A DNA stretch of 64,000 nt from Rhodovastum atsumiense (GTDB lineage Bacteria; Pseudomonadota; Alphaproteobacteria; Acetobacterales; Acetobacteraceae): NCBI RefSeq assembly GCF_937425535.1, contig NZ_OW485601.1:2897501-2961500 (forward strand), read 5' to 3'. The notes below the pieces were generated by a model that saw only the letters and a list, made by a program, of their open reading frames with translations, was not told the origin of the DNA and made no database searches. Position numbers and translations under genes: made by a program. Shown piece by piece: positions 1 through 64,000 of this stretch; position 1 is the stretch's first letter, and each line of letters begins with the position of its first letter.

Positions 1-2
1 CC

Positions 3-527
3 ACCGAGATGCTGCGCCAGGTGGAGGAAGGGAGCCTGGATGCGGCGCTGGTGACGTTGCCGGCGCCGATCTCCCGGGCGCTCTGCACGACGGTGGTGGC
101 GACCGACCCGTTGCTGGCGCTGCTGCCGCGTGACCTGGTGCCGCCGGGCCGGGCGGCGCTCTCGGCGACCGAGCTGCTGGGGCTGCCGCTGATCCTTTAT
201 GAGCCGGGCGGCAGCACGCGCGCGATCATCGATGGCTGGTTCCGCCGCGCCGGGCAGGTGCCGCAGCCGGTGATGGAACTGGGCAGCATCGAGGCGATCA
301 AGGTGCTGGTGGGCAACGGAAGCGGCGGTTCGGTGGTGCCGGCGCTGGCCCTGGCCGGCGCGGCGGGCGAGGTGCCGGGGGCGGTCGCCTGCCCGCTGTC
401 GCCGCCGCTGTCGCGCCGGCTGGCCATCGTGCTGCGGCGGGAAAAGGTGCTGGACCGGGTGTTGCGGGCCTTGCTGTCCGGCTTGCAGGCCCATGCCGGG
501 GCAGGGGCGGCGCCGTCGCTTTCGTGA
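3..527 (+). CDS. LysR-family transcriptional regulator, C-terminal part (5' truncated by window)
   Basis: The frame is open from the window edge to the TGA at 525-527, giving about 174 residues. They match the second half of a LysR co-inducer (periplasmic-binding-like) domain: an aspartate/alanine-rich entry (GSLDAALVTLP), a LIL-YEPGGSTR segment typical of the ligand cleft, and IEAIKVLVGNGSGGSVVPALA, the usual hinge-return helix. The N-terminal winged helix lies outside the window, so the regulon cannot be inferred. The gene ends 125 bp before truB and replaces the rbfA that often precedes truB in proteobacteria. Family assignment is firm; function is unknown. Confidence 0.8.
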   Translation, partial: TEMLRQVEEGSLDAALVTLPAPISRALCTTVVATDPLLALLPRDLVPPGRAALSATELLGLPLILYEPGGSTRAIIDGWFRRAGQVPQPVMELGSIEAIKVLVGNGSGGSVVPALALAGAAGEVPGAVACPLSPPLSRRLAIVLRREKVLDRVLRALLSGLQAHAGAGAAPSLS

Positions 528-652
528 TGCCCTGGGCTGCGCTGGCCGGGCGGGCGCCGGGCCTTCCCGGCCTTGTTTTCGCATCCCCGCCGTGGTCTAT
601 GCGCCGCCTTTCCCGCCCCCGCCCTTTTTTTCTGTTCCTGTACAAGAGCCGC

Positions 653-1579
653 ATGCGCCATCGTAAGCAACGCGGCCGTCCCCTGGACGGCTGGCTGATC
701 ATCGACAAGCCCCAGGGCCTCACCAGCACCGATGTGGTGAACCGGTTGAAGCGCTGGTTCGACGCCCAGAAATGCGGCCATGGTGGCACGCTCGACCCGC
801 TCGCCACCGGACTCCTGCCGATCGCCTTCGGGGCCGCCACCAAGACCGTGCCCTATGTCATGGACGGCACCAAGCTGTACCGTTTCACCCTGCGCTTCGG
901 CGAGGCGCGCGACACCGACGATGCCGACGGGCAGGTGATCGAGACCTCCGAAGCGCGGCCGACCGACGAGCAGATCCGCGCCGCCCTGCCGGCCCTGACC
1001 GGCGACATCATGCAGGTGCCCCCGGTCTTCTCGGCGGTGAAGGTCGCCGGCGAGCGCGCCTATGACCTCTCGCGCGCCGGTGCCCCGCCGGTGCTCGATC
1101 CGCGTCCGGCCCGCGTCGATCGCTTCGAGCTGATCGAGCGGGTGGATGCCGATACGGCGGTGTTCGAGGTGCAGTCGGGCAAGGGCGTCTACATGCGCAG
1201 CCTCGCCCGCGACCTGGCGCGGGCCTGCGGCACCGTGGGCCACATCGCTGCCCTGCGCCGGCTGCGTGTCGGCCCCTTCACCGAGGCGCAGGCAATTCCT
1301 CTGGACAAGCTCGCGCCCACGGAGGATACCCCGCGCGCTTCTCCGGACCTCTTGCTTCCGGTCGCGACCGCGCTGGCCGACATCCCGGCGCTGGCCCTGA
1401 CCGAGGCGGAGGCCTTCGGCCTGTCGAACGGCCAGGCGATCAGCCTGGTCACGCTGATGGGACGCATTCCAGGGGCGGCCGATCCCGATGGGGGTCTGGC
1501 CCGTGCCATGGCGGGGAGCCGCGTGATCGGGCTGTGCCGGCTGGAAGATGGCTGGCTCAGGCCCGAACGGCTGCTCTGA
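653..1579 (+). CDS. truB: tRNA pseudouridine(55) synthase TruB
   Basis: Converts U55 to pseudouridine in the T-loop of most tRNAs. The 308-residue product carries the family core [14 protein letters not shown] near the N-terminus and [17 protein letters not shown] with catalytic Asp48; the [13 protein letters not shown]-type motif appears here as [21 protein letters not shown]-like tail follows. The ATG at 653 is preferred because upstream in-frame ATGs (524, 527) add a low-complexity stretch that does not resemble TruB. It lies 44 bp upstream of rpsO, in the conserved truB-rpsO-pnp order, so cotranscription is likely. Confidence 0.95.
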
Positions 1580-1623
1580 GCCGCGCGCGTCGCAGCAACC
1601 TCATTCATTCATGGAGTAAGCCG

Positions 1624-1893
1624 ATGTCGATCACAGCCGAGCGCCGCACGGCGCTGATTTCCGATTACGCCACCGTGCAGGGCGATACCGGCAGCCCCGA
1701 GGTCCAGGTGGCGCTGCTCACCGAGCGGATCAGCAACCTCACCGAGCATCTCAAGACGCATGCGAAGGACTTCCACAGCCGCCGCGGCCTGCTGATGCTG
1801 GTCGGGCGCCGCCGTCGCCTGCTCGACTATCTGCGCAAGAAGGACCACTCGCGGTACGAGGCGCTGATCGGCCGGCTCAACCTGCGCCGCTGA
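1624..1893 (+). CDS. rpsO: 30S ribosomal protein S15
   Basis: Primary-binding 30S protein that contacts 16S rRNA helices 20-22 and bridges to the 50S subunit. The 89-residue length is exactly the usual bacterial size. It contains the family signature [36 protein letters not shown]. The ATG at 1624 is preceded by a GGAG ribosome-binding site (about 1613). It sits between truB and pnp as in most proteobacteria. In relatives S15 represses its own translation through a leader structure; the 44 bp leader here is too short to judge that by eye. Confidence 0.97.
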
Positions 1894-2232
1894 CCGGCAA
1901 AATCATGGTCTTGCCGGCGCTTCCGCCTATATAAGGGGCGCCGGCGCTTCCCCCGCGCCATGGTGGCCGGGGGAGCTCCACCCCGGGGGATTGGCCCCCG
2001 GACGCCGCGGCTGCGGCGGTGCAACAGACGGCCGATCCGGCAGCCTCCGCTTCGGGAGCCGCGACGGCGTTTCCGGCCACATGGATCGTGGGCGTTCTGG
2101 CGTCCACCCGCGGCTGCAAGCCATTCCCGCAGTCCGCCTCCATGCCGCCCGAGGCGCCGTACCCCGCCGGAGTCAACGGATCGTTCCCGTGCTGCCACCC
2201 GTCCGGCCGGCACGAAAGGGAACGACGAGACG
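1894..2232 (+). promoter_or_regulatory. Structured rpsO-pnp intergenic leader
   Basis: 339 bp without a credible gene, very GC-rich and rich in self-complementary segments. One clear stem is CCGGGGG (1983-1989) with CCCCCGG (1995-2001) around ATTGG; GGTGG/CCACC pairing flanks it on the 5' side. In E. coli the equivalent leader holds an RNase III-cut hairpin through which PNPase autoregulates. That role here is inference by position only. A TATATAA element at about 1928 has no convincing -35 partner. Confidence 0.4.
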
Positions 2233-4437
2233 ATGTTCAATTACTACCGCAAGGAGCTTGACTGGGGTGGCCGCAAGCTGGTCCTCGAGACCGGCAAGGT
2301 CGCGCGTCAGGCCGACGGCGCGGTGATGGTGAGCTACGGCGACACCATCGTTCTGTGTACGGCGGTGGGCATGCGTACGCCCAAGCCGGGCCAGGATTTC
2401 TTCCCCCTGACCGTGAACTACCAGGAGAAGGCCTTCGCCGCGGGCAAGATCCCGGGCGGCTTCTTCAAGCGCGAGGGCCGGCCCTCGGAGATGGAGACGC
2501 TGAAGTCGCGCCTGATCGACCGGCCGATCCGCCCGCTGTTCCCGGAGGGCTTCAAGAACGAGGTCCAGGTCATCGCCACCGTGCTCAGCCATGACCTGGA
2601 AAACGATCCCGACATCGTCGCCATGGTCGGCTGCTCGGCCGCGCTGACGCTGTCCGGCATTCCGTTCTTCGGCCCGGTGGGCGCCGCCCGCGTCGGCTAC
2701 GTCGACGGCCAGTACGTGCTCAACCCGACCGCCGATCAGATGAAGAAGACCACGCTCGAGCTGGTGGTGGCCGGCACCACCGAGGGCGTGCTGATGGTCG
2801 AATCCGAGGCGGATGAGCTGACCGAGGAGACGATGCTCGGCGCCGTGACCTTCGGGCACGCGGCGTTCCAGCCGGTGATCCAGGCGATCATCGAGCTGGC
2901 CGAGGTGGCCGCCAAGGAGCCCTGGCCGCTGCCGGAGGAGAGCGAGGAGCAGAAGACCCTGCGCGCCCGCGTCGACAGCCTGGCCCGTGCCGGCCTGGCC
3001 GATGCCTATCGCGAGCCGCAGAAGCAGGTCCGCCACGAGAAGATCGACGCGGTCCGCAAGGCCGCCGCCGAGGCGCTGGCGGCCGAGGGGCTCGATGTCG
3101 AGAAGGCCAAGGGCCTGTTCAAGGACCTCGAGGCCGACATCGTCCGCAACGCCATCCTCGACACCGGCCTGCGCATCGACGGCCGCGACACGAAGACCGT
3201 GCGCCCGATCGTGGCCGAGGTCGGCGTGCTGCCGCGCGCGCATGGCAGCGCCCTGTTCACCCGCGGCGAGACGCAGGCCTTCGTGGTGGCGACGCTCGGC
3301 ACGGCGCAGGACGAGCAGGTGATCGACGCGCTCGAGGGCGAGTACCGCGAGCACTTCATGCTTCACTACAACTTCCCGCCGTACTCCGTTGGTGAAACGG
3401 GCCGTCTCGGCAGCCCGGGCCGGCGCGAGATCGGCCATGGCAAGCTGGCCTGGCGCGCCGTGCATCCGTTGCTTCCGGAGAAGGAGAAGTTCCCGTATAC
3501 CTTGCGGGTGGTTTCCGAGATCACCGAGAGCAACGGGTCTTCCTCGATGGCGACGGTGTGCGGCACTTCGCTCGCGCTGATGGATGCCGGCGTGCCGCTG
3601 AAGAGCCCGGTGGCGGGCATCGCCATGGGGCTGATCAAGGAAGATCGCGGCTACGCCGTGCTCACCGACATCCTCGGCGACGAGGACCATCTCGGCGACA
3701 TGGACTTCAAGGTGGCCGGCACCGAGCGTGGCGTCACCAGCCTGCAGATGGACATCAAGATCACCTCGATCACGCCGGAGATCATGCAGGTGGCGCTCGG
3801 CCAGGCGCGTGACGGCCGGCTGCACATCCTGGGCGAGATGGCCAAGGCGTTGACCGGGGCGCGCACCGACGTCGCCGCGACCGCGCCGCGGATCACCGTG
3901 ATCAACATCCCCAAGGAGAAGATCCGCGACGTGATCGGCACCGGCGGCAAGGTGATCCGCGAGATCGTCGAGCAGACCGGCGCCAAGATCGACATCGAGG
4001 ACGACGGCACCATCAAGATCGCCGCCACCGACATGACCAAGACCCAGGCGGCGATCGACTGGATCCGCGGCATCGTCGCCGAGCCCGAAATCGGCGTGAT
4101 CTACACCGGCAAGGTGGTCAAGACCGCCGAGTTCGGCGCTTTCGTGAACTTCCTCGGCTCCCGCGACGGGCTGGTTCACATCAGCGAGCTGGCGCAGGGC
4201 CGGGTCGCCAAGACCAGCGACGTGGTCAATGTCGGTGACAGCGTGAAAGTGAAGGTGCTGGGCTTCGACGACCGCGGCAAGGTGAAGTTGTCCATGCGCG
4301 TGGTTGACCAGGCCACCGGCGAGGACATCAGCGAGAAGGTCGGACCGAAGGGCGGCCGCAACGAGCGCGGCGGGCGCGGCGGCCAGGGGCCGGACGGAGA
4401 GGCCACGAACGGGTCGTCCGACGCCGCGGCCGAGTGA
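2233..4437 (+). CDS. pnp: Polyribonucleotide nucleotidyltransferase (PNPase)
   Basis: 3'-5' phosphorolytic exoribonuclease of the RNA degradosome. The 734-residue protein has two RNase PH domains (about 10-215 and 325-540; the second carries [14 protein letters not shown] and the SSSMATVCG segment), a helical linker, a KH domain ([16 protein letters not shown] near 555-615) and an S1 domain ([27 protein letters not shown] near 622-690). It ends in a Gly/Arg/Asn-rich tail, often the docking part in alphaproteobacteria. The ATG at 2233 matches the family start [14 protein letters not shown]; a longer in-frame extension is low-complexity leader. Start and function are secure. Confidence 0.97.
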
Positions 4438-4458
4438 CCAAAAAAGAAGGAGTCGTTT

Positions 4459-4488
4459 CCGCTTTCGGGACCTTGATCCCGAAGGCGG
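4459..4488 (+). terminator. Stem-loop downstream of pnp, terminator-like without T-tract
   Basis: CCGCTTTCGGGA (4459-4470) pairs with TCCCGAAGGCGG (4477-4488), 12 bp with one G-T wobble, around the loop CCTTGA. An outer CGTTTCC (4454-4460) could alternatively pair with GGAAACG (4505-4511). No T-run follows, so it may protect the pnp 3' end or act as an attenuator rather than a classic terminator. Confidence 0.4.
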
Positions 4489-4554
4489 GACGGGCTTCGA
4501 TGAAGGAAACGTGACAGTCGCCCCCCGGAAGGCGCGGGTCGTCAGGAGCAGGCC

Positions 4555-5967
4555 ATGAAGGTGATCAACCCGATCCGAATGGGGGGCGTCGAGGTCCTGC
4601 CCATCGTCGAAGGCGGCAAAGGGGTGGCGATCTCGAACGGCGTCACCGCGGGCCTTTGGGCGGCCGGCGGCGGGGCCGGTACGATCAGCGCCGTCAATGC
4701 GGACAGCTATGACGCCGACGGCAATATCCTCGAGCAGATCTATCGCGGCCGCACCCGCCGCGAGCGCCACGACGAACTGGTGGCCTACGGCATCGCCGGC
4801 GGCATCGCCCAGGCGCAGCGCGCGCACGAGATCGCCGGTGGGCGCGGGCGCATCCACGCCAACGTGCTGTGGGAGATGGGCGGCGCCGAGCGGGTGATCA
4901 CCGGCGTGCTGGAAGGCGCCAAGGGCCTGATCAACGGCATCACCTGTGGTGCCGGCATGCCCTATCGCCTCGCCGAGATCGCCGCGCGCTTCAACGTCCA
5001 TTATTACCCGATCGTTTCCTCGGCCCGCGCCTTCGGGGCGCTGTGGAAGCGCGCCTACCATAAGGCCGCCTCCCTGCTCGGCGGCGTGGTCTACGAGGAT
5101 CCCTGGCTCGCCGGCGGCCATAACGGCCTGTCCAACAGCGAGAACCCGGAAAAGCCCGAGGACCCGTTCCCCCGCGTGCTGGCGCTGCGCAAGCTGATGC
5201 GCGAGTTCGGGCTCGGCGACACCCCGATCATCATGGCTGGCGGCGTGTGGTGGCTGGAAGACTGGGAGGACTGGATCGACAACCCCGATCTGGGCCCGAT
5301 CGCCTTCCAGTTCGGCACCCGTCCGTTGCTGACCCAGGAAAGCCCGATCGGCAATGCCTGGAAGCAACGTCTGCTGAAGCTGAAGGCCGGCGACGTCTTC
5401 CTCAACCGCTTCAGCCCGACCGGCTTCTATTCCTCGGCGCTCAACAACAGCTTCATCCAGGAACTGCGCGAGCGCAACGAGCGGCAGGTGGCCTATTCGG
5501 CCGAGCCGGTCGGCGAGCACGTCGCCGAGTACGGCGTCGGCCCGCGCAAGCGGCCGACCTACCTGACCCAGGTCGATCTCGAGCGCGTCCACGGCTGGGA
5601 AGCCGAGGGCTTCACCGAGGCGCTGCGCACGCCGGATTCCACGCTGATCTTCGTGACCCCGGAAAAGGCGCGCGAGATCATCGAGGACCAGGTGGCCTGC
5701 ATGGGCTGCCTGAGCCAGTGCCGCTTCTCCAACTGGTCGCAGCACGAGCCTGATTTCAGCAACGGCAAGAAGGCGGATCCGCGCAGCTTCTGCATCCAGA
5801 AGACGCTGCAGGCCGTCGCCCATGACGCCGACAAGGAAGACGTGGTCGAGAACAATCTGGTGTTCAGTGGCCACAACGCCTTCCGCTTTGCCTCCGACCC
5901 GTTCTACAGCAACGGCTTCATCCCGACGGTGCGGCAGTTGGTGGAACGCATCCTGACCGGCCGGTAA
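4555..5967 (+). CDS. Nitronate monooxygenase-like (NPD family) FMN flavoprotein with C-terminal Cys cluster
   Basis: The first ~340 residues resemble the NPD/2-nitropropane dioxygenase TIM barrel that binds FMN: AISNGVTAGLWAAGGGAGTIS at the N-terminus, INGITCGAGMPYRL, YYPIVSSARAF, and a phosphate-binding PIIMAGGVWW segment. Family members are usually about 320-370 residues; this one has 470. The extra C-terminal part holds C382-x2-C385-x3-C389-x23-C413, spaced like a 4Fe-4S ligand set in old-yellow-enzyme relatives. The ATG at 4555 follows AGGAG. The substrate is not predictable; the FMN barrel is likely, the iron-sulfur cluster is inference. Confidence 0.75.
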   Translation: MKVINPIRMGGVEVLPIVEGGKGVAISNGVTAGLWAAGGGAGTISAVNADSYDADGNILEQIYRGRTRRERHDELVAYGIAGGIAQAQRAHEIAGGRGRIHANVLWEMGGAERVITGVLEGAKGLINGITCGAGMPYRLAEIAARFNVHYYPIVSSARAFGALWKRAYHKAASLLGGVVYEDPWLAGGHNGLSNSENPEKPEDPFPRVLALRKLMREFGLGDTPIIMAGGVWWLEDWEDWIDNPDLGPIAFQFGTRPLLTQESPIGNAWKQRLLKLKAGDVFLNRFSPTGFYSSALNNSFIQELRERNERQVAYSAEPVGEHVAEYGVGPRKRPTYLTQVDLERVHGWEAEGFTEALRTPDSTLIFVTPEKAREIIEDQVACMGCLSQCRFSNWSQHEPDFSNGKKADPRSFCIQKTLQAVAHDADKEDVVENNLVFSGHNAFRFASDPFYSNGFIPTVRQLVERILTGR

Positions 5968-5974
5968 GCCCGCT

Positions 5975-6003
5975 CCCCCTCCGGTCCGTGCGACCGGAGG
6001 GGG
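5975..6003. terminator. Bidirectional terminator-like hairpin between convergent genes
   Basis: CCCCCTCCGGTC (5975-5986) and GACCGGAGGGGG (5992-6003) form a perfect 12-bp stem around CGTGC. It fills the 46-bp gap between the flavoprotein stop and the stop of the convergent sensor kinase. There is no T-run on either strand. Confidence 0.6.
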
Positions 6004-6013
6004 CCTGGCCGGC

Positions 6014-9475
<3,462 letters not shown>

Positions 9476-9568
9476 TGCGCCCGGGGAGCATTGTGCAGGC
9501 CGTGCCGGCAGGCATCTGCGCGCGATCGGCACTTCCTGGATGCGGCATCGGCATCCGTCAGCCAGATC

Positions 9569-9597
9569 ACGATAGGACAAGAGAGTGGTGACGTCAA
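9569..9597 (-). promoter_or_regulatory. Candidate sigma-70 promoter of the hybrid kinase
   Basis: On the minus strand TTGACG (-35, 9592-9597) and TATCGT (-10, 9569-9574) are separated by exactly 17 bp, about 87 bp ahead of the chosen ATG. The match is 5/6 plus 4/6; it is a by-eye prediction. Confidence 0.45.
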
Positions 9598-9785
9598 AAT
9601 TCTGTTTAAAAACGCCGACAAAAAGGCAGATCTTGGGAATATCTTGATAATATTTACCTGCGGGCAAGGCGCAGGAATGCGAAAAAGTATTGTCAAACCT
9701 TTACGGGAACTTTCCGGGTTCAAAAAATGCCCCGGCGGGCGATGCAACGTGATCGCCGCAGCCCGTTCCATCGGCGGGAAGGGTG

Positions 9786-9815
9786 AAAAAAGCGACCGCC
9801 CACGTGGGGCGGTCG
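9786..9815 (-). terminator. Rho-independent terminator of cstA-ybdD
   Basis: Read on the minus strand, CGACCGCCC/GGGCGGTCG (9-bp perfect arms at 9807-9815 and 9793-9801, 5-nt loop) is followed directly by a run of six T residues (9786-9791). It lies about 60 bp after the ybdD stop. Confidence 0.85.
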
Positions 9816-9873
9816 GATGGTCCTGGCCTGATGCCATGGTCGCCCTGCCCGGCAGGACAGGGCGACCGTTCCC

Positions 9874-10098
9874 TCAGCAGCAGCGCAGCCCGCCGCCGGT
9901 GCCGTAGCGCCGGGACTGCCGGTCGCGGAAGAATTCCTCCCGCGTCATGACCGGCAGGTCGGGATGCCGCGCCTGGCGATGCGCGACATAGGTGTCGTAG
10001 TCCGGCAGCCCGACCATCAGGTTGGCCGTTTCCTTCAGGCGGCGGCCGAACAGGCGGGCACTAGACCCCAGATCGCACAGGGCGCAGGGCAGGCTCAT
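9874..10098 (-). CDS. ybdD: YbdD/YjiX family small protein
   Basis: A 74-residue protein with the family core NLMVGLPDYDTYVAHRQARHPDLPVMTREEFFRDRQSRRYG and the terminal GGLRCC, nearly identical in layout to E. coli YbdD (65 residues). Its genes habitually follow the pyruvate/peptide transporter genes cstA and btsT, and the protein is thought to assist their activity. It overlaps the cstA 3' end by 38 bp; the ATG at 10098 is set by a perfect AAGGAGGT (10104-10111) lying inside cstA with 5-nt spacing. The start is therefore well supported despite the overlap. Confidence 0.92.
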   Translation of the reverse strand: MSLPCALCDLGSSARLFGRRLKETANLMVGLPDYDTYVAHRQARHPDLPVMTREEFFRDRQSRRYGTGGGLRCC

Positions 10099-12154
10099 AT
10101 CCGACCTCCTTGGCGGTCACCACCGGCGCGGCCAGCGCGCGGCGGATGCCCAGCACCCCGTAGACCAGCATGGAGACGACCACGACCATGAACATGGCGC
10201 ACATGGCCGCGTCCACATAGTCGTTGGTCACCACCCGCTGCATGTCGGCCAGCGACTTGGCCGGCGCCAGCACGCGGCCCTCGGCCAGCGCGTCGCCGAA
10301 GCGGCGGGCATGGGCGAGGAAGCCGATCGACGGGCTTTCGTGGAACAGCTTCTGCCAGCCCGCCGTCATGGTGCAGATAGTCAGCCATATCGTGGGCACG
10401 ATGGTCACCAGGGCGAAGATGTCCCGCTTCATGCGGAACAGCACCACGGTGCACAGCGTCAGCGCGATCGCCGCCAGCATCTGGTTGGAGATGCCGAACA
10501 GCGGCCACAGCGTGTTGATGCCGCCGAGCGGATCGACCACGCCCTGGTACAGGAAGTAGCCCCAGGCCGAGACCGCGAGCCCCGTCGCCACCAGATTGGC
10601 CAGCCAGGATTCGGTCTGGCGCATCGCCGGGATGGCGGTGCCGAGCAGGTCCTGGATCATGAAGCGGGCGACGCGGGTGCCGGCATCCACCGTGGTCAGG
10701 ATGAACAGCGCCTCGAACAGGATGGCGAAGTGATACCAGAACGCCATCATCGTCTGGCCGCCGATCACCCCGGAGAGGATGTGCGCCATGCCGACCGCGA
10801 GCGTCGGTGCGCCGCCGGCCCGCGAGAGGATGGTGGTTTCGCCGACATCCTTTGCAAGCTGGGTGAGCTGGTCGGGGGTGATGACGAAGCCCCAGCCGGA
10901 AATGGTCTGCGCCGCCTGGGCGGCGGTGGTGCCGATCAGGCCGGCCGGGCTGTTCATCGCGAAGTAGGCGCCGGGCTCGATCACGCAGGCGGCGATCAGC
11001 GCCATGATGGCGACGAAGCTTTCCATCAGCATGCCGCCATAGCCGATGAAGCGGATCTGTTCCTCGTTCTCGATGAGCTTCGGCGTGGTGCCGGAAGAGA
11101 TCAGCGAATGGAAGCCGGAGACGGCGCCGCAGGCGATGGTGATGAACAGGAACGGGAACAGCGAGCCGGAGAACACCGGGCCGGAGCCGTCGATGAAGCG
11201 GCTGACCCCCGGCATGCGCAGTTCCGGCATCACCACGACGATGCCGACCGCCAGCGCCAGGATGGTGCCGATCTTGAGGAAGGTCGAGAGATAGTCGCGC
11301 GGTGCCAGCAGCAGCCAAACCGGCAGCACCGAAGCGACGAAGCCGTAGCCGATCAGGATCAGCGCCAGGGCCTCGCCGCGATAGGTGAACAGGGCGGCGA
11401 GCTCGGGGGTTTCGGCCACGGTCTGGCCGAAGATGATCGCGGCCATCAGCAGCACGAAGCCGATGACGGACATCTCGGCGATGCGGCCCGGGCGGATGAA
11501 GCGGCTGTAGATCCCCATCAGGATGGCGATGGGAATGGTGGCGAACACCGTGAAGGTGCCCCACGGGCTGCCCGCGAGCGCCTTGACCACGATCAGCGCC
11601 AGCACGGCGAGCAGGATGATCATGATCATCAGCACGCCGAACATGGCGATCACGCCGGGGACGGTGCCCATCTCCGAACGGATCATGTCGCCAAGCGAAC
11701 GACCGTCGCGGCGGGTGGAGACGAACAGGACGATGCAGTCCTGCACCGCGCCCGCGAACACCACGCCCGCCAGGATCCACAGCGTGCCGGGCAGGTAGCC
11801 CATCTGCGCGGCCAGCACCGGCCCGACCAGCGGGCCCGCGCCGGCAATCGCCGCGAAGTGGTGGCCGAACACCACCCATTTGTTGGTCGGCACGAAGTCG
11901 AGTCCGTCATTGTGGCGGACCGCCGGTGTCGGACGCGATGCATCCAGCCGCAAAACGCGGCGGGCAATAAACAGACTATAGTAGCGATAGGCGGTCAGGT
12001 AGGTGCAGACCGCAGCCGTGACCAGCCAGACGGCGTTGATGGTTTCTCCCCTGTTCAGCGCAATAGTGCCCAGCGCAATGGCGCCGAGCAGCGCGATCAG
12101 GGGCCAGACGAGCCAGTTGACGGCGCCACCGGTGGCGCCCCGGCTTCCCGACAT
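10061..12154 (-). CDS. cstA: Carbon starvation protein A, pyruvate/peptide permease
   Basis: Polytopic inner-membrane carrier of 697 residues, like E. coli CstA (701), which imports pyruvate and peptides under carbon limitation. Recognisable family blocks are YYSLFIARRVLRLD, NKWVVFGHHFAAIAGAGPLVGPVLAAQMGYLPG, GAVQDCIVLFVSTRRDGRSLGDMI and SGFHSLISSGTTPKLIENEEQIRFIGYGGMLMES. The ATG at 12154 has GGGGAG 8 nt upstream; a longer in-frame start adds 19 residues without a ribosome-binding site. An 18-bp perfect palindrome (12122-12139) lies in the first dozen codons and could fold in the mRNA. It is transcribed with ybdD and is divergent from a LOG-family gene. Confidence 0.95.
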   Translation of the reverse strand: MSGSRGATGGAVNWLVWPLIALLGAIALGTIALNRGETINAVWLVTAAVCTYLTAYRYYSLFIARRVLRLDASRPTPAVRHNDGLDFVPTNKWVVFGHHFAAIAGAGPLVGPVLAAQMGYLPGTLWILAGVVFAGAVQDCIVLFVSTRRDGRSLGDMIRSEMGTVPGVIAMFGVLMIMIILLAVLALIVVKALAGSPWGTFTVFATIPIAILMGIYSRFIRPGRIAEMSVIGFVLLMAAIIFGQTVAETPELAALFTYRGEALALILIGYGFVASVLPVWLLLAPRDYLSTFLKIGTILALAVGIVVVMPELRMPGVSRFIDGSGPVFSGSLFPFLFITIACGAVSGFHSLISSGTTPKLIENEEQIRFIGYGGMLMESFVAIMALIAACVIEPGAYFAMNSPAGLIGTTAAQAAQTISGWGFVITPDQLTQLAKDVGETTILSRAGGAPTLAVGMAHILSGVIGGQTMMAFWYHFAILFEALFILTTVDAGTRVARFMIQDLLGTAIPAMRQTESWLANLVATGLAVSAWGYFLYQGVVDPLGGINTLWPLFGISNQMLAAIALTLCTVVLFRMKRDIFALVTIVPTIWLTICTMTAGWQKLFHESPSIGFLAHARRFGDALAEGRVLAPAKSLADMQRVVTNDYVDAAMCAMFMVVVVSMLVYGVLGIRRALAAPVVTAKEVGYEPALRPVRSGV

Positions 12155-12569
12155 TTTATTTCTCCCCGGCAGTCGGTGTCGCAAAGGATGATTGACACTC
12201 GGCGCTTTCAACGCAGCAAGTCAACATGGGACGCGCTTTTCGCTGCCCTGCTGCGCGTGCGCGCCGGGATCGCGGGGCGAGGCCAGAGAGGGGGGATATT
12301 TTTGTGCGACGCACAAAAATACTGTGTGGCCGGGCTGTTCTTGTCGCCGTGACCGGGGTGGATGGCAGGGGCGGGATTTGCGCAACCGATTATTTCGCTT
12401 TGGATCCTTTCGTCGTGCAAGGGGGATTCCGCCTCGGCGGGGCGCATGCGAGTTGACGCGGCCCCCCGCGCGGCGAGACTTTGGGGCTTCCCATCTGCAG
12501 GAGGCAGGATCATGCGCCAGGCGCGTTTCCGCGCTGACCCGATGGCCGTGGGGGCATAGGGAAACGACC
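12155..12569. other. Divergent intergenic region cstA / LOG-family gene
   Basis: 415 bp that must hold promoters for both directions. The main visible element is an 11-bp inverted repeat at 12297-12321. Frames running through it from upstream (for example from 12192) lack family similarity until 12570. No further gene is supported. Confidence 0.6.
12297..12321. promoter_or_regulatory. Candidate operator: 11-bp inverted repeat between cstA and LOG gene
   Basis: TATTTTTGTGC (12297-12307) and GCACAAAAATA (12311-12321) are perfect inverted arms around GAC. The AT-rich palindrome stands out in a GC-rich setting and lies about 145 bp upstream of cstA and 250 bp upstream of the divergent gene. The shape is that of a dimeric-regulator site; the regulator is not assigned. 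Confidence 0.55.
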
Positions 12570-13403
12570 GTGCCGCCCCCGCCCGACAATGCCCGCCAGC
12601 TCAGTGCCGCCAGCTACCGTCTTGCGGTCGAGGACAGCGAGTTCCTGCTGCGCGACGAAGTGCGCGCCGTCCGCTTCGCCCTGGAATACGCCAAAGTCGA
12701 CCTGGCTCTGCGTGACTGGGGCATCCGCACCACCATCATCGTGTTCGGCAGCGCACGCACCCCATCCCCTGAACGGGTGGAGGCGGCGGAAGCCGCGGCG
12801 CAGGATGACGCCTCGCGCGCCGCCGTAGCGGCGCTGCGGGCGAAGGCGGCGATGTATGAACAGGCGCGCCTGTTCGGCCGCATCGCCTCCCAGCGCGGCG
12901 GGGCCTTCGCGCCGCGCAATCGCTGGCGCGACAACGTGATCGCGACCGGTGGCGGCCCAGGGATCATGGAGGCGGTCAACCGTGGGGCCTGGGAGGTCGG
13001 CGCCCCGAGCATCGGCTTCAACATCACCCTGGCGCACGAGCAGGCGCCCAATCCGTACACCACGCCGGAGCTGACCTTCCGCTTTCATTATTTCGCCATG
13101 CGCAAGATGCACCTGGCGATGCGGGCGCGGGCGCTGGTGGTGTTTCCGGGTGGCTTCGGCACGCTCGACGAATTGTTCGAGATCCTCACCCTGAACCAGA
13201 CCGGCAAGAACACCTCGCCCTTGCCGATCGTGCTGTTCAACGAAGCCTATTGGCGCCGCATCATCGCCTTCGACACCCTGCTGGAGGAAGGCATGATCCG
13301 CGCCGAGGACCTCGCGCTGTTCGACTTCGCCGACACCGCCGAGGACGCCTGGGCGGCGCTGGTGCGGCGCGGCCTGTCCGCGCACGCGCCGCAGAAGGGG
13401 TAA
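12570..13403 (+). CDS. LOG-family (TIGR00730-type) nucleotide phosphoribohydrolase-like protein
   Basis: 277 residues with the Rossmann-like LOG fold. Family signatures are VIATGGGPGIMEAVNRGAWEVG (GGGPGxMEA) and VVFPGGFGTLDELFEILTLNQTGK (PGGxGTxxE), with a phosphate-binding FGSART near the N-terminus. Members related to LONELY GUY release cytokinin bases from nucleotide monophosphates or act as AMP/IMP nucleosidases; older annotation as lysine decarboxylase is wrong. The GTG at 12570 is chosen because upstream in-frame sequence is unrelated; its ribosome-binding site is weak. It sits 5 bp before lrgA. Confidence 0.85.
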   Translation: MPPPPDNARQLSAASYRLAVEDSEFLLRDEVRAVRFALEYAKVDLALRDWGIRTTIIVFGSARTPSPERVEAAEAAAQDDASRAAVAALRAKAAMYEQARLFGRIASQRGGAFAPRNRWRDNVIATGGGPGIMEAVNRGAWEVGAPSIGFNITLAHEQAPNPYTTPELTFRFHYFAMRKMHLAMRARALVVFPGGFGTLDELFEILTLNQTGKNTSPLPIVLFNEAYWRRIIAFDTLLEEGMIRAEDLALFDFADTAEDAWAALVRRGLSAHAPQKG

Positions 13404-13408
13404 GGGAC

Positions 13409-13783
13409 ATGCTGACGGCACTGGTGGTGTTGCTGGGATGCCAGTTGGCGGGCGAGGTGATCGCGCGGGCGGGGGGCATTCCGGTGCCCGGGCCGGTGAT
13501 CGGCTTCGTGCTGCTGTTGCTGGGGCTGGCCGTGCGGGCCTGGTGGCAGCCGGAGCACAAGGCGGTGGAAGGCACGCCGCTCGCCGCGGTGGCCGCGGTG
13601 CTGCTGGGCAATTTCTCGCTGATGTTCGTGCCGGCGGGGGTGGGGGTGATCCAGCAGGGCCCGGTGCTGCTGCAATATGGGCCGGTGCTGTTCGTGGCGG
13701 TGATCGTCTCGACCTTCGTGACGCTGGTGGTGACCGGCGTGGTGTTCATGGCGGTGTCGCGCTGGCTGCGCAAAGGGGCGTGA
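13409..13783 (+). CDS. CidA/LrgA family membrane protein
   Basis: 124-residue hydrophobic protein with four predicted membrane helices and the family signature GxPVPGPVIGFVLLLLGL. The CidA/LrgA family is holin-like and, with its LrgB/CidB partner, is linked to autolysis control or to pyruvate/acetate-type export and uptake. The ATG at 13409 follows a GGGA. The stop overlaps the start of the lrgB-type gene by one base (TGATG), so the two are translated together. Proximity to cstA, a pyruvate carrier, fits a pyruvate link but is only suggestive. Confidence 0.9.
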   Translation: MLTALVVLLGCQLAGEVIARAGGIPVPGPVIGFVLLLLGLAVRAWWQPEHKAVEGTPLAAVAAVLLGNFSLMFVPAGVGVIQQGPVLLQYGPVLFVAVIVSTFVTLVVTGVVFMAVSRWLRKGA

Positions 13784-14499
13784 TGAGCGATCTGGGCTTC
13801 CTGTGGGTCTACCTGGCGACCAGCCCGCTGCTGTGGCTGACGGCGACGCTGCTGTCCTATGTGCTGGCCGACCGGGTGGCGGCGTCGCTGGGGCGGCATC
13901 CGCTGGCCAATCCGCTGCTGATCGCGATCGTGCTGATGGTGGGCGTGCTGCTGGCGACCAAAACGCCGTTCGCAACCTATTTCGAAGGCGCGCAGTTCGT
14001 GCATTTCCTGCTGGGGCCGGCGACCGTGGCGCTGGCGGTGCCGCTGTGGCACAACCGCTGGCAGGTGGTGCGGGCACTGCTGCCGCTGCTGGCGGCCTTG
14101 CTGGTCGGTTCCCTGACGGCCATCGTTTCAGCGGTCGGCATTGCCTGGGCCTTCGGCGCGCCGGGGCCGGTGCTGGCGGCGATCGCCCCGAAATCCGTGA
14201 CCACGGCCATTGCCATGAGCGTCGCCCAGGGGCTGGGCGGTGATCCGGCGCTGACGGCGATGCTGGTGATCGCGACCGGGATCGTCGGCGGCATGATGTG
14301 GCCGCTGCTGGGCCGGCTGGGGGTGCGCGATCCGGCGGCGCAGGGCTTCGCCACCGGGCTGGCGGCGCACGGCATGGGGACCGCGCGCGCGTTCCAGGCC
14401 GATCCGGTCGCCGGCAGCTTCGCCGGCATCGCCCTGGCGCTGAACGGGCTGATGACCTCGCTGATCGTGCCCGTGGTCCTGCGGCTCTTCGGGATGTAG
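13783..14499 (+). CDS. CidB/LrgB family membrane protein
   Basis: 238 residues, polytopic, with the LrgB hallmark LLGPATVALAVPLWHN and the conserved APKSVTTAIAMSVAQGLGGDPALTA and GLAAHGMGTARAF segments. It is the obligate partner of the preceding CidA/LrgA protein; the ATG at 13783 overlaps that gene's stop by one base. The pair is complete and looks functional. Whether it acts in autolysis or in carboxylate transport cannot be decided from sequence. Confidence 0.92.
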   Translation: MSDLGFLWVYLATSPLLWLTATLLSYVLADRVAASLGRHPLANPLLIAIVLMVGVLLATKTPFATYFEGAQFVHFLLGPATVALAVPLWHNRWQVVRALLPLLAALLVGSLTAIVSAVGIAWAFGAPGPVLAAIAPKSVTTAIAMSVAQGLGGDPALTAMLVIATGIVGGMMWPLLGRLGVRDPAAQGFATGLAAHGMGTARAFQADPVAGSFAGIALALNGLMTSLIVPVVLRLFGM

Positions 14500-14534
14500 C
14501 CTCGGGCCGCGGCAAGCAGGGAGCGCGCGGCGCC

Positions 14535-15161
14535 ATGAGCATCGAACTCTGGACCTGGAACACCCCCAACGGTCGGAAGATCAGCGTCGCCCTGGAGGAG
14601 ATGGGCCTGCCCTACACGGTGCGGCCGGTCGACATCACCCAGGGCGCGCAGTTCGACCCGGAGTTCCTGGCCTTCAGCCCCAACAACCGGATTCCCGCGA
14701 TCCGGGATCCGAACGGGCCGGACGGCGCGCCGATCACCGTGTTCGAATCCGGTGCGATCCTGGTCTATCTCGGGGCCAAGACCGGCATGTTCTGGCCGGC
14801 GGATTTGCGCCGGCAGGTGCCGGTGCTGGAATGGCTGATGTGGCAGATGGGCGGCTTCGGCCCGATGCCGGGTCAGGTGCATCATTTCCTGCAGGTGGCC
14901 GACGAGCAGGACCGGCGCTACGGGCTGGCGCGCTACAGCAAGGAGACGCGCCGTCTCTATGGCGTCGCCGACCGGCGGCTGGCGCAGGTGGAATTCTTCG
15001 CCGGCGAGATCTCGATCGCCGACTTCGCCATCGTCGGCTGGGTCTGGCGGCACGAACGCCACCAGGTCGACCTCGCCGAGTTCCCGCATGTCCGGCGCTG
15101 GTATGAAGCGATGATGGCGCGCCCGGGAACGCGGCGCGGCTTCGAGGTGGCGCTGTCCTGA
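14535..15161 (+). CDS. Glutathione S-transferase family protein (YfcG/Ure2p-like)
   Basis: 208 residues. The N-terminal thioredoxin fold reads TWNTPNGRKISVALEEMGLPYTVRPVDITQGAQFDPEFLAFSPNNRIPAI, the pattern of the Nu/YfcG group, where a Thr/Asn pair replaces a catalytic Ser/Tyr; the ESGAILVYLG glutathione gamma-glutamyl site follows. The C-terminal helical domain has SIADFAIVGWV. Members act as glutathione or glutathione-disulfide reductases. The gene is 35 bp after the lrgB-type gene and might be cotranscribed. Confidence 0.9.
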   Translation: MSIELWTWNTPNGRKISVALEEMGLPYTVRPVDITQGAQFDPEFLAFSPNNRIPAIRDPNGPDGAPITVFESGAILVYLGAKTGMFWPADLRRQVPVLEWLMWQMGGFGPMPGQVHHFLQVADEQDRRYGLARYSKETRRLYGVADRRLAQVEFFAGEISIADFAIVGWVWRHERHQVDLAEFPHVRRWYEAMMARPGTRRGFEVALS

Positions 15162-15171
15162 CCCTGACGGG

Positions 15172-16419
15172 TCAGAACAGCTCGATGGCAGGCTCGGCGG
15201 CGCCGGTCTCGCCCGTGCCGAGCGCGCGGGAATGGGCGACGCGCTGCTGCTCCATCACGTAGGACGCGTAGACGCTCTCGATCATGGCCTCGACCAGCGG
15301 CAGTTCCACGCCGGCATTGGGGTTGCAGACCAGCTTCGCCGCCGCCTCGGCGTGATCGCCGAGGCGCGCGATCGCATCGGCGGTATGCTCGAGCTGCTGG
15401 CGCGTCACGTCCTGGAACTGGACGCTCGCGATCGCTTCCAGCAGCAGCTCGCGCATCTGCGCCGCCCGTGCGCGCATGGCCGTGGCGGCTTCGATCTGTG
15501 CCGTCGCGATGCTGCCGACGCCTGTGGCGGTGGCGCCGATCTGGCCGACGATCGCCTCGATCATGGCGCGTTCCTCCTCCGCCTTCTGGACCACGAAGGC
15601 CCGTTGGTCGAGGAACCGTCCGACCAGGGCCTGGACCATGTCGAGATGGTCGCGGATCTGCCCGGAGATCTGTGTCGTGCCGTGGGAGAGCTGGCGCACC
15701 TCGCCGGCCACCACGCCGAAGGCGGCGCCGGCCACGCCGCTGCGATGGGCCTCGATGGCGGCGTTCAGCGCCAGCAGGTTGGTCTGGCGGGCGACGCCCT
15801 CGATCTGGCGCAGCAGGTCGTCGAACCCGCCGAAGGCGGTGACGATCTCGCCGTTCATCCGGTCGGCGTCGGCGGCGGCGGCATCGCGCGCCTGCACATG
15901 CGCGCGCAGCTGGTCGATGACGGCATTGTTGGCCGCCATCCGCTCCTGCACGTCCAGCATCGCCACGTGGGTGGCGGTCTCGGCGGCATTGAGCCGTTGG
16001 ACCAGTTCATAGGCGCTGTCGTCGACGCCCTGCAGCCGGGTCAGGATGTCCATCGCGGCCTGCTCGGTGCAGCCGACGGCGGAGGCGATCTGCTCGCGCA
16101 GCATGGCGGCGTAGCGGGGATACACGGCGATCTGCGCGGCGACCGCGTTGGTATCCGGTGGTGCTGCCTTGGCCGGCGGGGCAGCGGCATCCGGCACGGC
16201 CCTGGTGGCGGTCACCGTCCCGTCCCGCGGCGAGGCCGTGGCCGGGGCCAATGCACGCGCGGCGGCCAGGGAGGCCGCGAAGGAGGACAGCGCCAATGTC
16301 AGCACCGGGAGCCCCAGGCCGCTGCCAACCCCGTACACGGCAAGCGCCAGGGCACTCAGCGCCGAAAGCGTGGCGGCGGTCCGGGGTGGCACACGCAAAA
16401 AGATCGAACCGCCCTGCAT
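15172..16419 (-). CDS. Short membrane methyl-accepting chemotaxis protein, last gene of chemosensory operon
   Basis: 415 residues. Two adjacent hydrophobic segments at about 15-55 form a hairpin in the membrane with no real periplasmic domain, so any signal must be intramembrane or cytoplasmic. The rest is a coiled-coil MCP signalling domain with the tip [34 protein letters not shown]. The tip departs from the usual EAARAGExGxGFAVVA by EAHRSGVAGAAFGVV. The start is 1 bp from the stop of the upstream CheY gene. It should couple to the CheA/CheW of this cluster. Confidence 0.85.
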   Translation of the reverse strand: MQGGSIFLRVPPRTAATLSALSALALAVYGVGSGLGLPVLTLALSSFAASLAAARALAPATASPRDGTVTATRAVPDAAAPPAKAAPPDTNAVAAQIAVYPRYAAMLREQIASAVGCTEQAAMDILTRLQGVDDSAYELVQRLNAAETATHVAMLDVQERMAANNAVIDQLRAHVQARDAAAADADRMNGEIVTAFGGFDDLLRQIEGVARQTNLLALNAAIEAHRSGVAGAAFGVVAGEVRQLSHGTTQISGQIRDHLDMVQALVGRFLDQRAFVVQKAEEERAMIEAIVGQIGATATGVGSIATAQIEAATAMRARAAQMRELLLEAIASVQFQDVTRQQLEHTADAIARLGDHAEAAAKLVCNPNAGVELPLVEAMIESVYASYVMEQQRVAHSRALGTGETGAAEPAIELF

Positions 16420-16420
16420 T

Positions 16421-16789
16421 TCAGGCTCCCGGGATCACCTGCTTGAGCACCTGCAGCAGCTTGTCGGCCGGCACCGGCTTGACCAGCCAGCCGGTGGCGC
16501 CGGCCGCCTTGGCGTCATCGCGTTTCTTCTGCTCGGATTCCGTGGTGAGCAGCAGCATCGGCGTGAACCGGGCATTGGGCAGGCGGCGCGCCTCGCGGAT
16601 CATCTCCACGCCGTTGATGCCGGGCATGTTGTAATCGGTGATGACCAGGGCGAAAGGCTTCGTGCGCATCTGCGTCAGCCCCTCCTCACCGGAAGCGGCC
16701 TTGGTCACGCCATAGCCGCTGCGTTCCAGCACCGAGGCCATGCTCATCAGCAGGGTAGGCGAATCATCGACCAGCAAGACATGCTTCAT
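16421..16789 (-). CDS. CheY-like single-domain response regulator (second of the cluster)
   Basis: 122 residues, a stand-alone receiver without output domain. It has the acidic pair Asp8/Asp9, phospho-acceptor Asp52 (VITDYNMPG), the Thr switch (LLLTTES) and Lys of LVKPVPAD. Its ATG overlaps the STAS gene stop by 4 bp (ATGA). It is likely phosphorylated by the CheA encoded two genes upstream and carries the output or serves as a phosphate sink; which one cannot be told. Confidence 0.92.
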   Translation of the reverse strand: MKHVLLVDDSPTLLMSMASVLERSGYGVTKAASGEEGLTQMRTKPFALVITDYNMPGINGVEMIREARRLPNARFTPMLLLTTESEQKKRDDAKAAGATGWLVKPVPADKLLQVLKQVIPGA

Positions 16790-17049
16790 GGGGTGGATCC
16801 TTCCTGACGGGGTATGGCGGGGGGAAGCTCGGCGCAGAGGCGCGCCACGAAGGGGTCGGTGGCGGCGGCGGCAAGCCGGGGGCGGGCCGCCAGCAGCACC
16901 TGCAGCACGGCGGCATGCAGGTGCCTGCAGCCGGACAGATCGACCGCGGGGGTGGCGGTGCCGCGCACCCAGTCCAGCAGCGGCTCGGCTTCTTCCACGG
17001 TGCAGGTTCCATCCAGCACGGCGAGGTCGCCCTCGATCAGGATCGGCAT
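16786..17049 (-). CDS. STAS-domain protein of chemosensory operon
   Basis: 87 residues matching the STAS (anti-sigma-factor-antagonist) fold: a beta-rich start (ILIEGDLAVLDGTCTVEEAEPLLDWV), then AVDLSGCRHLHAAVLQVLLAARP. At the site where SpoIIAA-like proteins have the phosphorylated Ser (DSSG), this protein reads LHAAV, so regulation by Ser phosphorylation is unlikely. The ATG at 17049 overlaps the cheA stop by one base (TGATG); a GTG one codon earlier is also possible. Position between cheA and cheY indicates a role in the signalling pathway. Confidence 0.75.
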   Translation of the reverse strand: MPILIEGDLAVLDGTCTVEEAEPLLDWVRGTATPAVDLSGCRHLHAAVLQVLLAARPRLAAAATDPFVARLCAELPPAIPRQEGSTP

Positions 17050-19346
17050 CACACCAGCTCCGCGACATCCAGGATCAGCAGCACGCGCCCGTCGCCCAGC
17101 AGCGTGGTGCCGACGAAGCCGCGCAGGCCGGAGAGCATCCCTTCCAGCGGGCGCACGATCGCTTCCATGCGCTCGCGGAAGGCGTCGATGACCAGGCCGA
17201 CGGTGGCCTGTCCCGCGCGCAGCACCAGCACCGGGTCGTCCTCGCGGGCGGCGGCCTGTGGCGCCACCGGCAACTCGAGCAGGTGATCGAGGCGCAGCAG
17301 CGGCACGATGCGGTCACGCAGCACGAAGGCTTCCTGTCCGCGGATGCAGTGCACCGCGCTGGCCGGCAGGCGCACACTCTCGACGACCGTGTTCATCGGG
17401 ATGCCGAACAGGTGGCCGGCGCATTCGATGGTCATGATGCGCGTCACCGCCATGGTCAGCGGCAGCGTCATCCGCACCGTGGTGCCCTGGCCGGGCTTGC
17501 TGGAGAGATCCACCCAGCCCCCCACCTTCTCCACGGTCGAGCGCACCACGTCCATGCCGACGCCGCGGCCGGAGAGGTCGGAGACCTGCTCGGAGGTGGA
17601 GAAGCCGGCGCGGAACACCAGCCGCAGCGCTTCCTCGTCCGGCATGGCCTCGGCCGCCGCGTCGTCGAGCAGGCCGCGCTCCACCGCCTTGCGGCGCACC
17701 CGCTTCGGGTCGATGCCGCGCCCGTCGTCGCTGACCGTCACCACGATGGTTTCGTTCTGCTGCTCGGCGGCCAGCCGCAGCGTGCCATGCGGCTTCTTGC
17801 CGGCGACCATGCGCTCCTCGGCCGATTCCAGGCCATGGTCGAGGCTGTTGCGGATCATGTGCAGCAAGGGATCCGACAGCGCCTCGATCATGTTCTTGTC
17901 GGCCTCGGTCTCCTCGCCTTCCAGCACCACGTCGACCTGCTTGCCGAGCCGGCGCGAGAGGTCGCGCACGAGGCGGGGGAAGCGCTGGAACACGTGGTTG
18001 ACCGGCAGCATGCGGATCGCCATCACCGCGGACTGCATCTCCTCGGCCAGCCGGTGCACCACCGCCTGCTGGTCCTTGATGTCGCGCGCGAGGTCGCGCG
18101 CGCTCGCGCCCGCCTCAGCCTTGCGGGCGAGGTAGGACAGGCTGTTCTTGGCGACGATCAGCTCGCCGACGAGGTTCATCAGCACGTCGATCTTGGACTG
18201 GTCGACCCGCAGGGTTACCGGCGCGCTGCGCAGCTCGGGCGAGGGGGCCGGCGCCTCGGCCGGGTCGGCGGCGACGGCGGTGCCACCGGCGGCGGCAGCA
18301 GCGGCGAGGGGGGGCAGGGGCGGCGGGGCGGCCGGGGCCCGCACCTCGCGCAGCAGCGCCGCGAGCGCTTCCGGATGGCCTTCCGCGGTCTGTCGCACCG
18401 CCGAGCCCAGGGTGGCTTCGTCGAGCGCCCGGCCCAGATGCGTCATCACCCGCCGCAGCAGCATGCCGATCGCGCTGGCACGCCCGGGCAGGCATTCCGG
18501 TTCGCAGGACACGTCCAGAAGATGCAGTTGGCTGGCCAGCACTTCGGTGACGACGCCGGCATCGGGCTGTGGCGCCTGCGACGGGGCGAAGGCGGAGATC
18601 GCCACGTCCTCGCAGTAGCGGAACAGGTGCTGCACGTCCTCGCGCGGGGCGGTGCAGAGCAGGCGGAACGACAGGGCCGAGGCAAAGGCGTCCATCTCGG
18701 CGAGCGCCGGCCAGGCCGGCGGTGGCAACACCTGCAGCGCCACCAGCTCCGGCACCTGGCGCACCAGGTTCAGTGGATCCTCGCCGCGGAAGAAGCATTG
18801 CGCATCGGGGCAGTACTCGACCGCCACCAGGTCGCGATCGACGGCGCGGGCCGCCGCTTCCGCCGTGGCCAGCTCGGCGGGGGGCAGCGTGGCCACCCAG
18901 GCGGGCGGCGCATGCGGCGCGGCGGTGCCGCCGGCGGACGCGGCCGCCGGGCCGTCGCCACCGTCCATCAGCGCGCGAATGGCCTGCGCCCGGGTCGCCG
19001 CCACCTCGGCCGCTTCCGCCGGCAGGTCGCCACCGCTGCGCTCGATCGCCTCCAGCCAGGTCCGGGTCAGGTCGAAGGCGGCCAGCAGCAGGTCCACCAT
19101 GGCCGGCGTGATCGGCCGGCCGGTGCTGCGCAACTGCGCCAGCAGGTCCTCGCCGGCATGCACGAGCGAGGTCAGCGGCGCCATCTCGAACAGGCCGGAC
19201 GTGCCCTTGAGCGTGTGCACGGCCCGGAACAGCGAGTTCATCGCCGCCGCGTCGGCGTGGGCGCGTTCCAGATCCAGCAGGGCCGCGCCGGCGGCGTCCA
19301 GCAGGTCGCGTCCCTCGATCAGGAACTGCTCGAGCAGCGGGTTCAT
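17049..19346 (-). CDS. cheA: Chemotaxis-type histidine kinase CheA
   Basis: 765 residues with the CheA order: Hpt domain with His44 (VHTLKGTSG); a divergent regulatory/P2-like part (about 170-310, with YCPDAQCFFRGEDPLNLVRQVPEL as in many non-flagellar CheA proteins); a Pro/Ala linker; P3 dimerisation (380-445, SKIDVLMNLVGELIVAKN); HATPase with N500 (HMIRNSLDHG), DDGRGID at 540 and GRGVGMDV at 593-600; and a CheW-like P5 domain (635-765). It phosphorylates the two CheY proteins and CheB of the cluster, driven by the MCPs through CheW. It overlaps the upstream cheY by 4 bp. Confidence 0.95.
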   Translation of the reverse strand: MNPLLEQFLIEGRDLLDAAGAALLDLERAHADAAAMNSLFRAVHTLKGTSGLFEMAPLTSLVHAGEDLLAQLRSTGRPITPAMVDLLLAAFDLTRTWLEAIERSGGDLPAEAAEVAATRAQAIRALMDGGDGPAAASAGGTAAPHAPPAWVATLPPAELATAEAAARAVDRDLVAVEYCPDAQCFFRGEDPLNLVRQVPELVALQVLPPPAWPALAEMDAFASALSFRLLCTAPREDVQHLFRYCEDVAISAFAPSQAPQPDAGVVTEVLASQLHLLDVSCEPECLPGRASAIGMLLRRVMTHLGRALDEATLGSAVRQTAEGHPEALAALLREVRAPAAPPPLPPLAAAAAAGGTAVAADPAEAPAPSPELRSAPVTLRVDQSKIDVLMNLVGELIVAKNSLSYLARKAEAGASARDLARDIKDQQAVVHRLAEEMQSAVMAIRMLPVNHVFQRFPRLVRDLSRRLGKQVDVVLEGEETEADKNMIEALSDPLLHMIRNSLDHGLESAEERMVAGKKPHGTLRLAAEQQNETIVVTVSDDGRGIDPKRVRRKAVERGLLDDAAAEAMPDEEALRLVFRAGFSTSEQVSDLSGRGVGMDVVRSTVEKVGGWVDLSSKPGQGTTVRMTLPLTMAVTRIMTIECAGHLFGIPMNTVVESVRLPASAVHCIRGQEAFVLRDRIVPLLRLDHLLELPVAPQAAAREDDPVLVLRAGQATVGLVIDAFRERMEAIVRPLEGMLSGLRGFVGTTLLGDGRVLLILDVAELV

Positions 19347-19720
19347 GCGGGCGGCATCCCAAGCAGCACCCGCACCAGCCCGGACAGGCGCTCCGGACGG
19401 ACGGGCTTGTGGAGATACATGTTGGCGCCGACCGCGTAGGCCTGCGCCGCGTCGGCGGCGGTGCTCTCGGTGCTGATCATCACCGCCGGGATCGCCTGCA
19501 GCTCGGGTTCCTGGCGCACCGCGCGCAGGAAGCCGTAGCCGTCGAGATGCGGCATGTTGACGTCCACCAGCATCAGGTCGGGCGGGTCGCGCAGGGCTTT
19601 CTCCAGCCCCTCGGCGCCGTTCCAGGCCTCGTCCACCTTGCAGCCGATGGCCGTGAGCACGCCCCGATAGAACAATCTGACGGTGGCGGCATCATCCACG
19701 ACGAGAACGCGGGTTCCCAT
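19343..19720 (-). CDS. CheY-like single-domain response regulator (first of the cluster)
   Basis: 125-residue receiver with Asp9/Asp10, phospho-acceptor Asp53 (LVDVNMPHLDG), the switch Ser/Thr region ISTEST and Lys of LHKPVRPE. It lies between cheR (7-bp gap) and cheA (4-bp overlap). Together with the second receiver downstream it gives the operon two single-domain outputs, one on each side of cheA. No DNA-binding or enzymatic domain is attached. Confidence 0.92.
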   Translation of the reverse strand: MGTRVLVVDDAATVRLFYRGVLTAIGCKVDEAWNGAEGLEKALRDPPDLMLVDVNMPHLDGYGFLRAVRQEPELQAIPAVMISTESTAADAAQAYAVGANMYLHKPVRPERLSGLVRVLLGMPPA

Positions 19721-19727
19721 GTTTCCC

Positions 19728-20573
19728 TCACATCGGCCGCTGGTAGACGATCGCGTCCTGGAACTTGCGTACCGTGAACAGCGAGGAGATGCGGCTCATC
19801 GATTCCGAATGCCCGAGACAGACGAACCCGCCCGGCCGCAGCGCCTCGTAGAACGCCTCGGCGGCCCGGCGGCGGGACGCGTCGTCGAAGTAGATCAGCA
19901 GGTTGCGGCAGAAGATCACGTCCATGTCCCGATAGCGCCGCATGTCGGCGGTACAGGTGATGTTGGTCTTGCGGAACTCGACCGAGTTGCGCAGGTCCTC
20001 GACGATCTGCCAACTGGCCTCGCCGGTGCGGGTGAAGTAGCGCATCCGCGCGGCCGGCGAGAGATTCTGCAGCGCCCGTGCGTCGTAGATGCCGCGGCGT
20101 GCGTGCTCGAGAACGCGCGTGTCGATGTCGGAGGCGAGGATGCGGATGTCCCAGTCGTCCACTTCGTGCCAGTTTTCCAGCATGTACAGCGCGATCGAGT
20201 ACGGCTCCTCGCCGGTGGAGCAGGGTACCGACCAGATCTGCAGCGGTTCCTCGCGCCGGCGGTGATGCGTCACTTCCGGCAGGATTGCGTTCACCAGGCA
20301 GCGGAACTGGTATTCCTCGCGGTAGAAATACGTCTCGTTCACCGTCATGGTGTTGATCAGGTTCTGCAGTTCCTCGGCTCTGGGATCGAAGAAGCGCAGC
20401 GCCGTCATGTAGTCGGCGAAGGAGCCGGTTTTGGTGGTGACGATGCGGTCGGCGAGGCGACGGTCGACGAAATAGCGCTTGGTGTCACCGAAGACGATTC
20501 CGGTCTTCTGGTAGAAGAATTCCTGGAAGCGGGCGAACTCGCCGTCGGTGATGACGATGTCGGCCGGATTCAT
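19728..20573 (-). CDS. cheR: Chemotaxis protein methyltransferase CheR
   Basis: 281 residues. S-adenosylmethionine-dependent methyltransferase that methylates glutamates on MCP adaptation helices. It has an N-terminal helical domain and the SAM-binding segment SVPCSTGEEPYSIALYMLE, RILASDID and VIFCRNLLIYFDD. The ATG at 20573 overlaps the HEAT-protein stop by 4 bp and gives the start MNPADIVITDGEF; a start 8 codons earlier is possible but lies deep in the upstream gene. No TPR tail or pentapeptide-binding extension is seen. Confidence 0.93.
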   Translation of the reverse strand: MNPADIVITDGEFARFQEFFYQKTGIVFGDTKRYFVDRRLADRIVTTKTGSFADYMTALRFFDPRAEELQNLINTMTVNETYFYREEYQFRCLVNAILPEVTHHRRREEPLQIWSVPCSTGEEPYSIALYMLENWHEVDDWDIRILASDIDTRVLEHARRGIYDARALQNLSPAARMRYFTRTGEASWQIVEDLRNSVEFRKTNITCTADMRRYRDMDVIFCRNLLIYFDDASRRRAAEAFYEALRPGGFVCLGHSESMSRISSLFTVRKFQDAIVYQRPM

Positions 20574-21199
20574 GACCCGCCTGCCAGACGTTGGCACACG
20601 GCCTCGGCGGCGAAGACGAGAAAGGGTTCGTTGTTGAAGCGCCGGGCCAGTTCCTGCAGGGCCGGGATGGCCTCGGCGCTGCCGATCTGCTCCAGCGTCT
20701 CCACCGCGGTCGCGCAGACGTTCACCTCGGTGTCGCGCTGCATCGCCGCGATCACCCAGGGGACGGCGGCGGGATCGCGCATGCCGGCGAAGGTGACCAG
20801 CGCGGCGATGCGCAGGTCGGGGTCGGCATGGTCGAGCAGGGCCCGCACGCTTGCCGCGGCGGGCGGGCCGATTTCCTGCAACGCGACGATCACCGCGTTG
20901 CGTAGCCAGGCATCCTCGCGCGCGAGCTCCTTCACCAGCGCATCGATGGCGGCCGGCGTCGCCACCGCGGTCAGCGCGCCGAGCAGCGCCTCCTGCACCG
21001 GCCGCACCGTCTCGGCGGCGAGGGCCGCGACCAGGGCGTCGGTTGCCTCGCCGGCACCCGGGTGTTCGGCGATCTCGCGCGCGGCGGCACGGCGGACATC
21101 GTTGTCCGCGGCCGTGAGCTCGACCACGAGGTCGGCCATCGATCGCTGCCGCGCGCGGGGGGACGTCCCGTTCCCGGCACGCGCCTTCAGAAACGCCAT
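20570..21199 (-). CDS. HEAT-repeat protein embedded in chemosensory operon
   Basis: 209 residues of tandem ~31-residue helical repeats of HEAT/PBS-lyase type. The sequence alternates short helices with the pattern D/E-x-x-VR-xxAxxALxxIG, for example NDVRRAAAREIAEHP, DAWLRNAVIVALQEIG, PDLRIAALVTFAGM and TEVNVCATAVETLEQIG, about five to six repeats. Such arrays are protein-binding scaffolds. It overlaps cheR by 4 bp, so it belongs to the signalling unit. A second ATG at codon 21 (21139) is an alternative start; neither has a strong ribosome-binding site. The partner is unknown. Confidence 0.85.
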   Translation of the reverse strand: MAFLKARAGNGTSPRARQRSMADLVVELTAADNDVRRAAAREIAEHPGAGEATDALVAALAAETVRPVQEALLGALTAVATPAAIDALVKELAREDAWLRNAVIVALQEIGPPAAASVRALLDHADPDLRIAALVTFAGMRDPAAVPWVIAAMQRDTEVNVCATAVETLEQIGSAEAIPALQELARRFNNEPFLVFAAEAVCQRLAGGS

Positions 21200-21218
21200 G
21201 TCACACCGGATCCGCTTG

Positions 21219-21250
21219 GGTGGTCAAAGACACGTAGGTGGTCAAAGACA
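21219..21250. repeat. 18-bp-period direct repeat between cheB and the HEAT gene
   Basis: GGTGGTCAAAGACA occurs at 21219-21232 and again at 21237-21250, with a period of 18 bp, in the 93-bp gap after the cheB stop. It could be a local duplication or a regulator half-site pair for an internal promoter of the downstream part of the operon. Confidence 0.7.
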
Positions 21251-21292
21251 AGGGCAGGTCTGTGCCCTGGCACTGGTTGGTTGGCGGGCCCA

Positions 21293-22360
21293 TCACATCC
21301 TCATCCACTGTGCCAGGTGCGCGGCGATGCGGTCGCAGGCCAGCACCTCGGTGGCGCCACCGCGCCGGATCAGCTCGGCCGGCATGCCGAAGACCGCCGC
21401 GGTCTGCTCCGATTCGGCGATGGTGCGCCCGCCGCGACGGTGCAGCGCCGTCATCGCCTCGGCGCCGTCATTGCCCATGCCGGTCAGCAGCACACCGATC
21501 AGGCGGGCCGGCGGCAGATGCTCCATGGCCGAGGCCACCATCCGGTCGGCACTGGGATGCCATGGGCTCTGGTCGGGCGGCACGGCATTGGCCACGATCC
21601 GCCCCAGCCGGCGCTCGATCACCACGTCGGATTCGCCGCGGCCGATGAAGATGGCGCCACCGCGCAGCGGGGTGGGCGCGGCCACTTCCTGTACCGGCAG
21701 CACGCACAGCCCGTCCATCCGCCGCGCCAGCGATCCGGTGAAGCTCGCCGGCATGTGCTGCGCGATCACCACGGCATAGGGGAAGCCTTCCGGCAGGTCG
21801 GGCAGGATGTCCTCGAGCGCCCGCGGGCCGCCGGTGGAAACGCCGATCAGCACCACTCCGGCCAGGTCGCGCGGCGATTGCAGGGCGGCACGGTGGCGCG
21901 CGGACACCGCGGTGCGCTCGGCACGCAGCGATTCTTCCAGGCGCATCGGCCGCAGCCTGGCACGCGCGGCGGTCCGCACCTTGGCCAGCAGTTCGGTCCG
22001 CACCCGGTCGATGCCGGAAGAGACCGTACCGTCGGGCTTGAGCACCACGTCGACCGCCCCGAGTGCCAGTGCCCGCACGGTGACTTCGGCGCCATCGGCG
22101 GTGAGGGAGGAGACCATCACCACCGGGCGCGGCGCCTCGCGCATCAGCCGGCGCAGGCAGGTCAGGCCGTCCATCTCCGGCATGTTGACGTCGAGCGTGA
22201 CCACCTGCGGGTTGAACACGCGGATCTGTTCGAGCGCCTCATGCCCGTTGCGCGCGTGCTGGACGACGACGTCGCCCGCGGATTCCAGCATCTGGCGAAG
22301 CTGGCGCCGCATCAGCGCGGAGTCGTCAACCACGAGGACGCGCAGGGGAGAGCCCGGCAT
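21293..22360 (-). CDS. cheB: Protein-glutamate methylesterase/glutaminase CheB
   Basis: 355 residues. The N-terminal receiver has Asp12/Asp13 and phospho-acceptor Asp57 (TLDVNMPEMDG). The C-terminal methylesterase has the catalytic triad Ser175 (GVSTGGP), His202 (AQHMPASFT) and Asp298 (GMGNDGAEAM). It removes methyl groups from MCPs when phosphorylated by CheA, opposing CheR. It starts 18 bp after the triple-CheW gene and is followed by the only sizeable gap within the operon (93 bp, with a direct repeat). Confidence 0.95.
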   Translation of the reverse strand: MPGSPLRVLVVDDSALMRRQLRQMLESAGDVVVQHARNGHEALEQIRVFNPQVVTLDVNMPEMDGLTCLRRLMREAPRPVVMVSSLTADGAEVTVRALALGAVDVVLKPDGTVSSGIDRVRTELLAKVRTAARARLRPMRLEESLRAERTAVSARHRAALQSPRDLAGVVLIGVSTGGPRALEDILPDLPEGFPYAVVIAQHMPASFTGSLARRMDGLCVLPVQEVAAPTPLRGGAIFIGRGESDVVIERRLGRIVANAVPPDQSPWHPSADRMVASAMEHLPPARLIGVLLTGMGNDGAEAMTALHRRGGRTIAESEQTAAVFGMPAELIRRGGATEVLACDRIAAHLAQWMRM

Positions 22361-22378
22361 GATCGTCGTTCCGCCGGC

Positions 22379-23902
22379 TCAGAGCGCTTCGACCGAGCGC
22401 TGCTCGTCCACGCTGAGCAGCCGTTCCGGCTGCAGCAGCAGGAGCATGCGCTTCTGGCGCTCGAGATTGGCGACGCGGTCGATCAGCAGGCGCTGCTGTT
22501 CGGAGAGATGCGGCGCCGGGCCGATCGTGCTGCGCGGCACCTTCAGCACCTCCACCACGCTGTCGACGATGAAGCCGGTCCTTGCGTGCCCCACCATCAG
22601 CACCATGATGCGCTGGCGATCGTTGCGGGCCATGTCCGGCAGGGCGAAGCGGCGGCGCTGGTCGACCACCGGCAACACTACCCCGCGCAGGTTGACCACG
22701 CCTTCCATGAAATCGGGCGTGCGCGGCACGCGGGTGAGCTCGTCCGGGACCCGCACGATCTCCTGCACCGCGCCGATCGGCACGCCGTATTCCTCGTTGC
22801 TGAGCCGGAAGACGACGAACTGTTCTTCCTCGTCGACCGCCTCGGTCTCTGCCTGTGCCACCCTGCCATCTCCCTCCGCCTGCACGGTCGCCGCTTCTGC
22901 GGCGATGCCCGAGAAATCCGCGCCCGCGAACATCTTCTGCGCCGAGAGGATGGTGACCAGGCGCCGCCCATCCTCGAGCCGGCAGATCGATTCAAGATCG
23001 GCCGCATGCCCGCTCCTGGACAGCAGCGGCGGCACCGCGTCCACCAGGGACAGCGAAACCCGCAGCACTTCCTTGACGGCATCCATGACGATGCCGACCG
23101 AGGCGATCTCTTCGCCCCCCCGGTTGCGTCCGACCGAGACAACGACGATGCGGTTGTGCTCGGCCAGGGCCGGCTGCGGCATGCCGAACATGCTGCGCAG
23201 CGACACCAGCGGCAGCAGGCGGTTGCGCAGCGTCATCACGCCGATCACGTGCACGTCGCTGCGCGGCACCATGCTGATGCGCGGTGGCACCTGCACGATT
23301 TCCTGCACGTCGGCGATCGGGAAGGCGTATTCCTGGCCGGCCACCTCGAAGGAGACCAGTTGCAGCTCGCGATCGGTGCGCGTGACGGCTGCCGTGGCCG
23401 TGCCTTGCGCGACTTCCGTGGCGGCGGCGCCGCCAGTCTGGCGGCGCTCGGTCTGCAGCGCACCGCGCACCCCCAGGCTTGCGGGATCGAGCAGCATGAT
23501 CATGCGCTGGTCGCGCTTGATCATGCCCTGCAGCAGGTCGGAGGAGACGGCGCTGCCGATCGCCTCGGCCGGCTCGATCTCGTCGCCCTCCGGGCTGATC
23601 ACGCTGGCCATGCGGTCCACGACGAAGCCCGAGAGGGCCCCGCGGTTGAGCACGACGACGCGGGTGGCGTCGTTGTGCTCGGCCTCGGTCATGCCGAACA
23701 GGCGGCGCAGGCTGGTGACGGGCAGGACGGCCCCGCGCAGGTTGGCGATCCCTTCCAGACTGGAAGGTGCCATCGGCACGTGGACCACCCCGGGCATGCG
23801 GATGATCTCCTGCACCTCGGCGAGGGGAACGCCGAACATTTCGCCATCGACCCAGAAGGTGACGAACTGCCGGCCGGCGGTCGTGGTCAACGCTTCGCTC
23901 AT
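22379..23902 (-). CDS. Triple CheW-domain coupling protein
   Basis: 507 residues consisting of three complete CheW domains in tandem: about 11-142 (QFVTFWVDGEMFGVPLAEVQEI), 179-322 (QLVSFEVAGQEYAFPIADVQEI) and 359-497 (QFVVFRLSNEEYGVPIGAVQEI), joined by Ala/Thr/Glu-rich linkers. Each has the beta-barrel signature ending in NLRG/TLRN-x-LLPVxxLRxxFG (PVVDQRRRFA in the third). CheW couples MCPs to CheA; normal CheW has one domain of about 150 residues. The ATG at 23902 starts MSEALTTT; the frame upstream is a shadow of other sequence. The three domains differ enough that duplication is not recent. Confidence 0.93.
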   Translation of the reverse strand: MSEALTTTAGRQFVTFWVDGEMFGVPLAEVQEIIRMPGVVHVPMAPSSLEGIANLRGAVLPVTSLRRLFGMTEAEHNDATRVVVLNRGALSGFVVDRMASVISPEGDEIEPAEAIGSAVSSDLLQGMIKRDQRMIMLLDPASLGVRGALQTERRQTGGAAATEVAQGTATAAVTRTDRELQLVSFEVAGQEYAFPIADVQEIVQVPPRISMVPRSDVHVIGVMTLRNRLLPLVSLRSMFGMPQPALAEHNRIVVVSVGRNRGGEEIASVGIVMDAVKEVLRVSLSLVDAVPPLLSRSGHAADLESICRLEDGRRLVTILSAQKMFAGADFSGIAAEAATVQAEGDGRVAQAETEAVDEEEQFVVFRLSNEEYGVPIGAVQEIVRVPDELTRVPRTPDFMEGVVNLRGVVLPVVDQRRRFALPDMARNDRQRIMVLMVGHARTGFIVDSVVEVLKVPRSTIGPAPHLSEQQRLLIDRVANLERQKRMLLLLQPERLLSVDEQRSVEAL

Positions 23903-23957
23903 GAGATGAAATCCCGTGTCGGATCGCGGCCTGGCGCCGCGCCCTGCTCGCGTTGCC

Positions 23958-25904
23958 TCACGATTCGCTGTTCTGGATCTCGTCGGCGAGCGAGGCGATC
24001 TCCTCGACGGCGGCGGCCAGTTCCTCGGCACCCTTGGCCTGCTCGCGCGTGGCCTGGGCGGCCTGGGATGCCGACTGGCTGGCCTGGGTGGCGGCGGCCG
24101 AGATCTGCTCGACCCCCTTCTTCGCTTCCGCCAGCGCGGCCAGGATCTCGGCGGAGCCCGTCGCGATCTCCCGGTTGCCATCCAGGATGATTACCATGTC
24201 GGCGGCCATGGTGGTGAGGTTGGTGGTAATCGACTTGTTGCGCTCGACCTCGGCGCTGGCAGCGGTGGCGATCTCTTCAAGGTCGCGGCGCACGCGCACG
24301 ATCTGGTCCTGTACCGACTTCACCAGATCCTTGATCCGCTCGGCATTTTCCGAGGAATCGCGGGCAAGGTTGCGGATATCGGTGGAGACCACCATGAAGC
24401 CCTTGCCGTACTCGCCGGCGCGCGCCGCCTCGATGCTGCCGTTCACCGCCAGCATGTTGGTCTGGATGGAGACAGTGGTGATGGCATCGACGATCTTGTC
24501 GATGCGCCGGGCCATCTGGTCGAGCCCGTTGATCTGCTCGCGCGAGGCGGCGCTGGCCGCGACCGATTGCTCCACGCCGGCGATCATCTCGTCGACCCTG
24601 GCGCGGTTGTCGCGCAGCGCCTCGGCCATGGCCGTTCCCTTTTCCATGGCGGCTTCGGCGCGGGTGTTGGCGATCTGGGCGCCGCGCTCGATCTGTGTGA
24701 TCGCGGCGGCGGACTGGGTGGTGGCGGCGGATTGCTGCTGGGCGCCGCGGTTGATCTGCTCGATCGCCGCCATGATCTGGGTGGCGGCGCGGTTGATTTC
24801 CTCGACGGCGGCCGACAGCTCCTCGGCCGCGGCGGCGACCTCTTCCGCGCTCTTGGCGATGCTGGTGCTGTTGCGCAGTTCCTCGGCCAGTTCGGACAAC
24901 TCGGTCGCGGCCTGCTCGCTCTGGGTCAGCGCGTTGCTCTGCTGCTCGACGGTGCGCAGCGCTTCCTGGCAGGCGGCGGACTGTTCCTCGGCGGCGGCGG
25001 CGACGGCTTCCGATCCCTTCTGCGCCTCGGTGGCGGCACGCGCGGATTCCTCGGAGGCGGAGAGGATATCGCGGGCGCCGCGCAGGATCTCCGCCATGTC
25101 GGTGCGCACGACTTCAAGCTGGGCGGTGACGACGCGGCCCTTCTCGACCTCGGCGCCGGTCGCCGCAGCGGATTTGTTGATGCCGTCGGAGATGGTGGTG
25201 ACCTCGCGCTGGATCTCGGCAACGAGGGTCTGGATGTCGCGTGCGCTCTTTTCCGAGGTCTCGGCGAGGGTGCGCACCTCGTCGGCGACCACGGCGAAGC
25301 CCTTGCCGTGCTGGCCGGCACGCGCCGCCTCGATGGCGGCGTTCAGGGCGAGCAGGTTGGTCTGGTCGGCGATGCGGGCGACCGCCTTGACGATCTCGCC
25401 GATATTGGCGGCCTGCTTTTCCAGCTCGGCGACCATGGCGACGGAGGCGATCTGCCGCTCGGCGGCGCGGCCGATGCTGGCGAGGCTCGCGGTGATCTGG
25501 CCGTTGACGCTGGCAACCAGGGTCTGCAGGGAATCGGTCTTGCTCTGCGACAGCTCGGCGTTATCGCGGGAGCGGCCGATGCTGATGCCGATGCGGCGCA
25601 CCGCCTGCATGGACTCTTCGGCGGCCCCGGACGCTTCCTCGGCGCCGGCGCTGATCTGCTCCATCGAGCGGCGCAGTTCTTCGGCCGCGGAGCTGGCCTC
25701 GCTGATGCCGCTGGAGACCTGCGTGGTGGCGGAAGCGACGCGCTCGGCGGCTTTCTGCTGACGCGCGAAGGTGCGGACAGGGCGGCGCTGGGCGGCCTTC
25801 GCGTTTGCGGTCTGGGATTTCGCAAGCGATTCGCCCGCACTCGGCGGGGCAACCGCCACATGCTTCGTGCCGTCGCGCAATTCGGAGGACTTCACCAGGG
25901 CCAT
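23958..25904 (-). CDS. Soluble MCP with two tandem signalling hairpins, first gene of chemosensory operon
   Basis: 648 residues, no membrane segment and no recognisable sensor domain: nearly the whole protein is Ala/Glu-rich coiled coil. Two separate MCP hairpin tips are present, [20 protein letters not shown] beginning at residue 181 (then [14 protein letters not shown]) and [20 protein letters not shown] beginning at 481 (then [14 protein letters not shown]), exactly 300 residues apart. Each lies in the middle of an up-and-down helical hairpin of about 300 residues, so the chain is two MCP cytoplasmic domains fused head to tail. The N-terminal ~50 residues are basic. The C-terminus ends IQNSES, without a CheR/CheB-docking pentapeptide. 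It resembles FrzCD-like cytoplasmic receptors only in lacking a membrane anchor. Confidence 0.92.
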
Positions 25905-26148
25905 GGGACCTGCTTTCGCATTGAACTGACAGAAATTCGCACAACCGTAGATTGTCAGTCAACTATAAGTAATGTTGGATTTGTTGTAGTTTTTTATCGA
26001 ATTCGACTTCGATTTTATCGAAATCTGCAGAAATACCTGCGGTAATTTCGCGAGAATTTTGCATGCACGCCGGCGCATTGATGGTATGCGCCGGTATCGT
26101 CCGTGCCGCCCTTGGGCGGACGGGGCGCCACCACGAGAGGCCGGTGGT
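25905..26148 (-). promoter_or_regulatory. AT-rich promoter region of chemosensory operon with direct repeats
   Basis: The 244-bp gap ahead of the first chemosensory gene is strikingly AT-rich. TTTTATCGAA occurs at 25992-26001 and 26013-26022, 21 bp apart, so both copies face the same side of the helix; ATCGAA-TTCGAT inverted arms lie across the first copy and the spacer. A 7-bp inverted pair ACTGACA/TGTCAGT lies closer to the gene. No clean sigma-70 pair was recognised. The lysR gene beyond is transcribed in the same direction and ends here. Confidence 0.5.
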
Positions 26149-27084
26149 TCATGGCCGTCTGGTGGGCGTGGCGGGGCGGCTGTCCCGGAAGTCCGTATAG
26201 ATATCGGGGAAGCCATCGTGGATCGTGCCGGCGAGTTCCTCGTTGAACGCCTGGAGCGCCAATGCCACGCTGCTTCTGGGGGTCTTGTGCGTGATCTTGT
26301 AGAAGACGCGCTCCGGCGGAGCGGGGTCGATCTGGAAGGTCTCGAAGCGGCCCGTTGCCAGCATGGCGTGGGCAATGCCGCGGGGGACGACCGCCCATTG
26401 TTCCTTGTGCTCGATGACCGCGAACAAGATGAGCGGATTGTCCACGGTCGCCCAGGGCTTCTTGCCGGAATGGAACCAGTAGTCGTGCCAGGCCAGGTAG
26501 CTGGTGCCCCAGGGAACGAGGATGCAGTGCTCCGGGTCGAGTGAACGGACATCGACCTTTCTTGCGCCGCCCTGGCGGATGCGCACGCCGATGAGCGGCA
26601 CGGAGAAGCACGGCGACACCGCGACGCTCTGCGCCGTCTGCTCGACCAGCGAGAAGCCCACATCGATGGTGCGCTTCTCGATCTCCTCGTACATTTCCAC
26701 GGAGTGAAGCGAAATTGTGCGATAGCTCAGGCGGGGCTTGCGGTTCCAGAGGCGTCGGCACAATTCGGGAATGAAGGTCATGTTGGCGCTGGGAACGGTG
26801 CCGATGACGATGTGCTGGCGTGGCTGGGCCCAACTGACCTCATGGGCTTCGCGCAACAATTCCTGCCAGCGTTCCGCGATCGGCAGGAAGGCCTCGCCCT
26901 GGGGCGTCAACTCCACCTTCTTGAGTCCCTTGCCCCTTTCCAGAAGGTGATAGCCCAACTTTTCTTCCAGCATCTGCAGTCGCTTGCTGATGGTGGACTG
27001 GGAAAGATGTGTCACTTCGGCGGCACGGGACAGGTTCCGGTGGCGTGCCAATTGAAGAAATATCTCAATGTCCTGGGACTGCAC
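26149..27084 (-). CDS. LysR-family transcriptional regulator of the hydroxyacid cluster
   Basis: 311 residues. The N-terminal winged helix is clear (IEIFLQLARHRNLSRAAEVTHLSQSTISKRLQMLEEKLGYHLLERGKG), followed by a co-inducer domain with VIGTVPSANMTFIPELCRRL. It is divergent from a D-2-hydroxyacid dehydrogenase gene over a 258-bp AT-rich gap containing a LysR-type T-N11-A palindrome, the classic arrangement for regulating the neighbour. The inducer is probably the cluster substrate or an intermediate, unknown. Confidence 0.9.
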   Translation of the reverse strand: MQSQDIEIFLQLARHRNLSRAAEVTHLSQSTISKRLQMLEEKLGYHLLERGKGLKKVELTPQGEAFLPIAERWQELLREAHEVSWAQPRQHIVIGTVPSANMTFIPELCRRLWNRKPRLSYRTISLHSVEMYEEIEKRTIDVGFSLVEQTAQSVAVSPCFSVPLIGVRIRQGGARKVDVRSLDPEHCILVPWGTSYLAWHDYWFHSGKKPWATVDNPLILFAVIEHKEQWAVVPRGIAHAMLATGRFETFQIDPAPPERVFYKITHKTPRSSVALALQAFNEELAGTIHDGFPDIYTDFRDSRPATPTRRP

Positions 27085-27110
27085 GGCTGAGCTCCTTGTT
27101 GGTCCAAAAA

Positions 27111-27129
27111 ATATTCTATTTTGGAATAT
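27111..27129. promoter_or_regulatory. Candidate LysR binding box
   Basis: ATATTC (27111-27116) and GAATAT (27124-27129) are inverted arms around 7 bp, fitting the T-N11-A core of LysR-type sites. The box lies 27-45 bp ahead of the lysR ATG and about 215 bp ahead of the divergent dehydrogenase, in AT-rich DNA with further poorly matched inverted copies (about 27117-27142). Confidence 0.55.
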
Positions 27130-27342
27130 ATATAATTCAAAATAATCATTTTTGTAATATTAACTCGCATGGCATGGTGGCCCGCGAGATGATGCGAATT
27201 CGTGATGAAAGGCGCAATGCTGCGGGAATTAATCGATCGTGCCGGTTCCGCAGTCGCCCGGCGACCAGCGCAGTGAGCAAATTGAAATATAGAGATATCG
27301 AATAATCAACATCAAATCAAGTCGAATAGCGCATCATCGAAA

Positions 27343-28317
27343 ATGCCCCGGTGCCACAGAATCATCGCTTCGGAGAAGACATTGCAGGTCATACTGACGG
27401 AACCCATCCATCCGGTCCCCCTGGCCAGGCTGCGCGAGGCGGCGGAGGTGGTGGCCTGGGACGATCCGCGATCCGCCGACTGGTCGCACGCTGACGCGAT
27501 CATCGTGCGCGCGGCCCCGGTGACCCGCGCCCGGATCTCGTCCGCACGACGGCTCAAGGTCATCGGCAAGCACGGCATCGGGGTCAATGCCATCGATGTG
27601 CAGGCCGCCCGGGAACACGGAGTGCAGGTGGTGTACACGCCCACCGCCAACGTCAATTCCGTGGCCGAACTCATCGTGGGCTTCATGCTCGCCCTGATGC
27701 GCAAGCTGCCCGACAATATGCGCATGCTGCGCGCCGGCGCAGCCCGCATTTCCCCCACGGAACTCACCGGGACGGAACTGGGCGGAAAAACCCTCGGGCT
27801 GGTGGGGCTCGGCAGAATCTCGCAACGTGTCGCGGAGATCTGCCGCTTTGGCTTCGGCATGGAGGTGGTGGGGTATGATCCCTTCCTGCCTGCGGATCGT
27901 TTTGCCGAGCTGGGCATCGTCCATCATGCGACGCTGGACGCGCTGCTCGCGGCATCGGACGTGGTCAGCGTCAGCGTGCCTTACACGCCGCAGACCCGTC
28001 ATCTCATTGGTGAAGCCCAGCTCCGGCTCTGCCGTCCCGGGGCGCTGCTCATCAATACCGCGCGCGGTGGTGTCGTCGACGAAATCGCGCTGGCAGATGC
28101 CCTGCGTCGCGGCCTGTTGGCAGGGGCTGCCTGCGATGTCTTTGAGACGGAGCCGCCGCCCCCGCAACATCCTTTGCTTGCGCTTCCAAATTTTCTCGGC
28201 TCGCTCCACGTGGGGGCGTCCACCAACGAAGCGCTGCTGCGGGTGGGCAACACCGTGGTGAGCGACGTGCTGGCAGTGCTGCGCGGTGAAAAACCCGAAT
28301 TTCCCTACCTGTCGTGA
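27343..28317 (+). CDS. D-2-hydroxyacid dehydrogenase family protein (phosphoglycerate-dehydrogenase-like)
   Basis: 324 residues (from the ATG) of the NAD-dependent 2-hydroxyacid dehydrogenase family. Visible are VIGKHGIGVNAIDVQAA, ANVNSVAELIVGFMLALMR, the nucleotide-binding LGLVGLGRISQRVAE, catalytic Arg in NTARGGVVDE, Glu in CDVFETEPPP and His in SLHVGAST. The third glycine of GxGxxG is Ser (GLGRIS), which is unusual. Two starts compete: ATG 27343 with no ribosome-binding site, and TTG 27382 with GGAG 6 bp upstream, which gives LQVILTEPIHP and may be the real start. First gene of a cluster with an RraA-like enzyme and a permease. Confidence 0.85.
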   Translation: MPRCHRIIASEKTLQVILTEPIHPVPLARLREAAEVVAWDDPRSADWSHADAIIVRAAPVTRARISSARRLKVIGKHGIGVNAIDVQAAREHGVQVVYTPTANVNSVAELIVGFMLALMRKLPDNMRMLRAGAARISPTELTGTELGGKTLGLVGLGRISQRVAEICRFGFGMEVVGYDPFLPADRFAELGIVHHATLDALLAASDVVSVSVPYTPQTRHLIGEAQLRLCRPGALLINTARGGVVDEIALADALRRGLLAGAACDVFETEPPPPQHPLLALPNFLGSLHVGASTNEALLRVGNTVVSDVLAVLRGEKPEFPYLS

Positions 28318-28383
28318 GGCCGCCACGGGCCGGAAGCAGACCGGCCATCACAGGCAATGCCAATCCATCCGTGGAGTGAAACC

Positions 28384-29082
28384 ATGTCCCTTCCTGGAAA
28401 CCGGATCTTCACCCGGCTCAACCGTCCTGATCCCGAGCTCATCGAGGCTTTCCGCGGGCAGGCCACGCCCAATATCGCGGACAACATGTCGCGCATGTTC
28501 TGCGCCTGCAGCGCCATCAGCCCGGTGCGCCCGGACATGAAGCTCTGCGGTCCCGCCTTCACCGTCAAGGTCAATCCCGGGGACAACCTCTTCATTCACA
28601 AGGCGCTGGACCTGGCCCGGCCCGGCGACATCGTGGTGGTGGACGGCCAGGGAGACCTGACCAACGCGCTGATCGGAGAGATCATGGTGCGCTACGCCGC
28701 CCGGCGGGGCATCGGCGGACTGGTGCTCGACGGCACGGTGCGGGACTACGACGGCATCCTTGCCTTCGGCACGCTGCCTGTGTTCTCGCGCGGATATACG
28801 CCGATGGGGCCTTACAAGAACGGGTGCGGGGAAATCAACACGGTGATCGCCTGTGGCGGAGCCGTGGTGCGTCCCGGCGACATCGTGGTGGGTGACGCCG
28901 ACGGCGTGGTCTTCGTTCCCCAGAAGGACGCGAGGGAGGTGCTGGCGGCCACCCAGGCCATTTCAGCCAGGGAGAAGCAGATTTTCGTCGACATCGAGGC
29001 CGGTTGCTATGACCGCGCCTGGGTTGACGCCAAGCTTCGCCAGACGGGCGCGGAAATCATCGACGACACCTGCCAGTTCTGA
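28384..29082 (+). CDS. RraA-family protein (aldolase/oxaloacetate decarboxylase-like)
   Basis: 232 residues of the RraA/HMG-aldolase fold: TPNIADNMSRM, LCGPAFTVKVNPGDNLFIHKALDLARPGDIVVVDGQGD, GGLVLDGTVRDYDGI (the metal-binding and substrate Arg/Asp region) and VRPGDIVVGDADGVVFVPQ. Enzyme members cleave 4-hydroxy-4-methyl-2-oxoglutarate or 4-carboxy-4-hydroxy-2-oxoadipate, or decarboxylate oxaloacetate, with divalent metal. The ATG at 28384 has GTGGAG 7 bp upstream; an ATG nine codons earlier lacks one. Between a 2-hydroxyacid dehydrogenase and a carboxylate permease, an aldolase/decarboxylase role is more likely than RNase E inhibition. Confidence 0.85.
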   Translation: MSLPGNRIFTRLNRPDPELIEAFRGQATPNIADNMSRMFCACSAISPVRPDMKLCGPAFTVKVNPGDNLFIHKALDLARPGDIVVVDGQGDLTNALIGEIMVRYAARRGIGGLVLDGTVRDYDGILAFGTLPVFSRGYTPMGPYKNGCGEINTVIACGGAVVRPGDIVVGDADGVVFVPQKDAREVLAATQAISAREKQIFVDIEAGCYDRAWVDAKLRQTGAEIIDDTCQF

Positions 29083-29108
29083 ACAGGGTTTGACGGATTG
29101 TGGTCGTT

Positions 29109-29136
29109 ACCTGTCTGACCTGTCTGTGCGACAGGT
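29109..29136 (+). repeat. 9-bp tandem repeat and hairpin between rraA-like gene and permease
   Basis: ACCTGTCTG is repeated twice head to tail (29109-29117, 29118-29126). The second copy forms ACCTGTC (29118-29124) with GACAGGT (29130-29136) around TGTGC. It may be an attenuator or mRNA-stability element ahead of the permease gene. Confidence 0.55.
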
Positions 29137-29165
29137 GACGGCCGCCCGGCCCAGGATGCACCATC

Positions 29166-30491
29166 ATGGAACAAGCCGTTACCTACGCAGCGCGTTTTGA
29201 GTCCGAGGCCACCCCCCGCCGTGTGCGTGAGGCCAAGAAGGCGACTGTCGCGGCCTCTTTCGGAACTTTCCTGGAATACTATGATTTCAGTTGCTACGGC
29301 TACGTGGCGGCCATGCTCGCCACCGCCTTCTTCCCCGGCGACAACCCCACGGCTTCCTTGCTCTCCACGCTCGCGGTCTTCGGCAGCGCCTTCATCGTCC
29401 GGCCGCTGGGCGGCATCCTCTTCGGCCATATCGGGGATCGCTACGGTCGCAAGACGGCCCTGCTGGCGACGGTGCTGCTGATGGGTCTTGCCAGTACCGG
29501 CATCGGCCTGCTGCCCACCTACGCCTCCATTGGCGTGGCCGCGCCAGCGCTCCTGATCACCCTGCGACTGCTCCAGGGACTCTCCGCCGGCGGCGAGATC
29601 GGCGGTGCGGCGTCCTATATCCGGGAATGGGCCCCACCTAACCGGCGCGCATTGTACATCTCCTTCATTCCGGGCATCGCCGTGCTGGGCAAGGCCACGG
29701 CCGCCGGGCTGGCGGGCATGGCGGCCGCGTTGTTTGCCACGAGCGCCCCCGACTGGGCCTGGCGCGTGCCCTTCCTGGTCGCGCTGCCGCTGATGCTGGG
29801 CTGCCTGTGGATCCGGCTGCGGATCGAGGACAGCCCTGAATTCGAGCATCTGCGCAACACCGGCGGGCTGGCCAAGGCGCCCTTCGCGGAACTCTTCAAG
29901 GCTTATCCGGGGTCGCTGTTCAAGCTGATGATGTTCGCGATGGTGCAGACCATCGGAACCTATATCGGCACGGTGTACGTGGCCGTGTACATGAAGACGG
30001 TGCTCCGGATCCCGCAGTCGCAGGTGGGCTTCATTGTGCTCATCGCCGTCACCTGCGCAGCGGTGCTCATTCCCGTGTTCGGATTTGTCACGGACCGTCT
30101 CGGGGCAAAGCGGACGCTTGCGATATCCTACAGTCTCTACATCGCGCTCAGCTATCCGATGTATGCCATGATGGGGCCGGAGTCCTTTAATCTCACCGTG
30201 CTCGCCCTGGTGGTGACCATGCTGCCCTATACCATGTGCCAGGCGGGGTCCTATCTGATGTATCCCGAACTTCTGCCGACCCGGGTGCGCAGCACCGGCG
30301 TCTCCTTCGGGCACAGCTTCGGATCGGTGATCGGGGGAGGACTCATGCCCTTCCTGGCCACGATGCTCATCGATTCCTTCGGTGACATCATGATCCCGAC
30401 TTACATGCTCATGGCCAACGGCATGTTGGGATTGGTCATGATCCTTTGCGTCCGGGACGCCTTGCCCGGCGACGCCCGCAAGTATCGCTGA
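29166..30491 (+). CDS. MFS transporter, metabolite:H+ symporter (MHS) family
   Basis: 441 residues, 12 membrane helices. It has the MHS start AASFGTFLEYYDFSCYGYVA, the MFS motif GHIGDRYGRKTALLATVLLMG and the family GLSAGGEIGGAASYIREWAP (ProP/KgtP/ShiA-like GxxxGGExxGAxxYxxE). These carriers import small carboxylates, betaines or shikimate with protons. In this cluster it likely imports the hydroxyacid handled by the preceding two enzymes; the actual substrate is not readable from sequence. Confidence 0.9.
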   Translation: MEQAVTYAARFESEATPRRVREAKKATVAASFGTFLEYYDFSCYGYVAAMLATAFFPGDNPTASLLSTLAVFGSAFIVRPLGGILFGHIGDRYGRKTALLATVLLMGLASTGIGLLPTYASIGVAAPALLITLRLLQGLSAGGEIGGAASYIREWAPPNRRALYISFIPGIAVLGKATAAGLAGMAAALFATSAPDWAWRVPFLVALPLMLGCLWIRLRIEDSPEFEHLRNTGGLAKAPFAELFKAYPGSLFKLMMFAMVQTIGTYIGTVYVAVYMKTVLRIPQSQVGFIVLIAVTCAAVLIPVFGFVTDRLGAKRTLAISYSLYIALSYPMYAMMGPESFNLTVLALVVTMLPYTMCQAGSYLMYPELLPTRVRSTGVSFGHSFGSVIGGGLMPFLATMLIDSFGDIMIPTYMLMANGMLGLVMILCVRDALPGDARKYR

Positions 30492-30865
30492 CGCTTCCGT
30501 GGCACGGCCGGATCGCTGTGGCAGCAGCGGGCCGGCCGTGACCGCATGGCTCCGGCGCCGTGCGCGACCGGACGGCGATGTCATGGTGGCTGGCAGGTCC
30601 TTGCGGTCGCGCAGCCATCCCACCGGTTCCGCACGCGGACCGGTCGGCGCTTCGGACTGACCAGGGCAGATAATGCCTGCGGTTTGCACGTATTGCCCGC
30701 AATACGTTGCCTGCAATCCGGCTCTGCCGGCATGACGGAGAAGAAATATGTGGGATGTCCGTCGCGATCCGTTATATTGGCTGAGAAACCGGTTACAAAG
30801 AAGCTGAACACATCTGGAAGGGGCGTCCGTTGGTGTCCACACCCAAGCAACGGACATACACGAGC
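30492..30865 (+). promoter_or_regulatory. adhE upstream region with inverted repeats
   Basis: 374 bp without a gene. Just after the permease, CACGGCCGG (30503-30511) and CCGGCCGTG (30532-30540) can form a terminator-like stem. A perfect 9-bp inverted repeat, ACGTATTGC (30688-30696) and GCAATACGT (30699-30707), lies about 160 bp before the adhE start. A TATATT (-10-like, 30773-30778) lies between it and adhE without a good -35. The arrangement suggests an activator- or redox-regulated promoter; the regulator is not identified. Confidence 0.5.
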
Positions 30866-33511
30866 ATGCCAACTGCCGATCTGGCCGGACTTGAAATCGT
30901 CATTGCCCGGGTCCGGGCCGCCCAGGAAAAATTTGCCACCTACAGCCAGGCGCAGGTCGACGCGATCTTCCGCAGCGCCGCGCTGGCCGCCGCCAATGCC
31001 CGCATCCCGCTCGCCCGGCTCGCTGCCGAGGAGACCGGCATGGGGGTGATGGAGGACAAGGTCCTCAAGAACCATTTTGCCGCCGAATATATCTACAACG
31101 CCTACAAGGACGAGAAGACCTGTGGCGTGGTCGGGGAGGACGCCGAGGCCGGCGTCATCACCATCGCCGAGCCGGTCGGCCTGATCTGCGCCATCGTGCC
31201 GACCACCAATCCGACCAGCACCACCATCTTCAAGGCGCTGATCAGCCTCAAGACCCGCAACGGCGTGATCTTCTCGCCGCACCCGCGCGCCAAGCGCGCC
31301 ACCTGCGAGGCCGCGCGCCTGGTGCTGGAGGCGGCGGTGGCGGCGGGCGCGCCGGAGGGCATCATCGGCTGGATCGACGTCCCCTCGGTCGAGCTGTCCG
31401 AGGCGCTGATGCATCATCCGGCGGTCAACCTGATCCTGGCGACCGGCGGGCCGGGCATGGTCCGCGCCGCCTATTCCTCCGGCAAGCCCGCCATCGGCGT
31501 GGGCCCGGGCAACACCCCCGCGGTGATCGACGAGCACGCCGACATCAAGCGCGCGGTCGCCTCCATCCTGATGTCGAAGACCTTCGACAACGGCGTGATC
31601 TGCGCCTCCGAGCAGGCGGTGGTGGTCGTCGATGAGGTCTACGAGGCGGTGCGCGACCGCTTCCTGCGCCATGGCGGCTACATCCTCTCCGCCGCCGAGG
31701 CCGAGGCGGTGCGTGGCGTGCTGCTGCGCAACGGCTCGCTGAACGCCGCCATCGTCGGCCAGGCCGCGACCACCATCGCCGGCATGGCGGGCATCGAGGT
31801 GCCGCCGGCCACCAAGGTGCTGATCGGCGAAGTCTCCGAGGTCTCCGAGGCCGAGGCCTTCGCCCACGAAAAGCTTTCACCCACGCTGGCGATGTACCGG
31901 GCGGCCGATTTCGCGCAGGCCTGCGACATCGCCGCCGGGCTGGTGGCGCTCGGCGGCATCGGCCACACCTCCGTGCTCTATACCGACCAGGACCTGCAGC
32001 CGGCGCGGGTGCGGGTGTTCGGCGAGCGCATGAAGACCGCGCGCGTGCTGATCAACACCCCGGCGGCGCAGGGCGGCATCGGCGACCTCTATAATTTCCG
32101 CCTTGCCCCCTCGCTCACGCTGGGCTGCGGCTCCTGGGGCGGCAACTCGATCTCGGAGAATGTCGGCCCGCAGCATTTGCTCAATCGCAAGATGGTCGCC
32201 AAGAGGGCCGAGAACATGCTCTGGCACAAGCTGCCGCGCTCGATCTACATCCGGCGGGGCTGCCTGCCCTTCGCGCTCGAGGATCTGCGCGGCAAGCGTC
32301 GCTGCATGATCGTCACCGACCGCTTCCTGTTCGAGAAAGGCTATGTCGACGGCACCGTCGACATCCTCAAGCAGCTTGGCATGGAGGTGGAGTGCTTCTA
32401 CGAGGTCAGCGCCGATCCCACGCTGGGCGTGGTGCGCCGGGCGCTGGCGCGGGCGAATGCCTTCCGGCCCGACGTGATCCTGGCCCTCGGCGGCGGCTCG
32501 CCGATGGATGCGGCCAAGATCATGTGGGTGATGTACGAGCAGCCCGACGTGCATTTCGACGACCTGGCACTGCGCTTCATGGATATCCGCAAGCGGATCT
32601 ACCGCTTCCCGAAGCTTGGGGTGAAGGCGCAGCTCGTGGCGGTGCCGACCACTTCCGGCACCGGGTCGGAAGTGACGCCCTTCGCGGTGGTCACCGACGA
32701 GGCCACCGGCGTGAAATACCCGATCGCCGATTACGAGCTGACCCCGTCGATGGCGATCATCGATGCCAACCTGGTCATGGACATGCCCAAGTCGCTGACC
32801 GCGGCGGGCGGCATTGACGCGGTGACGCATGCGCTGGAAGCCTATGTCTCCGTGGTGGCCAACGAGTTCTCCGACGGCCAGGCGCTGGAGGCGCTGCGGC
32901 TGCTGAAGGAGAACCTGCCCTCCGCCTACCAGGAAGGCGCGCGCAATCCCCGGGCCCGGGAACTGGTGCACAGTGCGGCGACCCTGGCCGGCATTGCCTT
33001 CGCCAATGCCTTCCTCGGCGTCTGCCATTCGATGGCGCACAAGCTTGGTGCCGAGTTCCACCTGCCGCACGGCCTGGCCAATGCGTTGCTGATCAGCAAC
33101 GTGGTGCGCTACAACGCCGCCGACATCCCGACCAAGCAGACCGCCTTCAGCCAGTATGACCGGCCGAAGAGCGTGCTGCGCTATGCGCAGGTGGCGCGTC
33201 ATCTCGGCCTGGGCGGCACGCGGGACCACGAGCGGGTGGCGAAGCTGATCGAGTGGATCGAACAGCTCAAGCAGACGCTTGAGATTCCGGCCTCCATCCA
33301 GGCGGCGGGCGTGCCGGAGGCCGAGTTCCTTGCTGCGGTGGACCGTATCGCGGAGGCGGCCTTCGACGACCAGTGCACCGGGGCGAACCCGCGCTATCCG
33401 CTGGTCTCCGAGATCCGGCAGTTGCTGGTCGACAGCTATTACGGCCGTGCCTATGTGGAAGCCTATGAGCGCGGCCATGTGGTTTCGGTAGGGCTCGCGG
33501 CCAACGGCTGA
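30866..33511 (+). CDS. adhE: Bifunctional aldehyde-alcohol dehydrogenase AdhE
   Basis: 881 residues, two fused enzymes: CoA-acylating aldehyde dehydrogenase (about 1-440, catalytic Cys in FDNGVICASEQ) and iron-dependent alcohol dehydrogenase (about 450-870, GGGSPMDAAKIMW and the metal site with HSMAHKLGAEFHLPHG). It converts acetyl-CoA to acetaldehyde to ethanol and forms spirosomes in known cases. The text is very close to E. coli AdhE along its whole length. The ATG at 30866 gives an N-terminus that aligns residue for residue with that protein; TTG 30830 and GTG 30833 would add 11-12 residues, with GGAAGGGG upstream of the GTG. It is rare in alphaproteobacteria. Confidence 0.96.
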   Translation: MPTADLAGLEIVIARVRAAQEKFATYSQAQVDAIFRSAALAAANARIPLARLAAEETGMGVMEDKVLKNHFAAEYIYNAYKDEKTCGVVGEDAEAGVITIAEPVGLICAIVPTTNPTSTTIFKALISLKTRNGVIFSPHPRAKRATCEAARLVLEAAVAAGAPEGIIGWIDVPSVELSEALMHHPAVNLILATGGPGMVRAAYSSGKPAIGVGPGNTPAVIDEHADIKRAVASILMSKTFDNGVICASEQAVVVVDEVYEAVRDRFLRHGGYILSAAEAEAVRGVLLRNGSLNAAIVGQAATTIAGMAGIEVPPATKVLIGEVSEVSEAEAFAHEKLSPTLAMYRAADFAQACDIAAGLVALGGIGHTSVLYTDQDLQPARVRVFGERMKTARVLINTPAAQGGIGDLYNFRLAPSLTLGCGSWGGNSISENVGPQHLLNRKMVAKRAENMLWHKLPRSIYIRRGCLPFALEDLRGKRRCMIVTDRFLFEKGYVDGTVDILKQLGMEVECFYEVSADPTLGVVRRALARANAFRPDVILALGGGSPMDAAKIMWVMYEQPDVHFDDLALRFMDIRKRIYRFPKLGVKAQLVAVPTTSGTGSEVTPFAVVTDEATGVKYPIADYELTPSMAIIDANLVMDMPKSLTAAGGIDAVTHALEAYVSVVANEFSDGQALEALRLLKENLPSAYQEGARNPRARELVHSAATLAGIAFANAFLGVCHSMAHKLGAEFHLPHGLANALLISNVVRYNAADIPTKQTAFSQYDRPKSVLRYAQVARHLGLGGTRDHERVAKLIEWIEQLKQTLEIPASIQAAGVPEAEFLAAVDRIAEAAFDDQCTGANPRYPLVSEIRQLLVDSYYGRAYVEAYERGHVVSVGLAANG

Positions 33512-33528
33512 CCCGGTGCCATGCCGTC

Positions 33529-33554
33529 GGGTCGGGACTTCAGCGTCCCGGCCC
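33529..33554 (+). terminator. Terminator-like hairpin after adhE
   Basis: GGGTCGGGAC (33529-33538) pairs with GTCCCGGCCC (33545-33554), one T-G wobble, around TTCAGC, 18 bp after the stop. No T-run follows. Confidence 0.45.
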
Positions 33555-33678
33555 GGCGCATGTCGCCGTGTCCTCGATGCCATGTGCCATTACGGCGTGG
33601 CGGCAGCCTGTTGTCTTGATCGGAACAAGGAGGCGTCGGCGGCCTGGTGCCGGGGGGTATGGGAGGGCGTGGCGGCGG

Positions 33679-34425
33679 TTATTTGCCGGAGCGGCTGTCC
33701 TTTGGCCTGATCCACCACCGAACCGGCTTCGGTTCCGCCGGTGCCCGTTTGGCCCGTGCTGTCTTCGGCTTTGCTTTCGGCGCCTGTTCCACGCGGATTT
33801 TTGCCGCCGCCACCCTGGCAATCCGGCGAGCCGGCGATGCTGCCGGGGCTTCGTCGGGTTGGTCTTCCGCCGCCAGGCGTGCGGCCAGTCGGCCCGCCAG
33901 TTCCAGTTCCGCCTTTTCGCGGGCGGCACGTTCGGCGGCGAGGGCGGTTTCGGCCTCATGCTGCTGGGCCAGCGCGCGTTGCGCAGAGGCGAGCGCTTCG
34001 TCGCGGGTCAACACCAGATGGCCAAGTTTCGTCTGCAACTCGCGGATCTTGGTCTGCGCCTCGGCAAATGACCGTTCGGCGCGTTCACGGGCGCGTCGTT
34101 CGGTGACCAACGCCAGCTCCGCCTTGGCCAGGCGGTTGGTCGGGCAGTTGGGGGAGGTCGATGCCGAGGGGGACCCCGTCGCGCCGGCCTCGCTGCGTGC
34201 CATGACGACCACCGGCACTTCCCCATCGCGCACGAAGCGCCGCCGCTGCCCGTCCTGACGGAACCGGTCCGAGCGAAAGGCGGGGGCGCCCGGAGGCGAT
34301 GGCCGTTCGCGCTGTCCGCCGTTGCCGCCAGGAATGAGACCAAGCGCACGCCGTGCCTGCATCTCTGCGGTATGAAGATCGGAGCTGTCGGGAGAAGACG
34401 GGGTCTCGTCGGAGACGTTGGTCAT
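33679..34425 (-). CDS. Hypothetical coiled-coil protein with basic tail
   Basis: Not recognised. The 248-residue product (from ATG 34425, MTNVSDETPSSPD) has a disordered Ser/Pro/Gly-rich first third, a long Ala/Glu/Arg coiled coil at about residues 98-190 (RLAKAELALVTERRARERAERSFAEAQTKIRELQ and later heptads), then a Lys/Arg/Ala-rich tail ending KPVRWWIRPKDSRSGK. The WW-containing basic end looks like a conserved anchor or nucleic-acid-binding tip. A sigma-70-like promoter lies 97 bp upstream. An earlier in-frame start at 34527 falls at the promoter -10 and is unlikely. Confidence 0.65.
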   Translation of the reverse strand: MTNVSDETPSSPDSSDLHTAEMQARRALGLIPGGNGGQRERPSPPGAPAFRSDRFRQDGQRRRFVRDGEVPVVVMARSEAGATGSPSASTSPNCPTNRLAKAELALVTERRARERAERSFAEAQTKIRELQTKLGHLVLTRDEALASAQRALAQQHEAETALAAERAAREKAELELAGRLAARLAAEDQPDEAPAASPARRIARVAAAKIRVEQAPKAKPKTARAKRAPAEPKPVRWWIRPKDSRSGK

Positions 34426-35182
34426 ATCGTCCAGATCATGTGAGCGCGTGAATGCGCGTCCGGTCACGTCTTCATCCTGTGTCTGATGAGGTTTTCGCCC
34501 AGGCAATTTGCCTGTTGCAAGTGGCACGACTATACGACGCAGTCGCTGCGATCACAAGTCTGCATGCATTTCAACCCCTCGTCGTTGGTTGACGTTTTGG
34601 TCTCTCTTGTTAATAGAGAACAGGTCGCATGGAGGCATTTTCTATCCTGGTATCATGCCTTTGCGGTGATTGAACAGCCCGCATCTCTCGGCAGGTTTCA
34701 CTGTAACGTCAGATAGCGCCCAGAGAAATAAGTAAAATCCTCGTCAATATTGTTGTCATCCGGCTGCGATTGGCCTGATCGTGCTTCCTGGACATTTTCC
34801 CTTCCAACGAATGTCTGGCCCACTCCGATGGTCGTGGCCGTGGTCCTGAGCTTCGTTGCTTGATTCGTTCGGGCGCCGCGCCAGGGGGCGGGGATGCAGT
34901 GTACTTGGCAAGGAATGAATCAGACGAAAACGATGCTGTTGTCTTGCCCCCTCCGGCTTTGGGGGCAGTTCGTCGGAACGGTTCAAAAATATCTGACCGT
35001 GCATCTGTTGCCGCAGCGTCGGTTGGCCCCGTGTGCGGCAGCAAGGGGGCATCCTGGCAAGCCTCGTTCCGTATCCTGGTCTGATATCGCGCTGCGATAA
35101 ATCCGGTTCCCTGGGATCCGAAATAGCCGGGCGGCACGCCAGGGCTCTTCGGGGGGCGGAGCAACGCCCCGAGGCGCCTGGA
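34426..35182. other. Gene-poor stretch between coiled-coil gene and polyol dehydrogenase
   Basis: 757 bp, AT-richer than average (especially 34500-34900). Short frames exist on the plus strand (34486-34716, 34860-35084) but lack ribosome-binding sites and recognisable protein character. Only the promoter at 34529-34557 and a weak stem GGGGCG/CGCCCC at 35153-35170, after the polyol dehydrogenase stop, can be pointed out. Confidence 0.5.
34529..34557 (-). promoter_or_regulatory. Candidate promoter of the coiled-coil protein gene, with adjacent palindrome
   Basis: On the minus strand TTGTGA (34552-34557) and TATAGT (34529-34534) are 17 bp apart. A short palindrome AGGCAA-T-TTGCCT (34501-34513) lies just downstream of the expected start point and could be an operator. 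Confidence 0.45.
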
Positions 35183-36664
35183 TCAGAAGCCCAGTTCCAC
35201 GGCCGCCCGTTCCAGGGTTCGGTGGCTGCCAACCTCATAGAGGCTGCCAAGCCATTTGCGAACCGGCACGGTCAGGCGCGCATCCGTGCCAAGCAATCCG
35301 AACAATGGCCGGATCGACAGCAAGGGGGCGGGATCCTGGCCACCCTCTTCCGCCTTCTGCCGCAGCAGCGCCGCCATCGGGTGGCGCACGTCGATCGGTC
35401 GCCCCTGTTCGTCATCGCCGCGCACGCGCCGCATCCAGCCGGCCAGGGCGAGGGCGAGCAGATCGATGCTGCCGCCCTGTTCCAGCCGGGCCGTGATCGG
35501 CACCACCAGCACGTTCAGCGGTGCGTCGGTGTTGACCCGTTCGACGGTGTCCTTGATGGCGGGATTGGCGAAGCGGGCGATCAGGGTCCGCTTGTAGTCG
35601 GCCAGGTCGATCCTCGGTACATCCGGCAGGGTCGGGCCGGTCTCGCGGTCCATCAGCGCCGCCATGTAGCGGCGGAACAGCGGGTCGGCCATGGTCTCAT
35701 CGATATAAGTGTAGCCGCAGAGCCGCCCCAGCGCGGCCACCGCGAGATGGCTGCCGTTGAGCAGGCGCAGCTTCATCATCTCGTACGGGGCCACGTCCGG
35801 CACGAACTGCGCGCCGACCTGTTCCCAGGCCGGCCGGCCGGCGGCGAATCTGTCCTCGATCACCCATTGCGTGAAGTCCTCGCAGACCACCGGCCAGCGG
35901 TCGGCGATGCCGTAGCGACGCTCGAGATGGGCGATGTCCTCCGGCGCCGTCACCGGCGTGATGCGGTCGACCATGGTGTTGGGGAAGGGCACATGCGCCG
36001 CGATCCATCCGGCGAGGCCGGATCCGCGCAGCTCCGCCAGCGTCAGCACCGCCTCGCGCAGCACATCGCCGTTGTGCTGGATGTTGTCGCAGGACAGCGC
36101 GGTGAACGGCGCCCCGGCCGCCGCGCGTCGCCGCCGGCAGGCTTCCACCAGGATGCCGATGGCGCTGCGGGGGCTTTCCGGGGTGGCGAGGTCCTGCCGG
36201 ATCGCCGGATGGCCGGGGTCGAGCCGGCGGGTCGCGGGATCGAGGCAATAGCCGTTCTCGGTGACGGTCAGGCTCGCGATGCGGATCGCCGGGTTGTCCA
36301 GCTCGGCCAGCAGGGCAGCGCTGGACTCGCCTGCGTAGATGATGCGCGCCACCGAGCCGATCACCGAGACGGCCTCGCCGCCGGCACCGCGCTCGATCAG
36401 GGTGTACAGCGCGTCCTGCGGCACCATGGCGTCGTGCATGCGCTTGTCGGCCGGCAGCAGGCCCGCCCCGACGATGCCCCAGGACAGCGCCGCAAGGTCG
36501 CGCTGCATCAGCTCGTGCGTGTAGCGGGCCATGTGGGCACGATGGAACCCGCCGAAGCCAAGATGCACGATGCCCGGCACGACGGTGGCGGGATCGTAGC
36601 CGGGAAGCCGCACGGGCGCCGTGATGGCGGCGAGGGTGCGGCGGCTGAGCTCGATCGCGCTCAT
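35183..36664 (-). CDS. Mannitol dehydrogenase family (polyol/hexuronate) oxidoreductase
   Basis: 493 residues of the long-chain polyol-specific dehydrogenase family (mannitol 2-dehydrogenase, fructuronate/tagaturonate reductase). Typical blocks are VHLGFGGFHRAHMARYTHELM (NAD-binding GFGxFHRAH), FTALSCDNIQHNGDVLREAV, PNTMVDRITPVT and the catalytic-Lys region MMKLRLLNGSHLAVAALG. The ATG at 36664 has AAGGGA upstream. It is 11 bp after the second permease of a polyol-type ABC transporter, which favours mannitol/sorbitol/arabitol oxidation to the ketose. It is the last gene of the operon. Confidence 0.92.
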   Translation of the reverse strand: MSAIELSRRTLAAITAPVRLPGYDPATVVPGIVHLGFGGFHRAHMARYTHELMQRDLAALSWGIVGAGLLPADKRMHDAMVPQDALYTLIERGAGGEAVSVIGSVARIIYAGESSAALLAELDNPAIRIASLTVTENGYCLDPATRRLDPGHPAIRQDLATPESPRSAIGILVEACRRRRAAAGAPFTALSCDNIQHNGDVLREAVLTLAELRGSGLAGWIAAHVPFPNTMVDRITPVTAPEDIAHLERRYGIADRWPVVCEDFTQWVIEDRFAAGRPAWEQVGAQFVPDVAPYEMMKLRLLNGSHLAVAALGRLCGYTYIDETMADPLFRRYMAALMDRETGPTLPDVPRIDLADYKRTLIARFANPAIKDTVERVNTDAPLNVLVVPITARLEQGGSIDLLALALAGWMRRVRGDDEQGRPIDVRHPMAALLRQKAEEGGQDPAPLLSIRPLFGLLGTDARLTVPVRKWLGSLYEVGSHRTLERAAVELGF

Positions 36665-36674
36665 GGAATTCCCT

Positions 36675-37499
36675 TTACTTGACGGCACCGAAGGTCAGGC
36701 CGCGCACGAGCTGTCGCTGGCTGATCCAGCCCAGTACCAGGATCGGCGCGATCGCCAGCGTGGAGGCAGCCGAGAGCTTGGCCCAGAACAACCCCTGTGG
36801 CGCCGAGAAGGAGGCAATGAAGGCGGGCAGGGGGGCGGCGTCGTGGACCGAAAGATTGAGGCTCCAGAACGCCTCGTTCCAGCACAGGATCACCGAGAGC
36901 AGCCCGGTCGAGGCGATGCCGGGGGCGACCAGCGGCAGCAGCACGTACAGGATCGCCTGGCGCACGTCGGCGCCGTCGATGCGACTGGCCTCGATGATGT
37001 CCTTTGGCGTCTCGCGGAAGAAAGTGAACAGCATCCACACGCCGATCGGCAGGTTGCTGAGTGTGTAGACAACGATCAGCGCGATGCGGGAATCGAGCAG
37101 CCCCGTGTCCCGCGCGATCAGGTAGATCGGCACCAGCACGCCGACCGCGGGCAGCATCTTGGTCGAGAGCATCCACAGCAGCGTGCCGCGGGTGCGCGGC
37201 GTCGGATAGAACGCCATGGCGAAGGCCGCCGGCACCGCGATCGCCAGCATCAGTACCGTCGTCGCCAGGGCGATCACCACGCTGTTCATGGCGAAGGCGA
37301 CATAGTTGGCGCGATCGAAGATCTCCGCGTAGTTTTCCAGCGTCGGCGCAAACAGCAATGTGGGCGGCGTCTGCACCGCCTGTGCCTCGGTCTTGAGGCT
37401 GGCCAGCCCCATCCACAGGATCGGGAAGAACATCACCACCGCCGCGGCCCAGGCCAGCACCCCGGCGGCGAGGCTGTGGCCCTTGGACGACGGCGTCAT
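36675..37499 (-). CDS. Carbohydrate ABC transporter permease (MalG/SmoG-like)
   Basis: 274 residues, six membrane helices, binding-protein-dependent permease with the ATPase-contact EAA loop IIEASRIDGADVRQAILYVLLPLVAPGIAS. It resembles the second permease of sorbitol/mannitol uptake systems. Its ATG overlaps the upstream permease stop by 4 bp. The operon has no ATP-binding subunit within this window, so a shared MsmK/MalK-type ATPase encoded elsewhere must drive it. Confidence 0.9.
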   Translation of the reverse strand: MTPSSKGHSLAAGVLAWAAAVVMFFPILWMGLASLKTEAQAVQTPPTLLFAPTLENYAEIFDRANYVAFAMNSVVIALATTVLMLAIAVPAAFAMAFYPTPRTRGTLLWMLSTKMLPAVGVLVPIYLIARDTGLLDSRIALIVVYTLSNLPIGVWMLFTFFRETPKDIIEASRIDGADVRQAILYVLLPLVAPGIASTGLLSVILCWNEAFWSLNLSVHDAAPLPAFIASFSAPQGLFWAKLSAASTLAIAPILVLGWISQRQLVRGLTFGAVK

Positions 37500-38431
37500 G
37501 CGTCGAGCTTCCGTGCCACGGTGCGCACCAGGAAGGCGGCCATGATGTTGGCCAGGACGATGGCGATCACCCCCGCTGCCGAGGCCGAGCCGACATTGAA
37601 GGCCAGCAGCGCGCGCTGGTAGATCAGGAAGGCAAGGTTGGTGGTGGCAAGCCCCGGCCCGCCGGAGGTGGTGACGTAGATCTCGGCGAAGACGCCGAGC
37701 AGGAAGATCGTTTCCATCATCACCACGACGCTGATGGCGCGGCCCATGTGCGGCACCTGGACATGCCGGAAGATCGAGACCGGCCCGGCGCCGTCGAGCC
37801 GCGCCGCCTCCAGCGTCTCCTCGTCGAGCGACTGCAGCGCCGTCAGCAGGATCAGGAAGGCGAAGGGCAGCCATTCCCAGGACACGATCATGATGACCGA
37901 GGCAAGCGGCAGCTCGGCGAACCAGTCGACCGGGGGCAGGCCGAACAGGCCGGTGATCCAGGCGAACAGCCCGTTCACCGGATGCATGAGCAGGTTCTTC
38001 CAGATCAGCGCGCTGACCGTGGGCATCACGAAGAACGGCGAGATCATCATCACCCGGGCGATGCCGCGGCCGGGGAACTCGGCCTGGAACAGGGCGGCGA
38101 GCACGGCGCCGAGGCAGACGGTGATCGCCAGCACGGCGCCGACCAGCAGCACGGTGACCCATAGCGACTGCACCAGGGCAGGATCGCGCAGCAGGAAGCG
38201 GTAGTTGTTGAAGCCCGCCCAGCCCGCCAGGTCCGGGTTCAGCATGTTGTAGCGACGGAACGAGAAATACAGCGTCATTGCCAGCGGGATCAGCGACCAC
38301 AGCAGCAGCAGCCCCACCGCCGGCGCCACCAGGGGCAGGGTGCGGACCCGTCCCCCCTGTCCGTCCGCCGCCGTGCGGGGGCGCGGCGTCAGGAATCGGC
38401 GCAGGGTCGCCGTCGCCGGGCTGCTGTGCAT
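37496..38431 (-). CDS. Carbohydrate ABC transporter permease (MalF/SmoF-like)
   Basis: 311 residues, six membrane helices after a short cytoplasmic N-terminus (first helix PLVAPAVGLLLLWSLIPLAMTLYFSF). The EAA loop reads ETLEAARLDGAGPVSIFRHVQVPHMG. It forms the heteromeric channel with the downstream permease. It starts 38 bp after the binding-protein gene. Confidence 0.9.
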   Translation of the reverse strand: MHSSPATATLRRFLTPRPRTAADGQGGRVRTLPLVAPAVGLLLLWSLIPLAMTLYFSFRRYNMLNPDLAGWAGFNNYRFLLRDPALVQSLWVTVLLVGAVLAITVCLGAVLAALFQAEFPGRGIARVMMISPFFVMPTVSALIWKNLLMHPVNGLFAWITGLFGLPPVDWFAELPLASVIMIVSWEWLPFAFLILLTALQSLDEETLEAARLDGAGPVSIFRHVQVPHMGRAISVVVMMETIFLLGVFAEIYVTTSGGPGLATTNLAFLIYQRALLAFNVGSASAAGVIAIVLANIMAAFLVRTVARKLDA

Positions 38432-38468
38432 GCGTCCCCTCCGTCTGTGCCGGGGGCCGGGGATGGAG

Positions 38469-39773
38469 TTACTGGTAGCCCGCCTGCTGCATGGTCGCGG
38501 TGACCGATGCCTGTGCCCCTTTCAGGGCATCCTCGACACTGCTCTGGCCGGTCAGCGCGCCGGCCAGTGCCTGTCCGACGGTGGTGCCGATCGCCTGGAA
38601 TTCCGGGATCGCGACGTACTGGATGCCGACATAGGGCACGGGCTGGGCGCTCGGGTGGCGCAGGTCGGCGGTCTGGATCGCCTGGTTGACCAGGGTCGCG
38701 AAGCTGGCGGCCTTCACATACTCCGGATTGTCGTAGGTGGATTTGCGCGTGCCCGGCGGCACGCTGGCCCAGCCTTCGGATTTGCCGACCTGGGCGATGT
38801 AGTCTTTCGACGTCGCCCAGGCCAGGAACGACTTCGCCGTGTCCGGCTTCTTCGAGGTCTTCGGCACTGCGAGCGCCCAGGCCCAGAACCAGTGCGAGCC
38901 ATTCGGCACGCGCGCGACCGGCGCCTGGGCGAAGCCGACCCGGTCGGCGACCTGGCTGCCCTTCCTGTTGGTGACGAAGCCGGCGGCGACGGTGGCATCG
39001 ATCCAGATGGCGCAATGGCCGGTGGCGAACAGCGCCAGGTTTTCGTTGAACCCGTTGGAGCTGGCGCCCGGTGGGCCGTAGTCGCGCAACAGGTGAACAT
39101 AGAAGCCGGCCGCGTCCTGCCAGGGCTTCGTGTCCAGTTCCGCGTTCCATTTCTCGTCGAACCAGCGGCCGCCGAACGTGTTCACCAGCGTGCTGAAATA
39201 GGCGGTGTTCTCGCCCCAGCCCGGCTTGCCGCGCAGGCAGATGCCGTATTGCTGCTGGTCGCGTTTGGTCAGCGTGCGGGCGAACCCCTCGATGTCGTCG
39301 TAGCTCGGCTGCTGCGGCATCTGCAGCCCGGCCTGCTCGAACAGGTCCCGGCGGTACATGGTGAAGGAGCTCTCGGCGTAGAACGGCACCGCGACCAGCC
39401 GGCCATCGCCCGACAGCGCCTCCCGCACCGTCGGGAAGATGTCTTCGTAGTCGTAGCCTTTCGGGAAATCATCGAGCGGGGTGAGCCAGTTTTGCTTCGC
39501 CCAGATCGGCGCCTCGTAGGAGCCGATGGTCAGCACGTCGAACTGTCCGCCGCGCGTGGCGATGTCGGTGGTGGCGCGCTGGCGCAGCACGTTCTCTTCC
39601 AGCACCACCCAGTTGATCCGGTTGCCGGTGCGCTGCTCCCATTGCGGCGAGAGGCGCTGCATGATGATCATGTCGGCGTTGTTGACGGTCGCGACGGTGA
39701 TGGTCTCGGCGCAAACCTCCGTGCCGGACAGGATTCCGGCGACGGCGACGATGGCGGTGATCGTCCGACGCAT
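38469..39773 (-). CDS. Extracellular sugar/polyol-binding protein of ABC transporter
   Basis: 434 residues, family 1 solute-binding protein. A signal peptide (MRRTITAIVAVAGILSGTEVCA) precedes TITVATVNNADMIIMQRLSPQWEQRTG. It shares with SmoE/MtlE-type proteins the stretches GGQFDVLTIGSYEAPIWAKQNWLTPLDD and AVPFYAESSFTMYRRDLFEQAG. It delivers a polyol (mannitol/sorbitol class, inferred from the dehydrogenase) to the two permeases. First gene of the operon; 141 bp upstream separate it from the HNH gene, which runs in the same direction. Confidence 0.9.
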   Translation of the reverse strand: MRRTITAIVAVAGILSGTEVCAETITVATVNNADMIIMQRLSPQWEQRTGNRINWVVLEENVLRQRATTDIATRGGQFDVLTIGSYEAPIWAKQNWLTPLDDFPKGYDYEDIFPTVREALSGDGRLVAVPFYAESSFTMYRRDLFEQAGLQMPQQPSYDDIEGFARTLTKRDQQQYGICLRGKPGWGENTAYFSTLVNTFGGRWFDEKWNAELDTKPWQDAAGFYVHLLRDYGPPGASSNGFNENLALFATGHCAIWIDATVAAGFVTNRKGSQVADRVGFAQAPVARVPNGSHWFWAWALAVPKTSKKPDTAKSFLAWATSKDYIAQVGKSEGWASVPPGTRKSTYDNPEYVKAASFATLVNQAIQTADLRHPSAQPVPYVGIQYVAIPEFQAIGTTVGQALAGALTGQSSVEDALKGAQASVTATMQQAGYQ

Positions 39774-39914
39774 ATCCCCCCAGCTCCTTATTGCGGGCTG
39801 CCGCTCGGCTTGCCGGCAGCAGATCAGCGTCGCGGGGGGACGTCAAGCAACGGAGCGCCCCGGCAACGGCCGTGCTCCGTCCCGAGTGCGTGACGCGGCG
39901 CGCGAGCCGCCGGA

Positions 39915-40475
39915 TCAGTTTTCCAGCTCGCTGTCCCAGTACAGGTAGTCGCGCCAGCTCTCGTGCAGGTAGTTCGGCGGGAAGGCGCGCCCGTTCTCCT
40001 GCAGTTGCCAGGTGGAAGGTTGCTCCGGTGCCGCGCGCGGATACATCTGGCATTCCCGCGGCAGGCGGCTGCCCTTGCGCAGGTTGCACGGGCCGCAGGC
40101 GGTCACGACGTTCTCCCAGGTGGTGCGCCCGCCGCGGCTGCGCGGGATCACATGGTCGAAGGTCAGCTCCGGGGTCGGCTGCCGCTCGCCGCAATACTGG
40201 CAGGCGAAGGCGTCGCGCAGGAAGACATTGAAGCGGGTGAACGCCGGGCGGCGCGCCGCCGGGATGTAGTCCTTCAGGGCGATCACGCTCGGCAGGCGCA
40301 TCGACATGCTGGGCGAACGGACCTCGGCGTCGTACTCGCTCAGCACCGAAACGCGGTCGAGGAACACGGCCTTGACCGCGTCCTGCCATGACCAGACGGA
40401 CAGGGGAAAGTACGAGAGCGGACGGAAATCCGCATTCAGTACCAGCGCAGGAAAATGTTGTCCGCCGTCCGGCAA
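39915..40475 (-). CDS. HNH endonuclease family protein
   Basis: 186 residues with a complete zinc-supported HNH fold: CQYCGERQPTPELTFDHVIPRSRGGRTTWENVVTACGPCNLRKGSR (two CxxC pairs, catalytic DH and N/H). The N-terminal YPALVLNADFRPLSYFPLS-type segment is typical of a widespread stand-alone HNH group in alphaproteobacteria, not linked to restriction or introns. The start is TTG at 40475 with GGGG 8 bp upstream; no in-frame ATG exists at a suitable place. DNA target unknown. Confidence 0.88.
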   Translation of the reverse strand: MPDGGQHFPALVLNADFRPLSYFPLSVWSWQDAVKAVFLDRVSVLSEYDAEVRSPSMSMRLPSVIALKDYIPAARRPAFTRFNVFLRDAFACQYCGERQPTPELTFDHVIPRSRGGRTTWENVVTACGPCNLRKGSRLPRECQMYPRAAPEQPSTWQLQENGRAFPPNYLHESWRDYLYWDSELEN

Positions 40476-40666
40476 AACGCATCCCCGACCGGGCGATGCC
40501 CAATGTCTGGGGGAAGTTCACTTAACGATCCGCCAGATATTGTGCGTCGCCGAGAACCCGGGAGACTTATCGCACCGGGATGTGGCAGCCGCAAGGCGGA
40601 GTTGCCGGGTTTCACCGTTGCGTCACGCGCGAGCACCGATCCCACGCTACGAAGGCACAACGATAC

Positions 40667-40730
40667 TTGGGGCGTTGCCCCAAACCCCACCAGGGCTCCG
40701 CCCTGGACCTGCCAAGGGCTTCGCCCTTGG
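40667..40730. repeat. Three consecutive small hairpins (repeat element) after esterase gene
   Basis: Three perfect stems with 3-nt loops lie side by side: TTGGGGC-GTT-GCCCCAA (40667-40683), CCAGGGC-TCC-GCCCTGG (40690-40706) and CCAAGGGC-TTC-GCCCTTGG (40712-40730), starting 6 bp after the stop of the minus-strand esterase gene. The uniform design resembles dispersed extragenic palindromes seen in high-GC alphaproteobacteria; only one copy is in this window. It may terminate the esterase transcript or protect its 3' end. Confidence 0.75.
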
Positions 40731-40736
40731 AACCCT

Positions 40737-41381
40737 TTATTTTTCCGCGAAAGCACGCTGCAATGCCAGCGCACCCCGCGCCAGTCCCGCCTCGTCGATG
40801 CCATGCCCGAGTCGGGGACAGAACAGGCTTTCCACCGGGAACCCCGCCGCCAGCAATGCCGCCTCCGCTTCCCGCGAGCGCGAGGGTGGCACCACCTCGT
40901 CCACCTCCCCATGCACCAGCAGGACCGGCGGACGCGCCGGCGCCTCCCCCAACCGGTGCGGCGCCAGCAAGGCGCCGGAAAAGGCCAGGATGACCCTGGG
41001 CGGCACGGGGCGGCGCAGCCCGGTGTGCAGCGCGGTCATTGCCCCCTGGCTGAACCCCATCAAGGCATAGGCATCCGCCGGCAGCCCGAGCCGGGCCAGT
41101 TCCGCATCGATGAAAGCGCCCAGCAGCGGCGCCGCCGCATCCACGCCCGCTTCCAGTTGCGTCGGCGTGCGATCCCACAAGCCGAACCATTGCCGGCCCA
41201 TCGGCGCGCCATCGTAAGGGAACGGGGCATCGGGGGCGACGAAGGCGGCCTGCGGCATGGCTGTGGCCCACCAGGGCGCCAGATCGATCAAATCATGACC
41301 ATCCGCGCCCACGCCATGGCACAGCACCACCAGTTGCGCGGCGCGGCCCTCCTTCGGTCCCCAGCGCGGCCCGTCCAGCAT
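40737..41381 (-). CDS. Alpha/beta hydrolase, phospholipase/carboxylesterase family
   Basis: 214 residues of the small serine esterase group (PF02230-type). The catalytic triad is visible: Ser in GFSQGAM, Asp in GEVDEVVP and His in LGHGIDE; an oxyanion HG appears in VVLCHGVGADGHDL. The ATG at 41381 is preceded by AGGAGG; longer in-frame versions run into the divergent gluQ gene. Substrate is a short-chain ester or lysophospholipid; not predictable further. Confidence 0.9.
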   Translation of the reverse strand: MLDGPRWGPKEGRAAQLVVLCHGVGADGHDLIDLAPWWATAMPQAAFVAPDAPFPYDGAPMGRQWFGLWDRTPTQLEAGVDAAAPLLGAFIDAELARLGLPADAYALMGFSQGAMTALHTGLRRPVPPRVILAFSGALLAPHRLGEAPARPPVLLVHGEVDEVVPPSRSREAEAALLAAGFPVESLFCPRLGHGIDEAGLARGALALQRAFAEK

Positions 41382-41427
41382 CGTCGCGTGCTCCTCCTGC
41401 GGCGTCACAGCCTGTATAGCGCCCGGC

Positions 41428-42282
41428 ATGGAGGTCATCACCCGCTTCGCGCCCAGCCCGACCGGGCATCTGCATCTCGGCCACGCCTTCTCGGCGCTCA
41501 CCGCCTGGCACCGGGCCCGGCAGGCGGGGGGACGCTTCCTGCTGCGGCTGGAGGATATCGACCCCACCCGCTGCCGCCCGGACTTCGCCACGGCGATCCT
41601 GGAGGACCTGGCCTGGCTCGGGCTGGACTGGGACGGCGAGGTGCGGGTGCAGTCCGCGCACCTGCCGGAGTACCGCGCCGTGCTGGACGGCCTTGCCACG
41701 CGCGGGCTGGTCTATCCCTGCTTCTGCACCCGCGCCGACATCGCCCGCGAGGTCGCCGGCTCCGCCGCCGCGCCGCATGCCCCGGACGGGGCGCCGCTCT
41801 ATCCCGGCACCTGCCGCCGGCTATCGGCCGACGAACGGGCCACCCGGATCGCCGCCGGCCAGCCCTTCGCGCTACGGCTCGACATGGCGCGCGCCCTGGC
41901 CGCCGTGCCGGGGGAGCTGACCGTCTTCGAGGAAGCAGAAGGCGAGCGGCGCTGCGATCCCGCCCGCTTCGGCGACGCGGTGCTGGCGCGCAAGGACGCG
42001 CCGGCCAGCTACCATCTGTGCGTGACCCATGACGACGCGCTGCAGGGGGTCACCCTGGTCACGCGTGGCGAGGATCTCCGGCTGGCCACCGACCTGCACC
42101 GGCTGCTGCAGGCGCTGATGGGCTGGCCCGTGCCGTGCTACGCCCACCACCACTTGCTGACCGATGCGGCGGGCCGGCGCCTGGCCAAGCGCGACCGCGC
42201 GGCGACGCTGCGCGAGCTGCGGGCGGACGGAGTTTCGCCGGCGCAGGTCCGCGCCCGCGCCGGCTTCCCCGATCAGATGTGA
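41428..42282 (+). CDS. gluQ: Glutamyl-Q tRNA(Asp) synthetase
   Basis: 284 residues, a truncated glutamyl-tRNA synthetase lacking the anticodon-binding domain, which attaches glutamate to queuosine-34 of tRNA(Asp). The HIGH-type motif is HLHLGHA (14-20), the KMSKS-type motif RLAKRD, and the zinc site C98-x-C100 with Tyr125-x3-Cys129 matches the E. coli enzyme. The last 10 bp overlap the 3' end of the convergent SDR gene. Confidence 0.95.
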   Translation: MEVITRFAPSPTGHLHLGHAFSALTAWHRARQAGGRFLLRLEDIDPTRCRPDFATAILEDLAWLGLDWDGEVRVQSAHLPEYRAVLDGLATRGLVYPCFCTRADIAREVAGSAAAPHAPDGAPLYPGTCRRLSADERATRIAAGQPFALRLDMARALAAVPGELTVFEEAEGERRCDPARFGDAVLARKDAPASYHLCVTHDDALQGVTLVTRGEDLRLATDLHRLLQALMGWPVPCYAHHHLLTDAAGRRLAKRDRAATLRELRADGVSPAQVRARAGFPDQM

Positions 42283-43001
42283 CGCGCGCCGCCGTCGCAG
42301 TCGAGGATCGTGCCGGTGATGAAACCGTTGCTGGCGACCAGCAGGATCGCCTCGGCCAGGTCGGTGACCGTGCCCACCCGGCGGGCCGGCAGGCGCTCGG
42401 CGGCGCTGCGCATCAGCGTGTCGCGCTTCTCCGGCGACAGCTTGTCCCAATAGGGCGTGTCGACCAGCCCCGGGCTGACCGCGTTCACCCGCAGCGGCGC
42501 CAGCTCCAGCGCGAGCGGCCCCACCATGGCATGCAGGGCACCATTGGTGGCGGCCAGGCCCGAGAGCCCCTGCATGGCCCGCCGCCCGGCTGCCCCGGTG
42601 ACGAAGGTGGCGGAATGCCGCACCCGGCCCACCGCAAGCCGCAGGCAGCGCACATGCACCCAGAATTTCTGCTCGAAGGCGGCGCGGAAGCGCTCCTCGG
42701 TCAGGCTCGCGAACATGCCGTCCGCCGCCCCGCCGCTGGCCGCGATCACCAGGTGGTCGAAGCGGCCGATCCGTTCGAAGCAGGCACCGAGCGCCGCCTC
42801 GTCCGTGGCATCGACCACATGGCCGCTGGCCGCCCGGCCGAGCGGCTGCAACGCCGCCGCCAGCTTGTCGCCGTCGCGCGCCAGCGCATCCACCCTGGCG
42901 CCGGCCCGCACGAACGCGCCCGCCACGGCCAGCCCGATGCCCGAGCTGCCACCTACTACCACCGCATGCGCATCGCGCAGGCTTTCGAACGCCATCGACA
43001 T
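42273..43001 (-). CDS. Short-chain dehydrogenase/reductase family protein lacking canonical catalytic residues
   Basis: 242 residues of the SDR fold, with a good dinucleotide site (AVVVGGSSGIGLAVAGAFVRAGARV) and the RVNAVSPGLVDTP segment. At the YxxxK position it reads LAATNGAL, so Tyr is Leu and Lys is Asn, and the catalytic Ser region reads VTGAAG. It is either a nucleotide-binding non-enzyme or uses another mechanism. It belongs to a recognisable minor SDR group with the same substitutions. The start is ATG 43001; a second ATG two codons later is possible. Confidence 0.85.
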   Translation of the reverse strand: MSMAFESLRDAHAVVVGGSSGIGLAVAGAFVRAGARVDALARDGDKLAAALQPLGRAASGHVVDATDEAALGACFERIGRFDHLVIAASGGAADGMFASLTEERFRAAFEQKFWVHVRCLRLAVGRVRHSATFVTGAAGRRAMQGLSGLAATNGALHAMVGPLALELAPLRVNAVSPGLVDTPYWDKLSPEKRDTLMRSAAERLPARRVGTVTDLAEAILLVASNGFITGTILDCDGGARHI

Positions 43002-43125
43002 GAATCCCGGTTACGAGTCCAACTTTATTCTATACCGTCCCCGCCGGAGGGCGCACCCGGCCCCGGATCGGAACGGTATCGATCCCATGCAGCCCAGCGT
43101 GGCTTTGATCGGGGACTGCGAGGCC

Positions 43126-43797
43126 TCAGACCAGGGATGGCGCCGGGTCCAGCAGATGCGGTCCGTCGTTGCGCACGTTGTTGACCAGCGTGGCCACCGG
43201 CCAGACCCGGAACGCGGCCTCCGAGGGGCGCAGCAGGGCGGCGTGATCGCCCGCCTGCTCGCCAAGCCAGACCGGCCAGTCCGGTGGCTCCAGCACCACC
43301 GGCATGCGCTCGTGCAACGGGCGCAGGGTTTCGTTCGCCGCCGTGGTCAGCACGGTGAAGGTCCGCAGCACCTCGCCGTCCTGCCCGCGCCAGCCCTCCC
43401 AAAGTCCGGCCAGCGCCATCGGCTGGCCATCCTCCCGCGCCACCGCGTGGGGAATTTTCGCGCGCCCGGCGGCCTGCCATTCGTAGAAGGCGTCGATCGG
43501 CACCAGGCAGCGGCGGCGGACGAAGGCGTCGCGGAACATCGGCGTGGTGGCGGCGGTCTCGCTGCGCGCATTGATCGGCTGACGGGTCGCCTTGGGGTCG
43601 CGCACCCAGTTCGGCACCAGGCCCCAGCGCAGCAGGTCGAGGTGCCGCGCCCCGCTCTGCGGATGCAGCCGCACCACCGGCGCGAGCCGGGTCGGCGCCA
43701 CGTTCCAACTCGGTGCGAACTCCGGCGGGGGATTCACCGTGCCGAAGATCTGCCGTATCTCTTCCGGCGACCGGAAGGCCGCGTAGCGCCCGCACAT
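43126..43797 (-). CDS. SRAP-family DNA-protein crosslink protein (HMCES/YedK-like)
   Basis: 223 residues. Cys2 becomes the N-terminal catalytic residue after Met removal (MCGRYAAF) and forms a thiazolidine link with abasic sites in single-stranded DNA. Other active-site parts are seen: INARSET, FYEWQ with the catalytic Glu, and LHERMPVVL with the active His. The ATG at 43797 is fixed by this requirement. Stand-alone gene, same direction as the SDR, 124 bp away. Confidence 0.93.
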   Translation of the reverse strand: MCGRYAAFRSPEEIRQIFGTVNPPPEFAPSWNVAPTRLAPVVRLHPQSGARHLDLLRWGLVPNWVRDPKATRQPINARSETAATTPMFRDAFVRRRCLVPIDAFYEWQAAGRAKIPHAVAREDGQPMALAGLWEGWRGQDGEVLRTFTVLTTAANETLRPLHERMPVVLEPPDWPVWLGEQAGDHAALLRPSEAAFRVWPVATLVNNVRNDGPHLLDPAPSLV

Positions 43798-43882
43798 CCC
43801 AGGATCATCGGGACGCGTGGCCCGGCTTTCAACCCGCGGCCGCCATGATAGGGTCGGCGCGCCCGTGCCCGGGGGAGGGATC

Positions 43883-44974
43883 ATGCGCCTGACCACGTTC
43901 CTGTTCGGCCTGCTGACCCTGCTGCTGCCGCTGGCCGCGCCGGCGCAGGAGCGCGTCGTCAATGTCTACAACTGGACCGACTACATCGATCCGTACGCGA
44001 TCGACCGATTCCAGCGCGAGACCGGGATCAAGGTCCGCTACGACGTCTACGACAGCCTGGAAACGCTGGAGGGCAAGCTGCTGGCCGGCCGCTCCGGCTA
44101 CGACGTGGTGGTGCCGACCAGCGAGCCGACCTTCTCGCGGCTGATCCGCTCCGGGGCGCTGCTGCCGCTCGACCGGGCGAAGCTGCCGCATGCCGCCGGG
44201 CTCGACCCGGCGCTGATGAAGCAGGTGGAGACCTCCGATCCCGGCAACCGCTTCGGCGTCATCTATCTCTGGGGCACCGCCGGGTTCGGCTTCAACCCGG
44301 CGCGGGTGAAGGCACTGGCGCCGGACGCCCCGCTCGATTCCTGGGACCTGCTGTTCCGCCCCGAGCACGCGTCGCGGCTGGCCCGCTGCGGCATCACCCT
44401 GCTCGATTCGGCGATCGATGTGGTGCCGTCGGTGCTGCATTATCTCGGCCGCAGCCCCGACAGCACCGATCCCGCCGACCTTGCCGCGGTTGAAAAGACG
44501 CTGCTGGGCATCCGCCCCTATGTCCGTGCCTTCGTCGGCGGCGGCACCGTCGAGCAGCTCGCCAGCGGTGAGACCTGCCTCGCGCTGAGCTATTCCGGCG
44601 ACATCATCCAGGCCGGGGCGCGGGCCAGGGAGGCCGGGCGCGGCGTGGAGGTGCGCTATGTGGCGCCGCGCGAGGGGGCGCAGCTCACCTTTGACATGCT
44701 GGCGATCCCGCGCGACGCGCCGCACCCGCAGGAGGCGCTGGCCTTCATCGACTTCCTGCTGCGGCCGGAGGTGATGGCCGGCATCACCAACCAGGTGCGC
44801 TATCCCAACGCCGTGCCGGCCAGTCTGCCCATGGTCGCCCCCGAAATCCGCGACGACCCCGGCATCTATCCGCCCGCCGAGCTGCGGGCGCACTTCTTCA
44901 CCCTTGGTCCGGTGCCGCCGGAGGCCGCCCGCGCGCGCAGCCGCATGTGGGCCCGGGTGAAGGCGGGGCGCTGA
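43883..44974 (+). CDS. Polyamine (spermidine/putrescine) ABC transporter binding protein
   Basis: 363 residues. A signal peptide (MRLTTFLFGLLTLLLPLAAPAQA-like, cleaved near AQE) precedes VVNVYNWTDYIDPYAIDRFQRETGIKVRYDVYDS, the PotD/PotF hallmark. The conserved substrate-binding carboxylates and the FDMLAIPRDAPHPQEALAFIDFLLRPEV end match PotF/SpuD proteins. GGGAGGG lies 4-10 bp before the ATG. It is directly followed by the ATPase gene with no gap. Confidence 0.93.
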   Translation: MRLTTFLFGLLTLLLPLAAPAQERVVNVYNWTDYIDPYAIDRFQRETGIKVRYDVYDSLETLEGKLLAGRSGYDVVVPTSEPTFSRLIRSGALLPLDRAKLPHAAGLDPALMKQVETSDPGNRFGVIYLWGTAGFGFNPARVKALAPDAPLDSWDLLFRPEHASRLARCGITLLDSAIDVVPSVLHYLGRSPDSTDPADLAAVEKTLLGIRPYVRAFVGGGTVEQLASGETCLALSYSGDIIQAGARAREAGRGVEVRYVAPREGAQLTFDMLAIPRDAPHPQEALAFIDFLLRPEVMAGITNQVRYPNAVPASLPMVAPEIRDDPGIYPPAELRAHFFTLGPVPPEAARARSRMWARVKAGR

Positions 44975-46051
<1,077 letters not shown>

Positions 46052-46076
46052 CGCGGCCGCGGCCCGGCCCCCTGGA

Positions 46077-46856
46077 TCATCGGAAATGCGGCATCTGGAT
46101 ATCCGGGATCGACAGGCCCGACAGGCCCGGCAGGTCCGGCAGGTCCGGCAAGGGCGACACGCCGATCAGCCAGGGATGCAAGGCCAGGAACGCCAGGTAG
46201 ATCAGTCCCGCCACGCCCAGGCGCCGGACGCTGAACCGGTGCAGCGAGGGTTGCCACCGTCCGGACAGCAGTGCGGCGAAGGGCACCAGGGAAGTGCGGC
46301 CGGCCAGCCACAGCCAGGTCCGGCGTCCCAGTTGCCGCTGCTTGCGGGCATCCGTGACCGGCATGCCGATCAGGCTGAAGAAGGCGAAGGAGCCGAACAG
46401 GATCACATGCGCCAGGTCGCCGTTCGGCACGATGTGCCCGCCGGACCAGAACAGCGTGGCCAGCAGCAGCGGATGCCGCGTGATCCCGGCGATGCCCGGG
46501 CGGTCGGCCTCGAAGCGCTCCACCGCCCAGCCGCCGAAGGACAGCGGGTTGGGGGCGCCGAAGCCGAAGGCCAGCAGCAGGCAGGCCAGCGGCATCAGCA
46601 CGTTGGGCACCCAGAGTTGCCAGGGCTCGAACGGCCAGAGCTGGATGTGGGGCGCCCGGCCGGTGGCGACGATCAGCCAGCCCAGCAGCACCAGCGACAC
46701 CGCCGAATAGACCAGCAGGTAGCCTTCTTCGCCCAGGGCGTCGGTCAGCCGGTCCCGCAGGAAGGGCCGGGCCGGCAGGACATGGGCGAGCATGAACAGG
46801 ATGATGGCCGCGGCGAGCTCGTTCCAGGCGGTGAACTCCGGCCCGAACCAGGTCAT
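46077..46856 (-). CDS. nnrU: NnrU-family membrane protein
   Basis: 259 residues, about six membrane helices, NnrU/isoprenylcysteine-methyltransferase-like fold with GITRHPLLLATLFWSGGHIVPNGDLAHVILF and GMPVTDARKQRQLG. NnrU was named from denitrification clusters, but stand-alone copies are common and poorly understood. It lies on the opposite strand between the ATPase and permease genes of the polyamine transporter. The last ~25 residues are a repeat LPDLPDLPGLSGLS coded by 9-bp tandem repeats. ATG 46856 is chosen over a GTG one codon earlier. Confidence 0.85.
   Translation of the reverse strand: MTWFGPEFTAWNELAAAIILFMLAHVLPARPFLRDRLTDALGEEGYLLVYSAVSLVLLGWLIVATGRAPHIQLWPFEPWQLWVPNVLMPLACLLLAFGFGAPNPLSFGGWAVERFEADRPGIAGITRHPLLLATLFWSGGHIVPNGDLAHVILFGSFAFFSLIGMPVTDARKQRQLGRRTWLWLAGRTSLVPFAALLSGRWQPSLHRFSVRRLGVAGLIYLAFLALHPWLIGVSPLPDLPDLPGLSGLSIPDIQMPHFR
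46112..46148. repeat. 9-bp tandem repeat in nnrU 3' end
   Basis: Four near-perfect copies of CAGGCCCGR/CAGGTCCGG lie head to tail (46112-46148). They encode the Pro-Asp-Leu/Pro-Gly-Leu tripeptide repeat of NnrU; copy number could vary between strains without shifting the frame. Confidence 0.7.
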
Positions 46857-46981
46857 CACTGTACACGCCGCCGGATCGGGGCCGGGGCGGGCGGGAGCCA
46901 GTCTGTCATAATGATCTCCGGTTGCGCGTTTCCCCTGCCAGCTTGACGCATCGCTTGCATTTGCGCAGGACCCTGGGACGC

Positions 46982-47797
46982 ATGCGTGCGCTGATCCTTC
47001 TCCCGGTCTGGGGCTGGCTGCTGGCTTTCGTCGCCATGCCCGGCCTGATGCTAGCCGTCATCGCGCTCGCGCAGAGCAGCGATGGCATCCCCCCCTTCGT
47101 GCCCGGAGTGAACGGTGGCAATTTCGCCACGCTGCTGACCGACCCGTATTACCGGGATGCCTTCCTCGCCAGCCTGCGTGTGTCCGCGCTCTCGGCCGGG
47201 CTGTGTCTGCTGATCGGCTATCCGATGGCCCTGGCGATCGCCCGCAGCGCGCCGAAGCGCCGGCCCTTGCTGCTGTTGCTGGTCATGCTGCCGTTCTGGA
47301 CCGGCTTCCTGCTGCGCATCGCCGCCTGGATCGGCCTGCTGCGCGACGATGGCTGGATCAACGCGGCATTGCTGGCCCTCGGCCTGATCGACACCCCGCT
47401 GCCCCTGCTGCACACCGATTTCGCGATGCAGATCGGCCTGGTCTACGCCTACCTGCCCTTCATGGTGTTGCCGCTGGAGGCCCGCCTCGCCCGCACCGAC
47501 CCGTTGCTGGAGCAGGCCGCCGCCGATCTCGGCGCGGGCCCGCTGCGCGTGTTCCTGACCGTCACCCTGCCGCTGTCCCTGCCCGGAGTCGTCGCCGGGC
47601 TGGTGCTGGTGTTCGTGCCGGTCGCCGGCGAATACGTCATCCCGGAGATGCTGGGCAGCCCCGGCTCCCAGACCATGGGGCGCGTCATCTGGCAGGAATT
47701 CTTCGACAATCACGACTGGCCGCTGGCCTCGGCGCTGTCGCTGGCGCTGCTGGCGGTGCTGCTGGTTCCCGCCATCGCGGTGCGGCGGGCGCGATGA
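46982..47797 (+). CDS. Polyamine ABC transporter permease (PotB/PotH-like)
   Basis: 271 residues, six membrane helices, with the polyamine-permease blocks MLPFWTGFLLRIAAWIGLLRDDGWIN and the EAA loop LLEQAAADLGAGPLRVFLTVTLPLSLPGVVAG, followed by VPVAGEYVIPEMLG. The ATG at 46982 is chosen; a TTG 20 codons earlier would add a basic stretch. The end overlaps the next permease by 4 bp. Confidence 0.93.
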   Translation: MRALILLPVWGWLLAFVAMPGLMLAVIALAQSSDGIPPFVPGVNGGNFATLLTDPYYRDAFLASLRVSALSAGLCLLIGYPMALAIARSAPKRRPLLLLLVMLPFWTGFLLRIAAWIGLLRDDGWINAALLALGLIDTPLPLLHTDFAMQIGLVYAYLPFMVLPLEARLARTDPLLEQAAADLGAGPLRVFLTVTLPLSLPGVVAGLVLVFVPVAGEYVIPEMLGSPGSQTMGRVIWQEFFDNHDWPLASALSLALLAVLLVPAIAVRRAR

Positions 47798-48588
47798 GCC
47801 GGTTGCTGCTGGGCTGGCTGCTCGCCGGCTACGCCTTTCTCTACCTGCCGATCGCGCTGCTGGTGGCGACCAGCTTCAACGACTCGCGGCTGACCACGGT
47901 CTGGACCGGTTTCTCCACACGATGGTATGCGGAACTGCTGACCGACACCGCGTTGATCGAGGCGGCGCTGTTGTCGCTGCGCATCGCCGCGGTGTCGGCC
48001 ACCATCGCCACCGTGCTGGGGGCGCTGGCCGGGATCGCTCTGGCCCGGCTGCGCCGCTTCCGTGGCCGCGCGCTGTTCGGGGCGCTGCTGGCCGTGCCCC
48101 TGGTGCTGCCGGACCTGCTGATCGGCATGGCGCTGCTGCTGCTGTTCGTGGCAGTGCAGACGCTGCTGGACTGGCCCGCCCGTGGTGCCGGCACCGTCAC
48201 CGTCGCCCATGCCACCGCCGCGATGGCCTTCGTGGCCGTGGTGGTGGAGGCCCGGCTGCACGATGCCGGCACGGCGCTGGAGGACGCGGCGATGGACCTC
48301 GGCGCCTCGCCGTTGCAGGCTTTCTTCCAGATCACGCTGCCGCTGGCCGCCCCGGCGCTGGCGTCAGGCTGGCTGCTGGCCTTCACCCTGTCGCTGGATG
48401 ACGTGGTCATCGCCAGCTTCGTCTCCGGGCCGGGAGCTTCCACCCTTCCCATGGTGGTGTTCTCGACCCTGCGGCTGGGGGCGACTCCGGTGCTGAACGC
48501 GCTTGCGACGGTGGTGCTGGGCCTGGTCGCGCTGGCGCTGCTGGTGGTCTGGGTGGCTTCGGGCCGTTCCTTCCGGGGGGCACGCTGA
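47794..48588 (+). CDS. Polyamine ABC transporter permease (PotC/PotI-like)
   Basis: 264 residues, six membrane helices, with YLPIALLVATSFNDSRLTTVWTGFSTRWY at the N-terminus, LVLPDLLIGMALLLLFV and the EAA loop LEDAAMDLGASPLQAFFQITLPLAAPALASG, then FTLSLDDVVIASFVSGPGASTLP. ATGA overlap with the partner permease indicates tight coupling. Completes the four-part polyamine importer. Confidence 0.93.
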   Translation: MSRLLLGWLLAGYAFLYLPIALLVATSFNDSRLTTVWTGFSTRWYAELLTDTALIEAALLSLRIAAVSATIATVLGALAGIALARLRRFRGRALFGALLAVPLVLPDLLIGMALLLLFVAVQTLLDWPARGAGTVTVAHATAAMAFVAVVVEARLHDAGTALEDAAMDLGASPLQAFFQITLPLAAPALASGWLLAFTLSLDDVVIASFVSGPGASTLPMVVFSTLRLGATPVLNALATVVLGLVALALLVVWVASGRSFRGAR

Positions 48589-48668
48589 AGCGCCCCGGGA
48601 TTGTCATACCGGCCCCGACGTCTCATTGCCCGGGTAACCCGTTGCCCCCTGCCAGTTTCCCGGACTAG

Positions 48669-49907
<1,239 letters not shown>

Positions 49908-49909
49908 CC

Positions 49910-51112
49910 ATGCCGGCCCTCGCGCAGCGGCTCGGCCGTGCCCAGGTCGCGGCGACCGTCGCCATGACCAACAAGGCGCGCGCCCTGCGCGAGGCCGGCC
50001 ACGACGTGGTGTCGCTGACCATCGGCGAGCCGGATTTCGCGACGCCGCCGCACGTGATCGCGGCGGCGCACGCGGCGGCGCTGGCCGGTGACACCAAATA
50101 CCCACCGCAGGACGGCACGCGGGCGCTGAAGGACGCAGTGTGCCGGCAGTTCCGCCGCGACCACGGCCTGGAATTCGGCCTCGACGAGGTCATGATCTCG
50201 AACGGCGCCAAGCAGGTCATCTACAATGCCCTGGCGGCAACCGTGGACGAAGGCGACGAGGTCGTCATCCCGGTGCCCTCCTGGGTCGCCTACAGCCTGA
50301 CCACACGTCTGATCGGCGGCGAGCCGGTGCACGTGACCTGCCCGCAGAACAACGGGTTCCGGCTGCGCCCGGAGGACCTGGATGCCGCCATCACGCCGCG
50401 CACCCGCTGGCTGATCCTGAACTTCCCGAACAATCCCACCGGGGCGGTGCCGAGCCGCGCGGAGCTTGCCGCCCTCGCCGAGGTGATGCTGCGCCATCCG
50501 CATGTCTGGATCATGTCCGACGACATGTACGCGCATCTCTACTACGGCGATGAGCCCTACGTGACGCTGGCCGAGATCGAGCCGCGGCTGCGCGCGCGCA
50601 CGCTGACGGTCGGCGGCGTGTCTAAGACCTACGCCATGACCGGCTGGCGCATCGGCTATGCCGGGGGGCCGCGGGATCTGATCCGCGCCATGGTCACGGT
50701 GCAGGGCCATGTCGCCGCCGGCGTCTCCACCATCGGCCAGGCCGCCGCCGTGGCGGCGCTGGACGGGCCGCAGGAGCTGGTGGCCGAGCGTGCCGCGGTC
50801 TATCGCCGCCGCCGCGACTTCGTGGTCGATGCGCTGAACGCCTGCCCGGGCCTCTCCTGCCACCGGCCGGAAGGCGCCTTCTATGTCTTCCCCAATGTCG
50901 CGGGTTGCCTCGGCCGTACCACTGCCGGCGGGCGCCTGCTGCAGACGGACGAGGATTTCGCGCTGGCCTTGCTGGACGAGCAGCACGTCGCGCTGGTGCA
51001 CGGTGCCGCCTTCGGCATGAGCCCCTATCTGCGCATCAGCTACGCTACCGACGACGCCACCCTGGCGCGGGCGATGGAGCGCATCGCCGCCTTCACCCAC
51101 GGCCTGAGGTGA
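49910..51112 (+). CDS. Class I aminotransferase, diverged tandem paralogue
   Basis: 400 residues, equal in length to the preceding aminotransferase and clearly homologous ([48 protein letters not shown] with PLP-Lys, LRISYATDD). The two differ widely in the substrate loop (PSWVAYSLTTRLIGGEPVHV against [20 protein letters not shown]), so substrate use likely differs. It is 2 bp after the first and its stop overlaps the GTG start of an acetyltransferase gene, forming a three-gene unit. Confidence 0.92.
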   Translation: MPALAQRLGRAQVAATVAMTNKARALREAGHDVVSLTIGEPDFATPPHVIAAAHAAALAGDTKYPPQDGTRALKDAVCRQFRRDHGLEFGLDEVMISNGAKQVIYNALAATVDEGDEVVIPVPSWVAYSLTTRLIGGEPVHVTCPQNNGFRLRPEDLDAAITPRTRWLILNFPNNPTGAVPSRAELAALAEVMLRHPHVWIMSDDMYAHLYYGDEPYVTLAEIEPRLRARTLTVGGVSKTYAMTGWRIGYAGGPRDLIRAMVTVQGHVAAGVSTIGQAAAVAALDGPQELVAERAAVYRRRRDFVVDALNACPGLSCHRPEGAFYVFPNVAGCLGRTTAGGRLLQTDEDFALALLDEQHVALVHGAAFGMSPYLRISYATDDATLARAMERIAAFTHGLR

Positions 51113-52071
51113 CCCGGCTGCGGCCCGGCCGGGACGACGATGCGGCGGGCATCATCGCGCTGATCGCGTCCTGCTGGTCCGAGTATCCCGGCTGCGTCAT
51201 GGACCTCGACGGCGAGGTGCCGGAGCTGCGTGCCCTCGCCACCTATTTCGCCGAACGGGACGGGGCGCTGTGGGTGGCCGAGGCGGGCGGCGCCGTGGTC
51301 GGCATGGTCGGCACCCACCCGCTCGGCGAGGGTGCCTGGGAGATCTGCAAGCTGTACGTCGCACGCCCCCAGCGTGGCCGCGGCGTCGCCCAGGCGCTGA
51401 TCACGACGGCGGAGGCGCATGCCCGGGCGCACGGCGCCACCGCGATGAAGCTCTGGAGCGACACCCGCTTCGAGCGGGCGCACCGCTTCTACGAAAAGCA
51501 CGCCTATGTGCGGCAGGGACCGATCCGGGTGTTGGACGACCTCTCGCACTCGCTGGAGTTCGCCTATGCCAAGCCGCTGACCGGCGTGGTGGTGCGGGAG
51601 CTCGATGCGGTGGGGGTGGCCTCGGCGGCGGCGCGGCTGGCCGAGGTCATGAAGGATTGCGTCGATTCCGGCGACGCCCGTGCCGTCTGGCGCCAGGCCG
51701 CGACCGAGGTGGCGACGGGCCGGCGCTGCGTGCTCGCCGCCTGGGCGGAGGGGGAGCTGGTGGGGACGGTCCAGCTCGATCTCGGTTTGCCACCGGACCA
51801 GTCGCACCGGGCCAACCTGCAAAAGTTGCTGGTGCAGGCCGGCGCGCGCCGCCGCGGCATCGGGCGCCTGCTGATGCAGCAGGCCGAAGCCGCGGCGCGG
51901 CAGGCCGGGCGCAGCCTGCTGGTGCTCGACACCCGCGCTGGTGATGCCGCCGAGCATCTGGTGCGCGGGCTCGGCTGGACCGAGGCCGGGTGCATTCCCG
52001 GGGACACCCGCGACGCCGATGGCACCCTGCGCGACACGCTGATCTTCTACCGCGCCGTTCAGCCGGCCTGA
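51109..52071 (+). CDS. Tandem double-GNAT N-acetyltransferase
   Basis: 320 residues with two GNAT domains. The first (about 1-155) has the acetyl-CoA loop CKLYVARPQRGRGVAQALITTAEAHA and ends ARFYEKHAY-like (AHRFYEKHAYVRQG); the second (about 163-318) has LQKLLVQAGARRRGIGRLLMQQAEAAAR. Both keep the R/Q-x-x-G-x-G/A pyrophosphate loop. The GTG at 51109 overlaps the aminotransferase stop (GTGA). Coupled to two aminotransferases, it may acylate an amino acid or its derivative; no substrate can be named. Confidence 0.88.
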   Translation: MTRLRPGRDDDAAGIIALIASCWSEYPGCVMDLDGEVPELRALATYFAERDGALWVAEAGGAVVGMVGTHPLGEGAWEICKLYVARPQRGRGVAQALITTAEAHARAHGATAMKLWSDTRFERAHRFYEKHAYVRQGPIRVLDDLSHSLEFAYAKPLTGVVVRELDAVGVASAAARLAEVMKDCVDSGDARAVWRQAATEVATGRRCVLAAWAEGELVGTVQLDLGLPPDQSHRANLQKLLVQAGARRRGIGRLLMQQAEAAARQAGRSLLVLDTRAGDAAEHLVRGLGWTEAGCIPGDTRDADGTLRDTLIFYRAVQPA

Positions 52072-52114
52072 CCGGTCACTCCTCGCGTTCGGCGGCGCCG
52101 GTGCCGCAGGCCGC

Positions 52115-52888
52115 TCAGCCGCGTCCGCGCACGGCCATTTCCTGCAGCGTGAGTTGCATGGTCCGCCCCGACTGCCAGGCATTCGCCCCGGCATCGACCG
52201 AAGGGGCGGGAATATCGCCCCGTTCCTGCCGCAGCGCCGCCTGCGGTGTGTCCAGGCGTTGATTGCGGGCTTCCAGCCGCTTCGGGTCGAGCTGGCCGTC
52301 GGCGGTGAAGCCCATCATCAACTGCGGGATGCCGAGCGGCAGGTCGCCGTCGCGGTCGATCTGCCAGGTGTGCCAGGTCTTGCCGTAGGTGGTGACCAGG
52401 TCGCGCATCAAGGCGTATTCCGCGACCCGGGGCAGTCCGGGGGCGACCAGTTGGCCCGATGCGACTTCATAGTCGTGGCTGTGCCAGAGCCGCTTTTCGT
52501 CCGCGGGCAGGCTGCGGAACAGCCTTTCGCTGACGATGTATTCGATGCCGATCAGCTTCGCGGTGTCGCGGTCGGAGTCGAAGATCACGCACTGGTGGAA
52601 ATCTTCCGTCAGGTGCGTGCAGTAATGAAATGCCTCGACCACGCGGCCCATGTCATCGGCGTAGAAGTGAAAGCCGTTGAGATAGGCGCTCATCGCGTCC
52701 ACCGGGCGTTTGGATTGCAGCATGCTGGCGCCGGCATCGAGCATGGTGCTGCGGGTGCTGCGTGGCTCGCCGGCCTGGGCCCGTGCCGGGCGGGCGGCGA
52801 AGGCGGCGGCGACAGGCGCGAGCACCGCCGAGGCGGCCAGGGTGCGCCCGAGACAGCGACGGCAGGTGAGGCGGTGCAGTGCGCCCAT
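52115..52888 (-). CDS. DUF1264 (oil-body-associated protein-like) exported protein
   Basis: 257 residues. The N-terminus has an RRCLGRTLAASAVLAPVAAAFAARPARAQA export signal with twin Arg, possibly Tat. The mature part matches DUF1264 as in plant oil-body-associated proteins: LNGFHFYADDMGRVVEAFHYCTHLTEDFHQCVIFDSDRDTAKLIGIEYIVSERLFRSLPADEKRLWHSHDYEV. The conserved His/Cys residues (FHYCTH, FHQC, WHSHDYEV) suggest a metal or haem site, unproven. The bacterial role of the family is unknown. No operon partner; it converges on the double-GNAT gene and follows grxD in the same direction after a strong terminator. Confidence 0.8.
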   Translation of the reverse strand: MGALHRLTCRRCLGRTLAASAVLAPVAAAFAARPARAQAGEPRSTRSTMLDAGASMLQSKRPVDAMSAYLNGFHFYADDMGRVVEAFHYCTHLTEDFHQCVIFDSDRDTAKLIGIEYIVSERLFRSLPADEKRLWHSHDYEVASGQLVAPGLPRVAEYALMRDLVTTYGKTWHTWQIDRDGDLPLGIPQLMMGFTADGQLDPKRLEARNQRLDTPQAALRQERGDIPAPSVDAGANAWQSGRTMQLTLQEMAVRGRG

Positions 52889-52950
52889 GGGGTCCCTCCG
52901 GATGGATGACGGGGGGAGAACACCGTCGGGCCGGCCGGGTTGGCGCACAG

Positions 52951-52980
52951 AAAAACCCCCCGGTGCCGGGCACCGGGGGG
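52951..52980 (-). terminator. Rho-independent terminator of grxD
   Basis: On the minus strand an 11-bp perfect stem, CCCCCCGGTGC/GCACCGGGGGG (52970-52980 with 52956-52966, 3-nt loop), is followed by five T residues (52951-52955). It lies 24 bp after the grxD stop and ends the bolA-grxD transcript. Confidence 0.9.
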
Positions 52981-53004
52981 CGTCATTCCGAAGCAGCGGG
53001 ACGA

Positions 53005-53343
53005 TCAGCCCTGGGTCGCGGGGGCGATGCCCTTGTCGGCCAGGGTGGTGGCCAGCTCGCCGGACTGGAACATCTCGGTGACGATGTCGCAGCCGCCGAT
53101 GAACTCGCCCTTGATGTAGAGCTGCGGGATGGTCGGCCAGTTGGAGAACTGCTTGATGCCCTCGCGCAGCTCGGCGTCCTCCAGCACGTTGGCGGTTTTG
53201 AACGGCACGCCGACATGGGTGAGGATCTGCACCACCCGGGCGGAGAAGCCGCATTGCGGGAAGGCGGCCGTGCCCTTCATGTACAGCATCACCGGGTTTT
53301 CGGTGATCTCGGCCTGGATGCGCTCGAAGACGGGATTGGACAT
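53005..53343 (-). CDS. grxD: CGFS-type monothiol glutaredoxin Grx4
   Basis: 112 residues with the active-site CGFS at Cys31, the glutathione-binding [20 protein letters not shown] and MYMKGT-like start ([17 protein letters not shown]). It binds a glutathione-coordinated 2Fe-2S cluster as a homodimer or with BolA and donates clusters. It follows bolA by 11 bp, the known functional pairing. Confidence 0.96.
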
Positions 53344-53354
53344 CAGGGGAGTCC

Positions 53355-53588
53355 TTATTCTGGAGCGGAGGTCTGCAGGGCGAGGGCGTGCAACTCCCCT
53401 CCCATGCGGCCGCTGAGGGCGGCGTAGACGATCTGGTGCTGCCGCACGCGCGAGATGCCGCGGAAACTCTCGCTGACCACGCTGGCGGCGTAATGGTCGC
53501 CGTCGCCCGCGAGGTCCTCGATGGTTACGCGCGCATCCGGCAGGGCCACTTTGATCAGGGCCTCGATCTCGCTTGCCGACATCGCCAT
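53355..53588 (-). CDS. bolA: BolA family protein
   Basis: 77 residues matching the BolA fold ([51 protein letters not shown]) with the conserved His of the RQHQIVY helix that ligates the shared 2Fe-2S cluster with CGFS glutaredoxin. Adjacent grxD supports this. A second ATG two codons on (53582) is equally possible. It starts 24 bp after purL. Confidence 0.95.
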
Positions 53589-53612
53589 CCGGTCTGCGTC
53601 TCCCCTCGTGTT

Positions 53613-55796
53613 TCAGCGACCCATCAGCGTCGGCAGGAACCGTTCATGTGCCGCACGCAGCGTATCCAGCGAAATGGTGTCGCCAGAGGGAAGTGTCAAA
53701 TCCCCATCGCCGGCACGGCCAAGCCGCCGCGCCGGAATGCCGGCCGCGGTGGCGGCGGCCAGCAGGGCGGCGGCGTCGCTGACCGCGAGCACGTAGCGCG
53801 CCTGGTCTTCGCCGAACCACCACGCATGCGGGGGGATGCCTTCGGCGGCGGGCAGCAGCCGCACGCCGGTATTGCCGGCCAGCGCCATTTCCGCCACCGC
53901 CACCAGCAGCCCGCCATCGGAGACGTCGTGGCAGGCGCGCACCCGCCCGGCCAGGATCTCGGCGCGGACGAAGTCACCGTTGCGCCGTTCCGCCACCAGG
54001 TCGACCGGCGGCGGCGGACCGGCTTCCTGGCCGGCGATCTCGCGCAGCCACAGCGACTGGCCGAGATGGCCGCGGGTCTCGCCGATCAGCACCAGATCCA
54101 GCCCCGGCGCCAGCGCCAGCCCGACTGCCTGGGCCGCATTCTCCAGCACGCCGAGGCCGCCGATGGCCGGGGCGGGCAGGATCGGCAGGCCCTCGGTCTC
54201 GTTGTAGAGGCTGACATTGCCGCTCACGACCGGGAAATCCAGTGCGACGCAGGCGGCCGACATGCCGCGGATGGCGGCGGCGAACTGGCCCATGATCTCC
54301 GGCTTCTCGGGGTTGCCGAAGTTCATGTTGTCGGTGACGGCGAGCGGGGTGGCGCCGGTGGCGGTCAGGTTGCGCCACGCCTCGGCCACCGCCTGGGCGC
54401 CGCCCGCCTCCGGGTCGGCCTGGCAGTAGCGCGGCGTGCAGTCGGTGGTCAGTGCCAGCGCCCGCGCATGGTCCTCGATCTTGACCACGGCGGCGTCGGC
54501 GGCTCCCGGCCGGCGCACGGTCTGCCCGCCGACGGTGCTGTCGTACTGGTCCCAGATCCAGGCGCGCGAGCAGAGATCGGGGCAGCCGATCAACTGGGTC
54601 AGGGCGGTGGCCGGCCCGACCGGATCGGCGACATGGCCGAGCGCCACCGGCTTCGGCGTCTCCACCGTGGGGCGATGATACAGCGGCGCCTGGTCGGCGA
54701 GGGGCGCGAGCGGGATATCGGCCTCGATCCGGCCCTGGTGGCGCACCACGATGCGGCCGGTGTCGGTGAGATACCCGACCACGGCGAAATCCAGCTCCCA
54801 TTTCTCGAAGATGGCGCGGGCCACGTCCTGCCGGTCCGGCCGCAGCACCATGAGCATGCGCTCCTGGCTTTCCGAGAGCATCATCTCGTAGGCGGTCATG
54901 CCGGTCTCGCGCTGCGGCACGGCATCGAGGTCGAGGTCGAGCCCGACCCCGCCCTTGCCCGCCATCTCCACCGAGGAGGAGGTCAGCCCGGCCGCCCCCA
55001 TGTCCTGGATGGCGATGATGGCGTCGGTCGCCATCAGCTCGAGGCAGGCCTCGATCAGCAGCTTCTCGGTGAAGGGGTCGCCGACCTGCACGGTCGGGCG
55101 CTTTTCTTCCGAATCCTGGGCGAATTCGGCGCTGGCCATGGTGGCGCCGTGGATGCCGTCGCGGCCGGTCTTGGAGCCGACATAGACCACCGGGTTGCCG
55201 ATGCCGGCGGCGGCGCTGAGGAAGATGCGGTCCTTGCGGGCGATGCCGACGGTCATGGCGTTGACCAGCGGGTTGCCATTGTAGGAGGGGTGGAAATTCA
55301 CCTCGCCGCCCACGGTGGGCACGCCGACGCAGTTGCCGTAGCCGCCGATGCCGCGCACCACGCCGTCGATGACGCGCTGGGTGCGGGGCAGGCTGGGATC
55401 GCCGAAGCGCAGGGCGTTCAGGTTGGCGATCGGCCGCGCCCCCATGGTGAACACGTCGCGCAGGATGCCGCCCACTCCGGTCGCCGCCCCCTGGTAGGGC
55501 TCGATGAAGCTCGGGTGGTTATGGCTTTCCATCTTGAAGATGGCGGCCAGGCCCTCGCCGATATCCACCACGCCGGCGTTCTCGCCCGGGCCGTGGATCA
55601 CCCAGGGCGCCTTGGTCGGCAGTTGCTTCAGCCAGACGCGGCTGGATTTGTAGCTGCAATGCTCCGACCACATGACGCTGAAGATGCCGAGCTCGGTGAA
55701 ACTCGGCGTGCGTCCCATGATGTCCAGCACACGCGCGTATTCATCGGCGGAAAGGCCGAACTCGCGGGCGAGGGACTGGTTGACTTCGCGGGCCAT
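53613..55796 (-). CDS. purL: Phosphoribosylformylglycinamidine synthase subunit PurL
   Basis: 727 residues, the small-type FGAM synthase catalytic subunit, ATP-dependent amidation step 4 of purine synthesis. The conserved ATP/Mg segments are seen: [20 protein letters not shown] near the N-terminus with the active-site His, [37 protein letters not shown], and [27 protein letters not shown]. Works with PurS and PurQ encoded just upstream. A 90-bp gap separates it from purQ. Confidence 0.97.
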
Positions 55797-55886
55797 GGTT
55801 GGGTGCCTCGGTCGGGAGAAGCGGGGGCCGGCGCCCCCGGTCCGGGCCCCCCTCGCGAGGGGCCGGGTCGGCGGAAAGGGCGGGGA

Positions 55887-56579
55887 TCAGGCCGCCAGGG
55901 CGGCGGCCAGTCCGTCGAACAGCGGCTTGCCGTCGGCGCCGCCCATCAGCGGGTCCACCAGGTCCTCGGGGTGCGGCATCAGCCCGAGCACCCGCAGGTT
56001 CGGCGAGAAGATCCCGGCGATGTTGCGGGCGCTGCCGTTGTGGTTGGCCTCCGGCGTTACCGCGCCCTCGGCGGTCACGTAGCGGAACGCCACCAGGCCC
56101 TCGCCCTCCAGCCGGTCGAGCGTGGCGTCGTCGGCGAAATAGTTGCCGTCGCCATGCGCCATCGGGCTGCGGAACACCGCACCCTGCTGCCAGCGCCCGG
56201 TGAAGGCGGTATCCGCCCGCTCCACCCGCAGGTGGCAGTCCATCGACAGGAAGCGCAGCCCGGCATTGCGCAGCAGCGCGCCCGGCAGCAGCCCGGTCTC
56301 GACCAGGATCTGGAAGCCGTTGCACACGCCCAGCACGTGCCCGCCGCGTTGCGCATGGGCGCGCACCGCCGCCATCACCGGCGACTGCGCGGCCATCGCG
56401 CCGCAGCGCAGGTAGTCGCCGTAGCTGAACCCGCCCGGGATCACCACCAGGTCGAGCCCGGCGAGGTCGGTTTCCTTGTGCCAGACCATGCGCGGCGCCT
56501 GTCCGGTGGCGCCCCGCAGCGCGATCGCCATGTCGCGCTCGCGGTTGATGCCGGGAAAGACGACGATGCCGGCCTTCAT
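55887..56579 (-). CDS. purQ: Phosphoribosylformylglycinamidine synthase subunit PurQ (glutaminase)
   Basis: 230 residues, class I glutamine amidotransferase releasing ammonia for PurL. Catalytic Cys in [11 protein letters not shown] (nucleophile elbow), with His and Glu in [10 protein letters not shown]. The start [14 protein letters not shown] is typical. Its ATG overlaps the purS stop by 4 bp. Confidence 0.97.
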
Positions 56580-56818
56580 CCCGCGACCTCGACCCGGAAG
56601 CCTTCGATGACGGTGTTGGCCAGCAGCTTGCGGGCCATCTCCTCGGCCTGGGCCTTCGCCGCGGTCGGGTCGGTCTCGGCCAGTTCCAGCTCGATCACCT
56701 TGCCGGCCCGGACCTCGCCCACGTTGGCGAAGCCCAGCGTATGCAGGGCCTGGCCGATCGCCTTGCCCTGCGGGTCCAGCACGCCGGGCTTGAGCATGAC
56801 GGTCACGACGGCTTTCAC
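56576..56818 (-). CDS. purS: Phosphoribosylformylglycinamidine synthase subunit PurS
   Basis: 80 residues, the usual PurS length, which bridges PurL and PurQ. The core is [45 protein letters not shown]. The GTG at 56818 is chosen because it gives the canonical [12 protein letters not shown] start and has GAGGTG 5 bp upstream; a GTG at 56845 would add nine residues. It lies 31 bp after purC. Confidence 0.94.
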
Positions 56819-56849
56819 GGGCCCCACCTCTTCACGGTATTGCACTGCC

Positions 56850-57614
56850 TCATTGCATGGTCTCCGGGCCCTTGAGGTCGCGCATGCCGGCCTCGGGCAG
56901 GATGCCCAGGCGGCGCGCCACTTCCTGGTAGGCTTCCTCGACCTTGCCGAGGTCGCGCCGGAAACGGTCCTTGTCCATTTTCTCGTTGGTCTTGGAATCC
57001 CACAGCCGGCAATTATCCGGGCTGATCTCGTCGGCGAGGACGATGCGCATCTCCTCGTTTTCCCACAGCCGGCCGAATTCCAGCTTGAAGTCCACCAGGC
57101 TGATGCCGACGCCGAGGAACAGGCCGGTCAGGAAGTCGTTCACCCGCAGCGTCAGCGAGACGATGTCGTCGAGGTCCTGGGTGGTGGCCCAGCCGAAGGC
57201 GGTGATGTGCTCTTCCGACACCATCGGGTCGCCGAGCTGGTCGTTCTTGTAATAGTACTCGATGATGGAGCGGGGCAGGCGGGTGCCCTCGGGGATGCCG
57301 AGCCGGGTGGACAGGCTGCCGGCGGCGACGTTGCGGACCACCACCTCGACCGGAATGATCTCCACTTCGCGGATCAGCTGCTCGCGCATGTTGAGCCGGC
57401 GGACGAAATGGGTGGGCACGCCGATCTCGCCGAGCCGCGACATCAGGTATTCGCTGATGCGGTTGTTCAGGACGCCCTTGCCGGTGATGACGCCCTTCTT
57501 CTGGGAATTGAAAGCGGTGGCGTCATCCTTGAAATACTGAACGAGCGTGCCCGGCTCCGGTCCTTCGAACAGGATCTTGGCTTTTCCCTCGTAGAGCTGG
57601 CGGCGGCGGGCCAT
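56850..57614 (-). CDS. purC: Phosphoribosylaminoimidazole-succinocarboxamide synthase
   Basis: 254 residues, SAICAR synthetase, joining aspartate to CAIR with ATP. Family blocks: [58 protein letters not shown] and [17 protein letters not shown] 57614 gives the classic [13 protein letters not shown] start; the long upstream frame is not part of the gene. It heads the purC-purS-purQ-purL series. Confidence 0.97.
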
Positions 57615-57793
57615 GGTCGATTCCTTACTGGGCAGTCCCGGTCGCGCAACCGTGCGGGCGCGCGCTCGTGCTGCGCCGCCGGGGTCCCGAGGGCGCCGGA
57701 GCGGTATAGCAGCCGCGTCCGAGCCGCGAAACGCCCGCGCACTGCCGTGGACGCAGGGCGGGGGCGCGGCGCGGCGACGCGGTGATGGGGGGG

Positions 57794-59152
57794 CTACTCC
57801 CCCCCGGCGGCCTTGCCCTCGGGGCCGAAGACCCGGTCGAAAATGGCGTCGATCTGGCGCAGGTGCAGGCGCGCATCCATGGCCTCGTCGAGCACGGCGG
57901 CGGGCACCCGCCCCGCGACCTCCGGATCGGCGTCCAGGTTGGCGCGGAAGCTGCGTCCCTCCGGCGTGCCCAGCTTCTGCCAGGTCGCCATGGCGTTGCG
58001 TTGCACGATCCGGTAGGCGTCCTCGCGCAGGATGCCGGCCTTGGCGAGCGCCAGCAGTACCTCGCCCGAATGCACCACGCCCCCCAGCGATTCCAGGTTC
58101 GCCGCCATCCGTTCCGGGTAGACGGTCAGCTTGGCCATCATCCCGGCCAGCCGGGCCAGCGCGAAGTCCAGCGTCACCGTCGCATCCGGCGCGATCGCCC
58201 GCTCCACCGAGGAATGGCTGATGTCGCGCTCGTGCCACAGCGTGACGTTCTCCAGCGCCGGCACCACCGCGGAGCGCACGATGCGGGCGAGCCCGGTCAG
58301 GTTCTCGCTCAGCACCGGGTTGCGCTTGTGCGGCATCGCCGAGGAGCCCTTCTGGCCGGGATGGAAGAATTCCTCCGCCTCCCGCACCTCGGAGCGCTGC
58401 AAATGCCGCACCTCGGTCGCCAGCCGTTCCACCGCCGAGGCGATCACGCCGAGGGTGCAGAAGAAGGCGGCGTGGCGGTCGCGCGGGATCACCTGGGTGG
58501 AGACCGGCTCCACCGCGAGCCCGAGCCGCCCGGCGACGAATTCCTCCACCCGGGGATCGACATGGGCGAAGGTGCCGACCGCGCCGCTGATGGCGCAGAC
58601 CGCCACCTCCGCCCGCGCCTGTTCCAGCCGTGTGCGGTTGCGGGCGAATTCGGCGTAGTGGCCGGCGAGCTTGATGCCGAAGCTGGTCGGCTCGGCATGA
58701 ATGCCGTGGCTGCGGCCGATGGTCAGGGTGTGCTTGTGCTCGATCGCCCGCGCCTTCAGCGCCGCCAGCACCTCGTCGAGGTCGGCGAGCAGCAGGTCGG
58801 CCGCCTGGGTCAGCTGCACCGACAGGCAGGTGTCCAGCACGTCGCTGCTGGTCATGCCCAGGTGGACGAAGCGCGAATCGGGGCCGATATGCCCGGCCAG
58901 CCAGGTCAGGAAAGCGATGACGTCATGGCGGGTCTCGCGCTCGATCTCGTCGATGCGGTCGAGGTCGGCCTGGGAGATGGCGGCGAGGGCGGGCGCGCCC
59001 TTCTCGCGGATGGTGCGGGCGGCTTCCTCGGGGATGGCGCCGAGCCGGGCCATGCCCTCGGCGGCCAGCGCCTCGATCTCGAACCAGATGCGAAAGCGGT
59101 TTTCAGGCGCCCAGATGGCAGCCATCGCCGGACGGGTGTAACGGGGAACCAT
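57794..59152 (-). CDS. purB: Adenylosuccinate lyase
   Basis: 452 residues, fumarase/aspartase superfamily, acting twice in purine synthesis (SAICAR and adenylosuccinate cleavage). The signature [11 protein letters not shown] is intact, TSSDVLDT and [14 protein letters not shown] (catalytic His) are present. The ATG at 59152 ([20 protein letters not shown]) is the typical alphaproteobacterial start; seven codons more upstream are possible. It is 179 bp before purC and transcribed the same way. Confidence 0.97.
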
Positions 59153-59225
59153 AGGGCGCTCCGGGCTTCTCAAGCGGGGTCAGGCCCCATCTAGGCCGGA
59201 GCCCGCCGCCGAGCAAGGAAGACCC

Positions 59226-59852
59226 ATGCCTGACTTCTTGTTGCCTGCCTTTACCCTGCACGAGCTCTCCGCCCTGCTGCAGGTCATCGTCATCGACATC
59301 ACGCTGGCGGGCGACAACGCCGTGGTGGTGGGACTGGCCGTCGCCGGCCTGCCGCGGGAGCAACGCCGCCCGGCCATCATCGCCGGCATCGCCGGCGCCA
59401 CGGTGCTGCGGATCGCGCTCGGCGCGGTCACCCTGCAACTGCTGCAGATCGTCGGGCTGGTGCTCGCCGGCGGGCTGCTGCTGCTCTGGGTGTGCTGGAA
59501 GATGTACCGGGAACTGCGGCGCCCGGTGGTGCCGGAGGCGGCGGCGGCGGCGCATCCGGGCCAGCGGAAGACGCTCGGGCAGGCGATGCTGCAGATCGTC
59601 CTGGCCGACGTGTCGATGAGCCTCGACAACGTTCTCGCTGTCGCCGGCGCTGCCGAGGGCCATACCTGGGTGCTGGTGACCGGGCTCGCCGTCTCGGTGG
59701 TGCTGATGGGGGTCGCGGCCTCGCTGATCGCCTCGCTGCTGGAGCGGCAGCGCTGGATCGCCTGGGTCGGGCTGCTGATCGTGCTCTATGTCGCGCTGCG
59801 CATGATCTGGGACGGGGGCTGGGAGGTGGCGCGCCACCTCGCCTTGGCCTGA
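59226..59852 (+). CDS. TerC/YjbE family integral membrane protein
   Basis: 208 residues, six to seven membrane helices, with the paired acidic motifs of the family: VIDITLAGDNAVVVGLAVAGLPREQR and LADVSMSLDNVLAVAGAA, whose Asp/Asn residues line a metal path. TerC/YkoY/YjbE-type proteins are proposed manganese or calcium exporters that supply exported metalloenzymes. The leader (73 bp from purB) is too short for a yybP-ykoY riboswitch, and none is seen. Confidence 0.88.
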   Translation: MPDFLLPAFTLHELSALLQVIVIDITLAGDNAVVVGLAVAGLPREQRRPAIIAGIAGATVLRIALGAVTLQLLQIVGLVLAGGLLLLWVCWKMYRELRRPVVPEAAAAAHPGQRKTLGQAMLQIVLADVSMSLDNVLAVAGAAEGHTWVLVTGLAVSVVLMGVAASLIASLLERQRWIAWVGLLIVLYVALRMIWDGGWEVARHLALA

Positions 59853-59863
59853 TCCCGTGCCGG

Positions 59864-59889
59864 CCCCGCCGCCCCGCGGGGCGGCGGGG
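59864..59889. terminator. Convergent-gene hairpin (26-nt palindrome)
   Basis: CCCCGCCGCCCC (59864-59875) and GGGGCGGCGGGG (59878-59889) are perfect inverted arms around two bases, filling the 37-bp gap between two convergent genes. No T-run on either side. Confidence 0.55.
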
Positions 59890-60750
59890 TCAGCCGCCGA
59901 GGAAGTCCCGCGTCGCCGCCGCGTAGCCGGCCTCGCGGGTCAGCTGCTTCATCAGCGCGGCCGGGGGCTGATTGACCAGGGATCCGGGCGGCGTGCCGGC
60001 CCGCAGCGCCGCCAGCGTCTCGTGCAGCGCCTGCACCGCCGCCATGAAGGGATGATGGCCCTGCAAGGCCAGGCGCACCCCGGCCTCCGCCAGGGCCTGC
60101 GGCGGCAGGGTGCCGTCGGTGCCCCCCAGGATCAGTGGCCTGCCGGTCGCGGCGTGCAGCGCCTTGACCTGGTCGAGCGTCTTCACCCCGGTGAAGAACA
60201 GCGCATCGGCCCCGGCCTCGGCATAGAGGCGGGCCCGCGCCACCGCGTCATCGAGCCCGCTGACCGCCAGCGCGCCGGTGCGGGCGACGATCACCAGCCC
60301 GGGGTCGCTGCGGGCGGCCAACGCGGCCCGGATCTTGCCCAGCCCTTCCTCCGGCGCCAGCAATTGCGGGCGGGTCTCGGCGTAGGCGCGTGGCAGCAGG
60401 GTGTCCTCGATGGTCAGTGCGGCGACGCCCGCCACCTCCAGTTCCTGGACCGTCCGCATCACGTTCAGCGCATTGCCGTAGCCGTGATCGGCGTCCACCA
60501 GCAGCGGCAGCCGGGCGGTCGCCCGGGTCATGCGGCGGATCTGCTCGGCGAATTCGGTCAGCGTGATCACCACCAGATCGGGGGCCCCCAGCACGGTCAG
60601 GGCGGCGACCGAGCCGGCGAACATGCCGGATTCGAAACCGAGATCCTCGGCGATGCGGGCGGAGATCGGGTCGAACACGCTGGCGGGATGCAGGCAGGCG
60701 CTGCCGGCAAGCAGGGAGCGGAAGGCGCGGCGGCGGTCGGTCCAGGTCAT
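59890..60750 (-). CDS. Oxaloacetate decarboxylase (isocitrate lyase/PEP mutase superfamily, PA4872-like)
   Basis: 286 residues of the PEP mutase/isocitrate lyase TIM barrel. The layout follows Pseudomonas PA4872 closely: ASVFDPISARIAEDLGFESGMFAGSVAALTVLGAPDLVVITLTEFAEQ, LPLLVDADHGYGNALNVMRTVQELE (metal-binding Asp pair), ALTIEDTLLPR and VIVARTGAL. PA4872 decarboxylates oxaloacetate and lacks the lyase Cys loop, as here. The ATG at 60750 gives MTWTDRRRAFRSLL; the frame further upstream is unrelated. Monocistronic. Confidence 0.88.
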   Translation of the reverse strand: MTWTDRRRAFRSLLAGSACLHPASVFDPISARIAEDLGFESGMFAGSVAALTVLGAPDLVVITLTEFAEQIRRMTRATARLPLLVDADHGYGNALNVMRTVQELEVAGVAALTIEDTLLPRAYAETRPQLLAPEEGLGKIRAALAARSDPGLVIVARTGALAVSGLDDAVARARLYAEAGADALFFTGVKTLDQVKALHAATGRPLILGGTDGTLPPQALAEAGVRLALQGHHPFMAAVQALHETLAALRAGTPPGSLVNQPPAALMKQLTREAGYAAATRDFLGG

Positions 60751-61168
60751 CGATGGGCTTCTCCTGGGGCAGTCCGGGCTTCTATACGCCCCCTGTCCGT
60801 GCGCGAAGGGGGCAGGGCGGAAGCGGCCGCGTGAGGTGTCGTTTCGAAAGTCACCATGTCCCGGAAAGTTGAGTGGCGAACATCTCCATTGGCTGTTTTG
60901 TAGGAAAATGAGTCGTTGCGGTGGCATGAGAGTGGAAACTTCAACCTGTAGTTGATTTTTCTTCCACAAAAGGCTGCCTTGGTTGCGGTTTTTGGTCACA
61001 GATTTGCGATTGCGCGTGCTATACGCCCATTGCAGGAAGAGCCCGGCATAGGTTGCCTGTGGCAGCGCATGCCAAGGCCGGTCGCACGGCTTGCTGCATC
61101 CGGGTAGTACCGTCATCGCCGGAAGCATCGGCAGGCGCGCGCCCAAAGCACGTCAGGGGATCACGCAT
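60751..61168. other. Divergent intergenic region before the type I secretion genes
   Basis: 418 bp, AT-richer in 60840-61010. It should hold promoters for both flanking genes; TTGGTC and TATACG boxes near 60990-61026 are badly spaced (22 bp). No gene or clear palindrome is seen. Confidence 0.5.
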
Positions 61169-63409
61169 TTGACTGCTTCGAACCAAGAGTCGCCGGGAGG
61201 CCCGGCCTCCGGATCGTCAGGACCGGTGGATGCGGCCGATCCGCACGCCGCGCGCATCAAGGCGGTGTCGGCGGTAGCCGGCGTGCACGGCATCGAGCTC
61301 GATCCGGCCATGCTGCCGCGCGAAGCCGGGGCGCCGCCGACCGAGGCGGCCCTGCTCGCCTGGGCGCGGGAAGGCGGGCTTGCCGCGAAATCGGCCACCC
61401 TGACCTGGCGGCGGCTGATGAAGCTGCAGGCGCCCACCCCCATCGTGCTGCTGCTGAACGACGGCGGCGCGGCCTTGCTGATGCATGCCGATCGTCGCCG
61501 CAACATCGTCTGGCTGCGCGATCCGTCGGTGCCGCGCGACCAGGACGGCGTGGCCGTCGACGAGCTCCGCCTGCGCCAGGTCTGGGACGGAAAGGCCCTG
61601 CTGCTGCGCCCGCAGGCGAAGAAGGCCGAGGGTGACCAACTCGGCCTGGGCTTCCTGTTGCGGCTGGTGTGGTTCGAACGCAGCATCATGCGTGACGTGC
61701 TGCTTGCCTCGCTGGTCCTGAGCTTCCTCGCGACCCTGCCAGCGCTGGCTGTCATGGTCGTGCTCTCCAAGGTCTTCACCTATCGCAACGTCGCCACCCT
61801 GGACGCGGTGATCGCCCTGCTGACGCTGGCGGTGTTCTGGGAGGTGCTGCTCAACTACGCCCGGCGGCGCATGATCAACATGGTCGGCGTGCGGGTGGAC
61901 GCGAAGCTCAATACCTTCATCTTCGCCCGCGTGCTCGGCCTGCCGCTGGATTACTTCGAGCGAAGGCAGCTCGGTGCGATCATGCACCAGGTCGGGCAGA
62001 TCGGTAAGATCCGGGACTTCATGACCGGCAAGATGCTGGCCACGATCCTGGACCTGGTCACGGTCGCGGTGATGCTGCCGCTGATGCTCTACCTGGATGC
62101 GACCCTGACCTGGCTCGTCGTCGCCGGCGCCGGCCTGTGCGGGCTGGTGATCGTGCTCTTCCTCGGTCCGGTGCGCCGTGTCCATGGGCGCTGGCAGCGG
62201 GCGGAAATGAACCGTTCCACGGTCCTGCTGGAGACCGTGCACGGCATCCGCACCGTCAAGTCGCTCGCCATGGAGCGTGCGCAGCGGGACGTCTTCGACG
62301 TGGTCACCGCCGAGGCCGCCGAAGCCAAGGAGCAACTGGGCTATATCAGCAACTGGCCGCAGACGATCGCGACCGTGGTCGAGGCGCTGATGACCCGCGG
62401 CGTGCTGATGGTGGGCGCGTTGATGGCGCTGATAGAAGGGCGCGGCGATCTCGGCGTGCTGCTGGCCTTCATGATGCTCGGCAACCGCCTCGCCCAGCCG
62501 CTGGCCAATATCGCCCGCCTGATCGACGACATCGAAGATGTGCGCGGGGCGCTGGCGCTGGCCTCCGACGTGGTGAACAACCGGCAGGAAGCGGTCGCGC
62601 CCGGCCTCGGCGCGCGTCCGGTGATTGCCGGGGCGATCCGCTTCGAGAAGGTCGACTATGCCTATCCGGGCACCCGCTCGCTTGCGCTGGAAGGCGTGAC
62701 CTTCGAGGTCCCGCCGGGCACGACGGTCGGGCTGGTCGGCCGGTCAGGGTCCGGCAAGTCCACCATCACCCGCCTGCTGCAGGGGTTCGCCACCGGCTAC
62801 GAAGGCCAGATCGCCATCGACGGGCATGAGATCCGCGGCATCAACCTCGATTACCTGCGCCGGCAGTTCGGCGTGGTGCTGCAGGACAATTTCCTGTTCC
62901 GCGGCACCATCAAGGACAACATCATCGCCGGTCGCCCCGGCCTGACGCTGGCCGACGCGGTGCAGGCGGCCCGCCTTGCCGGCGCCGAGGAATTCATCGA
63001 GCGCATGCCGGCCGGCTATGAGACGATGGTGGAGGAAGGATCTGCCAACCTCTCGGGCGGACAGAAGCAGCGCCTGGCGATCGCGCGGGCGCTGATCACC
63101 GACCCGCGCATCCTGATCCTGGACGAGGCGACCTCCGCGCTCGATCCGGAGAGCGAGGCGGTGGTGAACGCCAACATCGCCCGCATCGCGCAGGGACGGA
63201 CCATGCTGGTGGTGTCACACCGGCTGTCCTCGCTGACCGAGATGGACCAGATCATCGTGCTGGATCGTGGCCGCGTCATGGATATGGGGCCGCATCGCGA
63301 CCTGGTGGAGCGTTGCCCGGTGTACCGCCAGCTCTGGCTGCAGCAGACCCGCTACATGGACAATCCACGCACCGCGGCACCCGCGCCGGTGCTGGCCCAG
63401 GGCAATTGA
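61169..63409 (+). CDS. Type I secretion ABC transporter with degenerate C39 peptidase-like domain
   Basis: 746 residues, HlyB-type. The N-terminal ~130 residues form a C39-like domain (AVAGVHGIELDPAMLPREAG, PTPIVLLLNDGGAALLMHADRRRNIVWLRDPS) in which the peptidase Cys is absent, so it docks rather than cleaves substrate. A six-helix membrane domain follows (about 165-430), then the ATPase with VGRSGSGKST, LSGGQKQR and ILILDEATSALD. The TTG at 61169 has AGGGGA 8 bp upstream and starts before the C39-like domain; a TTG at 61091 is less likely. The adaptor gene follows 13 bp later. Confidence 0.88.
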   Translation: MTASNQESPGGPASGSSGPVDAADPHAARIKAVSAVAGVHGIELDPAMLPREAGAPPTEAALLAWAREGGLAAKSATLTWRRLMKLQAPTPIVLLLNDGGAALLMHADRRRNIVWLRDPSVPRDQDGVAVDELRLRQVWDGKALLLRPQAKKAEGDQLGLGFLLRLVWFERSIMRDVLLASLVLSFLATLPALAVMVVLSKVFTYRNVATLDAVIALLTLAVFWEVLLNYARRRMINMVGVRVDAKLNTFIFARVLGLPLDYFERRQLGAIMHQVGQIGKIRDFMTGKMLATILDLVTVAVMLPLMLYLDATLTWLVVAGAGLCGLVIVLFLGPVRRVHGRWQRAEMNRSTVLLETVHGIRTVKSLAMERAQRDVFDVVTAEAAEAKEQLGYISNWPQTIATVVEALMTRGVLMVGALMALIEGRGDLGVLLAFMMLGNRLAQPLANIARLIDDIEDVRGALALASDVVNNRQEAVAPGLGARPVIAGAIRFEKVDYAYPGTRSLALEGVTFEVPPGTTVGLVGRSGSGKSTITRLLQGFATGYEGQIAIDGHEIRGINLDYLRRQFGVVLQDNFLFRGTIKDNIIAGRPGLTLADAVQAARLAGAEEFIERMPAGYETMVEEGSANLSGGQKQRLAIARALITDPRILILDEATSALDPESEAVVNANIARIAQGRTMLVVSHRLSSLTEMDQIIVLDRGRVMDMGPHRDLVERCPVYRQLWLQQTRYMDNPRTAAPAPVLAQGN

Positions 63410-63422
63410 GGGAGGACGCGGC

Positions 63423-64000
63423 ATGAGCAAGCCTCCCACGTCCGTCATCGCCGCCGGGGCCGCGACCCAGAACGAGGACGCGGCGCCGGTGCTGCTGGAA
63501 TACCAGTCGCCCACCGCGGCGCTGATCGCGCGCCCGGTGCCGCTGGCCGCGCGCTTCACCACCTGGGTGGTGGCGTCCCTGTTCGCCGCGCTGCTGGCGG
63601 TGATGTCGCTGCTGCCGATCGACCGGGTGGTGACGGCGGCGGGCAAGGTGACGGCGACCACCGGCAACCTGATGGTGCAGCCGCTGGAGACCGCGATCGT
63701 GCGCTCGATCGCGGTCAAGGAAGGCCAGTTGGTGCATGCCGGCGACACGCTGGCGCAGCTCGACCCGACCTTCGCGCAGGCCGATGCCGGCTCGCTGGAG
63801 ACGCAGGTGGCGAGCCTGTCGGCCGAGGTGACGCGGCTGACCGCGGAGACGCAGGGGCGGATCTACCAGTCCGATGGCAGCCCGGCCGGGCAGCTGCAGG
63901 CGATGATCTTCACCCAGCGCCATGGCGAGCGGACCCTGCGGCTGGAGAATTACCGCCAGAAGATCGAGGCGCTGACGGTGAAGGCGGCGCAGGCGGATTC
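63423..64000 (+). CDS. HlyD-family type I secretion adaptor (3' truncated by window)
   Basis: The first 192 codons, open to the window end. A cytoplasmic N-terminus (MSKPPTSVIAAGAATQNEDA), one membrane helix at about 47-66 (TTWVVASLFAALLAVMSLL), then the biotinyl-lipoyl-like half IDRVVTAAGKVTATTGNLMVQPLETAIVRSIAVKEGQLVHAGDTLAQLDPTFAQADAGSLE and the start of the coiled coil. This is the HlyD/PrtE pattern. It pairs with the ABC gene 13 bp upstream; the outer-membrane channel and secreted substrate are not in the window. Confidence 0.9.
   Translation, partial: MSKPPTSVIAAGAATQNEDAAPVLLEYQSPTAALIARPVPLAARFTTWVVASLFAALLAVMSLLPIDRVVTAAGKVTATTGNLMVQPLETAIVRSIAVKEGQLVHAGDTLAQLDPTFAQADAGSLETQVASLSAEVTRLTAETQGRIYQSDGSPAGQLQAMIFTQRHGERTLRLENYRQKIEALTVKAAQAD

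Follow-up and report, generated by a model that had tools for sequence, protein, structure and literature searches.

The gene at positions 23958..25904 (minus strand) of the window, the 64,000-nucleotide stretch of Rhodovastum atsumiense DNA analysed here, encodes a soluble receptor of 648 aa with two MCP signalling hairpins, and its neighbours show that it is the DosM of a complete F9 cytoplasmic chemosensory system, known here from its gene content. Our preferred reading, to which we give a probability of roughly 60%, is that the DosM chain of this F9 system is folded back at residues 345–352, with its two hairpins paired, their tips level and one chain making up one unit. The evidence, which includes a comparison of relatives, suggests a lopsided receptor whose two halves are placed side by side, unlike the published rod.

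The product of dosM matches PF00015 in two stretches (E 1.8e-59 for the whole protein, best stretch 149–302 in Pfam), whereas an ordinary MCP has one signalling hairpin per chain. By sequence and conservation, tip 1 (residues 181–211; 25272..25364, minus strand) is canonical and tip 2 (residues 481–511; 24372..24464, minus strand) is a variant. The start of tip 2 lies exactly 300 residues after that of tip 1. The sequence-only reading had described a 648-residue chain with two MCP tips at residues 181 and 481 and with neither sensor domain nor membrane helix, and this description holds. A PF00015 profile search counting matches per protein agrees with the sequence on the two tips. No Pfam family besides PF00015, and no sensor domain, was found at E 0.001, and no membrane helix was apparent on reading the sequence or in the AlphaFold2 model, which is all-helical. 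NCBIfam returned no DosM model for the window protein, all matches falling far below the cut-offs; this may explain why the protein looks like an odd MCP.

The operon, all of it on the minus strand, has the order DosM – triple CheW – CheB – HEAT – CheR – CheY – CheA – STAS-like – CheY – MCP. The cheW3 gene (22379..23902, putative start codon at 23902) joins three CheW domains in one 507-aa chain, recognised as three PF01584 stretches. It is followed by cheB (21293..22360; receiver and methylesterase), a gene for a HEAT-repeat protein between cheB and cheR (20570..21199; PF13646), cheR (19728..20573, putative start), a first cheY (19343..19720) and cheA (17049..19346; Hpt, dimerisation, ATPase and CheW-like domains); these che genes were all assigned by Pfam, as was the second cheY (16421..16789). 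The small protein encoded after cheA (16786..17049) is STAS-like, its match to PF13466 (E 1.5e-4, 22.3 bits) lying below the curated cut-off of 29.2. The last gene (15172..16419) encodes an MCP with one PF00015 stretch and a hydrophobic N-terminus, in which membrane helices were judged by eye only.

The F9 class is recognised by a receptor with two tandem signalling domains accompanied by a concatenated triple CheW, and the Vibrio cholerae receptor of this class has been named DosM (PMC7534058, PMC9321776; these and the other papers are cited from those parts of their text that were available). Both are found here, as two PF00015 stretches in the receptor and three PF01584 stretches in one chain. 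Because the cluster also has its own CheA, CheY, CheB and CheR, it is a full F9 cluster and not a partial one; of 2781 species surveyed, 64 were counted with a full cluster and 8 with a partial one (PMC9321776). According to the same source, 98% of DosM homologues have no sensor domain beyond the two signalling domains, and the window protein, with PF00015 alone at E 0.001, is of this kind. We considered a new kind of receptor and rejected it, since the double-tipped DosM of F9 systems is already known (PMC7534058, PMC9321776). The novelty implied by the sequence-only reading is lost on a second count as well: natural 'soluble single-chain' MCPs were noted in 2015 in Rhodospirillum centenum and other microbes (PMC4692393, section 26).

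Several features of the system recur in published ones. V. cholerae DosM (VC1403, F9 / cluster I) is likewise soluble, has two signalling domains and is encoded beside a triple CheW (PMC7534058, PMC9321776). The Che2 system of R. centenum, whose genome also holds a soluble single-chain MCP (PMC4692393, section 26), likewise belongs to the F9 class (PMC7184735) and, like the operon here, combines a tripartite CheW with two small extra proteins of unknown function (PMC2890560). Its CheA carries a receiver domain (PMC2890560), whereas the CheA of the window shows none in Pfam.

The genes around dosM are retained in its relatives. Using the second half of DosM as query against named genomes, we kept 80 loci of 285 relatives, not all of which are necessarily DosM. 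By title, the 80 come from alpha-, beta-, gamma- and deltaproteobacteria, Acidobacteria and Holophagaceae, Actinoplanes and Dactylosporangium, and Lutispora. Synteny was scored in the 64 loci with at least 9.5 kb 3' of DosM. Among these, CheB was found in 63, the HEAT-repeat protein in 59, CheR in 62, CheY in 61, CheA in 63, the STAS-like protein in 61 (by phmmer), the second CheY in 58 and the single-domain MCP in 46. CheW3 adjoins DosM in 56 of the 64 under a strict overlap rule; in seven of the remaining eight it comes straight after DosM, and in one (L070) it lies ahead of it. The HEAT-repeat and STAS-like proteins belong to the conserved content of F9 operons. A literature search combining F9 terms with 'HEAT repeat' and 'STAS domain' returned F9 papers in which neither phrase occurred. 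Two named genomes (L064 and L110) each carry two neighbouring DosM/CheW3 sets.

In its own genome (7.4 Mb, 9 contigs) we found 69 PF00015 matches, 4 matches to the CheA dimerisation domain and 4 to flagellin. The bacterium thus encodes flagellins and has several chemosensory systems, of which the F9 system is one. A search at E 1e-40, with the window protein as query, gave a match in 39 of the 397 genomes examined from its own taxonomic family, its own genome included, and in 39 of 298 genomes from another family of the same class. Matches were rarer in a set from the same phylum (10 of 398 genomes, counting its own genome and one partial match) and in two other orders (2 of 345, and 3 of 48 with one of the three partial).

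Constancy of the double-tipped form was examined in 141 homologous ORFs of at least 500 aa (loci L032 to L186, own-genome loci L145–L148 excluded) that scored at least 250 bits against the window protein; 13 of the 154 phmmer matches fell below this score, one at 68 bits and twelve below 60. A relative with one hairpin could hardly reach 500 aa and 250 bits, and the presence of both tips in 141 of 141 is partly a matter of selection; the survey therefore shows the constancy of the double form and not its frequency among relatives. The spacing and the fixed tip residues are not products of these cuts. The tip-to-tip distance is 300 residues in 133 of the 141 and 298 to 304 in the other 8. Judged by the sequences of these 141 full-length relatives, which come from several phyla, the double-tip architecture is old; a survey of homologues for this purpose, in Acetobacteraceae, had been proposed in the sequence-only reading.

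The two tips also differ from each other at fixed positions. In tip 1, L184 is found in 140 of the 141 homologues, L187 in 141, A189 in 141, E209 in 138 and V210 in 140. The corresponding counts for tip 2 are 141 for M484, 138 for V487, 141 for G489, 139 for D509 and 141 for I510, with S490 mostly kept (115/141). Residue 180 is Asp in 138 of the 141, and its counterpart 480 is Ile or Val in 137, so that a hydrophobic residue of tip 2 stands where tip 1 has Asp. All of these counts were made by alignment, independently of tip patterns; the rows for the mutual-information, hinge, heptad, covariation and residue-504 analyses were picked by tip patterns. Tip 2 had been described as altered at normally invariant positions. 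This is borne out for M484, V487, G489, D509 and I510, which are fixed in the family, and largely for S490, but not for the Met of 'MVVSTDI', since residue 504 is A in 74, V in 34 and M in 17 of 130 rows and M504 is no family feature. Since the two tips differ from each other in the same fixed way throughout the family, the proposed specialisation of the two halves holds for the family as a whole.

The tips were also compared with those of other receptors of this genome. Among the 30 best of the 69 MCP matches, searched with one pattern, 28 tips read LLALNATIEA and the other two are the tips of DosM itself. In a small tree of 24 sampled DosM proteins, all with a spacing of 300, and 26 ordinary MCPs from the own genome, three groups emerge: the second hairpins (support 0.996), the ordinary MCPs (1.0) and, with a support of only 0.48, the first hairpins.

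An AlphaFold2 model of the window DosM, built with 71 sequences, reached a mean pLDDT of 92.6 and a pTM of 0.74. Its helices span residues 30–195, 197–345 and 349–647, with a chain break at 346–348. We read the topology from structural alignments, in which unrelated helical bundles served for topology and not for kinship. A designed single-chain four-helix bundle aligns to the model over 190 residues (rmsd 2.0) within 132..563, a range that begins some 65 residues ahead of the apex of tip 1 and ends some 65 past that of tip 2. Such an alignment can hardly be possible unless both tips share one end of the model, and for the predicted monomer these matches imply the arrangement that the sequence-only reading had put forward as possible. 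Residues 345–648 alone overlay the Thermotoga maritima signalling domain 2ch7_B over 304 of 307 residues (rmsd 2.6); the second half of DosM thus covers nearly the whole of 2ch7, which has one hairpin per chain. Single-chain AlphaFold2 models can, however, satisfy contacts that are really formed between chains.

For a homologue from Methylotuvimicrobium buryatense the model was of similar pLDDT (91.0) and lower pTM (0.66) than that of the window protein. It breaks only at 329–332, the place that matches the window hinge. The alignment behind it held 37 sequences, including the homologue itself and the window protein, and none of them had an altered hinge length. Against compact single-chain bundles it aligns over a tip-symmetric range, more loosely, at rmsd 5.4–6.0 in the top six rows.

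The hinge between the hairpins (residues 345–352; 24849..24872, minus strand) is marked by the helix break, by indels in part of the family and by a skip in the heptad register. In 129 sequences aligned to the window protein, eight have an indel within 347–353, and there is one indel elsewhere in 60–646. All eight come from the window's own family, the hinge length being constant in the rest, so they count as one branch and not as eight independent cases. Several hinges in this branch of varying length (loci L037, L126, L127, L138, L140, L141, L142 and L143) are Gly-rich; in the remaining hinges the commonest residues at 345–348 are N, S, T and D (73, 89, 87 and 78 of 130 rows, respectively). 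In hairpin 1 the hydrophobic core occupies residues 0 and 4 modulo 7, in hairpin 2 residues 3 and 6, and the skip of about one residue sits at the hinge. Neither the indels nor the heptad skip would be expected of a continuous coiled-coil rod.

Covariation between the hairpins was computed by ridge analysis on 130 rows (effective number about 74). Pairs at the same level of the two hairpins (i+j = 696 ± 6) contribute 27 to the top-L, a modest 2.4-fold excess over the 11.3 expected, and this class is the best of 280 overlapping windows, with a peak at 692–696. The positive control, pairs within a hairpin, gave 20 against 11.6 expected. In the main hinge group alone (97 sequences) the numbers were 24 against 10.9, with 25 against 11.1 in the control; in the second hinge group alone (33 sequences) there was no excess (8 against 11.6), and the control was flat too (10 against 11.7). 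Five shuffles that mispaired the halves left 0 to 2 pairs, but such a shuffle removes all signal between the halves, and comparing windows gives a better control. The parallel-offset class (d = 300) was raised in its mean and hardly among the top pairs (14 against 11.7). An earlier mutual-information pass on 105 rows differs from this later ridge result in that its strongest signal between hairpins lay at offset 300. Both the hinge and the level-for-level pairing of hairpin 1 with hairpin 2 are thus backed by prediction and by statistics.

These results would fit the following arrangement. Hairpins 1 and 2 of DosM would pair with their tips at the same level to form a four-helix bundle, in which the canonical tip 1 and the fixed variant tip 2 would make an asymmetric unit, as opposed to the symmetric homodimer of ordinary MCPs. 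With the fold-back at residues 345–352 that we favour, a single chain would form a single receptor unit, and two folded-back layers would stack base to base between two CheA/CheW3 plates. With a helix rise of about 0.15 nm per residue, the 300 residues from tip to tip of an extended rod would measure roughly 45 nm. The plates are 35 nm apart in V. cholerae (PMC3964821, PMC7184735). Two folded-back layers placed base to base have the same length as the rod, so the plate spacing does not discriminate between them.

In the published model, V. cholerae DosM forms an extended rod that bears a signalling tip at either end; cryo-tomography of that species favours a rod that spans both plates (PMC7534058). 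Thus VC1403, compared here by its description, has its tips at opposite ends, whereas the models and covariation for the window protein place the hairpins side by side. An unlikely but next best explanation reconciles the two by letting extended chains lie head to tail in an antiparallel, strand-swapped dimer, each end of which combines a tip 1 with a tip 2. This dimer makes the same contacts between hairpin 1 and hairpin 2, now between chains, and thereby explains the covariation; it suits the fixed tip differences, keeps the published rod across both plates (PMC7534058) and has a parallel in single-chain Tsr molecules, which swap strands in E. coli (PMC4692393, section 25). The hinge speaks against this dimer: it accepts indels, in one branch of the family it is rich in Gly, and it coincides with the skip of about one residue in the heptad register; both AlphaFold2 models break the helix there, where a stiff rod would be expected to be continuous at its centre. 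The hinge evidence favours folding back, and the published cryo-tomography favours the rod. The intramolecular four-helix bundle, or covalent pseudo-dimer, put forward in the sequence-only reading is thus upheld by model, hinge and covariation as regards the pairing of the two hairpins. That the partner hairpin comes from the same chain we infer as probable, since the antiparallel rod would give the same contacts between two chains.

A parallel rod dimer is the simplest reading of the published rod of the V. cholerae homologue (PMC7534058); like tips would come together, giving a tip 1 plate and a tip 2 plate, and the different tips could mark different plates. Under this dimer no contact at the same level is expected between hairpin 1 and hairpin 2, and since the covariation of just this class is as strong as that of the control within hairpins, we regard the parallel rod dimer as improbable. 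That the second half is the product of an assembly duplication or a frameshift, or a degenerate copy without a functional double receptor, has a negligible probability: we found no point in its favour, the 300-residue spacing and both tip sequences are kept across phyla, as is the surrounding operon, and the same layout with clearly different halves in 141 ORFs at other loci rules out duplication and frameshift.

Some engineered receptors come close to this design. In single-chain Tsr~Tsr and soluble single-chain Tar, two covalently joined hairpins can work as one receptor (PMC4692393). They consist of two copies of one receptor, whereas the halves of DosM differ at fixed positions, and the connection in single-chain Tsr had to be at least 22 residues long for near-normal function (PMC4692393), compared with the few residues that form the joint in DosM. 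Unlike these engineered receptors, DosM has neither HAMP nor membrane part.

The fixed tip differences may also bear on how the unit is placed in the array. We took the residue numbers of Tsr to match positions of DosM, which is our own assumption. Changing I377 of Tsr to Pro prevents the formation of trimers (PMC4692393). Since I377 was the only tip residue facing the trimer axis that we found in the available literature (PMC4692393), we can only infer that the tips divide the labour between the trimer axis and the side that faces CheA/CheW. With slightly less than even confidence, we propose an obligate asymmetric unit in which hairpin 1 is always paired with hairpin 2, tip 2 would point to the trimer axis and tip 1 to CheA/CheW, and the sandwich would be held together by contacts at the fold-back base or by a strand swap, not by a parallel rod.

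In ordinary trimers the identical subunits of a dimer differ in place, one lying at the axis and the other at the periphery, where CheA and CheW bind (PMC4692393). The two roles of identical subunits are hard to study apart; DosM may encode them in separate halves, each of which could be mutated alone. The arrangement is relevant, too, to the cohesion of F9 sandwich arrays, which form a rare signalling lattice free of membrane; for simple cross-linking, the parallel form of the published rod leads to the opposite expectation from the hairpin pairing described here. The topology evidence and the fixed tip asymmetry may be new: in the DosM and F9 literature that we searched, which was available in part and lacked the primary DosM paper and the 2010 F-class paper, neither is stated.

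For sensorless DosM it has been argued that input must come via other receptors (PMC9321776). Candidates for bringing the signal here are the MCP encoded in the operon and further receptors of the genome, and the CheB and CheR of the operon may tune DosM by methylation. Deletions in R. centenum Che2 alter flagellation and leave taxis intact (PMC2890560; F9 class according to PMC7184735). By analogy with Che2, the output of the present system is likely to be the control of flagellar synthesis.

Some smaller features of the locus may be added. Residues 1–32 are the sole segment of the DosM model with a pLDDT below 50. The protein starts with MALVK (25890..25904, minus strand), ahead of a disordered stretch of about 30 residues, and the motif M.{0,3}[LIVM][VIL]K is present in 84 of the 131 homologous ORFs examined; the MALVK N-terminus is perhaps a tether or docking peptide. 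Scanning for promoters 5' of dosM gave one weak site on the plus strand and none on the minus strand. Two long antisense ORFs on the plus strand overlap dosM (23916–26045, 709 aa; 23953–25761, 602 aa), and the AT skew is about –0.35 over 24000–25499; both ORFs seem to be by-products of a coding strand that is GC-rich and Ala-rich. What seems to be an ordinary catabolic gene set lies beside the operon at 26149–30491; it encodes a LysR regulator, a 2-hydroxyacid dehydrogenase, an RraA-like protein and an MFS transporter.
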